From Streptomyces sp. SPB074 (GTDB lineage: Bacteria > Actinomycetota > Actinomycetes > Streptomycetales > Streptomycetaceae), in contig NZ_GG770539.1 in assembly GCF_000154905.1 (NCBI RefSeq), positions 2,009,177-2,051,322 on the forward strand: DNA of 42,146 nucleotides, written 5' to 3'. Positions 1 through 42,146 of this stretch are shown one piece after another. Under the pieces are notes generated by a model. The model worked only from the letters and a program-made list of their open reading frames with translations. It was not told where the DNA came from and made no database searches. Position 1 is the first letter of the stretch. The number at the start of each line of letters is the position of its first letter. The position numbers were made by a program, and so were the translations under genes.

Positions 1-1
1 G

Positions 2-20
2 CCCCGGCCCCCGGCCGGGG
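2..20 (-). terminator. GC hairpin just after dasA
   Basis: An 8-bp perfect stem (2-9 with 13-20) and a 3-nt loop sits 6 bp past the dasA stop codon. No T-run is visible. In S. coelicolor dasB and dasC follow dasA, so this is either a terminator or an intercistronic attenuator that keeps binding-protein mRNA above permease mRNA. The genes beyond lie outside the window. Confidence 0.5.
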
Positions 21-26
21 TGCTGC

Positions 27-1310
27 TTACTGCTGCTGCGAGAGACGCTTGTTGAACTCGCCCTCGACCTGCTTGGCCGCCTCGGCCGGGGACTTCCCCT
101 TGAGCACGGCGGTCATGTAGGTCTTGATCGGGTTCGGGGCGTTCTCGACCGGCGCCCACTCGGGGATGAGCGGCGTGGTGCCACCGGTGGCGGCGGCCGG
201 CGCGGCGGCCTGGGCCGCGGCGTTGCCGTCGAGGTTGCTCTCCAGGGCGGACTTGTTGGGGATGACCCCGCCTTCCTTGGCGAGCTGTCCCTCGAACTGG
301 TCGGAGAGCGCGATCTTCAGGAACTCCTTGGCGAGGTCCTGCTTCTTGCTGCCCTCGGCGACCGCGAGGTTGGAGCCGCCGAGGAAGACGCCCTCGGGCT
401 TGTCGGCGGTGGCGCCGGGGATCGTGAAGTAACCGAGGTCCTTCTCGATCGCCGGGTTCGCCTTGATGGCGGTGCCGGCCTCCCAGCCCATGCCGATGAT
501 GGCGCCGGTCTTGCCCTTGGCGAAGACGTCGGCCTGCTGCGGGGTGGCCTCGTCCTTGTCCTTGGGGGCCTTGGAGAGGTCCTGGAACTTCTTGTAGGTC
601 TCCATGGCGGCGGTGACCTTCGGGTCGGCCAGGTTGGAGACGTACTTGTCGCCGTCCTTCTTCACCAGCTCGGCGCCCTCGCCGATGGTGAGACCGACGA
701 AGTGGTACCAGTTCTGGCCCGGCAGGTAGATCGGCTCGGCCTTGGTCTTGTCGCCGATCTGCTTGAGGTCCTTGTAGAACTCGTCGCGCGTCTTCGGGGT
801 GTCGGTGATCCCCGCGTCCTTCCAGATCTTCTTGTTGTAGAGGACGACGCGGTTGAGCACGAACCACGGGGCGGCGTACTGCTTGCCGTCCACGACCGCG
901 GCCTTGTTCATCGACTCGGTCCAGTCGGTGCCGATCGAGGACTTGAGGTCACCGAGGTCGGCGAGGCCGCCGCTCTGCGCGTACGAGGCGGTCTGGGTGT
1001 TGCCGACCTCGAAGACGTCCGGCGGGTTCGACTCCGAGAGGGCGGTGGTCAGCTTCTGCTGGATGCCGTTCCACTGCTGGATCTCGAACTTGACCTTGGC
1101 CTTGGTCTTCTTCTCGAAGGCCGCGGTGAGGTCCTTCTGCCACTGGTCGGGCGTCGAGCCGTCCATGACCCACACGGTCAGGGTCTGGCCCTTGTAGCCG
1201 TCCTTGGCCGATGATGCCTTCTTCGACGACGAGTCGTCGTCCGAGCCGCACGCCGCGATCGAACCGATCATCACGACTGCACCGATCGCCGCTATGAGCT
1301 TGCGCTTCAC
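27..1310 (-). CDS. dasA: DasA, N,N'-diacetylchitobiose-binding lipoprotein of an ABC importer
   Basis: Family 1 extracellular solute-binding protein, 427 aa. The GTG start at 1310 is preceded by GAGGAGGG; a longer upstream reading lacks a signal peptide at its N terminus. Residues 1-21 form a lipoprotein signal (basic VKRK, hydrophobic core, lipobox IAAC with Cys21), followed by a Ser/Asp/Lys-rich linker. The mature part shows the sugar-binding fold, including the segment around NPPDVFEVGNT. It lies divergently from the gene recognised as dasR, the arrangement known from S. coelicolor, where DasA captures chitobiose for the DasBC permease with MsiK as ATPase. Two DasR-type operators overlap its promoter, so it should be repressed by DasR and induced by glucosamine-6-phosphate. 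Sugar specificity is inferred from context and resemblance. Confidence 0.9.
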   Translation of the reverse strand: MKRKLIAAIGAVVMIGSIAACGSDDDSSSKKASSAKDGYKGQTLTVWVMDGSTPDQWQKDLTAAFEKKTKAKVKFEIQQWNGIQQKLTTALSESNPPDVFEVGNTQTASYAQSGGLADLGDLKSSIGTDWTESMNKAAVVDGKQYAAPWFVLNRVVLYNKKIWKDAGITDTPKTRDEFYKDLKQIGDKTKAEPIYLPGQNWYHFVGLTIGEGAELVKKDGDKYVSNLADPKVTAAMETYKKFQDLSKAPKDKDEATPQQADVFAKGKTGAIIGMGWEAGTAIKANPAIEKDLGYFTIPGATADKPEGVFLGGSNLAVAEGSKKQDLAKEFLKIALSDQFEGQLAKEGGVIPNKSALESNLDGNAAAQAAAPAAATGGTTPLIPEWAPVENAPNPIKTYMTAVLKGKSPAEAAKQVEGEFNKRLSQQQ

Positions 1311-1397
1311 GCCACCCTCCTCAGGGATTCCAGCAACCCCCCACCCACAGCGACGGCACACGAACGGCAGCACTCGCGGGACTGGGACCTGGCCGTT

Positions 1398-1413
1398 AAT
1401 GGTGTAGACCAGT
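1398..1413 (-). promoter_or_regulatory. dre-like DasR operator 1
   Basis: The minus-strand 16-mer ACTGGTCTACACCATT differs from the published consensus ACTGGTCTAGACCACT at two positions. It starts at about the predicted transcription start of dasA, where a bound DasR would block initiation or clearance. Confidence 0.8.
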
Positions 1414-1420
1414 ACTCGGG

Positions 1421-1449
1421 AGCTTGGCCTAGACCTTTAGGGGTGTCAA
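1421..1449 (-). promoter_or_regulatory. dasA promoter (TTGACA-N17-CAAGCT)
   Basis: On the minus strand a perfect -35 TTGACA (1449-1444) is followed after 17 bp by CAAGCT (1426-1421), predicting a transcript start near 1414 and a leader of about 100 nt. The -10 is weak, but the position relative to the two dre sites fits a DasR-repressed promoter. Confidence 0.6.
1423..1438 (-). promoter_or_regulatory. dre-like DasR operator 2
   Basis: A second, weaker dre match with the core GGCCTAGACC (about 11 of 16 consensus positions) lies 25 bp from the first, centre to centre, inside the promoter spacer and across the -10. Two sites upstream of dasA is the arrangement I recall for S. coelicolor. Confidence 0.65.
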
Positions 1450-1507
1450 GGGTGTATAAGAGGGGCTGTCCGCTCCGTTACCGGACCGGTACCTGATCCG
1501 GGTGTGA

Positions 1508-2530
<1,023 letters not shown>

Positions 2531-2562
2531 CTCCCCATACCTCCCGAAGGACAAAGCCGCCC

Positions 2563-2597
2563 GCCCGCGCACACCCCGGGACACCCCGGGCGCGGGC
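2563..2597 (+). terminator. hairpin downstream of dasR
   Basis: An 8-bp stem (2563-2570 with 2590-2597) encloses two direct copies of ACACCCCGGG (2571-2580 and 2581-2590), 33 bp after the dasR stop. No U-tract follows, which is usual for Streptomyces terminators. The next gene starts at 2771. Confidence 0.4.
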
Positions 2598-2770
2598 GAC
2601 CGCCCGAACGCGTCCGCTATGCGGTAAAGGGGTGTTGCCTGGCCGGTAACTGCCCTACCTTTCCCCCGTCGCGTCGCGTGCGGCGACGCGCGCCCGCGCA
2701 CACCGAGGTGCGCGGGGAGACGGCGTGGTCCGCTCCGCGGTCGCGGAGGCGGGCCGGAGGGGAGCCGGGC

Positions 2771-3061
2771 ATGGCACGGCAAGCGGGAACGACGGCGCGG
2801 CCGGGGGGAGGTGACGGGACGCTGCCGGTCGTGACCCCTGTACGGGTCGTCGTCGGGCTCTGTCTCGTCGCGCCCTTCGTGGCGATGCTGTGGGTGGGCT
2901 CGTACGCGAGGATCGACCCGACGTTCATCGGGATTCCGTTCTTCTACTGGTACCAGATGCTGTGGGTCTTCCTCTCCAGCGGACTGACCTTCCTCGCCTA
3001 CAAGTTGTGGCAGCGCGACCAGCGCGTGCGGCGCGCCGCACGGGGAGGTGAGGGCGCGTGA
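2771..3061 (+). CDS. DUF3311 small membrane protein, partner of MctP symporter
   Basis: 96 aa with two predicted membrane helices (about residues 22-44 and 55-80) and a basic C-terminal tail rich in Arg. The spacing, size and the segment IGIPFFYWYQMLWV fit the DUF3311 family, members of which are regularly encoded immediately before a sodium:solute symporter of the MctP type. That is the case here: the TGA stop overlaps the GTG start of the symporter by 4 nt, so the two are translationally coupled. Role unknown; a small accessory or stability subunit of the transporter is the likeliest reading. ATG at 2771 was chosen because upstream in-frame residues are low-complexity. Confidence 0.8.
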   Translation: MARQAGTTARPGGGDGTLPVVTPVRVVVGLCLVAPFVAMLWVGSYARIDPTFIGIPFFYWYQMLWVFLSSGLTFLAYKLWQRDQRVRRAARGGEGA

Positions 3062-4686
3062 AGGACGGCGTCAACGGGATCGCGCTCGCGGTCTTCATCT
3101 TCTTCTTCGTCGTCGTCACCGTCATGGGCTTCCTCGCCGCGCGCTGGCGGCGCTCCGGCGTGGAGAGCCTGGACGAATGGGGCCTCGGCGGGCGCTCGTT
3201 CGGCACCTGGGTGACGTGGTTCCTGCTCGGCGGCGACCTCTACACCGCTTACACCTTCGTGGCGGTCCCCGCGGCGATCTACGCGGGCGGCGCGGCCGGC
3301 TTCTACGCCGTGCCGTACACGATCCTGGTCTACCCGCTCATCTTCACCTTCCTGCCCCGCCTGTGGTCGGTCTCGCACCGGCACGGGTACGTGACGACCT
3401 CGGACTTCGTGCGGGGCCGCTTCGGCTCCAAGGGGCTCTCGCTCGCCGTCGCGCTCACCGGCATCCTCGCCACGATGCCGTACATCGCCCTGCAACTCGT
3501 CGGCATCCAGGCGGTGCTGGACGTGATGGGCGTGGGCGGTGGCGAGGACACCAACTGGTTTGTCAAGGACCTGCCACTCCTGATCGCCTTCGCCGTGCTC
3601 GCCGCGTACACGTACTCGGCGGGCCTGCGCGCCCCGGCGCTGATCGCTTTCGTCAAGGACGGGCTGATCTACCTCGTCATCGCGGTCGCGATCATCTACA
3701 TCCCGATCAAGCTCGGCGGTTTCGACGACATCTTCGCGAAGGCCGGTGCCGCGCTCTCGCAGAAGAACCCGGCCACCGGGGCGCCGAAGGGCGCGCTCGC
3801 GCCCGGCGAGGCCGGGCAATGGGGCTACGCGACGCTCGCGCTCGGCTCGGCGCTCGCGCTCTTCATGTACCCGCACTCGGTGACGGCGACGCTCTCCTCC
3901 AGCAAGCGGAACGTGATCCGGCGCAACACGACGATCCTGCCGCTCTACTCGCTCATGCTCGGGCTGCTCGCGCTCCTCGGCTTCATGGCGATCGCGAGCG
4001 GCGTCAAGGTCAGCAACGGCCAGCTCGCGATCCCGCAGCTCTTCGAGAACATGTTCCCCGACTGGTTCGCCGGGGTCGCCTTCGCGGCCATCGGCATCGG
4101 GGCGCTCGTCCCGGCCGCGATCATGTCGATCGCGGCGGCGAACCTCTTCACGCGCAACATCTACAAGGACTTCCTCAAGCCGGACGCGACGCCCGCGCAG
4201 GAGGCGCGGGTCTCCAAGCTCGTCTCGCTCCTCGTGAAGGTCGGCGCGCTGATCTTCGTGCTCGGCATGGACAAGACCGTCGCGATCAACTTCCAGCTCC
4301 TCGGCGGCATCTGGATTCTCCAGACGCTCCCCGCGCTCGTCGGCGGCCTCTTCACCCGCTGGTTCCACCGCTGGGCGCTGCTCGCCGGCTGGGCGGCCGG
4401 GATGGCGTACGGGACGTGGGCGGCCTGGTCGACGTCCTCGCCGACGCAGGACCACTTCGGGGGCTCCTCGAAGGAGATCCCCGGGCTCGGCGAGATCGGC
4501 TACATCGGGATGACCGCGATCGTCCTGAACGTAGTCGTGACGGTCGTCCTCACGTTCGTGCTGCGGGCCCTCAAGGCGCCCGAGGGCGTGGACGAGACCC
4601 GGCCCTCGGACTACGTGGCGGACGCGGGCGACCCGGGTGTCCGGCAGGAGCTCCCGCCCGCCATGCCGGAGACCGCGGGGCACTGA
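3058..4686 (+). CDS. mctP: MctP-type sodium:monocarboxylate symporter (SSS family)
   Basis: 542 aa, about 13 hydrophobic helices spread over residues 5-520, typical for the sodium:solute symporter family (TC 2.A.21). The GTG start overlaps the upstream DUF3311 stop and has GGGAGGTG in front of it. The N-terminal helix ends with a short basic stretch, and the next segment DEWGLGGRSFGTWVTWFLLGGD is the conserved region after helix 1. The DUF3311 partner points to the MctP branch, which takes up lactate, pyruvate, propionate or alanine in rhizobia; substrate here is inferred. It lies next to dasR, but no dre site is visible upstream, so DasR control is not supported. Confidence 0.8.
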   Translation: MKDGVNGIALAVFIFFFVVVTVMGFLAARWRRSGVESLDEWGLGGRSFGTWVTWFLLGGDLYTAYTFVAVPAAIYAGGAAGFYAVPYTILVYPLIFTFLPRLWSVSHRHGYVTTSDFVRGRFGSKGLSLAVALTGILATMPYIALQLVGIQAVLDVMGVGGGEDTNWFVKDLPLLIAFAVLAAYTYSAGLRAPALIAFVKDGLIYLVIAVAIIYIPIKLGGFDDIFAKAGAALSQKNPATGAPKGALAPGEAGQWGYATLALGSALALFMYPHSVTATLSSSKRNVIRRNTTILPLYSLMLGLLALLGFMAIASGVKVSNGQLAIPQLFENMFPDWFAGVAFAAIGIGALVPAAIMSIAAANLFTRNIYKDFLKPDATPAQEARVSKLVSLLVKVGALIFVLGMDKTVAINFQLLGGIWILQTLPALVGGLFTRWFHRWALLAGWAAGMAYGTWAAWSTSSPTQDHFGGSSKEIPGLGEIGYIGMTAIVLNVVVTVVLTFVLRALKAPEGVDETRPSDYVADAGDPGVRQELPPAMPETAGH

Positions 4687-4687
4687 C

Positions 4688-4728
4688 CCCCGGGGGCCGG
4701 GGCCCGCGCGGGACGCCGGCCCCCGGGG
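4688..4728 (+). terminator. GC hairpin after mctP (first of two)
   Basis: A 13-bp stem (4688-4700 with 4716-4728) starts directly after the mctP stop codon; no T-run. Confidence 0.55.
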
Positions 4729-4773
4729 CCGGGACCCGTGCGGAGCGCCGCTCCGGACCCCCGCTTCCCACCC

Positions 4774-4810
4774 GCCGGAGGGGCTGAGTCTTCTCAGCCC
4801 CTCCGGCTTT
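4774..4810 (+). terminator. Strong intrinsic terminator after mctP (second of two)
   Basis: A perfect 15-bp stem (4774-4788 with 4793-4807), tetraloop TCTT and a following TTT. This is one of the best intrinsic terminators in the window and isolates the nrd leader from read-through. Between it and the first NrdR box (4811-5030) I see no gene. Confidence 0.85.
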
Positions 4811-5030
4811 CCCGTGCCCCTGACACGCCCTCACTTTCAGCGACCGAAATCCGAACACGCGCGCCACCCGGCCCGCCCGGAAAAAACTCCGCACGCCCTC
4901 GCTTGTGGGGTCCCCTCAAGCCATACGATCGACGCCGCCGCCCCCACCGCCCCCCGTCGCCCCACCGGGCACAGGAGCCCTTGTCGGCACCCCACAACCG
5001 TTGACCCGCACGTAACAGTCCCCACCCCCG

Positions 5031-5046
5031 ACACAACATCTGGGGC
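5031..5046 (+). promoter_or_regulatory. NrdR box 1
   Basis: ACACAACATCTGGGGC fits the 16-bp NrdR box pattern (ACAC-W-A-AT core, weaker right half). Its centre is 32 bp from the centre of box 2, three helical turns, as required for cooperative NrdR binding. The inner arms ACATCTGGGG and CCCCAGATGT of the two boxes are exact inverted repeats. Confidence 0.7.
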
Positions 5047-5062
5047 CTCCTTTCCCGCCCGC

Positions 5063-5078
5063 CCCCCAGATGTATGCT
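5063..5078 (+). promoter_or_regulatory. NrdR box 2 overlapping the nrdA -10 region
   Basis: CCCCCAGATGTATGCT is centred at 5070.5. It contains TATGCT (5073-5078), a plausible -10 hexamer that would put the transcription start near 5085, right before the riboswitch begins. NrdR bound here would cover the promoter. Confidence 0.65.
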
Positions 5079-5084
5079 CTTCCT

Positions 5085-5185
5085 CGCTGTCGGCAGGGGA
5101 ATCCGGTGCGAGCCCGGGACTGTCCCGCAACGGTGTGCGACGCGCCCCGTGGCGTATCGCGAGTCCGATGACCTGCCGAAAGCGC
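5085..5185 (+). promoter_or_regulatory. Cobalamin (B12) riboswitch in the nrdAB leader
   Basis: The conserved aptamer core is present: GGGGAATCCGGTGCGAG at 5097-5113, then CCGGGACTGTCCCGCAAC at 5114-5131, and GAGTCCGATGACCTGCC at 5161-5177. The segments 5091-5097 and 5172-5178 pair perfectly and close the core. A GC-rich expression platform of about 150 nt (5186-5331) separates it from the nrdA start. Borovok and colleagues described B12-riboswitch control of the class Ia nrdABS operon in S. coelicolor: with adenosylcobalamin present, the B12-dependent class II enzyme is used and nrdAB is switched off. No function is claimed for the reading frame that happens to be open through the leader. 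Confidence 0.93.
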
Positions 5186-5331
5186 GCCGCCGCCCCGCCC
5201 GGGCGCGGTGCCAGACGTCCGGGCCCCGCGGAAAGGGCCGGGGATGTGACGCGGTGTGCCCGAAAGAGCGTCCGCCGTCCCGTCGCCGCCCCGCCCCCGA
5301 GGCCCCCAGCCGAGCGAGGGAGAGCCACCCA

Positions 5332-7704
5332 GTGACCATCGCGCCAGCAGATCCCGCCTCATCGGTCGCGGCCGAGCAGGACCTTCCCGGGACCGCCCTG
5401 TTGCGGACCCTCACGGAACTGACCGCCGACCTCCCCGACACCGACCCCGGCCGGGTCGCCGCCGCCGCCCTGCGCGGCCGCAGCGCCCACGCCGACGAGG
5501 CGGAGCTGCGCGAGCTGGCCACCGAGGCCGCCGCCGGTCTCATCTCCGAGGACCCCGCCTACTCCCGGCTCGCCGCGCGCCTGCTGGCCATCGGGATCGT
5601 CGCCGAGGCCGCGGGCCAGGGCGCGAGCGGCTTCGCCGCCTCCGTCGCCGTGGGCCACCGCGAGGGCCTGATCGGCGACCGCACCGCGGAGTTCGTCGCC
5701 ACGCACGCCGCCCGCCTGGACGCGCTCATCGACCCCGAGGGCGACGACCGCTTCGGCTACTTCGGCCTGCGCACCCTCTACAGCCGCTACCTGCTGCGGC
5801 ACCCGATCACGCGCCAGGTCATCGAGACCCCCCAGCACTTCCTGCTGCGCGTCGCCGCCGGGCTCGCCGCCGACGACAGCCTCCCCGCCGTGGACGAGGT
5901 CGCGAGCCTGTACCGGCTCATGAGCCGCCTGGACTACCTGCCCTCCTCGCCGACGCTCTTCAACTCCGGCACCCGGCACCCGCAGATGTCCTCCTGCTAC
6001 CTCCTGGACTCCCCCAAGGACGAGCTGGACTCGATCTACGAGCGCTACCTCCAGGTCGCCCGGCTCTCCAAGCACGCGGGCGGCATCGGCATCGCGTACT
6101 CCCGCATCCGCTCGCGCGGTTCGCTGATCCGGGGCACCAACGGGCACTCCAACGGCATCGTCCCCTTCCTCAAGACGCTCGACTCCTCCGTCGCCGCCGT
6201 CAACCAGGGCGGGCGCCGCAAGGGTGCCGCCGCCGTCTACCTGGAGACGTGGCACTCGGACATCGAGGAGTTCCTGGAGCTGCGCGACAACACCGGTGAG
6301 GACCAGCGCCGCACCCACCACCTCAACCTCGCGCACTGGATTCCGGACGAGTTCATGCGCCGCGTCGCCGCCGACGGCGAGTGGTCGCTCTTCTCGCCGG
6401 CCGACGTGCCCGAGCTGACCGACCTGTGGGGCGAGGAGTTCGAGGCCGCCTACCGCGCCGCCGAGGCGAAGGGCCTGGCCCGCAAGACGATGCCGGCGCG
6501 CGAGCTGTACGGCCGCATGATGCGCACCCTCGCGCAGACCGGCCAGGGCTGGATGACGTTCAAGGACCACTCCAACCGGACCGCGAACCAGACCGCCGAG
6601 CCCGGCAGCGTCGTGCACTCCTCGAACCTGTGCACCGAGATCATCGAGGTCACCGACGACGGCGAGACCGCCGTGTGCAACCTCGGCTCGATCAACCTCG
6701 GCGCCTTCGTGGAGAACGGCGAGATCGACTGGGAGCGCCTGGACGAGACCGTCCGCACGGCCGTCACCTTCCTCGACCGCGTCGTGGACATCAACTTCTA
6801 CCCGACCGGCCAGGCGGCGAACTCCAACGCCCGCTGGCGCCCGGTGGGCCTGGGCGCCATGGGCCTCCAGGACGTCTTCTTCAAGCTGCGGCTGCCCTTC
6901 GACTCCGCCGCCGCCAAGGCCGTCTCGACGCGGATCGCCGAGCGCATCATGCTCGCCGCCTACGAGGCGTCCGCCGACCTCGCCGAGAAGCACGGCCCCG
7001 TCCCCGCCTGGGAGAAGACCCGCACCGCGCGCGGTGTCCTGCACCCCGACCACTTCGACGTGGAGCGGACCTGGCCGGAGCGCTGGGAGGCGCTGCGCGC
7101 CCGGATCGCGAAGACCGGGATGCGCAACTCGCTGCTCCTGGCCATCGCGCCGACCGCGACGATCGCCTCGATCGCCGGTGTCTACGAGTGCGTCGAGCCG
7201 CAGGTCTCCAACCTCTTCAAGCGCGAGACGCTCAGCGGCGAGTTCCTCCAGGTCAACGGTTACCTCGTCGAGGACCTCAAGAAGCTCGGCGTGTGGGACG
7301 CCCGCACCCGTGAGGCGCTGCGCGAGGCGAACGGCTCGGTGCAGGGCTTCAACTGGATTCCCGAGGACGTGCGCGCGCTGTACCGCACCGCGTGGGAGCT
7401 GCCGCAGCGCGGCCTGATCGACATGGCCGCCGAGCGCACCGCCTTCCTCGACCAGAGCCAGTCGCTCAACCTCTTCATGGAGACGCCGACGATCGGCAAG
7501 CTCTCCTCGATGTACGCGCACGCCTGGAACAAGGGCCTGAAGACGACGTACTACCTGCGCTCGCGTCCCGCGACGCGCATCGCCCGCGCGGCAGGCTCCA
7601 GCGCCGCCGCGTCGGCCCCCATCCCGGTGCAGCAGGCCGTGCCCGACGCGGACGCCATCGCCTGCTCACTGGAGAACCCCGAGTCCTGCGAGGCCTGCCA
7701 GTAA
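5332..7704 (+). CDS. nrdA: Class Ia ribonucleoside-diphosphate reductase large subunit
   Basis: 790 aa from the GTG at 5332, which follows GAGGGAGAG; upstream in-frame codons belong to the riboswitch. The N-terminal 80 residues are a divergent remnant of the ATP-cone region. The barrel carries the redox and radical cysteines: SSCYLL (first redox Cys), SNLCTEI with the N-x-C-x-E active-site triad, and VCNLGSINL (second redox Cys). The C terminus ends CEACQ, the CxxC tail that shuttles reducing equivalents from thioredoxin. The enzyme reduces ribonucleoside diphosphates using the radical of NrdB. Its stop codon overlaps the nrdB start by one base (TAATG). Control is by NrdR boxes and the B12 riboswitch upstream. 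Confidence 0.95.
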   Translation: MTIAPADPASSVAAEQDLPGTALLRTLTELTADLPDTDPGRVAAAALRGRSAHADEAELRELATEAAAGLISEDPAYSRLAARLLAIGIVAEAAGQGASGFAASVAVGHREGLIGDRTAEFVATHAARLDALIDPEGDDRFGYFGLRTLYSRYLLRHPITRQVIETPQHFLLRVAAGLAADDSLPAVDEVASLYRLMSRLDYLPSSPTLFNSGTRHPQMSSCYLLDSPKDELDSIYERYLQVARLSKHAGGIGIAYSRIRSRGSLIRGTNGHSNGIVPFLKTLDSSVAAVNQGGRRKGAAAVYLETWHSDIEEFLELRDNTGEDQRRTHHLNLAHWIPDEFMRRVAADGEWSLFSPADVPELTDLWGEEFEAAYRAAEAKGLARKTMPARELYGRMMRTLAQTGQGWMTFKDHSNRTANQTAEPGSVVHSSNLCTEIIEVTDDGETAVCNLGSINLGAFVENGEIDWERLDETVRTAVTFLDRVVDINFYPTGQAANSNARWRPVGLGAMGLQDVFFKLRLPFDSAAAKAVSTRIAERIMLAAYEASADLAEKHGPVPAWEKTRTARGVLHPDHFDVERTWPERWEALRARIAKTGMRNSLLLAIAPTATIASIAGVYECVEPQVSNLFKRETLSGEFLQVNGYLVEDLKKLGVWDARTREALREANGSVQGFNWIPEDVRALYRTAWELPQRGLIDMAAERTAFLDQSQSLNLFMETPTIGKLSSMYAHAWNKGLKTTYYLRSRPATRIARAAGSSAAASAPIPVQQAVPDADAIACSLENPESCEACQ

Positions 7705-8741
7705 TGTCCGAACCCACCCTTCCCGAGCAGAAGAAGCGCCACCAGAACCTCCTGGACCCCGGCTTCGAGCTGACCCTGCGCCCCATGCGCTACCCGGACT
7801 TCTACGAGCGGTACCGGAACGCGATCAAGAACACGTGGACCGTCGAGGAGGTGGACCTCCACTCGGACGTCGCCGACCTCGCGAAGCTCACGCCGGGCGA
7901 GCAGCACCTCATCGGCCGCCTCGTCGCGTTCTTCGCGACGGGTGACTCGATCGTGGCGAACAACCTCGTGCTGACGCTGTACAAGCACATCAACTCCCCG
8001 GAGGCGCGGCTCTACCTGAGCCGGCAGCTCTTCGAGGAGGCCGTGCACGTGCAGTTCTACCTGACGCTGCTCGACACGTACCTGCCCGACCCGGACGACC
8101 GCGCGGACGCCTTCGCGGCGGTGGAGAACATCCCCTCCATCCGGGAGAAGGCCGAGTTCTGCTTCAAGTGGATCGACGAGGTCGAGAAGATCGACCGGCT
8201 GGAGTCGAAGGCCGACCGCCGGCGCTTCCTGCTCAACCTGATCTGCTTCGCGGCCTGCATCGAGGGCCTGTTCTTCTACGGCGCCTTCGCCTACGTGTAC
8301 TGGTTCCGCTCGCGCGGACTGCTGCACGGCCTCGCGACCGGCACCAACTGGGTCTTCCGCGACGAGACGATGCACATGAGCTTCGCCTTCGACGTGGTGG
8401 ACACGGTCCGCAAGGAGGAGCCCGAGCTCTTCGACGCGGAGCTGGAGCAGGAGGTCAAGGACATGCTGGACGGGGCCGTGAACGCGGAGCTCCAGTTCGC
8501 GCGGGACCTGTGCGGTGACGGCCTGCCCGGCATGAACACCGAGTCGATGCGCGAGTACCTCCAGTGCGTCGCCGACCAGCGCCTCCAGCGCCTCGGTTTC
8601 GCTCCGGTGTACGGCTCCAGCAACCCCTTCTCCTTCATGGAGCTCCAGGGCGTGCAGGAGCTGACGAACTTCTTCGAGCGGCGGCCCTCCGCCTACCAGG
8701 TCGCGGTCGAGGGTTCGGTCTCCTTCGACGACGACTTCTAG
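7704..8741 (+). CDS. nrdB: Class Ia ribonucleotide reductase small subunit (diiron, tyrosyl radical)
   Basis: 345 aa. All ferritin-like metal ligands can be read: Asp81 (TGDSI), Glu112 and His115 (EAVH), Glu187 (ACIEG), and Glu221/His224 (DETMH). Tyr119 occupies the radical position four residues after the histidine, so this is an active tyrosyl-radical protein and not a Phe-type class Ic. The C terminus is acidic and ends SFDDDF, the tail that docks on NrdA. It is translationally coupled to nrdA. In S. coelicolor the operon continues with the AraC-like gene nrdS; here a terminator follows 12 bp after the stop and the next gene is convergent, so nrdS is missing at this site. Confidence 0.95.
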   Translation: MSEPTLPEQKKRHQNLLDPGFELTLRPMRYPDFYERYRNAIKNTWTVEEVDLHSDVADLAKLTPGEQHLIGRLVAFFATGDSIVANNLVLTLYKHINSPEARLYLSRQLFEEAVHVQFYLTLLDTYLPDPDDRADAFAAVENIPSIREKAEFCFKWIDEVEKIDRLESKADRRRFLLNLICFAACIEGLFFYGAFAYVYWFRSRGLLHGLATGTNWVFRDETMHMSFAFDVVDTVRKEEPELFDAELEQEVKDMLDGAVNAELQFARDLCGDGLPGMNTESMREYLQCVADQRLQRLGFAPVYGSSNPFSFMELQGVQELTNFFERRPSAYQVAVEGSVSFDDDF

Positions 8742-8753
8742 AAAGCGCCACCC

Positions 8754-8797
8754 CGGAAGGGGGGGCCGGGTCCGTACGGGCCCGCCCCCCCCTTCCG
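8754..8797. terminator. Bidirectional terminator between nrdB and the P450 gene
   Basis: A long GC stem, CGGAAGGGGGG (from 8754) against CCCCCCTTCCG (to 8797), with inner pairing around TCCGTACGG. It serves the convergent nrdB and P450 genes. Confidence 0.8.
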
Positions 8798-8826
8798 TCG
8801 TCTCCGCCGTAGTCCCCTCCCCCGCC

Positions 8827-10209
8827 TCAGGCGCGCCGTACGCGGAGCAGCGTGGAGCGGGGCTGGAGGGTGATGCCGACGCGGGGGCGGGGGTCGGTGC
8901 GTCCGGGGACGGTCTCGACGTGCCAGTTCCGGACCGTGTTGGCGAGGACGAGGGCGAGTTCGGTGAGGCTGTAGATGTCGCCGGGGCACTTGCGGTTGCC
9001 GATGCCGAAGGGGATGAAGGCGTGCCGGGGGATCGTGGCGGCGCGTTCGGGGAGCCAGCGGTCGGGGTCGAAGCGGTGCGGCTCGGGGAAGGACCGGGCG
9101 TCGTGCTGGAGGGCCCAGGGGCTGTAGAGCACGTCGGTCCCGGCCGGGACGCGGTAGCCGCCGAGTTCGGTGTCGTGGGCGGCCCTGCGGGTGAATATCC
9201 ATGCCGCGGGGCGTATCCGCATGGATTCGCTCACGAGATTCCGGGTGAGGGCGAGTTTCGGAAGATCCTCGAAATCGACGGGCCGGTCCGGCGCGACCGA
9301 TTCCACTTCCTCGCGCAGCCGGCGTTCCCACTCGGGGTGGCGGGCGAGGAGCTGAAAAGTCCAGGCGAGTGTGGCCGCGACATTCTCGGCGGCGGCGACG
9401 ACGAGGGATACGACGTTGTCGTGAATCTCCTCGTCGGGCAGCGGCTCTCCGCTCTCGCCGGTGGCGTGAAGCAGTACGGAGAGCAGGTCGTCCTCGGGCC
9501 CCGCTTCGCCGGAATCGTCCGCGCGCGCTTCGCGGACCAGTTCGCGCACGAGGCCGTGGAGTTCTTCCAGGGCCGCCCGGAAGCGGCGGTTCGCGGGGGT
9601 GGGCAGGCGGTGCAGCGGCCCGAAGGAGAGGATCATCCGCTGGTAGAGGCCGCCGAAGACGGTGTGCAGGGCGTGCGCGATCCGGTCGGCGCGTTCGCCG
9701 CCGCGCGCGTCCACGTCCAGCAGGGAGCGGGAGACGATCCGTACGCCGGTACGGAACATCTCGGCGCCGACGTCGGTGATCTCGCCGTCCCGCCACGAGG
9801 AGGCGGTGCTGACCGCCTCCTCGGTCATCACCCGCGCGTAGGCGGCGATGCGGTCGGGGCGGAAGGCGGGCTGGATGGTGCGGCGCTGGCGGCGGTGGCG
9901 GGGGCCGTTGCTCGTCGCCACGCCCTTGCCCAGCAGGATCTCCAGGGTGTCCCACAGCGGCCCGCCGACGGTGAACTCGGGCCGGGTCAGGAGGGTGCCG
10001 ACGAGGTCGGGGGCGCAGACGGCGAGCACCCGCTTGGGCCCGAGCGCGATGCGCACCACCTCACCGTGCGCGCGCAGCCCTTCGAGGAAGGGCAACGGGC
10101 CCCGGGCGAGGGCGGGCGCGTGACCGAGGAGCGGGAGGGCGCCGGCGGCGAGCGGCGCGGGCCGCAGGTGCTCGGCGGGGGCGGCGACGGGGGGCGTACG
10201 CGGGCTCAT
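8827..10209 (-). CDS. cyp170A1: CYP170-family cytochrome P450, epi-isozizaene oxidase (albaflavenone synthase)
   Basis: 460 aa. The heme loop FGIGNRKCPGD places the thiolate at Cys408, and the K-helix ExxR is ESMR (328-331). The ATG overlaps the stop of the epi-isozizaene synthase gene by 4 nt, the arrangement of the S. coelicolor albaflavenone operon, where CYP170A1 oxidises epi-isozizaene in two allylic steps to albaflavenone. The I-helix reads AAAENVA (272-278), with Asn in place of the usual oxygen-activating Thr; whether this is normal for the subfamily I cannot check. CYP170A1 also has a reported moonlighting farnesene synthase activity linked to a DDxxD motif; the only similar element here is DDLLS at 240-244, lacking the last Asp. 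Redox partners are not encoded nearby. Confidence 0.88.
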   Translation of the reverse strand: MSPRTPPVAAPAEHLRPAPLAAGALPLLGHAPALARGPLPFLEGLRAHGEVVRIALGPKRVLAVCAPDLVGTLLTRPEFTVGGPLWDTLEILLGKGVATSNGPRHRRQRRTIQPAFRPDRIAAYARVMTEEAVSTASSWRDGEITDVGAEMFRTGVRIVSRSLLDVDARGGERADRIAHALHTVFGGLYQRMILSFGPLHRLPTPANRRFRAALEELHGLVRELVREARADDSGEAGPEDDLLSVLLHATGESGEPLPDEEIHDNVVSLVVAAAENVAATLAWTFQLLARHPEWERRLREEVESVAPDRPVDFEDLPKLALTRNLVSESMRIRPAAWIFTRRAAHDTELGGYRVPAGTDVLYSPWALQHDARSFPEPHRFDPDRWLPERAATIPRHAFIPFGIGNRKCPGDIYSLTELALVLANTVRNWHVETVPGRTDPRPRVGITLQPRSTLLRVRRA

Positions 10210-11357
10210 ACGGCGTCCCCCGCCTCGCGCGCGTCAAGGGCGCGGGCAGGCGCGGCGGGGTGCCGCGCGGGGGTGGTGCGCGCCGGTGCGCCGTCCTGGA
10301 GATAGGGCGGGCAGGCGGGGTCCTCCCATTGCTCGACGCGATAGCGACCGGATTCGTGGTGGAACCAGTAGACGGAGGGGAACCAGTTCCGCATATTGTC
10401 CGCGCAGGAAAGGAGGATGTCCCGTGTTCTGGCCCCCTCCGCTCCCCCGCCGTCCGCGAGGGAATCCGCGAGCGCGTGCAATTCCTTTTCGGCGGCGAGG
10501 AATGCGGTGACGCGTCCGGCGACTTTTTCGCGGACAACGGAGACGGCTTCGGCGAGTTCCATTCCCTCGTGCCGGATGAGGCTTATCCCGAGGTTGTGGA
10601 GTTCGTCGCCCGCTATTTCTTTCGGCAGCGAGCAGAGGTCGTTGTACCAGGCGGCGAAATCCTGGCAGGCGAGCCCGGCGGTCCGGTACGCGGCGTCCTC
10701 CCGCACGACGGCGGGGAGTTCGGCGCCCGCGACGGCTTCGAGGAGGTCGAGCCAGATGTCGTGGGCGAAGGTGAGGCGCCGCAGCAGCAGGTACTCGGCG
10801 ACGGTGGGGACCGTCCGGCTCAGTCGGTTGCGGAACTCCTGGTCGTAGGCGTCGATGACGGGACGCATGTGGCGGGCGAAGCGGCTGCGCCAGGTGGGGG
10901 GCATGGGCTCGCCCATCCTGATCAGGCAGTCGGCGAAGGCCGCCACCAGCGGCTCCTCGTGGTGGAGATGGGCTTCGGGCTCGCGCAGGGCGGCGTGCAG
11001 GTCCGCGCACAGGGTGTGCCAGGAGGCGGTGCGGGCGTGGGCGATGTCCCGGTCGTGCCGGTCGTCCCAGGCGAAGAACCAGCTGCTGAAGTCGGCGATG
11101 GCGCCGAGCATCGCGTCCGAGGCGCCGAGGTAGTAGCCGGCGACGAGGTCGGTGTAGCGCAGCTCGTCGGCGAGCGCCTCGGCGGCGGCGGGGGCCATGA
11201 GCCGCTTCTCCTGGAGCCAGAGCTTCGACTTCACCTGAAGCTTTGGCCAATAATTGTGCAGTCGGCGGGTGAAATCCCTCTCCACTACCGGGAGTTGCAG
11301 CGCGGGCGGCGCGGGCACGGGCCTGACGGCGGTGGCCCGGGGTGAGAAAGCAGGCAC
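10206..11357 (-). CDS. cyc1: Epi-isozizaene synthase, sesquiterpene cyclase
   Basis: 383 aa from the GTG at 11357, chosen because AAAGGGG lies 7 nt upstream and the residues that follow (VPAFSP) line up with the start of the S. coelicolor enzyme; an ATG at 11441 would add 28 residues of poor quality. The aspartate-rich motif DDRHD spans 98-102 and the NSE triad NDLCSLPKE spans 239-247; both bind the Mg-diphosphate of farnesyl diphosphate. The tail WFSSVYWFHHESGRY-like segment is kept (here RNWFPSVYWFHHESGRY). The product epi-isozizaene passes to the coupled P450 to give the antibiotic albaflavenone. Size and motifs are intact, so an active enzyme is expected. Confidence 0.93.
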   Translation of the reverse strand: MPAFSPRATAVRPVPAPPALQLPVVERDFTRRLHNYWPKLQVKSKLWLQEKRLMAPAAAEALADELRYTDLVAGYYLGASDAMLGAIADFSSWFFAWDDRHDRDIAHARTASWHTLCADLHAALREPEAHLHHEEPLVAAFADCLIRMGEPMPPTWRSRFARHMRPVIDAYDQEFRNRLSRTVPTVAEYLLLRRLTFAHDIWLDLLEAVAGAELPAVVREDAAYRTAGLACQDFAAWYNDLCSLPKEIAGDELHNLGISLIRHEGMELAEAVSVVREKVAGRVTAFLAAEKELHALADSLADGGGAEGARTRDILLSCADNMRNWFPSVYWFHHESGRYRVEQWEDPACPPYLQDGAPARTTPARHPAAPARALDAREAGDAV

Positions 11358-11704
11358 GAGCGAACCCCTTTCGGGAGCCGGACGCGGGCACGCCGGGTCC
11401 CCGTCTCCCGGCACGCGCCGCGTCGTAAATCGACAGCGCATTCCATTCAGCCCTATGAAGTGGCGGGAAGGGAATGGATACCGTCGAGGAATCGCTCAGG
11501 TGTGCCGACAACAGGCACGTTTTTGTCCGGAATCCGATCATCTATGGTCGTCATATTGCGGCCGAATATGCCGCACCGCCCGTCCTGGGGCGGACGGGCG
11601 GCGGGAGACTCCTGAGACCGCGCCGCACGGCGCGGACAGCCGCCGGGGGCACACGCGGGCGCACGAGCGCAGGGGGAGCGCAGCCGTGGGGAGAGGTGCG
11701 GCGC
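11358..11704 (-). other. 347-bp spacer upstream of the terpene operon, with inverted repeat
   Basis: No coding region is supported here. It is the most AT-rich spot nearby and contains CATATT (11552-11557) and AATATG (11565-11570) as an inverted repeat around a GC centre, about 200 bp upstream of the synthase start on its coding strand. This may be an operator or upstream promoter element. I cannot identify a convincing -35/-10 pair. Confidence 0.4.
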
Positions 11705-12337
11705 TCAGTCGTTGGGAACGGTCGCGTAGCGCGGGGTGCCCTCGGCCATCTGCTTCAGCGCGTCCTTGCGGTCCCGCTTGGAGAGGCGGTCCAGGTAGAG
11801 AGAGCCGTAGAGGTGGTCCGTCTCGTGCTGGAGGCAGCGCGCGAAGTACCCGGTGCCGCGCACCTTGATCGCGTTGCCGTGCTCGTCCTGCCCGGTCACC
11901 TCGGCGTACTCGGTCCTGGGCGTCGCGGCGTAGGCGCCGGGGACGGAGAGGCAGCCCTCGTTGGAGTCGTCCAGGGTGCGCAGCTCGGCGGGCAGGTCGC
12001 GCAGCTTCGGGTTGCACACGACGCCGACGTGCCGCTCGCCCTGGTCGTCCTGGCAGTCGTACACGAAGACCTTGAGGCTCACGCCGACCTGGTTGGCGGC
12101 GAGCCCGACGCCCTCGGCGGCGCGCTGGCTGGCGAACATGTCGTCCACGAGCTTCGCCAGCTCCGGGCCGAAGTCGGTGACGTCCGCGCACTCCTTGTGC
12201 AGCACGGGATTCCCGACGACGGTGATCGGCAGCACCTCCCCGCGCTCCCGGTAGGCGCTCTCCCGCTCCTCGGTCTCGGCCGTGTCGATCACGTAGCCCT
12301 CGTCGTCGACGGGGAGGCCGGTCGTCTGCTGCGCCAT
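11705..12337 (-). CDS. def: Peptide deformylase
   Basis: 210 aa, removing the formyl group from nascent peptides. All three signature motifs are present: GVGLAANQ (76-83), EGCLS with metal ligand Cys129 (127-131) and HETDH (171-175, the HExxH zinc or iron site). About 35 N-terminal residues precede the catalytic domain, an extension common in actinobacterial forms. The ATG at 12337 follows GGAGAAG. It lies alone between the terpene operon and a TPR gene, all on the minus strand, with 214 bp upstream in which no gene is seen. The genome probably has other deformylase copies, so essentiality of this one cannot be judged. Confidence 0.95.
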
Positions 12338-12551
12338 CTTCTCCGGAGTGTCCTTTCAGGGAGCCGGCCGAGCGACCAGCGGGATGTGCCGACCTACCCT
12401 ACAGGGGCGGCCAATCCGGCCCGGGCGGGATGGAGGCAGCGAGGACGGGCTGGAGGTGGCGCCCCCGCGGCGCTCGGGCGGCGGGGTCCGTCAGGTCCGT
12501 CCGGGGCGCGGCCCCGGGGCTCCCGGCGAGGGCCGTGCCCGCGCGAGGAGG

Positions 12552-13547
12552 TCAGCAGACCTCCTCCAGGTCCCGCCATCCCCTGGCCTCGGGCCGGTCG
12601 GCGACCCACGTCTCCAGAATCCCGCGCACCAGCTCGGCCGGGGCCGCGATCCCGCACTCGCGCTCGGTCACCCACCGTCCCCCGGCGGTCGCGTGCCCGA
12701 GCGGGCCCGGCGCCCCCGGCTCGCTGTGGTCGTGCGGGTCGGCCCGCTCCCCGTCGCCCGCGTCGCTCTCCATCCGGCTCTCGGAGCAGCTCCGGCACAG
12801 CAGCCGCACCGAGGAGGTCCAGTCCTCGGCCGCGTAGCCCGCGTCCGAGGCGAGCTTCTCCAGGGCGTCGCGGTCGTCCTCGGTGGCCGCGTCGAGCAGC
12901 ACGACCCAGGTCGGCACCGGCGAGGGCGCCCACAGCTCGATCTCGTCGAAGACGGGGAAGGACTGCCCCTCGGGCGTGATCCGCTCCCCGTGCGGCACCC
13001 CGTCGTGGAGCACGACCTCGCCCCAGCGCCGCCCCGAGGACGGCAGCGGCACCGAGAGGACCTCGATCCGGGCGGGATCGATGCGCCTGCCCCACACGAC
13101 CTCCGCCTCGCCCTCGGGCGAGAGGCGCACGGCGGCGCTGCCCAGCCCCATGCCGGTGGGCGGCCCGCCGGGGGCCGCGTCACCGGCCGGCCGCAGCCCG
13201 TACGCCTGCCAGGCGCGCCGGGCGAGCGGCCAGTCCTGGAGCGCGGTGGCCGCGATGCCCACGTTCCACCAGTCCGGGGCCCCGGCCGAGCGGTCCAGGA
13301 GGGCCACGGCGCGCAGGCCGGTGGTGCGGGCGGCCTCCCAGTCGTGCCGGAACTTGTGGAGCAGGGCGAGGTTGAACCAGGACTCGGAGAGCCAGGGCTC
13401 CAGGTCGGCGGCGCGCGTGAGCAGCGCCCCCGCGTCCTCGTACCTGCCGTCGCCGATGAGGGTGAACGCGCGATCGGTGGCCTGCCGCCAGGAGGCGGAG
13501 GGCCGGTGCCGTCCCTTGCCGAAGATCCTCACGATTCCCGCCTGCAT
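12552..13547 (-). CDS. Tetratricopeptide-repeat protein of unknown function
   Basis: 331 aa from the ATG at 13547; a longer reading from 13700 adds 51 residues of low-complexity sequence and is not preferred, but no strong ribosome site marks either start. The N-terminal half (about 15-140) has two to three TPR-like helix pairs (DRAFTLIGDGRYEDAGALLTR region, then SWFNLALLHKFRHDWEAA). The C-terminal half is a beta-rich domain with WGRRIDPARIEVLSVPLP, then a CRSCSES segment and an acidic linker. I recall an orthologue at the same place next to rsrA-sigR in other Streptomyces, so it is conserved core, but function is unknown. No membrane segment or signal peptide. Confidence 0.75.
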   Translation of the reverse strand: MQAGIVRIFGKGRHRPSASWRQATDRAFTLIGDGRYEDAGALLTRAADLEPWLSESWFNLALLHKFRHDWEAARTTGLRAVALLDRSAGAPDWWNVGIAATALQDWPLARRAWQAYGLRPAGDAAPGGPPTGMGLGSAAVRLSPEGEAEVVWGRRIDPARIEVLSVPLPSSGRRWGEVVLHDGVPHGERITPEGQSFPVFDEIELWAPSPVPTWVVLLDAATEDDRDALEKLASDAGYAAEDWTSSVRLLCRSCSESRMESDAGDGERADPHDHSEPGAPGPLGHATAGGRWVTERECGIAAPAELVRGILETWVADRPEARGWRDLEEVC

Positions 13548-13904
13548 CCCCGCTGCCGTCGTTGGAGGGGCCGCGGCCCGCTGTTCCGCCGCACGGGCCG
13601 TGTCGCCCCGTCGGTACCGGGCGAGCCGGGCGCGTTCCTCGCCGCCGGCTCCCGCTCTCGCATCCAACCACGGACCTCCGGGCGCCCGCTCATTACCCAT
13701 GGGTTACCCCGTCCGGACGCATCCAGACCTGGCCCCCGGGCCGGGGCACGGGGGCCCGTGTCCCTCGTACGGGTGAGAGAGGGTACGTACGGTGATGAGC
13801 CGGGCACGCCGGAGGCCGTGCCCCCTGCGGGACACGGCCTCCGTTCACCTCCGGGCGGGCCGGTGGGCCGTCCCGTACGGCCCGCCGCGCGAGCCGCCGG
13901 TCGC
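13548..13904. other. 357-bp spacer between rsrA and the TPR gene
   Basis: No gene is supported. Besides the rsrA terminator (separate entry) it contains a second GC-rich imperfect hairpin near 13854-13892 and, toward 13700, the likely promoter region of the TPR gene. Confidence 0.4.
13810..13843 (-). terminator. Terminator of the sigR-rsrA operon
   Basis: An 11-bp perfect stem (13810-13820 with 13833-13843) about 60 bp past the rsrA stop on the minus strand. Confidence 0.7.
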
Positions 13905-14225
13905 TCAGCGCTCCCGCGCGGCGCTCTCCACCGCGTCGGGGAGCGAGATGTCGTCGTCCGGCACCGCCTGGCCCGAGCGGATCAGCTCGATGCGGCCGAG
14001 CACCTTGGCGCGCAGGTCGGCGGGAACGTCGTCCTGGCCGCAGCAGCGCTTGACGAGCTTCTTCACCGCCTGCTCCAGACCGTACTTCTCCAGGCAGGGA
14101 TCGCACTCCTGGAAGTGGTCCTCGTACTTGACGCACTCGGCGTCCGGCAGCTCATGGTCCAGGACCTCGTACAGGTGGTCGAGGACCTCGCTGCAATCCG
14201 TCTCGTGCGGCTCTCCGCAGCTCAT
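13905..14225 (-). CDS. rsrA: RsrA, redox-sensing zinc anti-sigma factor
   Basis: 106 aa, nearly identical in layout to S. coelicolor RsrA. The zinc-binding anti-sigma motif H37-x3-C41-x2-C44 is present with the reactive Cys11, plus Cys3, Cys31 and the pair Cys61-Cys62. In the reduced state it binds zinc and holds SigR inactive; disulfide stress oxidises Cys11 and a partner, zinc is lost and SigR is freed. Its ATG overlaps the sigR stop by 4 nt (ATGA), giving coupled, near-equimolar translation. All cysteines known to matter are kept, so the switch should be functional. Confidence 0.97.
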
Positions 14226-15070
14226 GAGCCCGAGCCTTTCGCCTCGTCCGACCCGCTCGCGCCCGCCGGGACGAGCCCGCGGTCGCGGGCGTAGTCCTCC
14301 AACATGCCGCGCAGCTGGCGGCGGCCGCGGTGGAGCCGGGACATCACCGTCCCGATGGGTGTCCCCATGATGTCCGCGATCTCCTTGTAGGCAAAGCCCT
14401 CGACGTCCGCGAGATAGACCGCGATGCGGAACTCCTCGGGGATCGCCTGGAGCGCGGACTTGACGTCCGAGTCCGGCAGGTGGTCCAGGGCCTGCGACTC
14501 CGCGGAGCGCAGACCGGTGGACATGTGCGACTCGGCGCGCGCGAGCTGCCAGTCCTCGATCTCCTCGGCCGCGCTGCGCTGGGGTTCGCGCTGCTTCTTG
14601 CGGTACGAGTTGATGAACGTGTTCGTGAGGATGCGGTACAGCCACGCCTTGAGATTGGTGCCTTCACGGAACTGGTGGAAGGAGCCGTACGCCTTCGCGT
14701 AGGTCTCCTGCACCAGGTCCTCGGCGTCGGCCGGGTTGCGCGTCATGCGCAGCGCGGCCGAGTACATCTGGTCGAGGTACGTGAGGGCGTCCCGCTCGAA
14801 GCGGGCGCTGCGTTCGGCCGCGCTCTCCTCGGAACGCGTCCCCGCCTCGTCCTCTCCCGCGTCGGTCCCAGTGACCCGACCCACCTCCTCCGACACCGTG
14901 CCGGCGTCCGCGAAGGTGCGGGCGCCCGCCTCGGAGAATAGACGACCGGGGGCCTCGGGGGCCTTCGGGTCGACTCCGGCCACGCCGCCGTTCCGGGTGG
15001 TGCGCGCCGCGTGCAGAACGGACCAGTCCAGTTCCGTGCCGCTGCGGCTGGGGCAGATCGTCGCTCCCAT
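14222..15070 (-). CDS. sigR: SigR, ECF sigma factor of the thiol-oxidative stress response
   Basis: Two starts are supported. The long form (282 aa, ATG at 15070) has AAGGAAGAGG upstream; the short form (220 aa, GTG at 14884) begins VGRVTGTD, matching the start of the classical S. coelicolor protein. Kim and colleagues described just such a long, unstable isoform made from the SigR-dependent promoter. Region 2 spans roughly residues 94-160 of the long form ([17 protein letters not shown] is region 2.2) and region 4 roughly 200-262 ([20 protein letters not shown] is the HTH). SigR directs transcription of thioredoxin, mycothiol and proteolysis genes. A perfect SigR promoter lies upstream (15119-15144). 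Confidence 0.95.
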
Positions 15071-15118
15071 GCGGGGCCTCTTCCTTTCGTACGCCGGGGG
15101 TTCCGGTACGCCTGACAG

Positions 15119-15144
15119 AACACCAGGGCGGCGCGCCGCATTCC
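15119..15144 (-). promoter_or_regulatory. SigR-dependent autoregulatory promoter (sigRp2 type)
   Basis: On the minus strand GGAAT (15144-15140) is followed after exactly 18 bp by GTT (15121-15119), the published SigR consensus. The predicted start near 15112 gives a 40-nt leader to the long-form ATG. The -35 lies only 11 bp past the stop of the upstream hydrolase gene. Confidence 0.9.
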
Positions 15145-15154
15145 CGCGCCGGGT

Positions 15155-15799
15155 TCAGCCCCGCGCGCGCAGCCACCCGGCCACCGCCGATGTGAGGAGA
15201 CTCACCGCCTCCTCCTGCCCCAGTGGTGCCTTCTTCGGCACGTGGAAGGAGTGGTCGGCGTACGGGACCTCGGTGAGGTCGTAGGGGCCTGGCGGGAACT
15301 CGGCGGGCCGGCCGAAGGGGTCGTTGCCGCCCTGCACGACGAGCGTGGGCGGTCCGGCGCCGAGGAGTTCCGCGGCGCGGCTCTTCTCCGGCTTCCCCGG
15401 CGGGTGGAGCGGGAAGGACAGCGCGAGGACGGCGGCGGCGCCGAGTTCCGCGGCGGTGCGGCAGGCGACGCGCGCCCCGGCGGAGCGCCCGCCCGCGACG
15501 ACGGGGAGCCCGCCGGCCGCCCCGGTGAGCGCGGGCCACAGGGCGGTGAAGGCGGCGTCCAGGGTGCGGGGAGCGGGGGCGAGTCCGCGGCCCGCGACGC
15601 GCCAGGGCTGTTCGGTCAGGGCGACGGTCACGCCGAGGGGCGGGAGCGAGGCGGCGAGGGCCGCGAGGTCGCGGGCCTCGATGCCGCCGCCGGCGCCGTG
15701 GCCGAGGGCGAGCACGGTGTGCGGCTCCGCCGCACGGTGCCAGGTGATGCGCGCGTCGCCGTGCGGGGTGGGCACGAGGTCAGGAGTCACGTGCCGCAT
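15155..15799 (-). CDS. Alpha/beta-hydrolase family protein
   Basis: 214 aa, single-domain alpha/beta hydrolase of the KANL3/Tex30-like or dienelactone-hydrolase-like type. VLALGHGAGGG (about 30-40) is the oxyanion strand-loop, GGRSAGARV (about 103-111) the nucleophile elbow with Ser in GRSAG, and the segments around GGNDPFG and ADHSFHVPK supply the Asp and His. Substrate unknown. The start is uncertain: the annotated ATG at 15799 has no Shine-Dalgarno sequence and lies inside the first unit of a 31-bp tandem repeat, so the native promoter and leader may have been displaced. It reads toward sigR, whose promoter begins directly after its stop. Confidence 0.75.
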   Translation of the reverse strand: MRHVTPDLVPTPHGDARITWHRAAEPHTVLALGHGAGGGIEARDLAALAASLPPLGVTVALTEQPWRVAGRGLAPAPRTLDAAFTALWPALTGAAGGLPVVAGGRSAGARVACRTAAELGAAAVLALSFPLHPPGKPEKSRAAELLGAGPPTLVVQGGNDPFGRPAEFPPGPYDLTEVPYADHSFHVPKKAPLGQEEAVSLLTSAVAGWLRARG

Positions 15800-16026
15800 T
15801 GTGTCGCGGGGCCCTTGTCACGTGCCGGATTGGGCCGCGGGGCTCGGTCACGCGCCGCATTGTGCCGTGGGGCCCTTGTCACGTGCCGGATTGGGCCGCG
15901 GGGCCCCGGTCACGCGCCGCACGGTGCCGCAGGGCCCCGGTCACGCGCCGCACGGTGCCGCAGGGCCCCGATCACGCGCCGCACGGTGCCGCAGGGCCCC
16001 GGTCACGCGCCGCACGGTGCCGCGGG
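15788..16026. repeat. 31-bp tandem repeat array, 8 units
   Basis: Units begin at 15788, 15819, 15849, 15880, 15911, 15942, 15973 and 16004, period 31 bp (one unit 30 bp). The first four alternate between two variants (one with GCATTGTG, one with GGATTGGGCC), giving a 62-bp dimer present twice; the remaining four share the type CACGCGCCGCACGGTGCCGC and are almost identical. There are no unique spacers. The array fills the spacer between the SRAP gene and the hydrolase and includes the hydrolase start codon. Confidence 0.93.
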
Positions 16027-16079
16027 GCTCCGCCCCGCACCCCGCTCCGCCGTCTCCCGGGGGGCTTGGTCGGCGCCCC

Positions 16080-16892
16080 TCAGAACAGCGTCTCCTCCTC
16101 CGGGGCCGGGAGTTCCTTCTCCAGTTCGGGGCCGTTGTTGCGGACGTTGCTCACCGAGGTGCTGACCGGGTAGGCGCGCATCAGGCCCTCGGGGGGCGGG
16201 GCGAGGAGGGACTCGGGGGCCGTGTGGGCGGCGTCGAGCCAGGCGTCCCAGCGATCGGGGGTGAGCATGAGGGGCATCCGGGGGTGGATGTCGGCGAGGG
16301 CGCGGGGGCCGTCCTCGGGGCCGCGCGCGAGCGGGGCGGTCTCGGCCTCCGTCGTGAGGACGGTGCACGTGGCCCACCACGCCTGCGGGTGGTCGTCGGG
16401 GAGCGTGCGGTCGCGCCAGAACTCGTAGAGCCCGGCCATCGCGAAGACGGAGCCGTCGGCCGGGGTGACGAAGTAGGGCTGCTTGCGGGGGCGTTTGCGG
16501 CGGCCCTCCTCCTCAAGGCGCCGCTCCTCCTTGCCGGTGACCCACTCGTAGTAGCCGTCGGCGGGGAGCAGGCAGCGGCGGGCGGCGAAGGCGCGGCGGT
16601 AGGAGGGCTTCTCGTGGACGGTCTCGGCGCGGGCGTTGATCAGCCGCGCGGCGCCCTCGGGGGACTTCGACCAGGAGGGCACGAGGCCCCACTTGAGAGG
16701 GCGGAGCTGGCGAACCGGGCGCCCGTCCCCCGCGTCCTGTCCCTTGAGCGGCCGTTCGAGGATCGCGGGGACGAGCTTCGTCGGGGCCACGTTCCAGTCG
16801 GGGGCCAGGGTCTCGCTCGGCTCCCACTTCTCCACACCGAAGAGCGAGACGAGATCCTCGGGGGCACGAGAGGCCGCATACCGTCCACACAT
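16080..16892 (-). CDS. yedK: SRAP-domain protein (YedK/HMCES type), abasic-site DNA-protein crosslinker
   Basis: 270 aa. Met1 is followed by Cys2, the residue that becomes N-terminal after Met removal and bonds to abasic sites in single-stranded DNA. The other active-site residues are seen: Asn86 (INARAE), Glu116 (DGYYEW) and His203 (DIHPRMP). A basic, charged insertion (about 120-138, KEERRLEEEGRRKRPRK) sits in a loop. The family shields abasic sites at replication forks and can also auto-release. The start is fixed by the invariant MCGRY. It is divergent from the M50-like gene with 49 bp between starts, and its 3' side borders the tandem repeat. Confidence 0.93.
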   Translation of the reverse strand: MCGRYAASRAPEDLVSLFGVEKWEPSETLAPDWNVAPTKLVPAILERPLKGQDAGDGRPVRQLRPLKWGLVPSWSKSPEGAARLINARAETVHEKPSYRRAFAARRCLLPADGYYEWVTGKEERRLEEEGRRKRPRKQPYFVTPADGSVFAMAGLYEFWRDRTLPDDHPQAWWATCTVLTTEAETAPLARGPEDGPRALADIHPRMPLMLTPDRWDAWLDAAHTAPESLLAPPPEGLMRAYPVSTSVSNVRNNGPELEKELPAPEEETLF

Positions 16893-16941
16893 GAGCCTCA
16901 GCCTGCCACGTCCACCCCCGACCCGAGGAGCGTTCCGTCCC

Positions 16942-17655
16942 ATGCACCCCACCGATCTCCCCGGACTCTGGCACCGCGCTTTCAGCGGCCAGCCCTCCCC
17001 CGAGCGCTGGGTCGTCCTCGTCGCGCTGCTGCTCGCGCTCCTCGGCGCCGGGCCCCGCCCGCTGTGGCACCTGACGCGCAACGCCGTGACGATCGCGCAC
17101 GAGGGCGGGCACGGGCTCGTCGCGCTCCTGACCGGGCGGCGCCTGGACGGCATCCGGCTGCATTCGGACACCTCGGGGCTCACCGTGAGCCGCGGGAAGC
17201 CGACCGGGCCCGGCATGATCCTGACGGCGGCGGCCGGGTACGTCGCGCCCTCGCTCCTCGGCCTCGGCGGCGCGTGGCTGCTCGCCGCGCACCACATCAC
17301 GCTCCTGCTGTGGGCGGCGACGGCGCTCCTCCTGCTCCTGCTGATCATGGTCCGCAACGCGTACGGGATATTCACCGTGCTCGTCACGGGCGCCGCGTTC
17401 GTCCTCGTCTCCTGGCTCACCGGGCCGCAGGCGCAGTCCTTCTTCGCCTACACCGTGGTGTGGTTCCTGCTGCTCGGCGGGGTGCGCCCGGTCTTCGAGC
17501 TCCGGGGCAAGCGGCGGCGCGAGGGCGCCCACGACTCCGATCCCGACCAGCTCGCCCGGCTGACCCACGTGCCCGCCGGGCTGTGGCTGCTGCTCTTCTT
17601 CGCGGTCTCGCTCGGCTCGCTCGTCGCGGGCGGCCGGTGGCTGCTCGGGCTGTGA
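16942..17655 (+). CDS. M50-family membrane metallopeptidase
   Basis: 237 aa with about six hydrophobic helices. HEGGH at residues 53-57 is the zinc-binding HExxH within the first core helix, as in M50B-like intramembrane proteases; the second metal ligand (usually an Asp in a later helix) is not obvious, the best place being around VRNAYGIFTV. No PDZ domain. Such short M50-like proteins are widespread in actinobacteria and are uncharacterised. The ATG at 16942 is preceded by GAGGAGCG. It is divergent from the SRAP gene and followed by about 185 bp before aroA. Confidence 0.8.
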   Translation: MHPTDLPGLWHRAFSGQPSPERWVVLVALLLALLGAGPRPLWHLTRNAVTIAHEGGHGLVALLTGRRLDGIRLHSDTSGLTVSRGKPTGPGMILTAAAGYVAPSLLGLGGAWLLAAHHITLLLWAATALLLLLLIMVRNAYGIFTVLVTGAAFVLVSWLTGPQAQSFFAYTVVWFLLLGGVRPVFELRGKRRREGAHDSDPDQLARLTHVPAGLWLLLFFAVSLGSLVAGGRWLLGL

Positions 17656-17840
17656 ACCCCGCGCGGGACGCCGGGGAGGTGCGCGCCGGCGCGTGTCCAC
17701 CGGCGTGCGCGGGGCCCCTCGTGCGGGTGAAACGGGCCTCGCCGGCCCCGCCCGTCCCGCTTACCACACCCCTGTTTCGGACTGGTTTCGGCGCATTTGG
17801 ACAGGATCGTGGATCACCCTGAGCGACTAGAGTGAGGGTC

Positions 17841-19172
17841 ATGACCGAGACGCCTGCACTGACCGACCTCTGGCCCGCGCCGCACGCGGAGGGGCCCGTT
17901 CGCGCGACCGTGCGGGTACCCGGCTCCAAATCCATCACCAACCGCGCGCTCGTGCTCGCCGCGCTCGCCGCCGAGCCGGGCTGGCTGCGCCGCCCGCTGC
18001 GCTCGCGGGACACACTCCTGATGGCGAGCGCGCTGCGCACGATGGGCGTCGGCATCGAGGAGACCGTCTCCTCGGAGTCCTGCGGGCTCGCGGGCGCGGG
18101 CGAGGCGTGGCGCGTGATCCCCGCCGGGCTGCGCGGCCCGGCGACCGTGGACGTCGGCAACGCCGGCACGGTGATGCGCTTCCTGCCGCCCGTCGCGACG
18201 CTCGCCGAGGGCGCGATCCGCTTCGACGGCGACCCGCGTTCCTACGAGCGCCCGCTGCACGGGGTGATCGACTCGCTGCGCGCGCTCGGCGCCCGTATCG
18301 ACGACGGCGACCGGGGCGCGCTGCCCCTCACGGTCTTCGGCAGCGGGGCGCTGGACGGCGGCAAGGTCGAGGTGGACGCCTCCAGTTCCTCTCAGTTCAT
18401 CAGCGCGCTGCTGCTGTCGGCACCGTCCTTCAACCAGGGCGTCGAGCTGCGGCACACGGGCGCGACGCTGCCCTCGCTCCCCCACATCCGGATGACCGTG
18501 GACATGCTGCGCGCGGTCGGCGCGCAGGTGGACGAGCCGGAGACGGGCGGCGAGCCGAACGTGTGGCGGGTGACGCCGGGCGCGCTGCTCGGCCGCGACC
18601 TGACGATCGAGCCGGACCTCTCCAACGCGCAGCCCTTCCTGGCCGCCGCGCTCGTCACGGGCGGCACCGTGACGATCCCGGACTGGCCGGCGCGCACGAC
18701 GCAGCCGGGCGACCGGCTCCGGGAGATCTTCACGGAGATGGGCGGCGCCTGCGAGCTGACGGAGGCGGGCCTCGCGCTCAGCGGCACGGGCCGGGTCCGC
18801 GGCGTCGACGTGGACCTCGGCGAGGTCGGCGAGCTGACACCGGGCATCGCCGCCGTCGCCGCGCTCGCCGACTCCCCCTCCACGCTGCGCGGCGTCGCGC
18901 ACCTGCGCCTGCACGAGACGGACCGGCTCGCGGCGCTCACCAAGGAGATCAACGAACTCGGCGGCGACGTCACCGAGACCGCCGACGGCCTCCACATCCG
19001 CCCGCGCCCGCTGCACGGCGGGGTCTTCCACACCTACGAGGACCACCGCATGGCCACGGCGGGGGCGATCCTGGGGCTCGCGGTGCCCGGCGTGGAGATC
19101 GAGAACGTCGCGACGACGGCGAAGACGCTGCCCGACTTCCCGGAGCTGTGGACCGGAATGCTCGGGAACTGA
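17841..19172 (+). CDS. aroA: 3-phosphoshikimate 1-carboxyvinyltransferase (EPSP synthase)
   Basis: 443 aa, sixth step of the shikimate pathway. The start motif [11 protein letters not shown] (Lys30, Ser31, Arg35) binds shikimate-3-phosphate, and the PEP-binding loop GNAGTVMRF covers 106-114. The C-terminal [13 protein letters not shown] and YEDHRMA segments are typical. At the position of E. coli Pro101 there is Phe114, and Val111 stands for Ala98; that loop governs glyphosate sensitivity. The ATG at 17841 follows GTGAGG. It is 13 bp upstream of rsgA, so the two probably form one transcript, the order I recall from S. coelicolor. Confidence 0.95.
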
Positions 19173-19185
19173 CGGGACCTGAGCG

Positions 19186-20196
19186 ATGCGCCGTTACGGA
19201 AAGAACCCCGACGAGGACGACGTCCGCGTCCGCCCCGGGCGCCGGGGCAGCCGCCCCCGCACCCACATCAGGCCCAAGCACGAGGACGCCGCCTCCGGCA
19301 TGGTCCTCACCGTGGACCGGGGGCGGCTCACCTGCCTCGTGGAGGGGCGCAGGATCGTCGCGATGAAGGCCCGCGAGCTGGGCCGCAAGGCCGCCGTCGT
19401 CGGGGACCGTGTCGCGCTCGTGGGCGACCTGTCCGGCGAGAAGGACACCCTCGCCCGCATCGTGCGTATCGAGGAGCGCCGCTCGGTGCTGCGCCGCACG
19501 GCCGACGACGACGACCCCTACGAACGCGTCGTCGTCGCCAACGCCGACCAGCTCGCCGTCGTCACCGCGCTCGCCGATCCCGAACCGCGCCCCCGCATGA
19601 TCGACCGCTGCCTCGTCGCGGCGTACGACGGCGGCCTGAGCCCGCTCCTCGTCCTCACCAAGTCCGACCTCGCCTCCCCGGACCGGCTCCTGGAGACGTA
19701 CACGCCGCTCGGGGTGCCCTACGTCGTGACGAGCCGTGAGGAGCTGTACGACGGCGGGGCGGCCGGACGGGTGCGGGAGCTGCTCGACGGGAAGGTCACG
19801 GCGTTCGTCGGGCACTCCGGGGTGGGCAAGACGACGCTGGTCAACGCGCTGGTCCCGGAGGACCAGCGGCGTACGACCGGGCACGTCAACGCGGTGACCG
19901 GACGCGGCAGGCACACGACGACGTCGGCGCTCGCGCTGCCGCTGGACGGGGCGGGCGGCTGGGTCGTCGACACGCCGGGCGTGCGGTCCTTCGGACTCGC
20001 GCACGTCGATCCCTCGCGCGTCGTGCTCGCCTTCCCCGACCTCGTGCCGGGGACGGAGGAGTGCCCGCGCGGCTGCTCGCACGACGAGCCGGAGTGCGCG
20101 CTCGACACCTGGGTCGCCGAGGGGCACGCGGGCCCGGAGCGGCTCGCCTCGCTGCGGCGGCTGCTGGCCACCCGGGAGCGGCACGAGGGGGACTGA
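19186..20196 (+). CDS. rsgA: RsgA, circularly permuted GTPase of 30S ribosome maturation
   Basis: 336 aa. The permuted order is plain: G4 TKSD (158-161) comes before G1 GHSGVGKTT (209-217) and G3 DTPG (262-265). An N-terminal OB-fold (about 35-105) follows a basic tail of about 30 residues, and the C-terminal zinc knuckle is C293, C297, H299, C304. It checks late 30S assembly and releases RbfA. The distance to aroA is 13 bp and there is no good Shine-Dalgarno sequence, suggesting dependence on aroA translation. Confidence 0.95.
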   Translation: MRRYGKNPDEDDVRVRPGRRGSRPRTHIRPKHEDAASGMVLTVDRGRLTCLVEGRRIVAMKARELGRKAAVVGDRVALVGDLSGEKDTLARIVRIEERRSVLRRTADDDDPYERVVVANADQLAVVTALADPEPRPRMIDRCLVAAYDGGLSPLLVLTKSDLASPDRLLETYTPLGVPYVVTSREELYDGGAAGRVRELLDGKVTAFVGHSGVGKTTLVNALVPEDQRRTTGHVNAVTGRGRHTTTSALALPLDGAGGWVVDTPGVRSFGLAHVDPSRVVLAFPDLVPGTEECPRGCSHDEPECALDTWVAEGHAGPERLASLRRLLATRERHEGD

Positions 20197-20377
20197 GGGG
20201 CCGCCAGGCGTGGTGCGGCCGGCCCGGGGGGAGGGGGTTTGCGTCCCCCAAGGGAAGGCAAAGGCCTAAGCTCGGGCGGGTCCGCACGAGGCGGACGCGG
20301 GCCGGTCCGGCCGCGTGGTGCCGTCGTCGGCGGCGGTGTGCGCGGGCGGGCCCGTACGAGCGTGAAGGAGACACCAC

Positions 20378-20701
20378 ATGGCGTGGCTGCTGGTCGTCGT
20401 GGCCGGGCTGCTGGAGACGGGCTTCGCGATCTGCCTGAAGCTCTCGCACGGCTTCACCCGGCTGTGGCCGACCATCGCCTTCGCCAGCTTCGCGCTCGGC
20501 AGCTTCGGCCTGCTGACGCTCTCGCTGAAGAAGCTCGACGTGGGCCCGGCGTACGCGGTGTGGACGGGCATCGGGGCGGCGGGCACGGCGATCTACGGCA
20601 TGGTCTTCATGGACGACCTGGTCTCGGTGCTCAAGATCGTCTCGATCGGCCTCGTCATCGCGGGCGTGATCGGGCTCCAGCTCTCGGGATCGGCGCACTG
20701 A
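20378..20701 (+). CDS. SMR-family small exporter, SugE/Gdx-like
   Basis: 107 aa, four membrane helices. Glu13 in GLLETG is the essential proton/substrate-coupling glutamate of small multidrug resistance proteins. The first helix resembles the SugE/Gdx branch, guanidinium exporters, more than EmrE; subtype assignment is tentative. GAAGGAG lies 8 nt before the ATG. It is a single-gene product here, without a second SMR subunit. The 181-bp leader (20197-20377) holds a GC-rich hairpin but none of the guanidine riboswitch cores I know. Confidence 0.85.
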   Translation: MAWLLVVVAGLLETGFAICLKLSHGFTRLWPTIAFASFALGSFGLLTLSLKKLDVGPAYAVWTGIGAAGTAIYGMVFMDDLVSVLKIVSIGLVIAGVIGLQLSGSAH

Positions 20702-20869
20702 GGGCGGGGTCGGCGGGACCTTGGGGGGCGCGCGGGGCCGGTGCCGGGCGACGCCGGGACGGGCCGTGCGGGGCGGCGGGGTCGCGGGGTGGTGCGCCGG
20801 GAGCGCCCCTCGCGGGGGCGCGAAGTACCGGCGGTCGCGGGTGGCGCGCCGGGAGTGGCGCGGGCGCGA

Positions 20870-20898
20870 CTGGATCACGCGGCGGGCGCGTGGATACT
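20870..20898 (+). promoter_or_regulatory. hisN promoter, leaderless type
   Basis: GATACT (20893-20898) is an acceptable -10 and CTGGAT (20870-20875) a weak -35, 17 bp apart. The predicted transcript start coincides with the hisN ATG at 20907, and no ribosome site precedes it. Confidence 0.55.
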
Positions 20899-20906
20899 GT
20901 TCGGGC

Positions 20907-21725
20907 ATGGCCGACTACCACGATGATCTGCGCCTCGCTCACGTCCTGGCCGACGCCGCCGACGCCACCACGATGGAGCGCTTCAAGGCGCTGGATCTCA
21001 AGGTCGAGACGAAACCCGACCTGACGCCGGTGACGGAGGCGGACAAGGCGGCCGAGGAACTGATCCGCTCCCAGCTCCAGCGGGCCAGGCCGCGCGACGC
21101 GATCCTCGGCGAGGAGTACGGGCTGCGCGGCACGGGCCCGCGCCGCTGGGTGGTCGACCCGATCGACGGCACGAAGAACTACGTGCGCGGGGTGCCGGTC
21201 TGGGCGACCCTCATCTCGCTCATGGAGCTGTTCCCGGGGCGCGAGGGCGAGCAGGACACCTGGCACCCGGTGGTCGGGGTCGTCTCCGCACCGGCGCTGA
21301 ACCGCCGCTGGTGGGCGGCGTACGGGCACGGCGCGTTCACCGGGCGCAGCCTCACCTCGGCGAGCCGGCTGCGGGTCTCGGGCGTGCGGCGCATGGCGGA
21401 CGCCTCGTTCGCGTACTCCTCGCTCACCGGCTGGGAGGAGCAGGGCCGGCTCAACGGGCTCCTCGACCTGAGCCGGGCGGTGTGGCGGACGCGCGGCTAC
21501 GGGGACTTCTGGCCGTACATGATGGTCGCCGAGGGTTCCGTCGACATCTGCGCCGAGCCGGAACTGTCGCTGTGGGACATGGCGGCGAACGCGATCGTGG
21601 TCACGGAGGCGGGCGGCACCTTCACCGGCCTCGACGGCCGCCCGGGCCCGCACAGCGGCAACGCGGCGGCGTCGAACGGGGTGCTGCACGACGAGCTGCT
21701 GAGTTATCTGAACCAGCGGTATTGA
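20907..21725 (+). CDS. hisN: Histidinol-phosphatase of the inositol monophosphatase family
   Basis: 272 aa. Metal and phosphate ligands of the IMPase fold are present: Glu69-Glu70 (GEEYG), DPIDGTKNY with Asp84 and Asp87, and Trp223-Asp224 (WDMAA). The family also includes inositol and fructose phosphatases; histidinol-phosphate as substrate follows from the S. coelicolor orthologue at this place, for which HisN activity was reported. It lies apart from the his operon. The ATG at 20907 sits at a likely leaderless start. Its 3' side faces the catalase gene across a 424-bp spacer with a large palindrome. Confidence 0.9.
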   Translation: MADYHDDLRLAHVLADAADATTMERFKALDLKVETKPDLTPVTEADKAAEELIRSQLQRARPRDAILGEEYGLRGTGPRRWVVDPIDGTKNYVRGVPVWATLISLMELFPGREGEQDTWHPVVGVVSAPALNRRWWAAYGHGAFTGRSLTSASRLRVSGVRRMADASFAYSSLTGWEEQGRLNGLLDLSRAVWRTRGYGDFWPYMMVAEGSVDICAEPELSLWDMAANAIVVTEAGGTFTGLDGRPGPHSGNAAASNGVLHDELLSYLNQRY

Positions 21726-21885
21726 GGGAGGGGGGCGGGGGGCGCAGAGGTGGGGGCCCGCCCCCAGTGGTGGGGCTTGCGGCGGCGGGAGCGCCCACCG
21801 TTGGGAGCCCAAGCCGTGGGGCCCGCACCCGTGGGCATCCGTACGGGCGTCCATCATGCGGAGGGACGCCGGACCGCGAGAGCGG

Positions 21886-21915
21886 GGCCGGGCCGGGCCG
21901 GGCCGGGCCGGGCCG
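21886..21915. repeat. GGCCG pentanucleotide microsatellite, 6 units
   Basis: Six exact head-to-tail GGCCG units. Likely prone to slippage; no functional claim. Confidence 0.9.
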
Positions 21916-22031
21916 GTCGAGGGTGTCGCGCAGCAAACCGCGAACCGCGAACAGCCCCCTCCCGCCCAGGGGGGCGTCCCCTATACAAGTCTCCCAAATC
22001 CCCACCCCCTCCCCCGCCCAACCCGGCACAT

Positions 22032-22113
22032 CTGTGGATAACGCGAGGAAACCCGCGCGACGCCTCACCGTTTCGAGTGAGCCGTCGCGCGGGTTCCGCC
22101 GAGTTGTCCACAG
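22032..22113. repeat. 82-bp palindrome flanked by two DnaA-box-like 9-mers
   Basis: Outer arm: CTGTGGATAAC (22032-22042) against GTTGTCCACAG (22103-22113), one wobble. Middle arm: 22047-22062 against 22083-22097, 15 bp with one bulged A. Inner arm: CTCAC (22064-22068) against GTGAG (22077-22081), 8-nt loop. The outer arm contains TTATCCACA (minus strand, 22041-22033) and TTGTCCACA (plus strand, 22104-22112); the latter is the Streptomyces DnaA-box consensus. Transcribed, it would also form a very stable hairpin and could terminate both convergent genes. Confidence 0.9.
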
Positions 22114-22149
22114 GTGCCGACGGGCCCCGGCCCGGGCGGCGCGGGGTGC

Positions 22150-23622
22150 TCAGGCCGCGCGCTTCGCCCGCCTGAGGGCCACCGCTTCCTCCAGCCGCTT
22201 GCCGAAGTCGCCGTCCGCCTTGCGGAAGTTGGCGATCGCCCGCTCCGCGATGCCGTCCCGCGAGACGCCCGAGATCGAGTCCGCGAGGTTCGTGATCAGC
22301 CGGTCCTTGGCGTCCTCGGGCATCAGCCGGTACAGGGTGCCCGCCTGGACGAAGTCGTCGTCCTCCGGGTGCGCGGGCGCCTCGTGGGTGCCGGTCGCGC
22401 CGGAGACGCCCGTCGGCTGCCACAGCGGCTGCCCGGTCTGCGCGGGGGGGCCACCGAAGCTGTTCGGCTCGTAGTTCTTCGTACCGGCGTGACGGCCGTC
22501 GTAGAGGAAGCCGTCCCGGCTGTACGTCCGCGCCTCGGCCGCGTGCGGGCGGTTGACGGGGAGGTGGTCGGCGTTGATGCCGACGCGGTAGCGGTGCGCG
22601 TCCCCGTAGGCGAAGAGGCGGCCCTGGAGCATCTTGTCGGGCGAGGGGCCGATGCCGGGCACGAAGTGCGCGGGGCTGAAGACCGACTGCTCGACCTCGG
22701 CGAAGACGTTCTGCGGGTTGCGGTTGAGCTCCAGCCTGCCGATCTCGATGGGCGGGTAGTCCTCGTGCGGCCACACCTTGGTGAGGTCGAAGGGGTTGAA
22801 GCGGTAGTGCCCCGCGTCGGCGGCGGGCATGATCTGCGCCTGCACCGTCCAGCTCGGGTACTCGCCGCGCTCGATCGCCTCGCGCAGGTCGCGCTGGTGC
22901 GAGTCGGGGTCCGCGCCCGCGAGCCGCGCCGCCTCCTCGGCCGTCAGCGTCCTGATGCCCTGGTCCGTCTTGAAGTGGTACTTGACCCAGAAGGTCTCCC
23001 CGGCCGCGTTGTTCCACTGGTACGTGTGCGAGCCGTAGCCGTTCATGTGCCGGTACGAGGCCGGGATGCCGCGGTCGCCGAAGAGCCACGTCACCTGGTG
23101 CGTGGACTCGGGCGAGAGGCCCCAGAAGTCCCAGACGTTGTCCGGCTCCTGCGAGCCCGTGTACGGGTCGCGCTTCTGGGTGTGGATGAAGTCGGGGAAC
23201 TTGATGGCGTCCTTGATGAAGAAGACCGGGGTGTTGTTCCCGACGAGGTCGTAATTGCCGTCCTCGGTGTAGAACTCCAGCGCGAAGCCGCGCGGGTCGC
23301 GCACGGCGTCCGCGGCGCCGAGGTTGCCCGCGACGGTCGAGAAGCGCAGGAAGGTCTCGGTGCGCTTGCCGACCTCCGAGAGGAAACGCGCCCGCGTCCA
23401 GCGGCTCACGTCGGCGGTCACGGTGAAGGTCCCGTAGGCGCCCGCGCCCCGGGCGTGCACGACGCGCTCCGGGATGCGCTCCCGGTTGAAGTGGGCGAGC
23501 TTCTCCAGGAGCGACTGGTCCTGCACGAGGACGGGCCCGCCGACGCCGGCGCTCTCGCTGTTCTGGTTGTCGGCGACCGGAGCCCCGGCCTCGGTCGTGA
23601 GTGGTCCCTGCCCCTGTGTCAC
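22150..23622 (-). CDS. catA: Monofunctional heme catalase, peroxide-inducible
   Basis: 490 aa from the GTG at 23622, which has GGGAGG 5 nt upstream and gives the expected start VTQGQGPL. Catalytic His56 (VVHARGAGA), Asn129 (LVGNN) and proximal heme ligand Tyr339 ([10 protein letters not shown]) are all present. The size and the short C terminus place it among small-subunit catalases. It is divergent from a Fur-family gene and shares a 132-bp regulatory region with it, as in the CatR-catA pair of S. coelicolor, where CatR represses catA until H2O2 oxidises it. Its end lies 37 bp from the DnaA-box palindrome. Confidence 0.95.
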
Positions 23623-23674
23623 TGCTGCCTCCCGCATCGTTCCGGCCCGGTCGGACCGCAGGACCGATCCTGCA

Positions 23675-23694
23675 TTGGACTTTATCTAATTCAA
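23675..23694. promoter_or_regulatory. Candidate Fur/PerR-type operator
   Basis: TTGGACTTTATCTAATTCAA is an AT-rich imperfect dyad (12 of 20 positions symmetric, outer TTG/CAA) in a GC-rich surrounding, midway between catalase and regulator genes. On the minus strand TTGAAT could also be the -35 of the catalase promoter. Confidence 0.6.
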
Positions 23695-23754
23695 GCCGCC
23701 CTCCAAAGCGACACTCGTTCGGAATCAGGTCGCTCGCCTGTTACCCTTTGCCCT

Positions 23755-24171
23755 ATGAGTGACCTTCTGGAACGGCTTCGTGGGCGCGGCTGGCGCATGA
23801 CGGCGCAGCGCCGCGTGGTCGCCGAGGTGCTCGACGGCGACCACGTCCATCTGACCGCCGACGAGGTGCACGCGCGGGCCGCGCGGCGCCTCCCCGAGAT
23901 CTCGCGTGCCACGGTCTACAACACGCTCGGTGAGATGGTCTCGCTCGGCGAGGTCATCGAGGTCGCGACGGACCACCGCGCCAAGCGGTACGACCCCAAC
24001 GCGCACCACCCGCACCAGCACCTGGTCTGCGCGAACTGCGGCGCCGTCCGCGACGTCCGCCCGGCGGGCGACCCGCTCAAGGACCTGCCGGTGGACGAGC
24101 GCTTCGGCTACACGGTCTCGGACGTGGAGATCACCTACCGCGGCCTGTGCCCCGACTGCGCGAGCGCCTGA
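23755..24171 (+). CDS. catR: Fur-family peroxide-sensing repressor (CatR/PerR-like)
   Basis: 138 aa. Winged helix at about 10-75 with recognition helix SRATVYNTLGEM; the structural zinc site is formed by C92-x2-C95 and C132-x2-C135. The metal-sensing segment HHPHQHLV (84-91) is His-rich. Position divergent to a catalase argues for a PerR-like peroxide sensor over an iron-responsive Fur. TTACCC (23741-23746) lies 8 nt before the ATG, so the mRNA may be leaderless; no ribosome site is visible. Autoregulation through the shared operator is likely but inferred. Confidence 0.9.
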   Translation: MSDLLERLRGRGWRMTAQRRVVAEVLDGDHVHLTADEVHARAARRLPEISRATVYNTLGEMVSLGEVIEVATDHRAKRYDPNAHHPHQHLVCANCGAVRDVRPAGDPLKDLPVDERFGYTVSDVEITYRGLCPDCASA

Positions 24172-24280
24172 CCAGGGCGGAGCCCGGCTACGTACACCGC
24201 TGAACACCCCGCCGGGCACGAGACTCCCCCAGGAGCCCCCGACCCACCGGGCGGCGGTCGCACCCGGGATGCCGCAACAC

Positions 24281-24319
24281 ACCGAAGGGCCGGAGATCAA
24301 TGATCTCCGGCCCTTCGGT
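24281..24319. terminator. 39-bp perfect palindrome terminator (catR / tRNA-fMet)
   Basis: Two 19-bp arms (24281-24299 and 24301-24319) around a single central base, built of CCGAAGGGCCGGAGATC and its complement. It lies 2 bp past the tRNA 3' end on the minus strand and after catR on the plus strand, so it should work in both directions. Confidence 0.88.
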
Positions 24320-24321
24320 CT

Positions 24322-24398
24322 TGGTAGCGGGGACAGGATTTGAACCTGCGACCTCTGGGTTATGAGCCCAGCGAGCTACCGAGCTGCTCCACCCCGCG
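24322..24398 (-). tRNA. Initiator tRNA-fMet (CAU), copy 1, CCA encoded
   Basis: 77 nt including encoded CCA (24324-24322). Anticodon CAU in loop CTCATAA. Initiator hallmarks: three consecutive G-C pairs next to the anticodon loop (GGG/CCC) and an unpaired 1:72 position (C opposite U). A promoter TTGCCT-N18-TAGAGT lies upstream and a perfect hairpin downstream. The tRNA body is identical to the second copy at 30572-30645. The 256 bp between it and the TetR gene hold only its promoter. Confidence 0.96.
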
Positions 24399-24410
24399 TC
24401 GGTGAACCCG

Positions 24411-24440
24411 ACTCTACGCACCCCGCCCCCCAGGAGGCAA
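24411..24440 (-). promoter_or_regulatory. Promoter of tRNA-fMet copy 1
   Basis: Minus strand: TTGCCT (24440-24435), 18-bp spacer, TAGAGT (24416-24411), ending 12 bp before the tRNA 5' end. Confidence 0.65.
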
Positions 24441-24654
24441 ATCCGTCACGGGGCGGGCGCAGGTTCCGGGTCCGCGTGAGCAGTGCCGGTCGATCTCCAG
24501 CAGTCGGCCAGCAATCCTCCGGGCCGTCAGTCGATCGAACGGACCAGCCCCCTCGCGGCCACGTCCGCGGGCGCGGCTCTCCTCCATGAAGCAGAGCACC
24601 CGCTCAGCCTCTTGGACGCGGCGCGATCCTCCGCCACCCGACCAGCGGCCCGAC

Positions 24655-25254
24655 CTACGACCGGGGTGGTCGCAAGGCGCCGGCGAGGACGGTGGTCACC
24701 ATCTTGCGGACGGCGGCGGTCTGCGGTGGGGCACTTGTCCGGTCGGCGAAAAGCAGGTGTCCGGCCCCGACGAGGGTGGGGGCGAGTGTGTCGATGTCCG
24801 CGTCACCGGCCAGGCGCCCCGACTCCCGCTCGGCGGTGAGGTATGCGGCGATCATGGCGGTGCCCTGCATGGCCAGTGGGATGCCGGTCAGACCGGCCTC
24901 GCGCAGCCGGGCGCGGAGGCCGTCGCGGAAGGTGATGAGCGCGACGATCGCCACCGTGACAGGCCCGAACAGGTCCCGCAGCGCGTCCGTGAGGTTGTCC
25001 ACCACGCTCCCGGTGCCGGCGGCCGCGCGCAGAGTCGTGGCGCGGTCCTCGATGCCGCGGACGCGATCGAGGACCAGTTCCGCCAGGAAGGCGTCGAAGT
25101 CGGCGAAGTGTCGGTGCAGCACACCCTTGGCGCAGTTCGCCTCCTCCGTGACCGCCCGGCTGGTCAACGCGTCGGGCCCGTCCCGAAGCAGGACGCGCTC
25201 GGCGGCTACGAACAACTGGCCGCGCACGTTGTGGATGTGCACCCCTGACGGCAT
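24655..25254 (-). CDS. TetR-family repressor, divergent from a methyltransferase
   Basis: 199 aa from the ATG at 25254 (AAGGGAGA upstream); a longer frame to 25314 would run through the operators. The HTH lies at about 8-50 (ALTSRAVTEEANCAKGVLHRHF is the second and third helix with the usual G-x-L-x-x-H-F ending). The C-terminal ligand domain is Ala/Leu-rich with no recognisable ligand signature. It is divergent from the methyltransferase at 25315, and two palindromes fill the spacer, so it most likely represses that gene and possibly itself. The inducer is unknown. The neighbourhood between the two tRNA genes looks accessory. Confidence 0.85.
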   Translation of the reverse strand: MPSGVHIHNVRGQLFVAAERVLLRDGPDALTSRAVTEEANCAKGVLHRHFADFDAFLAELVLDRVRGIEDRATTLRAAAGTGSVVDNLTDALRDLFGPVTVAIVALITFRDGLRARLREAGLTGIPLAMQGTAMIAAYLTAERESGRLAGDADIDTLAPTLVGAGHLLFADRTSAPPQTAAVRKMVTTVLAGALRPPRS

Positions 25255-25279
25255 TGTCTCCCTTTCCGCGCCCCCCGCC

Positions 25280-25308
25280 TTAACAAGTGGGCGACCGCCC
25301 ATTAGTGT
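25280..25308 (+). promoter_or_regulatory. Methyltransferase promoter, TTAACA-N17-TAGTGT
   Basis: TTAACA (25280-25285) and TAGTGT (25303-25308) are 17 bp apart, and the predicted transcript start falls on the A of the methyltransferase ATG (25315). The mRNA would be leaderless. Confidence 0.7.
25288..25301. promoter_or_regulatory. Palindromic operator 1 (TGGGCG-AC-CGCCCA)
   Basis: Perfect 6-bp arms with a 2-bp centre, lying in the promoter spacer between -35 and -10. Confidence 0.7.
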
Positions 25309-25322
25309 GGGCACATGCCCAC
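25307..25322. promoter_or_regulatory. Palindromic operator 2 (GTGGGCA-CA-TGCCCAC)
   Basis: Perfect 7-bp arms with a 2-bp centre, covering the end of the -10 and the start codon. It shares TGGGC half-sites with operator 1; centres are 20 bp apart, two helical turns, which suits two TetR dimers on opposite or same faces. Confidence 0.75.
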
Positions 25323-26145
25323 TTTATCGCAGGGACAGCCGGACACGTCCGGCCCCGAGCCCCACCGCCACCGGCAGACGGCCGAGTCGTTCGGCGTGGA
25401 CGCCGAACGCTACGACCGTGCCCGGCCTCCGTATCCCCAGGCCCTGGCGGACAGGATCGTCGCGGCAAGCCCCGGCCGGCGCGTCCTTGACGTCGGAGCC
25501 GGAACCGGCATCGAGGCCCGGCAGTTCCAGGCGGCCGGCTGCACGGTGCTCGGTGTCGAGCCCGACGAGCGGACGGCCGCCTTCGCGCGACGCGGCCGCA
25601 TCGAGGTCGAGGTCGCCAGGTTCGAGGACTGGCAACCGGCCGGGCGGCAGTTCGACGCGGTCATCGCCGGCACCGCCTGGCACTGGGTGGACCCCGTCGC
25701 CGGCGCGGCCAAGGCGGCCCAGGTGCTCCGGCCCGGCGGCCGACTCGCCCCCTTCCACCACGTCCCCCAGCTTCCGGCCGCGGTGATCGACGCCCTCGCC
25801 GGAACACTCCGACGCGTCGCCCCCGATTCCCCGTTCAACCCCGGTGCGCTCAGAGGCTCGGCCGTGGACGCATACCAGCCACTGTTCGCGAAAATCGCCG
25901 ACGGAATCCGCCGGACCGGCAGCTTCAGCGAGCCGGAACAGTGGCGCTTCACCTGGGAGCGCACCTATTCCCGAGAGGAGTGGCTCGACCAGCTCCCCAC
26001 CTTCGGCGGCCTCACCCAACTCCCCGCGGACACGTTGGCGGAGGTCATGGACAGCGCCGGGACCGCGATCGACAGGTTCGGCGGCCACGCCACCATGCCC
26101 TACACATCTGTCGTGATCACCTCGACCCGCTCCCATACGGCCTGA
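25315..26145 (+). CDS. Class I SAM-dependent methyltransferase
   Basis: 276 aa. Motif I VLDVGAGTGI (57-66) binds SAM; the acidic residue after strand 2 is in GVEPDE, and AGTAWHWVDP marks strand 4 of the Methyltransf_11/25 group. The early segment FGVDAERYDRARPPYP is typical of small-molecule methyltransferases of this type. The C-terminal part has aromatic-rich helices that probably form the acceptor site. Substrate unknown. The ATG at 25315 is favoured by the leaderless promoter. It is governed by the divergent TetR protein through the operators at 25288-25322, so the substrate may be related to the TetR ligand, for example a toxic small molecule that is detoxified by methylation (inference). 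Confidence 0.85.
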   Translation: MPTLSQGQPDTSGPEPHRHRQTAESFGVDAERYDRARPPYPQALADRIVAASPGRRVLDVGAGTGIEARQFQAAGCTVLGVEPDERTAAFARRGRIEVEVARFEDWQPAGRQFDAVIAGTAWHWVDPVAGAAKAAQVLRPGGRLAPFHHVPQLPAAVIDALAGTLRRVAPDSPFNPGALRGSAVDAYQPLFAKIADGIRRTGSFSEPEQWRFTWERTYSREEWLDQLPTFGGLTQLPADTLAEVMDSAGTAIDRFGGHATMPYTSVVITSTRSHTA

Positions 26146-26468
26146 CCACCGCGAACCCCGGGCGTCGCCGGGCACGAGCCGCATCATGAGCTCGGCGCAG
26201 CCCCCGGGGAGGCGGGAAAAAGGTTCTCCGGCTTGTTGCACCGGACCCCCGCCCAACGGTCCGTCCCGACGGCCACACGATTGCTGAAGATCAGCTGATC
26301 GGCCCACTGCTCACGCAACATGGAATCCGGAGTTTCAGCAGGACCCACTGCCAACGGAACGGCTCAACCTGCAGCTGGGGCGGAGGGGCGGGAGCCGGGA
26401 GGGCGGGGGCACGCGAGGCCGTGCCGCGAGGGTGCGGGTGGCGCGTTCCGTCACGGCGGGAGCGCCCG
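26146..26468. other. 323-bp stretch without a supported gene
   Basis: It contains a perfect 12-bp palindrome GATCAGCTGATC (26289-26300) and, on the minus strand, a short frame of 45 codons (26321-26184) that I do not recognise and that has no ribosome site. Base composition is somewhat less GC-rich than nearby genes. It may be the remnant of a gene or insertion. Confidence 0.35.
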
Positions 26469-27362
26469 TCACGCGGCCGACGCGTCCGGCTCCCCGGTGA
26501 ACGCGGCCGCGTGGTCGGCGGCCCACTGGTGAAGCGTGCGCGGCGCCCTGCCCAGGAGGTCGGCCACGGCGGTGCTGACGAAGGCGGGCCGCCCGCCCGC
26601 CGCGCCCCAGGCCGCGAGCAGCATGTCGGCGACCGGGCCTGCGCCCTCCACCTCCCAGAGCGTCCGGAACGCCTCGGGCGTCAACTCCTCGTACGCGATC
26701 CGCCGCCCGAGGGCGGCGCCGATGGCGGCGACCTGCGCGGCCTGGGTCAGCGGTTCGGCGCCGGTGAGGACGTGGTCGGTCCCGGCGAGCCCGTCCCGGC
26801 GGAGGGCCAGGGCCGCGACGGCGGCGACATCGCGGTCGTCCACCGGGGCGGTCACCGCGGCGGCGTGGGGTCAGCGGACGGCCTCGCCCGCCCGGGTGGC
26901 GGGCGCCCACCAGGCCAGCGCGTTCGAGGCCAGCATCCCGGGCCGGATGATCGTCGGCGCGAGCCGGGTGGCGGCGAGGAACCGTTCGATGCCGGCGTGC
27001 AGCGCCGCCATGGGGTTGGGCTGCTGGAAGAAGGGGTGGGGGGTCCGGTGCGGGGAGGAGAGGAAGACGACCCGGCGTACGTGCTCCGCCAGCCGCCCGA
27101 CGACGGGGGCTGCGGTCCCGGGCGGGGCCGTCCAGACGAGGAAGACGGCGCTGGCCCCGCTCAGGGCCGGGTCGAGCGATTCGGGCGCCGTCAGGTCGCC
27201 GGTGAAGACCTCGGCCTCCGGCGGCAGGGTCGCCGCCGCCCCGGCGTGACGTACGAGGGCGCGTACCGGCACGCCCACGTCGAGGAGTTGCCCGATGACG
27301 AGGCGGCCGATCCGGCCCGTCGCACCGGTCACCAGCACTGGAGGAATGTCCGTGGGTCGCAT
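26469..27362 (-). pseudogene. NmrA-like NAD(P)-binding oxidoreductase, interrupted by an in-frame TGA
   Basis: Full span equals 297 codons in one frame. The N-terminal part (27362-26871, 163 aa) starts with the Rossmann motif VTGATGRIG (11-19), and the C-terminal part (26855-26469) continues with TAPVDDRDVAAV, typical of NmrA/SDR-a relatives that reduce quinones or sense redox state. The two are in the same frame, separated by TGA at 26873-26871, exactly where homologues usually have Trp before Pro (RWP); TGG to TGA is one base change. The rest of the frame is intact, which points to a recent loss or a sequencing error. A GTG at 26855 could restart the tail. The promoter is intact and leaderless. 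It is divergent from a TetR gene. Confidence 0.85.
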
Positions 27363-27368
27363 GACCCC

Positions 27369-27397
27369 ATAGAAACGTTACCGGGTTAAAAAAGCAA
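27369..27397 (-). promoter_or_regulatory. NmrA-gene promoter, TTGCTT-N17-TTCTAT, leaderless
   Basis: Minus strand: TTGCTT (27397-27392), 17-bp spacer, TTCTAT (27374-27369), then 6 nt to the ATG at 27362. The motif ACCGGGT occurs at 27380-27386 and 27397-27403 as a 17-bp-spaced direct repeat within and beside it, a candidate site for the divergent TetR protein. Confidence 0.65.
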
Positions 27398-27424
27398 CCG
27401 GGTCACCAATGTTACGGTGGTCAG

Positions 27425-28021
27425 ATGGACGAGCCGACGGGGCTGCGGGCCCGCAAGAAGGCGCGCACGCGCGAGGCGATCGGGGACGTGGCCCTCGCGC
27501 TGTTCCTGGAGCACGGTTTCGACCACGTCTCGGTCAACGACATCGCCGCGGCGGCCGAGGTCTCGAAGCCGACGCTGTTCCGGTACTTCCCCACCAAGGA
27601 AGACCTCGTACTGGACCGGTTCGCGGACCACCAGGGCGAGGCGGCCCGCGTCGTACGGGAGCGCGGGCCCGGCACGGGAGCGGTGCCGGCGCTGCGCCGT
27701 CACTTCCTGGCCGGTCTCGACCGGCACGAGCCCGTCACCGGCCTGTGCGACGAGCCGGGGGTGGTGGCCTTCCACCGGCTGGTGTTCACCACGCCGGGCC
27801 TCGCGGGGCGGCTCACGCGGTACCAGATGGACGACGAGGAGGCGTTGGCCGCCGCCCTGGGCGAGGGCATCGGGGCGCGGCTGCGGGCGGCCCAGGTGCT
27901 CGCGGTCCAGCGCGTGCTCGCCCGGGCCAACTGGCAGAAGATCGCCGGCGGAAGGACCGCCGACGACGTCCACCCCGAGGCCGTGGCCGACGCCGTCCTG
28001 GCCTTCGGCCACCTGCGCTGA
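27425..28021 (+). CDS. TetR-family regulator, divergent from the broken NmrA gene
   Basis: 198 aa. HTH at about 14-58 (VNDIAAAAEVSKPTLFRYFPTKEDL). The C-terminal domain resembles the acyl-like-binding TetR group (TetR_C_17-like), with GARLRAAQVLAVQRVLARANWQ. TACGGT (27413-27418) is 6 nt before the ATG, again a leaderless layout. TetR plus divergent NmrA oxidoreductase is a common pair in actinobacteria, where the repressor controls the reductase. As the partner gene is interrupted, this repressor may have lost its main target. Confidence 0.85.
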   Translation: MDEPTGLRARKKARTREAIGDVALALFLEHGFDHVSVNDIAAAAEVSKPTLFRYFPTKEDLVLDRFADHQGEAARVVRERGPGTGAVPALRRHFLAGLDRHEPVTGLCDEPGVVAFHRLVFTTPGLAGRLTRYQMDDEEALAAALGEGIGARLRAAQVLAVQRVLARANWQKIAGGRTADDVHPEAVADAVLAFGHLR

Positions 28022-28042
28022 CGCGCCACGCCGCCGGAGGCG

Positions 28043-30193
28043 TCAGGCGCTGAGTTCCTCCCGCAGCGCCTCCCGCAGCCGTCCCGCGCGCTCCGTGACC
28101 TCCGCGGGCCCCGCGGCCACCGCCGCGTCGCACCAGTGCTGGCTCTCCTCCAGCTCGCCGCGGCGGGCGAAGAAGAGCCCGAGGCGCAGGGCGGCGCGGC
28201 CGTGGCCCGCCTCGGCGGCGCGGCGCCACCACAGCGCCGCCTCCGGCTCCCCGCCCTCGCGGGCGAGCAGCAGGCCCAGGTTGAAGGCGCCGTTGCGGCT
28301 GCCCGCCTCGGCGGCGGAGCGGTACCAGCGGGCCGCCTCCTCGACCTCGCCGCGCTCGGCGGCGAGCATCCCGGCCCGGACCTGGGCGCGCCGGTGGCCC
28401 TGCTCGGCGGCGCGCTCGTACCAGGCTGCGGACTCGTCGCGCTCGGCGACGCTGCTCTCGCCGAGCCGGGGCGGGCCCTGCGGCGGGCGCCGCGCGTCCA
28501 GGAGCGCCGCGAGGCGGTACGCGCCCTCGGCGCTGCCCCCGCCCGCCGCGCAGCGCAGGTGGCGCTCGGCGGAGCGCTCGTCGCCCTCGCGCAGGAGGGC
28601 CATGCCGACCTGGAGGGCCGCCTCGGCGTGCCCGGCGGCGGCGGCGCGCTCGTACCAGCGCAGGGCGCCGTCCTCGTCGCCGCGGCCCGCGTGCAGGATG
28701 CCGAGGTTGAAGGCGGCGTCCACGCTGCCGGTCTCGGCGGCCTTGGAGAACCAGGGCTCGGCACCGGCCGCGTCCCCGGCCTGGAGGAGCATGACGGCGA
28801 GCGCGTTGGACGCCTCGCGGTGGCCCGCGTAGGCGGCGCGGCGGTACCACTGCTCGGCCTGGGCGGTGCGGCCCTGGGCGGCGCAGAGCAGGGCGAGGTT
28901 GTAGGCGCCGTTGTGGTCGCCCGCGTCCATCGCCGCGCGGTACCAGCGCTCGGCGGTCTGGTGCTCGCCGCGCCCGGCGTGCAGGGCGCCGAGGGCGTTC
29001 GCGGCGTTGCCGTCGCCGTCCTGGGCGGCCTTGAGCCACCACACGGCGGCGTTCTCCTCGTCGCCCGCGTCGCGCAGCAGGAAGCCGAGGGCGCAGGCGG
29101 CGCGTGTCTCGCCCTCGCGGGCGGAGCTGAGGTACCAGCGGCCCGCTTCCTTGAGCTTGCCGCGGCGTTCCAGGAGCGCGCCGAGCTGGAGCGCGGCGCC
29201 CCGGTGGCCGCGCGCGGCGGCCTGCTGGTACCACTGCTCGGCCTGGTGGGTCAGCTCCTCGGCGCGCGCCTTGCCCTGCTCCTTGCCCTGGTTCTCGCCG
29301 GCGGCGGGGGTACGGGGCCCGGGGACGGGGGCGGCGCCCTTGGGGCGGCTCGCCTTGGGGCGGCGGGGGCCGGGCAGGACCGGGCCTCTCGCGCGGCGCG
29401 CGGTGTCGCGGGCGCGGCGTTCCAGGGTCCTGGCGAGCCGGTAGGAGGCTTCGCGGTGCCCGTGCTCGGCGGCGCGGCGCAGCCAGGTCTCGGCGCCGGT
29501 CTCGCCCCGGTGCTCCAGGAGGTCCGCGAGGGCGAAGGCGCCGTGCACGTGGCCCTGTTCGGCGGACTGGCGCAGCCAGTACTCGGCGGCGGGCTCGTCG
29601 CCGCGCTCGCGGTGGTGGCGGCCCAGGGAGTGCGCGGCGGCGGCGGAGCCGGCGACGGCGGCGACGCGCCACCAGCCGGCGGCCTCGTCCTTGTGGCCGC
29701 GCTGGTGGAGCAGGACGCCGAGGTTGTTGGCCGCGGCGCGGTCGCCCGCGGAGGTGGCGGAGCGCAGGTAGGGCTCGGCCTCTTCGAGGGCACCGGCGCG
29801 CAGGAGCTGGGCGCCCAACTCGCTCATCGCCGCGGTGTCCCCGGCGGCCGCGGCCGCCCGGCGGCGCGCCTCGGTCTCGGCGTCCGTGAGGTCGGGCGCG
29901 AGGGTCTCGGGGGCGGCCGGGGCGGCGAAGGGGCCGGGCGTGGGCTCGGCCGCGAGGTCGGCGGCGCCGGTGAAGCCGGCGGCGGGCTCAGCGGGGGCGG
30001 TCGCGGCGAAGAGCGTGTCGGTGCCCGTCGCCACCGGCCGGGCCACGGCCGGGGCGGTGCCCGGTCCCGGCTGGGCGATACCGGGGGGCGGGATCAGCGC
30101 CGTACCACTCTCGGCCTCCTCGGCCCATGGCGTACCGGAGGGCGTGAACCGTCCCGATTCCCACCACGTCGCCCTGTCCCCCACAACGTCCAT
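28043..30193 (-). CDS. Large Sel1/TPR-repeat protein
   Basis: 716 aa from the ATG at 30193 (start typical MDVVGDRATWWESGRF); a GTG at 30220 is possible but has no ribosome site. A Pro/Ala-rich N terminus of about 100 residues leads into some 14 to 16 Sel1-like units of 33-36 residues with the pattern A-x-x-W-Y/L-R-x-A-A-x-x-G-H-x-x-A-x-x-x-L-G. The run is broken at about 265-310 by a basic Pro-rich linker (ARRARGPVLPGPRRPKASRPKG). No signal peptide or membrane helix. Solenoids of this type act as protein-interaction scaffolds; a partner cannot be named. It looks like core genome, unlike the genes to its left. Its promoter region has a palindrome and a direct repeat. Confidence 0.85.
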   Translation of the reverse strand: MDVVGDRATWWESGRFTPSGTPWAEEAESGTALIPPPGIAQPGPGTAPAVARPVATGTDTLFAATAPAEPAAGFTGAADLAAEPTPGPFAAPAAPETLAPDLTDAETEARRRAAAAAGDTAAMSELGAQLLRAGALEEAEPYLRSATSAGDRAAANNLGVLLHQRGHKDEAAGWWRVAAVAGSAAAAHSLGRHHRERGDEPAAEYWLRQSAEQGHVHGAFALADLLEHRGETGAETWLRRAAEHGHREASYRLARTLERRARDTARRARGPVLPGPRRPKASRPKGAAPVPGPRTPAAGENQGKEQGKARAEELTHQAEQWYQQAAARGHRGAALQLGALLERRGKLKEAGRWYLSSAREGETRAACALGFLLRDAGDEENAAVWWLKAAQDGDGNAANALGALHAGRGEHQTAERWYRAAMDAGDHNGAYNLALLCAAQGRTAQAEQWYRRAAYAGHREASNALAVMLLQAGDAAGAEPWFSKAAETGSVDAAFNLGILHAGRGDEDGALRWYERAAAAGHAEAALQVGMALLREGDERSAERHLRCAAGGGSAEGAYRLAALLDARRPPQGPPRLGESSVAERDESAAWYERAAEQGHRRAQVRAGMLAAERGEVEEAARWYRSAAEAGSRNGAFNLGLLLAREGGEPEAALWWRRAAEAGHGRAALRLGLFFARRGELEESQHWCDAAVAAGPAEVTERAGRLREALREELSA

Positions 30194-30239
30194 CGTCGCA
30201 CCACCCGCGAGCCCGTACACCTGGTATATCCGGGTCCCC

Positions 30240-30272
30240 TTGAGGTCTCTACAGCTAATTGAGGTCTCTACA
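30240..30272 (-). repeat. 14-bp direct repeat in the Sel1-gene leader
   Basis: TTGAGGTCTCTACA occurs exactly at 30240-30253 and 30259-30272, 19 bp apart. It lies at or just after the predicted transcript start and may be a repressor site. Confidence 0.8.
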
Positions 30273-30278
30273 ACGTTT

Positions 30279-30308
30279 TATCGACATGCCCGCATGAGGG
30301 CATGTCAA
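30279..30308 (-). promoter_or_regulatory. Sel1-gene promoter with palindrome in the spacer
   Basis: Minus strand: perfect TTGACA (30308-30303), 18 bp, TCGATA (30284-30279). The palindrome GACATGCCC-N6-GGGCATGTC (30283-30306) covers nearly the whole promoter, leaving little room for polymerase when occupied. The remaining spacer to the tRNA (30309-30530) holds no gene but has another dyad, TGAGTA-GTCG-TACTCA (30445-30460). Confidence 0.65.
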
Positions 30309-30530
30309 ACTCGGAACACCCAACTACCCCCGTAAGCTTCACTCTTCACATGCGGAGGCTCCCCGATCTCGACCCGTCCGTACAGCCGACACACGGGGCT
30401 GGGTCCAGGCGGTCCCAGCCTCGCGCGAAAGGCCGCCGCGCGGATGAGTAGTCGTACTCAAGCAGAGGGGACTGACAGGCTCCGGTACGTGCCCCACAGG
30501 GCGGTCGCGGCGGTGTGCCCGCACAGCAAA

Positions 30531-30564
30531 GGAGGCCCGCGCCCCTTTCGGGACCCGGGCCTCC
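30531..30564 (-). terminator. Terminator of tRNA-fMet copy 2
   Basis: Stem GGAGGCCCG (30531-30539) with CGGGCCTCC (30556-30564), 7 bp past the tRNA 3' end on the minus strand. Confidence 0.75.
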
Positions 30565-30571
30565 TCCTTCG

Positions 30572-30645
30572 TAGCGGGGACAGGATTTGAACCTGCGACC
30601 TCTGGGTTATGAGCCCAGCGAGCTACCGAGCTGCTCCACCCCGCG
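30572..30645 (-). tRNA. Initiator tRNA-fMet (CAU), copy 2, CCA not encoded
   Basis: 74 nt, identical in sequence to copy 1 over the whole tRNA body, with the same initiator hallmarks (C1-U72 mismatch, GGG/CCC anticodon stem). The bases after the discriminator read C-G-A, so CCA must be added by the nucleotidyltransferase. Upstream TAGCGT (minus strand 30665-30660) may be the -10; no -35 is clear. Confidence 0.95.
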
Positions 30646-30683
30646 TCGTTGTGATCACCACGCTATCACGGGGAGCGGGGCTG

Positions 30684-30710
30684 GCCCGCCCCCGAGGACC
30701 GGGGGCGGGC
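30684..30710 (-). terminator. Terminator of the UPF0182 gene
   Basis: A 10-bp stem (30684-30693 with 30701-30710) and 7-nt loop, 6 bp past the stop on the minus strand. Confidence 0.75.
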
Positions 30711-30716
30711 GCCTGC

Positions 30717-33662
30717 TCAGGTACTGGAGCCCGAACCTTCCTTCTTCGGGGGCGACTTGGAGTCGGAGGACGGTTTCGAAGCCGCGTCCTGCGCCTTCGC
30801 CGCGCGCTCCAGGGCGTCCTGGAGGCGGTCCTGGGCCTCGCCGTACGCCTTCCAGTCGCCGTCCTTGAGGGCCTGCCGCCCGTCCTCGAAGGACTTCTCC
30901 GCGTCGTCCAGGGCGCCTTGCAGGGTCTTGTCGCCGGTGGCCGGCGGTTGCTGCTTCCCGCCCTGGTCCTGATCCTGGTCCTGGTCGCCCGGCGGGGTCT
31001 CGCTCTCGGCGCCGAAGACGACGTTGAGCGCCTTGTCGAGGGTCTCCTCGAAGGCCGTATTCCCGGCGTAGGTGACGAGGACGCGCTTGAGCAGCGGGTA
31101 TTTCAGGCCGCTGCCGCGCACGTAGACCGGTTCGACGTAGAGGAACTCCCCGTCGAGGGGCACGGTGAGCAGGTTGCCGTACTCGACTTCCGAGTCACCA
31201 CCACGCAGCAGCCTGATCTTCTCGGCGATGGCCTCGTTCGAGTTGAACTTGCTCTGCACCTGTTTGGGGCCGTCGGTGGTGTCGGCCGTGGGCATCTTGA
31301 GGAGCGTGAGTCTGCCGTAGTCCTTCGTCCCGGCCTCGGCGTTCACCGCCATGAAGGCGCTGAGGTTGTCGCGCCCGTTGGGGGTGAAGGTCGTGGTGAG
31401 CGAGAACGCCTGGTTGCTCTCGCCCGGCATCCTCATGCTGAGGTAGTACGCCGGGATGGAGTTGCCCGTCTTGTTCGTCGGGTCGTCCGGGACCTGCCAG
31501 ACCTCGGAGCCGCTCAGGAAGGTCTGCGCGCTGTCCACGTGGTAGCGGGTGAGCAGTTCGCGCTGGACCTTGAAGAGGTCCTGCGGGTAGCGCAGGTGCT
31601 CCATGAGCTGCGGCGAGATCGCCGAGCGGGGTTCGACGGTGTGCGGGAACGCCTTCATCCAGGTCTTGAGGACGGGGTCCTCGGTGTCCCACTGGTAGAG
31701 CTTGACCTCGCCGGTGTACGCGTCGACGGTCGCCTTCACCGAGTTGCGGATGTAGTTGACCTGGTTCTGCTGGGCGACGACCGCGCGCTGGTTGTTCGCG
31801 GCGGTGAGCGAGTCGGCCGTCGTGTCGCCGAGCGTGGTGCGCGAGGCGTACGGGTAGCCGTTGGTCGTCGTGTAGGCGTCGACGATCCACTGGATCTTGC
31901 CCTTGACGACAGCCGGGTAGGCGTCGCCGTCGATCGTGAGCCAGGGCGCGACGGCCTCGACGCGGTCCTTCGGGGTGCGGTTGTACAGGACGCGCGAGCC
32001 TTCCCCGATGGCGCCCGAGTACAGGATCTGCGGCTCGCCGAAGGCCACGGCGTACGCGGCCCGGTTGAGCGGGTTGGAGAGGCTGACGCCGCTCTTGCCC
32101 TGGTACCCAGTGGTCTTCTCGCCGTTGTCGTCGGAGTAGTCGATCTCCTTCTGCGGGCCGCCGACGATCGAGTACTGCGTCGTCTTCTCGCCGTAGTAGA
32201 CGCGCTGCTCGTAGTCGCCGAGATCGCCCTTGGAGGGGAGGTCGGACTCGGTGAAGACCGGTCCGCCGCCGGAGTCGGCGTTGTCGCCCTCGGCGGCGAC
32301 GACGCCGAAGCCGTGGGTGTAGCGGAAGTGGTCGTTGATCCAGTTCCGTTTCGGGACGCCGTTCAGGTTCAGCTCACGGAGCCCGATGACGGTGTCCTGG
32401 TCCTTGCCGTCCTTGTCCTTGTACCGGTCCACGTCCAGGTTCGAGGGGAACGCGTAGTAGTTCCTCATCTGCTGGCGCTGCTGGAAGGTGGGCGAGACGA
32501 CGTTGGGGTCCATGATCCGGTAGCTCGCCGCCTGGTCGGCGTCGGCGCGCAGCTTGGACTTGTCGTCGGTCTCGCTCTTGCCCGGGTACTCGCTGACCTT
32601 GGCGTCGTCGATGCCGTACGCCTTCTTCGTGGCGGTCAGGTTCTTCTGGACGTACGGGGCTTCCTTGGCCTGCTCGTTGGGCTGGACCGTGAACTTCTGC
32701 ACGACGGCCGGGTAGAGGCCGCCGATGAGGATCGCGGAGAGCACCATGAGGCCGAAGCCGATCACGGGGAGCTGCCAGGTGCGGCGCCACAGCGTCGCGA
32801 AGAAGAGCAGCGCGCAGATGATCGCGATGCAGAACAGGATCGTCTTCGCCGGGAGGTAGGCGTTGGCGTCGACGTAGCGCAGGCCCGTCCAGTTGTCGGT
32901 GGCCTTGAAGTCGCTCGACTTGACCGCGAGTCCGTAGCGGTCGAGCCAGTACGCGACGGCCTTGAGCGAGACGAAGACGCCGAGGAGCACGGAGAGGTGC
33001 CCGGTGAACGCCTTCGTGACGCGCTGGCCGGGGCTGGTGACCCGGACGCCGCCGTAGAGGTAGTGGGTCAGGAGCGCCGCGATGACCGAGAGGACGACGG
33101 CGGCGAAGCCGAAGCCGAGCAGGAAGCGGTACCAGGGCAGGTCGAAGGCGTAGAAGGAGACGTCCAGGTGGAACTGGGGGTCCTTCTGGTGGAACGACTG
33201 CCCGTTGACCCACATGAGCCAGGTGCGCCACTGGCCGGCCGCCGAGGCGCCCGAGATGAGGCCGACGAGGGCGGTGATGCCGAGCAGCAGCCACTTCTTG
33301 TACGGGGCGATGCCCATGCGGTAGCGGTCGAGGTTCTGCTGCTCCATCGACATCGCGCTGAGCGGGGGCCGCAGCCGGTGCGCCAGCCAGATGTTGACGC
33401 CGACGGCGGCGGCCATGAGCAGGCCGAAGACGACGAAGAGGCCGACCTTCGTCTTGAGGGTCGTGGTGAAGACCGAGGAGAAGTGGAGCGACCGATACCA
33501 GAGCCAGTCCGTCCAGAAGCCCGCGAACATCACGAAGACCATGGCCAGGACGGCCAGGACGCCGAGCGTCATGAGCAGGGTGCGGACCCGCCTGGAGGGG
33601 CGGCCCACTCTGATCCGTGGCCCCGTCGGGCCTCCGCCGCGGTCCGGCATCTGGAAAGCCAA
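30717..33662 (-). CDS. UPF0182 family large membrane protein
   Basis: 981 aa from a TTG start at 33662, chosen because GAGGTG lies 6 nt upstream and the start [15 protein letters not shown] matches the N terminus I recall for orthologues; the in-frame ATG at 33650 has no ribosome site. Seven membrane helices fall within about the first 320 residues, followed by a large extracytoplasmic domain (about 330-900) and an acidic tail with a Gln/Asp repeat ([10 protein letters not shown]) and a helical segment [19 protein letters not shown]. The family is near-universal in actinobacteria and has no assigned function. It is divergent from the PPA1309 gene. Confidence 0.9.
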
Positions 33663-33876
33663 GGTGCGCACCTCGAAGTTCGCTGTGGTGGTGGTCGGTC
33701 GGTGGGCGTGGTGCTGCCGCGCGGGTCGGCCGGGGTGTCTCGGGCCCGGACGCGTGCCCGGTTGAGCCTGTTTCGCCCCGTATATGGGGCTCACGCGGCA
33801 AGTCCCACACCCATGCAACTTAACGAAGCTTTACTCAGTTCCCGTCCCGGCCCCTGAAGAGGGCAGGATATTGCCC

Positions 33877-34434
33877 ATGTCCAAAGATTCCCCCGCCAGC
33901 CCCCCGCCCGCAGCGACCCCCCTCACCCGGGCCGTACTGGAGATCGACACCTACGCCGCCGGTCTCGGCTGGGACCAGCCCGCCCGGCTCTTCGCCCTGG
34001 TCGACACGGGACGGCTGCGTGCCGAGGAGCCCGAGCTGGCCCAGCGGCTCGGTCTCGACACGGACGCGGCGGCCGGCACGCTGACCCCGGTCGAGCAGGA
34101 GGAGGTGCCGGCGGACGTGCCGCTGGACGAGTTCCTCGCCACGATCGGCTGGCCGGACGCGGTCGCGGGCTGCGCGCTCACGATCGAGCGCCTCATGCTG
34201 CCCTCGTCCGCCGAGGCGGGTGTCCCGGACGGTCTGGACGAGGCGGGGCTCGCGGCGTGGGTCGCGAAGCACCCGGAGCGGCAGGAGGTCCGCATGACCG
34301 TCGCGGTGCTGCGCGACGGCACCCGCGAGTCGGCGCTGCGGCTGCGCGAGAAGGACTCGGAGCTGGACGTGCTGACCGGCGCCGACCTGGTGCCGGGTCT
34401 CGCCGAGGCCCTGACGGCGACGTTCGCGGCGTAG
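33877..34434 (+). CDS. PPA1309-family protein
   Basis: 185 aa, acidic, soluble. The segment YAAGLGWDQPARLFALVDT and the later IGWPDAVAGCALTIERLMLP are characteristic of the PPA1309 family, uncharacterised and found almost only in actinobacteria. The ATG at 33877 lies 10 nt after a GGGCAGGA stretch. It stands between the divergent UPF0182 gene and the convergent YlbL-like protease, an association seen across many actinobacterial genomes, which suggests a shared envelope-related task (inference). Confidence 0.85.
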   Translation: MSKDSPASPPPAATPLTRAVLEIDTYAAGLGWDQPARLFALVDTGRLRAEEPELAQRLGLDTDAAAGTLTPVEQEEVPADVPLDEFLATIGWPDAVAGCALTIERLMLPSSAEAGVPDGLDEAGLAAWVAKHPERQEVRMTVAVLRDGTRESALRLREKDSELDVLTGADLVPGLAEALTATFAA

Positions 34435-34497
34435 CGGGGGCGGTGGCGGTACGGGGGCCGGTACGGGACCGGGGCGCCGTACCGGCCGGGGCGCCGC

Positions 34498-34545
34498 GTG
34501 CGCGCAAAGGGGCGGGCCCCCGTGCGCGCAAAGGGGCGGGCCCAC
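34498..34545. repeat. 24-bp tandem duplication upstream of a terminator
   Basis: Two copies of a 24-bp unit (34498-34521, 34522-34545) starting GTGCGCGCAAAGGGGCGGG, differing at one base. The second copy provides the left arm of the terminator that follows. Confidence 0.9.
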
Positions 34546-34558
34546 GGCGGCCCGCCCC
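34533..34558. terminator. Bidirectional terminator between PPA1309 and YlbL genes
   Basis: Nine-bp stem GGGGCGGGC (34533-34541) with GCCCGCCCC (34550-34558). The upstream tandem copy could compete for pairing with the right arm. Confidence 0.7.
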
Positions 34559-34575
34559 CTCCTCGTTCCCGTGCC

Positions 34576-35673
34576 TCAGCTCGCGGCGCAGGAGGGGAGG
34601 CCGGAGGTCTTGCCCGCGCGGATCGTGTCGAGGGCCTTCACGGCGTCGCCGATCGTGCGGACCTTGACGAGGGTGAGCCCGTCGGGGGTGTTCTCGCGCG
34701 CGGCGGCGCAGTTGTCGGCGGGGGTGAGGAAGTACTGGGCGCCCGCGCGGCGGGCGCCGACCGTCTTCATGCCGATGCCGCCGATCGCGCCGACCTTCCC
34801 GTCGTCGTCGATGGTGCCGGTGCCGGCGACGAACTTCCCGCCGGTCAGGTCGCCGGGGGTGAGTTTGTCGACGAGGCCGAGGGCGAACATGAGCCCGGCG
34901 CTGGGACCGCCGACGTCGGCGAGCTTGATGTCGATGGAGAACGGGAAGGTGTGGTCCACTCCGGCGGAGATGCCGACGATGGGGCGGCGCGGGCCCTGGT
35001 CCTTGCCGGAGCGGACGGTCGTGACCGTGACCTCGCGGGCGCCGGTGGGCTCCTCGTGCCGCTTCTCGGCCTCGGCGGCCTTCGCGGCGGGGATCACGGT
35101 GAAGCGGACGGGCTCGCCGACCTCGTGCTTGGTGACGACCCCGGCGACGTCGTCGGCCTGCTCGACCTTCGTCCCGTCGACGCTCTCGATGACGTCCCCG
35201 GCGTGCAGCCGGCCCTCGGCGGGGCTGTCCTTGGTGACGGCGGCGACGACGATGCGCGAGGAGACGGGGATCCTGAGCTGGCGCAGCGCGGCGACCTTGG
35301 CGCTCTCCTGCGACTGGGAGAACTCCTCGGCGTTCTCCTTCGTGGACTGCTCCTCGGTGGTGCCCTCGGGGTAGAGGTTGTCGTGCGGGACGATGAGCGA
35401 CTGGCCCGAGAGCCAGCCCCAGACCGCCTCGGGGAGGTTCATCCGGTAGTCGGGGCTCGTGACGCGCACCGTGGTCATGTTGAGGTGGCCGCTCGCCTCG
35501 TACGTCTTGCGGCCCGAGACCTGGAGCACGGGTTCGCCGTCGTGGTCGGCGAGCGTGTTGACGGTGGGGCCCGGTGACATCTCCGCGTACGGGACCGGGA
35601 TCAGCACGCCCGCGCACAGGAGTGCGACGAGGACGAGTGTCGAGGTGAGGAGGGTCACGGTGCGGCGCGGCAT
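34576..35673 (-). CDS. YlbL-like PDZ-Lon-type secreted serine protease
   Basis: 365 aa. An N-terminal signal anchor (7-28) is followed by the conserved PYAEMSPGPTVNTL segment, a PDZ domain (about 135-195) and a Lon-like catalytic domain with Ser258 in GGPSAGLMF and Lys303 in GGIGMKT, the Ser-Lys dyad of family S16. The C terminus ends shortly after. Such proteins are membrane-anchored with the protease outside. The ATG at 35673 lies 6 nt after TACTGT (minus strand 35685-35680), so the mRNA may be leaderless. In Bacillus, YlbL degrades cell-division inhibitor YneA; the actinobacterial substrate is unknown. Confidence 0.92.
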   Translation of the reverse strand: MPRRTVTLLTSTLVLVALLCAGVLIPVPYAEMSPGPTVNTLADHDGEPVLQVSGRKTYEASGHLNMTTVRVTSPDYRMNLPEAVWGWLSGQSLIVPHDNLYPEGTTEEQSTKENAEEFSQSQESAKVAALRQLRIPVSSRIVVAAVTKDSPAEGRLHAGDVIESVDGTKVEQADDVAGVVTKHEVGEPVRFTVIPAAKAAEAEKRHEEPTGAREVTVTTVRSGKDQGPRRPIVGISAGVDHTFPFSIDIKLADVGGPSAGLMFALGLVDKLTPGDLTGGKFVAGTGTIDDDGKVGAIGGIGMKTVGARRAGAQYFLTPADNCAAARENTPDGLTLVKVRTIGDAVKALDTIRAGKTSGLPSCAAS

Positions 35674-35750
35674 GGCACGACAGTACGGGACGGGCCTGTG
35701 CGCGCACGTCCGGGCCCCGCGGGCCGGGCGAACGGGTGAGGGGCCGGGGT

Positions 35751-35942
35751 TCAGGCGCTCTCGGCGGGCTCTTCGCGCGGCGCGCGGCCGGCGCCCTGCT
35801 TCTCCATGGCGGCCCGGAACTTCTCGTAGCCGTCGAGCTCGGAGCCGTCGCCCGTCCGGCGCGTCCGCGCGGCCCACATGGCCCACAGCCCCGCGCCCAC
35901 GGCGGCCACGAGCGGAATCAGCAACCACGCGAGTGCAGCCAT
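35751..35942 (-). CDS. Small single-pass membrane protein
   Basis: 63 aa. One hydrophobic helix at about 3-25 followed by a charged tail with SELDGYEKFRAAMEKQ, which looks like an amphipathic helix. It lies 77 bp upstream of the YlbL gene in the same direction and may be co-transcribed. Similar proteins sit at the same place in other streptomycetes from memory. No function can be assigned. The codon usage fits a real gene (strong G/C third positions). The 163 bp upstream (35943-36105) hold no gene. Confidence 0.75.
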   Translation of the reverse strand: MAALAWLLIPLVAAVGAGLWAMWAARTRRTGDGSELDGYEKFRAAMEKQGAGRAPREEPAESA

Positions 35943-36105
35943 GCCGACCTCCGACTCCCCGACTGCGTCACCTACTGGCTGATCAGCAGATTAACCAGCA
36001 GCCAGTCCAACGCTCGCTGGCGGGGTCCGGTTACGCAACCGGAGGAACGGACGGGCCGAAGGGCACGGCGGCAGGGCGGGCCCGGCGCCCGGCGAGCGCG
36101 CGGCC

Positions 36106-36537
36106 TCAGCAGGCGCCCACCCATTCCTCGCGGCCGTCCGTGAAGCGCTGATGCTTCCAGATCGGCACCTCGTGCTTGAGGTCGTCGATCAGGCGGCGGC
36201 AGGCGGCGAAGGCCTCGGCGCGGTGCGGGCAGGACACCGCGACGACGACCGCGAGGTCGCCGATCGCGAGGTCGCCGACGCGGTGCGTCGCGGCGAGGGC
36301 CCGTACGGGGAAGTCGGCCGCGATCTTCTCCGCGACGCGCCGCAGCTCGGCCGCGGCGCTGGGGTGGCTGGAGTAGCTGAGCGAGGCGACGTCCTCTCCC
36401 CCGTCGTGGTCGCGGACCGTACCGACGAAGAGCGCGGTCCCGCCGGCCGCGTCGTCCCCGACGGCGGCGAAGACCTCGTCCACGGAGAGCGGGGTGTCCC
36501 GGATGGCGAGGAGCTTGATCGGGTCGGAGGAGTCCAT
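36106..36537 (-). CDS. moaE: Molybdopterin synthase large subunit MoaE
   Basis: 143 aa. MoaE inserts dithiolene sulfur into precursor Z using thiocarboxylated MoaD. The motif KHEVPIWKHQRF (121-132) carries the two catalytic lysines, and HRVGDLAIGD is the typical central segment. The ATG at 36537 follows GGAGGAG. No moaD or other cofactor gene is within the window, so MoaD must be encoded elsewhere. It lies 74 bp downstream of the epimerase gene and may share its transcript, as in other streptomycetes. Confidence 0.95.
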   Translation of the reverse strand: MDSSDPIKLLAIRDTPLSVDEVFAAVGDDAAGGTALFVGTVRDHDGGEDVASLSYSSHPSAAAELRRVAEKIAADFPVRALAATHRVGDLAIGDLAVVVAVSCPHRAEAFAACRRLIDDLKHEVPIWKHQRFTDGREEWVGAC

Positions 36538-36611
36538 GCCCCCATGGTGCCGCACCGGCGCGGGCCCTTCCCGCGCCCGGGGAGCGGGCCCGGGGGCGGT
36601 CCCCGGCGCCG

Positions 36612-37721
36612 TCACAGCCGTCGGCGCGCCTTGCGGGCCCGCCGGACGAGCGCTGCGGTGCCCAGCAGCGCCACGGTCGCCCCCGCCGCCCCGGCGGCCG
36701 TCGCGTCCTTGCGTCCCAGGCGCCGCCCGGCGACCGTGCGCCGTCCCGCGACCTCCTCCAGGAGTTCGGCCAGGACCTCCTCGTTGCTCCAGGCGGGTCG
36801 CCAGCCCGCGTCGTGGAGGCGGCTGCCGCTGACGACCCACGGGTTCATCGTGTAGGCGAGGTCGCCGGCCGGGGAGGGGGTGAGGCCGATGCGGTGCAGG
36901 CGGGCGGCGGCGCCGAGGGCGACGGCGGAGGGGAGTTCCATGCGGCGGATACCGCTCAGCTCCTCGACCTGCTCCTGTTCGAGCCAGCCCTCGCAGCCGA
37001 CCGCGAGTTCCCCCTCGGCCTTCTCCAGGACGGCGAACTCCAGGGCGCTGATCAGGTCCTCGACGTGGCAGAACTGCCAGGCGGGCCGGGAGCCCGCGAC
37101 GACGAGGAGGCGCGGGGACTCGAAGTAGCGGGTCAGCGCGGTGTCGGTGCCGCCGACGAGGACGGCGGGGCGCAGCACGGTGACGTTGAGCCCGGGGTGG
37201 GCGCGCGGGGCGCGGCGGGCCAGGCGCTCGATCTCCAGGAGGTCGCCAACGCCGGTGGCCTCGGCGGTCGCCTTGAGCTCGGCGTCCTCGGCGAGCGGCA
37301 GCGGGTTGTCGGGGAGCGCCCCGTAGACCATCGCGGAGGTGCACAGCACGACGCGGTGCACTCCGGCGGCGGCGGCGCAGGTCAGGACGGTCTGGGTGCC
37401 GCGCACGTTGTAGGCGGTGCGGGCGCCGGGCTCGGTCTCCAGGTCGAGATCGACGGCGAGGTGCACGACGACGTCGGCGCCGCGCAGTTTCTCGGCGAGG
37501 GCGGGGTCGCGGACGTCGAGGGTGTGCCAGGTGGCGTCGGGGTTGTCGCCGCGCTTCTCGTCGATCGCGAGGACCTCGCCGATGTCCGCGGAGGCGGTCA
37601 GGCGCTCCACGAGCAGGGCTCCGATGCCGGTCGCCGCGCCGGTCACGGCCACGACGGGACCGCGCGCGGCGGACCCGGACGGGTTTCGCGCTGCGCGAAC
37701 CTGCGGATCTGGGGAACTCAC
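36612..37721 (-). CDS. NAD-dependent epimerase/SDR-family protein with C-terminal membrane helix
   Basis: 369 aa from the GTG at 37721, which has GGAG 9 nt upstream and begins SSPDPQVRAARN as in orthologues. Rossmann motif VTGAATGIG (about 25-33), and the extended-SDR catalytic region TSAMVYG with Tyr but the following Lys is not at +4 (VYGALPDN), so classic epimerase chemistry is doubtful. The C terminus ends with a helix (AAGAAGATVALLGTAALV) and a basic tail RRARKARRR, suggesting membrane attachment. Substrate unknown. It is divergent from the Zincin_2 gene with 211 bp between. Confidence 0.85.
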   Translation of the reverse strand: MSSPDPQVRAARNPSGSAARGPVVAVTGAATGIGALLVERLTASADIGEVLAIDEKRGDNPDATWHTLDVRDPALAEKLRGADVVVHLAVDLDLETEPGARTAYNVRGTQTVLTCAAAAGVHRVVLCTSAMVYGALPDNPLPLAEDAELKATAEATGVGDLLEIERLARRAPRAHPGLNVTVLRPAVLVGGTDTALTRYFESPRLLVVAGSRPAWQFCHVEDLISALEFAVLEKAEGELAVGCEGWLEQEQVEELSGIRRMELPSAVALGAAARLHRIGLTPSPAGDLAYTMNPWVVSGSRLHDAGWRPAWSNEEVLAELLEEVAGRRTVAGRRLGRKDATAAGAAGATVALLGTAALVRRARKARRRL

Positions 37722-37932
37722 CAGGCGTCTCCAGCGGTTGTCTGTCGTATGTACGGGCATGACGCGTACGTACCAGGTGGCGTCCATCCTGCCGCAGGCC
37801 GTCCACCGGCGGAGCACCGAGCCCCGAGCCGGTCCCGGTGTCTACGCTGGGTGGTACGGGGCGCCGTGTGCGCGCCGCCCAGGGCAGCCGCCGCCGGACT
37901 CGTGCCGGTGGCCCTAACAGCCGAGGAAACCC

Positions 37933-39480
37933 GTGAGTGACAACCCATTCGGATTCGGCCTTCCGCCGGAGGAGCCGGACGACGGCGACGAAGGCAAGAA
38001 GAAGGACAGCACCGGCGGGTCCCAGGGCTCGGGTTCCGGCTCCGGGCAGACCCCGGGCAACCCGTTCGGCTTCGGCCTGCCGGGGGGCGCGGGCGGGGAC
38101 AACCCGTTCGCCGCGCTCTTCGGCTCCATGGGGCCGAACGATCTGGGCGCCGCCTTCCAGCAGCTCGGGCAGATGCTGAGCTTCGACGGCGGCCCGGTGA
38201 ACTGGGACATGGCGCAGCAGATCGCCCGCCAGACGGTCTCGCAGGGCACGTCGGAGGGCACGAAGGACCGCAGTGTGGGCCCGGCGGAGCGGGCGGCCGT
38301 CGAGGAGGCGGTGCGGCTGGCGGACCTGTGGCTGGACGACGCGACGTCGCTGCCGAGCGGGGCGGGCACGGCGGTGGCGTGGAGCCGCGCCGAGTGGGTC
38401 GAGGCGACGCTGCCGGTGTGGAAGGACCTGGTGGACCCGGTCGCGGAGCGGGTCGGCACGGCGATGGGCCAGGTGCTGCCCGAGGAGATGCAGGCCATGG
38501 CGGGCCCGCTGCTCGGGGTGATGCGCTCGATGGGCGGGGCCATGTTCGGCACGCAGATCGGGCAGGCCGCAGGGCAGCTCGCGGGCGAGGTCGTCGGTTC
38601 GACGGACATCGGGCTGCCGCTGGGCCCGGCGGGCAAGGCGGCGCTGCTGCCGCTCAACATCGAGGTCTTCGGCAAGGACCTGGGGGTCCCGCAGGAGGAG
38701 GTGCGGCTCTATCTGGCGCTGCGCGAGGCCGCCCACCAGCGGCTCTTCGCGCACGTGCCGTGGCTGCGCTCGCACCTGTTCGGCGCGGTCGAGGGCTATG
38801 CGCGCGGCATCCAGGTGGACACGTCGAAGCTGGAGGACGCGGTCGGCAATCTCGACCCGTCGAACCCGGAGCAGCTCCAGGAGGCGCTCCAGTCCGGCAT
38901 GTTCCAGCCGCAGGACACGCCCGAGCAGAAGGCGGCGCTCGCCCGGCTGGAGACGGCGCTCGCGCTCGTCGAGGGCTGGGTCGACGCGGTCGTGCACGCG
39001 GCGGCGAAGCCGCGTCTGGGCTCGGCGGACGCGCTGCGCGAGACGCTGCGCAGGCGGCGCGCCTCGGGCGGTCCGGCGGAGCAGACCTTCGCGACGCTGA
39101 TCGGCCTGGAGCTGCGTCCGCGCAGGCTGCGGGACGCCTCGCGGCTGTGGGCCTCGCTCGCGGACGCGCGCGGCGTGGACGGCAGGGACGGTCTGTGGGC
39201 GCACCCGGACATGCTGCCGACGGCGCGTGACCTGGACGACCCGGACGGTTTCGTGCACCGCGAGCAGCTCGACTTCTCCGAGCTGGACAAGATGCTCGGC
39301 GAGGCGGCCTCGGGCCAGGGCCCGGACCTGCGGAAGAAGGACGGCGGCGCGCAGGACGCGGACGATCCCGGCGACGGGCCGGGTTCCGGCGACGACTCCG
39401 GCTCGGGTCCCGGCGACGGCCCAAGTTCCGGTTCCGGTGACGGCCCGGGGGACGGCGAGGAGCGGGGTCCGGGCGCGTGA
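37933..39480 (+). CDS. Zinc-dependent metalloprotease-like protein (DUF2342/Zincin_2)
   Basis: 515 aa. A Gly/Pro-rich N terminus with two NPFGFGLP copies (3-10 and about 42-49) precedes the zincin-like domain (about 90-420). The helix LREAAHQRLFAHVPWL contains E-x-x-H in place of a canonical HExxH, typical of this family, in which proteolysis is unproven. The C-terminal 60 residues are a Gly/Asp/Ser-rich disordered tail (GDGPGSGDDSGSG). The GTG start follows GAGGAAA. Its stop overlaps the GTG of the NUDIX gene by 4 nt. Function unknown; some relatives are labelled F420-associated, but no F420 gene is near. Confidence 0.88.
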   Translation: MSDNPFGFGLPPEEPDDGDEGKKKDSTGGSQGSGSGSGQTPGNPFGFGLPGGAGGDNPFAALFGSMGPNDLGAAFQQLGQMLSFDGGPVNWDMAQQIARQTVSQGTSEGTKDRSVGPAERAAVEEAVRLADLWLDDATSLPSGAGTAVAWSRAEWVEATLPVWKDLVDPVAERVGTAMGQVLPEEMQAMAGPLLGVMRSMGGAMFGTQIGQAAGQLAGEVVGSTDIGLPLGPAGKAALLPLNIEVFGKDLGVPQEEVRLYLALREAAHQRLFAHVPWLRSHLFGAVEGYARGIQVDTSKLEDAVGNLDPSNPEQLQEALQSGMFQPQDTPEQKAALARLETALALVEGWVDAVVHAAAKPRLGSADALRETLRRRRASGGPAEQTFATLIGLELRPRRLRDASRLWASLADARGVDGRDGLWAHPDMLPTARDLDDPDGFVHREQLDFSELDKMLGEAASGQGPDLRKKDGGAQDADDPGDGPGSGDDSGSGPGDGPSSGSGDGPGDGEERGPGA

Positions 39481-40004
39481 GCCTGCACGCGGACGCGTAC
39501 GGCGTCCTGAAACGGTACGGGGCGCAGCCCGCGCTGCGGGACGCGTACCTGGCGCACCTCGACGCGCACCCGGACGGCATGTTCAAGTCCTGCGGGGCGG
39601 GTCATGTCACGGCGAGCGCGCTCGTGGTGTGCCCGGAGCGCGGCGAGGTGCTGCTGACGCTCCACCGCAAGCTGCGGATGTGGCTCCAGATGGGCGGCCA
39701 CTGCGAGCCGGGCGATGTGACGCTCGCGGAGGCGGCGCTGCGCGAGGCCCGCGAGGAGTCGGGCATCGGGGCGCTGGAGCTGCGTCCGGGCGGCCCGGTC
39801 CGCCTGGACCGGCATCCCATCCCGGGCCCGTGCACGCGGCACTTCGACGTGCAGTACGTGGCCCTCGCCCCGGCCGCGGCGGCGGCGCGGATCAGTGACG
39901 AGTCGCTGGACCTGCGCTGGTTCGGCTACGCGGAGGCGGCGGAGATCGGCGACTCGTCGGTGGGGCTGCTGGTGGGCGCGGCGCGGGAGGCGCTGGGGGT
40001 CTGA
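39477..40004 (+). CDS. NUDIX hydrolase
   Basis: 175 aa. The NUDIX signature is GGHCEPGD followed by REAREESGI: the REUXEEXGU half is complete, but the first part has Asp in the usual Glu position and one extra residue between the halves, a variant I have seen in actinobacterial GGHCE-type members. N-terminal helices (residues 5-30) precede the beta-core. It hydrolyses a nucleoside-diphosphate-linked compound; substrate unknown. Coupled by a 4-nt overlap to the Zincin_2 gene, so the two act in one operon. A perfect terminator follows 8 bp after the stop. Confidence 0.9.
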   Translation: MSLHADAYGVLKRYGAQPALRDAYLAHLDAHPDGMFKSCGAGHVTASALVVCPERGEVLLTLHRKLRMWLQMGGHCEPGDVTLAEAALREAREESGIGALELRPGGPVRLDRHPIPGPCTRHFDVQYVALAPAAAAARISDESLDLRWFGYAEAAEIGDSSVGLLVGAAREALGV

Positions 40005-40012
40005 GGGCGCTT

Positions 40013-40051
40013 CGGCGGTACGGGCCGGGGGCGCCCCGGCCCGTACCGCCG
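40013..40051. terminator. Bidirectional terminator, 18-bp perfect stem
   Basis: 40013-40030 pairs with 40034-40051 without mismatch, loop GCG. It separates the convergent NUDIX and AIM24 operons. Confidence 0.9.
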
Positions 40052-40089
40052 CGACCGTGCCGCTCGGTGCGAGGGCCGGCCGGTGGTCG

Positions 40090-40824
40090 TCACTCCCAGG
40101 CGTTGCCCTGGTTCTGGCCGGCGCCGTAGTGGCCGCGGATGCCGGAGAGGTCGGCGTGCTGCGGGGGGAGCATCTCGCTGGGCTGGACGAGGACGTGGCC
40201 GCGGCCGAGGAAGCTCAGTTCCCAGCCCTCGCCGGTGTTGCCCCGGCGGCGGAAGACGCCGCTGGACTGGGTCTGGGACTGCATCTGGACGCGCAGCGAC
40301 GTGCTCCAGGCGACGACGGCGTCCGAGTCGACGTTGACGTAGTTCTCGCCGGTGACCTGGAGGAGCAGCGGGGTGCCGGAGGTCATGAGGGCGACCTTGC
40401 CGCTGCCGGTGATGTTGAGCTGGTACTTGCCCGAGCCCGAGATGCCGTACTGGCTGTCGACGGCGATGACCTCGGTGTGCAGTGCGGAGTCGAGCGCGAG
40501 GACGTAGGCGCTGTCGACGGTGAGACCTTCGTGGTCGACGTCGAGGACGTGCAGGTACTGGCCGAGGTTGGCGAGGAACACGGTGCCCTGGCCGGTGCAG
40601 CGCATGAGGTCCAGGCCCTCGCCCGTCATGCGGCGCGAGCGGCGCTGGCCGCTGCTCTGGTACTCGCCGTCGAACTCCATGAGTCCCTGGTAGGCGACCA
40701 TGGCGCCCTTGCGGGCGAGGACGTCGTCGTGCCCGGTGAGGGCGATGCGCAGGAGCTGCGGGTTCTGGAGCGTCCAGCGTTCCTGGGTCTGCTGTTCGGT
40801 GTGTGCGAAGAGCGGGCTCTGCAT
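40090..40824 (-). CDS. AIM24-family protein (third of three)
   Basis: 244 aa. Beta-rich TRAP-like double-barrel fold of the AIM24 family; the pieces ARKGAMVAYQG, GEGLDLMRCTGQG and VDSAYVLALDSAL are family landmarks, repeated in the two neighbours. The C-terminal tail GIRGHYGAGQNQGNAWE is longer and Gly/Gln-rich compared with the others. Bacterial AIM24 proteins have no established function; the mitochondrial relative is needed for inner-membrane organisation. The ATG at 40824 follows GAGGGGGGA. It lies 14 bp after the preceding paralogue in the same operon. Confidence 0.88.
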   Translation of the reverse strand: MQSPLFAHTEQQTQERWTLQNPQLLRIALTGHDDVLARKGAMVAYQGLMEFDGEYQSSGQRRSRRMTGEGLDLMRCTGQGTVFLANLGQYLHVLDVDHEGLTVDSAYVLALDSALHTEVIAVDSQYGISGSGKYQLNITGSGKVALMTSGTPLLLQVTGENYVNVDSDAVVAWSTSLRVQMQSQTQSSGVFRRRGNTGEGWELSFLGRGHVLVQPSEMLPPQHADLSGIRGHYGAGQNQGNAWE

Positions 40825-40838
40825 GTCGGTGTCCCCCC

Positions 40839-41522
40839 TCAGCCCCGGATACGGAGCCGGTCGGTGCTGTCCTCGCTGGGCTGGACGACGACGATCCCCT
40901 GCCCCGAGAAGGCCATCTGGTACGCCTCGCCGCTGCCGCGGCCGATCATCGACCCGGCCTTGAAGCTGCGCTTGCCCTTGACCTTGAGGTTCGGGGACCA
41001 GGCGACGAGCGCGTCCGGGTCGACGTACGTCTCGTCGTCGCCGCGCCCGCAGTCGACGACGATGGGCGTGCCGCGCGAGGTGAGCGCGATCCAGCCGTCC
41101 CCGCCGACGGTGACGTTGAACATGCCCTGGCCCGCGAACTTCGCGAGGCCCTTGACGCGCTCGACGCCCCACTGGAGGTGCGCGTCGAAGGCGAGGATGT
41201 TGGTGCCGTTGACGGAGACGCTCTCGCCGCCCAGATTGAGGACGACGACGTCGGCGCCGTAGTCGGCGAGGTAGAGGAGTCCGTCGCCGCTGCACTTCAT
41301 GAGCGGCGCGCCCTCGCCGGTGAGCCAGCCCCCGGCGAGCCGGCGGACGGTGGGCGGGTTGGACTCGTACTGGACGAAGCCCTCGTAGGCGATCATCGAG
41401 CCGGAGCGGGCGTACAGGTCCCGGCCGGTGCTCATGGCGATCTTGGCGATGTGGTGGCCGTGCGTGTCCATCCGGGCCTGCACGGGCGTCGCGGCGAAGC
41501 CCGCGAGGTGCTGCTGCATCAT
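40839..41522 (-). CDS. AIM24-family protein (second of three)
   Basis: 227 aa, the middle paralogue. ARSGSMIAYEG, TGEGAPLMKCSGDG and VNGTNILAFDAHL correspond to the landmarks of its neighbours. It differs in having Asn-rich NGTNI and a short C terminus ending RLRIRG. The ATG at 41522 (or the adjacent Met codon at 41519) has weak ribosome binding features. About 35 bp separate it from the first paralogue, so three divergent copies form one operon and may assemble as a hetero-oligomer (inference). Confidence 0.88.
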   Translation of the reverse strand: MMQQHLAGFAATPVQARMDTHGHHIAKIAMSTGRDLYARSGSMIAYEGFVQYESNPPTVRRLAGGWLTGEGAPLMKCSGDGLLYLADYGADVVVLNLGGESVSVNGTNILAFDAHLQWGVERVKGLAKFAGQGMFNVTVGGDGWIALTSRGTPIVVDCGRGDDETYVDPDALVAWSPNLKVKGKRSFKAGSMIGRGSGEAYQMAFSGQGIVVVQPSEDSTDRLRIRG

Positions 41523-41557
41523 GCGCTTGCCTTGTCTCTCGTGGTCTCTCGCGGGCG

Positions 41558-42146
41558 TCAGATCTCGTAGGGCTGGACGACGATGAAGTTGCCCGGCGCG
41601 CCCCGGAACTGGAGGTTCACCGATTCGCCGCTGTGGCCCGGGTAGGCGTTGCGGCGCAGGCGCACCTGGCTGGAGAGCACGACCTGCGAGGCGGCCGACC
41701 AGGCGACGACGGCGTTGGCGTCGGCGAAGGTGGTCGGTGTGACCGGGAGGACGACGGGGGTGCCGTGCGTCTTGACGATGACGGTCCCGGTGCCCTGGAA
41801 CTGCATCGTGAAGAGCGAGCCGCCGGGGAGCCCGTGGCCGTCGATGCGGCGCACCTCGCGCTGGAGGGACTCGTCGAAGGCGAGGACGGATTCGGCGGAG
41901 ACGCAGATCGCGTCGCCCTGGAGCTCGATGGGGTGCAGGTGTGCCTCGTCCTCGGCGAGGAAGACCTGGCCCTTGCCCGTGCAGCGCATGAGCTGGAGTT
42001 CCTGGCCGGTGGCGTTGCCGACGATGCGGCCCTTGACACCCGCGCCCTTGTAGCTGAAGTCGACCTTGCCCTGGTAGAGCACCATGCTGCCCTGGCGCGC
42101 GAGGACGGGGCTGCCGTCCTCGCCGAGGTCGACGCGGACGAGCTTG
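41558..42146 (-). CDS. AIM24-family protein (first of three), 5' end outside the window
   Basis: At least 195 residues; the reading frame is open to the right edge, where KLVRVDLGEDGSPVLARQGS precedes MVLYQGKVDF. The Met codon at 42085 is therefore internal, by alignment with ARKGAMVAYQG and ARSGSMIAYEG of the paralogues. GNATGQELQLMRCTGKG and SAESVLAFDESL are the family landmarks; it ends NFIVVQPYEI. Around 20-40 N-terminal residues are missing from the window. Confidence 0.88.
   Translation of the reverse strand, partial: KLVRVDLGEDGSPVLARQGSMVLYQGKVDFSYKGAGVKGRIVGNATGQELQLMRCTGKGQVFLAEDEAHLHPIELQGDAICVSAESVLAFDESLQREVRRIDGHGLPGGSLFTMQFQGTGTVIVKTHGTPVVLPVTPTTFADANAVVAWSAASQVVLSSQVRLRRNAYPGHSGESVNLQFRGAPGNFIVVQPYEI

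Follow-up and report, generated by a model that had tools for sequence, protein, structure and literature searches.

A genus-wide candidate operator at Streptomyces DNA-uptake genes and its two-sided, probably clade-specific copy between hisN and a catalase gene

Introduction

Many Streptomyces genomes carry a site of rigid geometry, TCAC-N8-GTGA-N23-TTRTCCACA, that faces genes for DNA uptake and Tad-type pili and that has the look of a previously undescribed operator controlling DNA uptake as a regulon. This genus-wide candidate operator is the main result of our analysis. The window, a stretch of 42,146 nucleotides from Streptomyces sp. SPB074 (contig NZ_GG770539.1), holds a palindrome between hisN and a catalase gene that the initial annotation treated as a single element; beyond that view, it appears to be a two-sided copy of the genus-wide site. 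By itself the palindrome is likely to be no more than an accessory copy confined to one clade. On balance we favor the reading that it is one of the scattered copies, peculiar to a clade, of a regulatory site that marks DNA-uptake and Tad-pilus promoter regions in many Streptomyces, and that it would act as a regulated mini-promoter/terminator and as a decoy.

Little is known of how competence is controlled in Actinomycetota, and in M. luteus the upstream signals and the regulatory cascade remain to be identified according to an excerpt of a 2026 paper (PMC12849477). The com mutations of M. luteus are concentrated at two genes, one of the excisionase HTH family and one for RcpC/CpaB, as stated in a portion of PMC8467076. 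A literature search that covered few subscription journals found no description of the palindrome or operator element, which agrees with the initial annotation that the arrangement may be undescribed, and a search on the 9-mer itself returned mostly unrelated titles.

Results

The palindrome between hisN and the catalase gene

The window palindrome is long and imperfect, with arms at 22029-22068 and 22077-22116 that are 83% complementary over 40 nt around an 8-nt center. RNA of 22020-22130 folds at -72.5 kcal/mol as compared with -42.7 kcal/mol (sd 3.8) in shuffled sequences, none of 200 of which folded as low. Its ends are inverted 9-mers, both DnaA-box-like, that are the only exact occurrences of TTRTCCACA in the 42-kb window. 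The first, TTATCCACA (22033..22041, minus strand), is the E. coli form of the DnaA box and faces the second conserved block described below; the other is TTGTCCACA (22104..22112, plus strand). The arms, the fold and the exact boxes thus establish as real the palindrome with two inverted 9-mers that had been proposed at 22032-22113. The naming of one 9-mer as the Streptomyces DnaA box is likewise borne out, as TTGTCCACA equals the high-affinity DnaA box of S. coelicolor in Table 1 of PMC4285127, the part of that source used here.

The two genes that flank the palindrome are convergent, with hisN (20907-21725, plus strand; TIGR02067, above cut-off) ending 304 bp and the catalase gene (22150-23622, minus strand) ending 35 bp from it. 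The sole NCBIfam match of the latter is PRK11249 (E-value 6e-142), a match that falls short of the cut-off of that family. We agree with the earlier statement that these genes leave the 9-mers unexplained. Among Rfam families, the region 21700-22400 gave four matches up to an E-value of 5, all below gathering thresholds, with the best at 20.6 bits versus 80. Between hisN and the element, tandem GGGCC/CCGGG units occupy 21888-21916, a place that holds different sequence in the sister species.

A 15-bp inner arm had been put forward as the conserved part of the palindrome. What recurs instead is the pair of 9-mers together with a central inverted repeat, TCAC-N8-GTGA (22065..22080), that lies 23 bp from either 9-mer, and this geometry is also found genus-wide. 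In the window, TCAC-N8-GTGA-N23-TTRTCCACA with up to 2 mismatches matches only at the palindrome, once per strand, and has no match in 100 shuffles; each half of the palindrome in fact fits with 0 mismatches. The two-box core measures 80 bp from box to box (22033..22112), as defined by a pattern search of the SPB074 genome and by the two-box loci of three species.

The element does not start at 22032 as first annotated, since the unit runs on to 21945. This 173-bp composite unit (21945..22117, minus strand) consists of the palindrome, a spacer and a second conserved block, module 2 (ATTTGGGAGACTTGTATAGGGGACGCCCCCCTGGGCGGGAGGGGGCTG; 21952..21999, minus strand), that is conserved among copies and in which a GC-rich hairpin follows a -10-like part, an arrangement suggestive of a promoter/terminator. 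The -10-like sequence, TTGTATAG (21981-21988, minus strand), is itself conserved among copies. The 57 nt that separate the 9-mer from the module-2 C-run (21976..22032, minus strand) comprise a C/G-rich spacer and the -10-like part.

A dispersed family in three Streptomyces species

The initial annotation had suggested that the same arrangement be sought in this and other Streptomyces genomes, and such a search shows that the palindrome is not unique but is a member of a dispersed family scattered through three species: SPB074, Streptomyces sp. SID11385 and NRRL F-5630. In SPB074, TGTGGAYAA-N40-70-TTRTCCACA occurs at 7 places, 6 of them exactly 80 bp long, with no match to the reversed control. 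Across named GTDB contigs, TGTGGAYAA-N23-TCAC-N35-TTRTCCACA gave 29 stretches, 28 of which are in SID11385 and NRRL F-5630, and among 392 Streptomyces genomes the same pattern matched in SPB074 alone. The remaining stretch, in Alkalihalobacillus (L040), was taken as chance, as were 7 stretches with an exact match in a viral collection (contig GC 0.39-0.63). A plasmid collection gave just two weak partial matches.

A sequence model of 34 copies matched 56 times in SPB074, 111 times in SID11385 and 79 times in NRRL F-5630, with many sites counted on both strands. This model (R1) and the 34-copy alignment were made from exact-box copies, so that box invariance in the alignment is partly by construction; it excludes two one-mismatch copies (L003, L004), a 67-bp copy (L012) and an 80-bp match in another Streptomyces genome (L018). 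We fetched 80 loci, which for SID11385 represent 33 of the 42 places among the matches listed; one more place (contig C79) was read in addition to these. Both boxes are present within one mismatch in total at 53 of the 80, and box-to-box length among these is 80 bp in 44, 79 bp in 3, 81 bp in 1, 89 bp in 3, 90 bp in 1 and 67 bp in 1. The 79-, 81-, 89-, 90- and 67-bp copies, together with the 27 loci that have no second box within that limit, rule out one fixed 80-bp length for all. We read 25 of these 27, and the right-hand box is exact in 23 of them and has one mismatch in 2. Among the SPB074 copies listed, all fall within 0.84-5.93 Mb of the 6.81-Mb contig, with none in the outer 0.8 Mb on either side.

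The unit is present between hisN and the catalase gene in both sister species, oriented in NRRL F-5630 as in the window and reversed as a whole in SID11385 (L147), where it is 83% identical to the window unit along 174 bp of the opposite strand and the other intergenic DNA is for the most part unalignable. Orientation is kept in 41 of 44 flank-joined cross-species locus pairs; two of the three exceptions are the SID11385 hisN-catalase locus paired with each of the other species, and the third, which has a match on just one flank, is not taken as the same place. An earlier proposal was that orthologous loci keeping the hairpin while losing the 9-mers would reduce the element to an ordinary terminator. 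The opposite is observed, as both sister species keep both 9-mers while 19-21 of the 80 core positions differ between species.

These comparisons bear on the possibility, which we regard as improbable, that the family is a miniature mobile element with DnaA-box-like ends. As with MITEs, the copies are dispersed and homologous and differ in presence or absence between relatives. For example, no 9-mer (up to 1 mismatch) exists at the orthologous places of L160, L140 and L134 in SPB074 or of L160 in NRRL F-5630, half of a site is found at the L149 locus of NRRL F-5630, and the 173-bp unit has been flipped at hisN-catalase in SID11385. However, 56 of the 78 loci (the fetched loci minus L107 and L108, which are second-module matches) have a counterpart in another species as judged by their flanking sequence, and the ends of the copies that carry module 2 are not a simple inverted pair. 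Additionally, neither a target duplication nor a clean empty site was found in the four loci aligned, of eight in the flank query, which is a weak test given how far the intergenic DNA has diverged. Thus the earlier suggestion of a mobile palindromic element is upheld as to copy number, the flipped locus and presence or absence between species, including 9-mers missing from relatives, and is not upheld as to target duplication and clean empty sites. A clean transposition story is unsupported by the locus alignments.

Copies with and without module 2

In many copies a second conserved block, GGAAGACTTGTATAGGGGTCGCCCCCCGGG.GGG.GGGGGCTG, follows past the spacer in one orientation. We refer to copies with this module 2 as class T and to those without it as class P. 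The 78 loci comprise 50 class-T copies (8 in SPB074, 16 in NRRL F-5630 and 26 in SID11385), 21 class-P copies (7 per species) and 7 unclassifiable loci whose sequence is masked or ends. Labels were given by a C-run pattern, with two changed by hand (L147, L121), and the module-2 patterns were chosen after the copies had been viewed. The distance from 9-mer to C-run is 57 nt in 34 of the 50 class-T copies and 56-61 nt in 46. According to gene calls made by our own codon-usage script, 36 of 50 class-T copies have, within 600 bp, a gene that is transcribed in their direction (median 88 bp), and 15 of 21 class-P copies have, within the same distance, a downstream gene that points away from them. 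The window copy (21945-22117, minus strand) belongs to class T, a class that is clade-specific, mostly placed after genes and provided with a promoter/terminator-like module at a fixed distance. In NRRL F-5630 (L117) and SID11385 (L145), an STM4015-family gene also has a promoter-type copy some 130 bp upstream, and this gene is a possible extra member of the regulon.

The placement of class-T copies raises an alternative that we rate as rather unlikely, namely that the palindrome is an ordinary bidirectional terminator, or 3' hairpin, that ends the hisN and catalase transcripts with the 9-mers being incidental. A very stable hairpin after a stop codon, as expected of an intrinsic terminator, is indeed present 35 bp past the catalase stop and 304 bp past the hisN stop, and the location of class-T copies after genes also fits termination and counts against our own proposal. 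Pairing of the inner arms points the same way in class T, averaging 11.1 of 22 positions versus 9.9 (sd 0.39) when arms are exchanged between copies (7 of 2000 exchanges as high, n=23). Class-P arms show no such preference for their own partner, with 8.4 versus 8.6 after exchange (1448 of 2000 as high, n=19). A hairpin function is therefore possible for class T. Among the 34 aligned copies, three measures stand above shuffles, namely the percentage paired, the covariation score and the number of cells changed on both sides, which were reached by 0, 0 and 2 of 500 shuffles. The remaining two, pairs with both sides changed and the number of further pair types, do not stand out, being reached by 378 and 160 of 500. 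As the copies are related, these pairing and covariation counts are suggestive only. Against this alternative, pairing at the hisN-catalase locus is kept across all three species at only 3 of 17 varying pair positions, the hairpins of many family members are weak or one-sided, and the rigid 9-mer/TCAC-GTGA geometry also lies upstream of uptake genes in other species. That every copy is a terminator is ruled out by the promoter-type copies, which have neither module 2 nor inner-arm pairing.

A geometry shared across the genus

With E limited to 0.001, the sequence model, whose E-values are rough, had matches in 78 of 131 Streptomyces genomes (SPB074 included), most of these matches being weak. 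The best eleven of them, when read, exhibit TCAC-N8-GTGA-N23-TTRTCCACA or a close form, mostly near recognizable genes. The exact pattern is present in 87 of 199 Streptomyces genomes (SPB074 included) and missing from the other 112, with the reversed-pattern control giving no match in all 199. When the gap was freed to between 10 and 38, 62 of 67 matches in 120 other genomes had a gap of 23, and the rest were at 22, 24, 35, 37 and 38; SPB074 gave one further match at 22 and one at 10. Among 246 genomes of the class, 10 contain the pattern, all of which are among the 22 from Streptomyces, and none of the 224 actinomycete genomes from other genera contains it.

Variants of the site recur at particular loci. 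Of the 17 sites outside SPB074 that face neither ssd nor DUF6099, 7 have another exact 9-mer located 18 bp closer to the palindrome, forming the tandem arrangement TCAC-N8-GTGA-N5-TTRTCCACA-N9-TTRTCCACA. At ssd sites the corresponding place has the consensus ATATTCACA, which has 2 mismatches, and a further TCCACA is located 20 bp beyond the TCCACA of the last 9-mer. A -10-like sequence lies 45-50 bp past the last 9-mer, TGGGTAG at DUF6099 sites and TGGTAT in class T; neither word occurs at +45-50 from the 9-mer in the ssd consensus. As seen by eye, TCAC-N-STG-N-GTAG or a similar word lies about 40 bp past the last 9-mer at DUF6099, yraN and other loci, with another occurrence past the ssd locus on its far side; this word might be the core promoter of some sigma factor.

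The likeness of the 9-mers to DnaA boxes invites comparison with known DnaA-box cluster systems, namely datA, DARS and the Bacillus clusters, and clusters in Streptomyces were reportedly the subject of a 2006 study. By analogy with datA or the Bacillus clusters, many copies with paired DnaA boxes could serve as a reservoir that titrates DnaA, although we consider this doubtful. One 9-mer equals the S. coelicolor DnaA box, the copies listed are spread over 0.84-5.93 Mb of the 6.81-Mb chromosome, and tandem boxes 18 bp apart exist at some uptake-gene sites, all of which favor titration. However, there are usually just one or two exact boxes per copy, the genus-wide sites face particular genes rather than being scattered anywhere, and TCAC-N8-GTGA stands at a fixed distance. 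We know of no role of such a part in DnaA titration. Exact TTATCCACA and TTGTCCACA boxes, tandem at some uptake-gene sites and inverted in the window family, are thus the likeness to DnaA-box systems including oriC, and the difference is that the 9-mers here are tied to TCAC-N8-GTGA 23 bp off and placed before particular genes.

Genes faced by the sites

Gene context was classified for all 95 exact sites outside SPB074, a count that omits four loci with no exact match (L015, L169, L172, L174) and the SPB074 sites L267-L269. With tblastn, 70 sites were assigned to ssd, 8 to DUF6099, 3 to yraN-yifB and 2 to comF, while 2 come after DUF2469 with no recognized yraN (L221, L265) and 10 had no reference match. 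By reading, sites L222 and L266 precede comEA, L176, L202 and L223 precede a CpaB/RcpC-like gene, and L187 and L207 precede an ssb-like gene. No uptake gene was recognized alongside L170, L171 and L240 (3 of the 95). As the 70 ssd sites are orthologous, independent support comes from approximately seven distinct loci, six of which are DNA-uptake or pilus loci.

The ssd gene encodes the septum site-determining protein Ssd, a Tad-pilus-type CpaE homolog (TIGR03815 on the SPB074 copy, E 1.4e-90), and presumably heads the tad operon. Among representatives, ComEA (SPB074, HHH_3, 1.5e-17), SSB (L187, PF00436), DUF6099, UPF0102 (YraN), MazG-like and YifB all score above Pfam or NCBIfam cut-offs, while RcpC (L202, PF16976; 24.7 bits versus 28.8) and comF (L192, TIGR00201; 45.9 versus 233.6) score below theirs. 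We assume that dprA follows yraN-yifB and that comEC follows comEA. DUF6099 is a candidate competence gene. At eight sites (L178, L181, L188, L200, L210, L227, L248, L264) the DUF6099 gene immediately follows a MazG-like one.

The window copy does not precede any gene for uptake or pili, lying as it does between convergent genes. Elsewhere in SPB074, sites with no module 2 are found at the ssd locus (L095), before comEA (L103/L269, where the preceding gene is taken as degV), before yraN-yifB (L100, with a one-mismatch 9-mer), before an ORF whose beginning resembles comF and past which hpf is found (L097, also with a one-mismatch 9-mer) and at a DUF6099-like locus (L099), with the comF and DUF6099 labels given by likeness of the sequence read and not by a profile. 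As the same genome carries such sites at uptake-gene promoters, the window copy is best seen as a copy of that site that has moved to a gene end and become joined to module 2. The ssd-locus sites of the three species (L095, L122, L153) are two-sided, 80 bp long and devoid of module 2, and the ssd sites read in other Streptomyces look one-sided. The scattered copies may have originated from this two-sided site.

Discussion

Our preferred explanation, that the window palindrome is a displaced copy of an uptake-gene operator, would work as follows. A dimeric regulator on the TCAC/GTGA repeat would bind jointly with a protein that recognizes the 9-mer, either DnaA or some other, and the bound complex would assist RNA polymerase at a promoter located about 45-50 bp from that 9-mer. 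In the case of the window copy, the predicted transcript would start straight into the GC-rich hairpin and be aimed at the 3' end of hisN, such that this copy may be a regulated mini-promoter/terminator and also an extra binding site, or decoy, for the competence regulator.

Several well-known systems resemble parts of this picture. Competence regulons with a dedicated promoter element include those of ComK boxes and of SigX/cin boxes. The likeness lies in one cis-element before an uptake-type pilus gene, comEA, comF, an ssb-like gene and yraN-yifB, and the difference is that we noticed no sequence likeness of those boxes to the Streptomyces site. REP/BIME and MITE sequences are multi-copy intergenic palindromes that are partly species-specific. 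The window family is so as well, but differs in having a rigid multi-part spacing in common with gene-specific sites and in showing no target duplication in our alignments. In Neisseria and Haemophilus, inverted pairs of DNA-uptake sequences, present in thousands of copies, serve as terminators. The window family shares with them inverted short words, hairpins after genes and a competence context, but has tens of copies, not thousands, and its word is also that of an apparent uptake-gene operator. The competence system of M. luteus (a Tad/Flp pilus, comEA/EC and the HTH_17 and RcpC/CpaB locus) overlaps in the genes comEA/EC, RcpC/CpaB and TadZ/CpaE, as given in a portion of PMC8467076. The Streptomyces motif, in contrast, is found in 0 of the 224 genomes from other genera, a sample that may or may not include M. 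luteus, and the excerpts of PMC8467076 and PMC12849477 used here name no such motif.

A wider reading, which we offer tentatively as a possibility that falls short of our preferred explanation, is that Streptomyces have a conserved competence regulon comprising the Tad pilus, comEA(-EC), comF, yraN-yifB(-dprA), cpaB/rcpC, an ssb-like gene and DUF6099, in which one compound operator made of a palindrome and DnaA boxes would act as the switch and link uptake to DnaA. In one clade, this operator would have been fused to a promoter/terminator cassette and have reached tens of intergenic sites, where it would serve as a portable decoy or as a promoter for small RNAs.

One rigid cis-element common to ssd and to comEA, comF, yraN-yifB, cpaB-like and ssb-like genes makes control of competence in Actinomycetota directly testable and is a concrete lead on how Streptomyces might switch on competence. 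Why an uptake-gene site should have spread, in one clade, to the ends of tens of genes is an additional puzzle. If DnaA is among the proteins that bind the site, DNA uptake would be tied to the control of replication.
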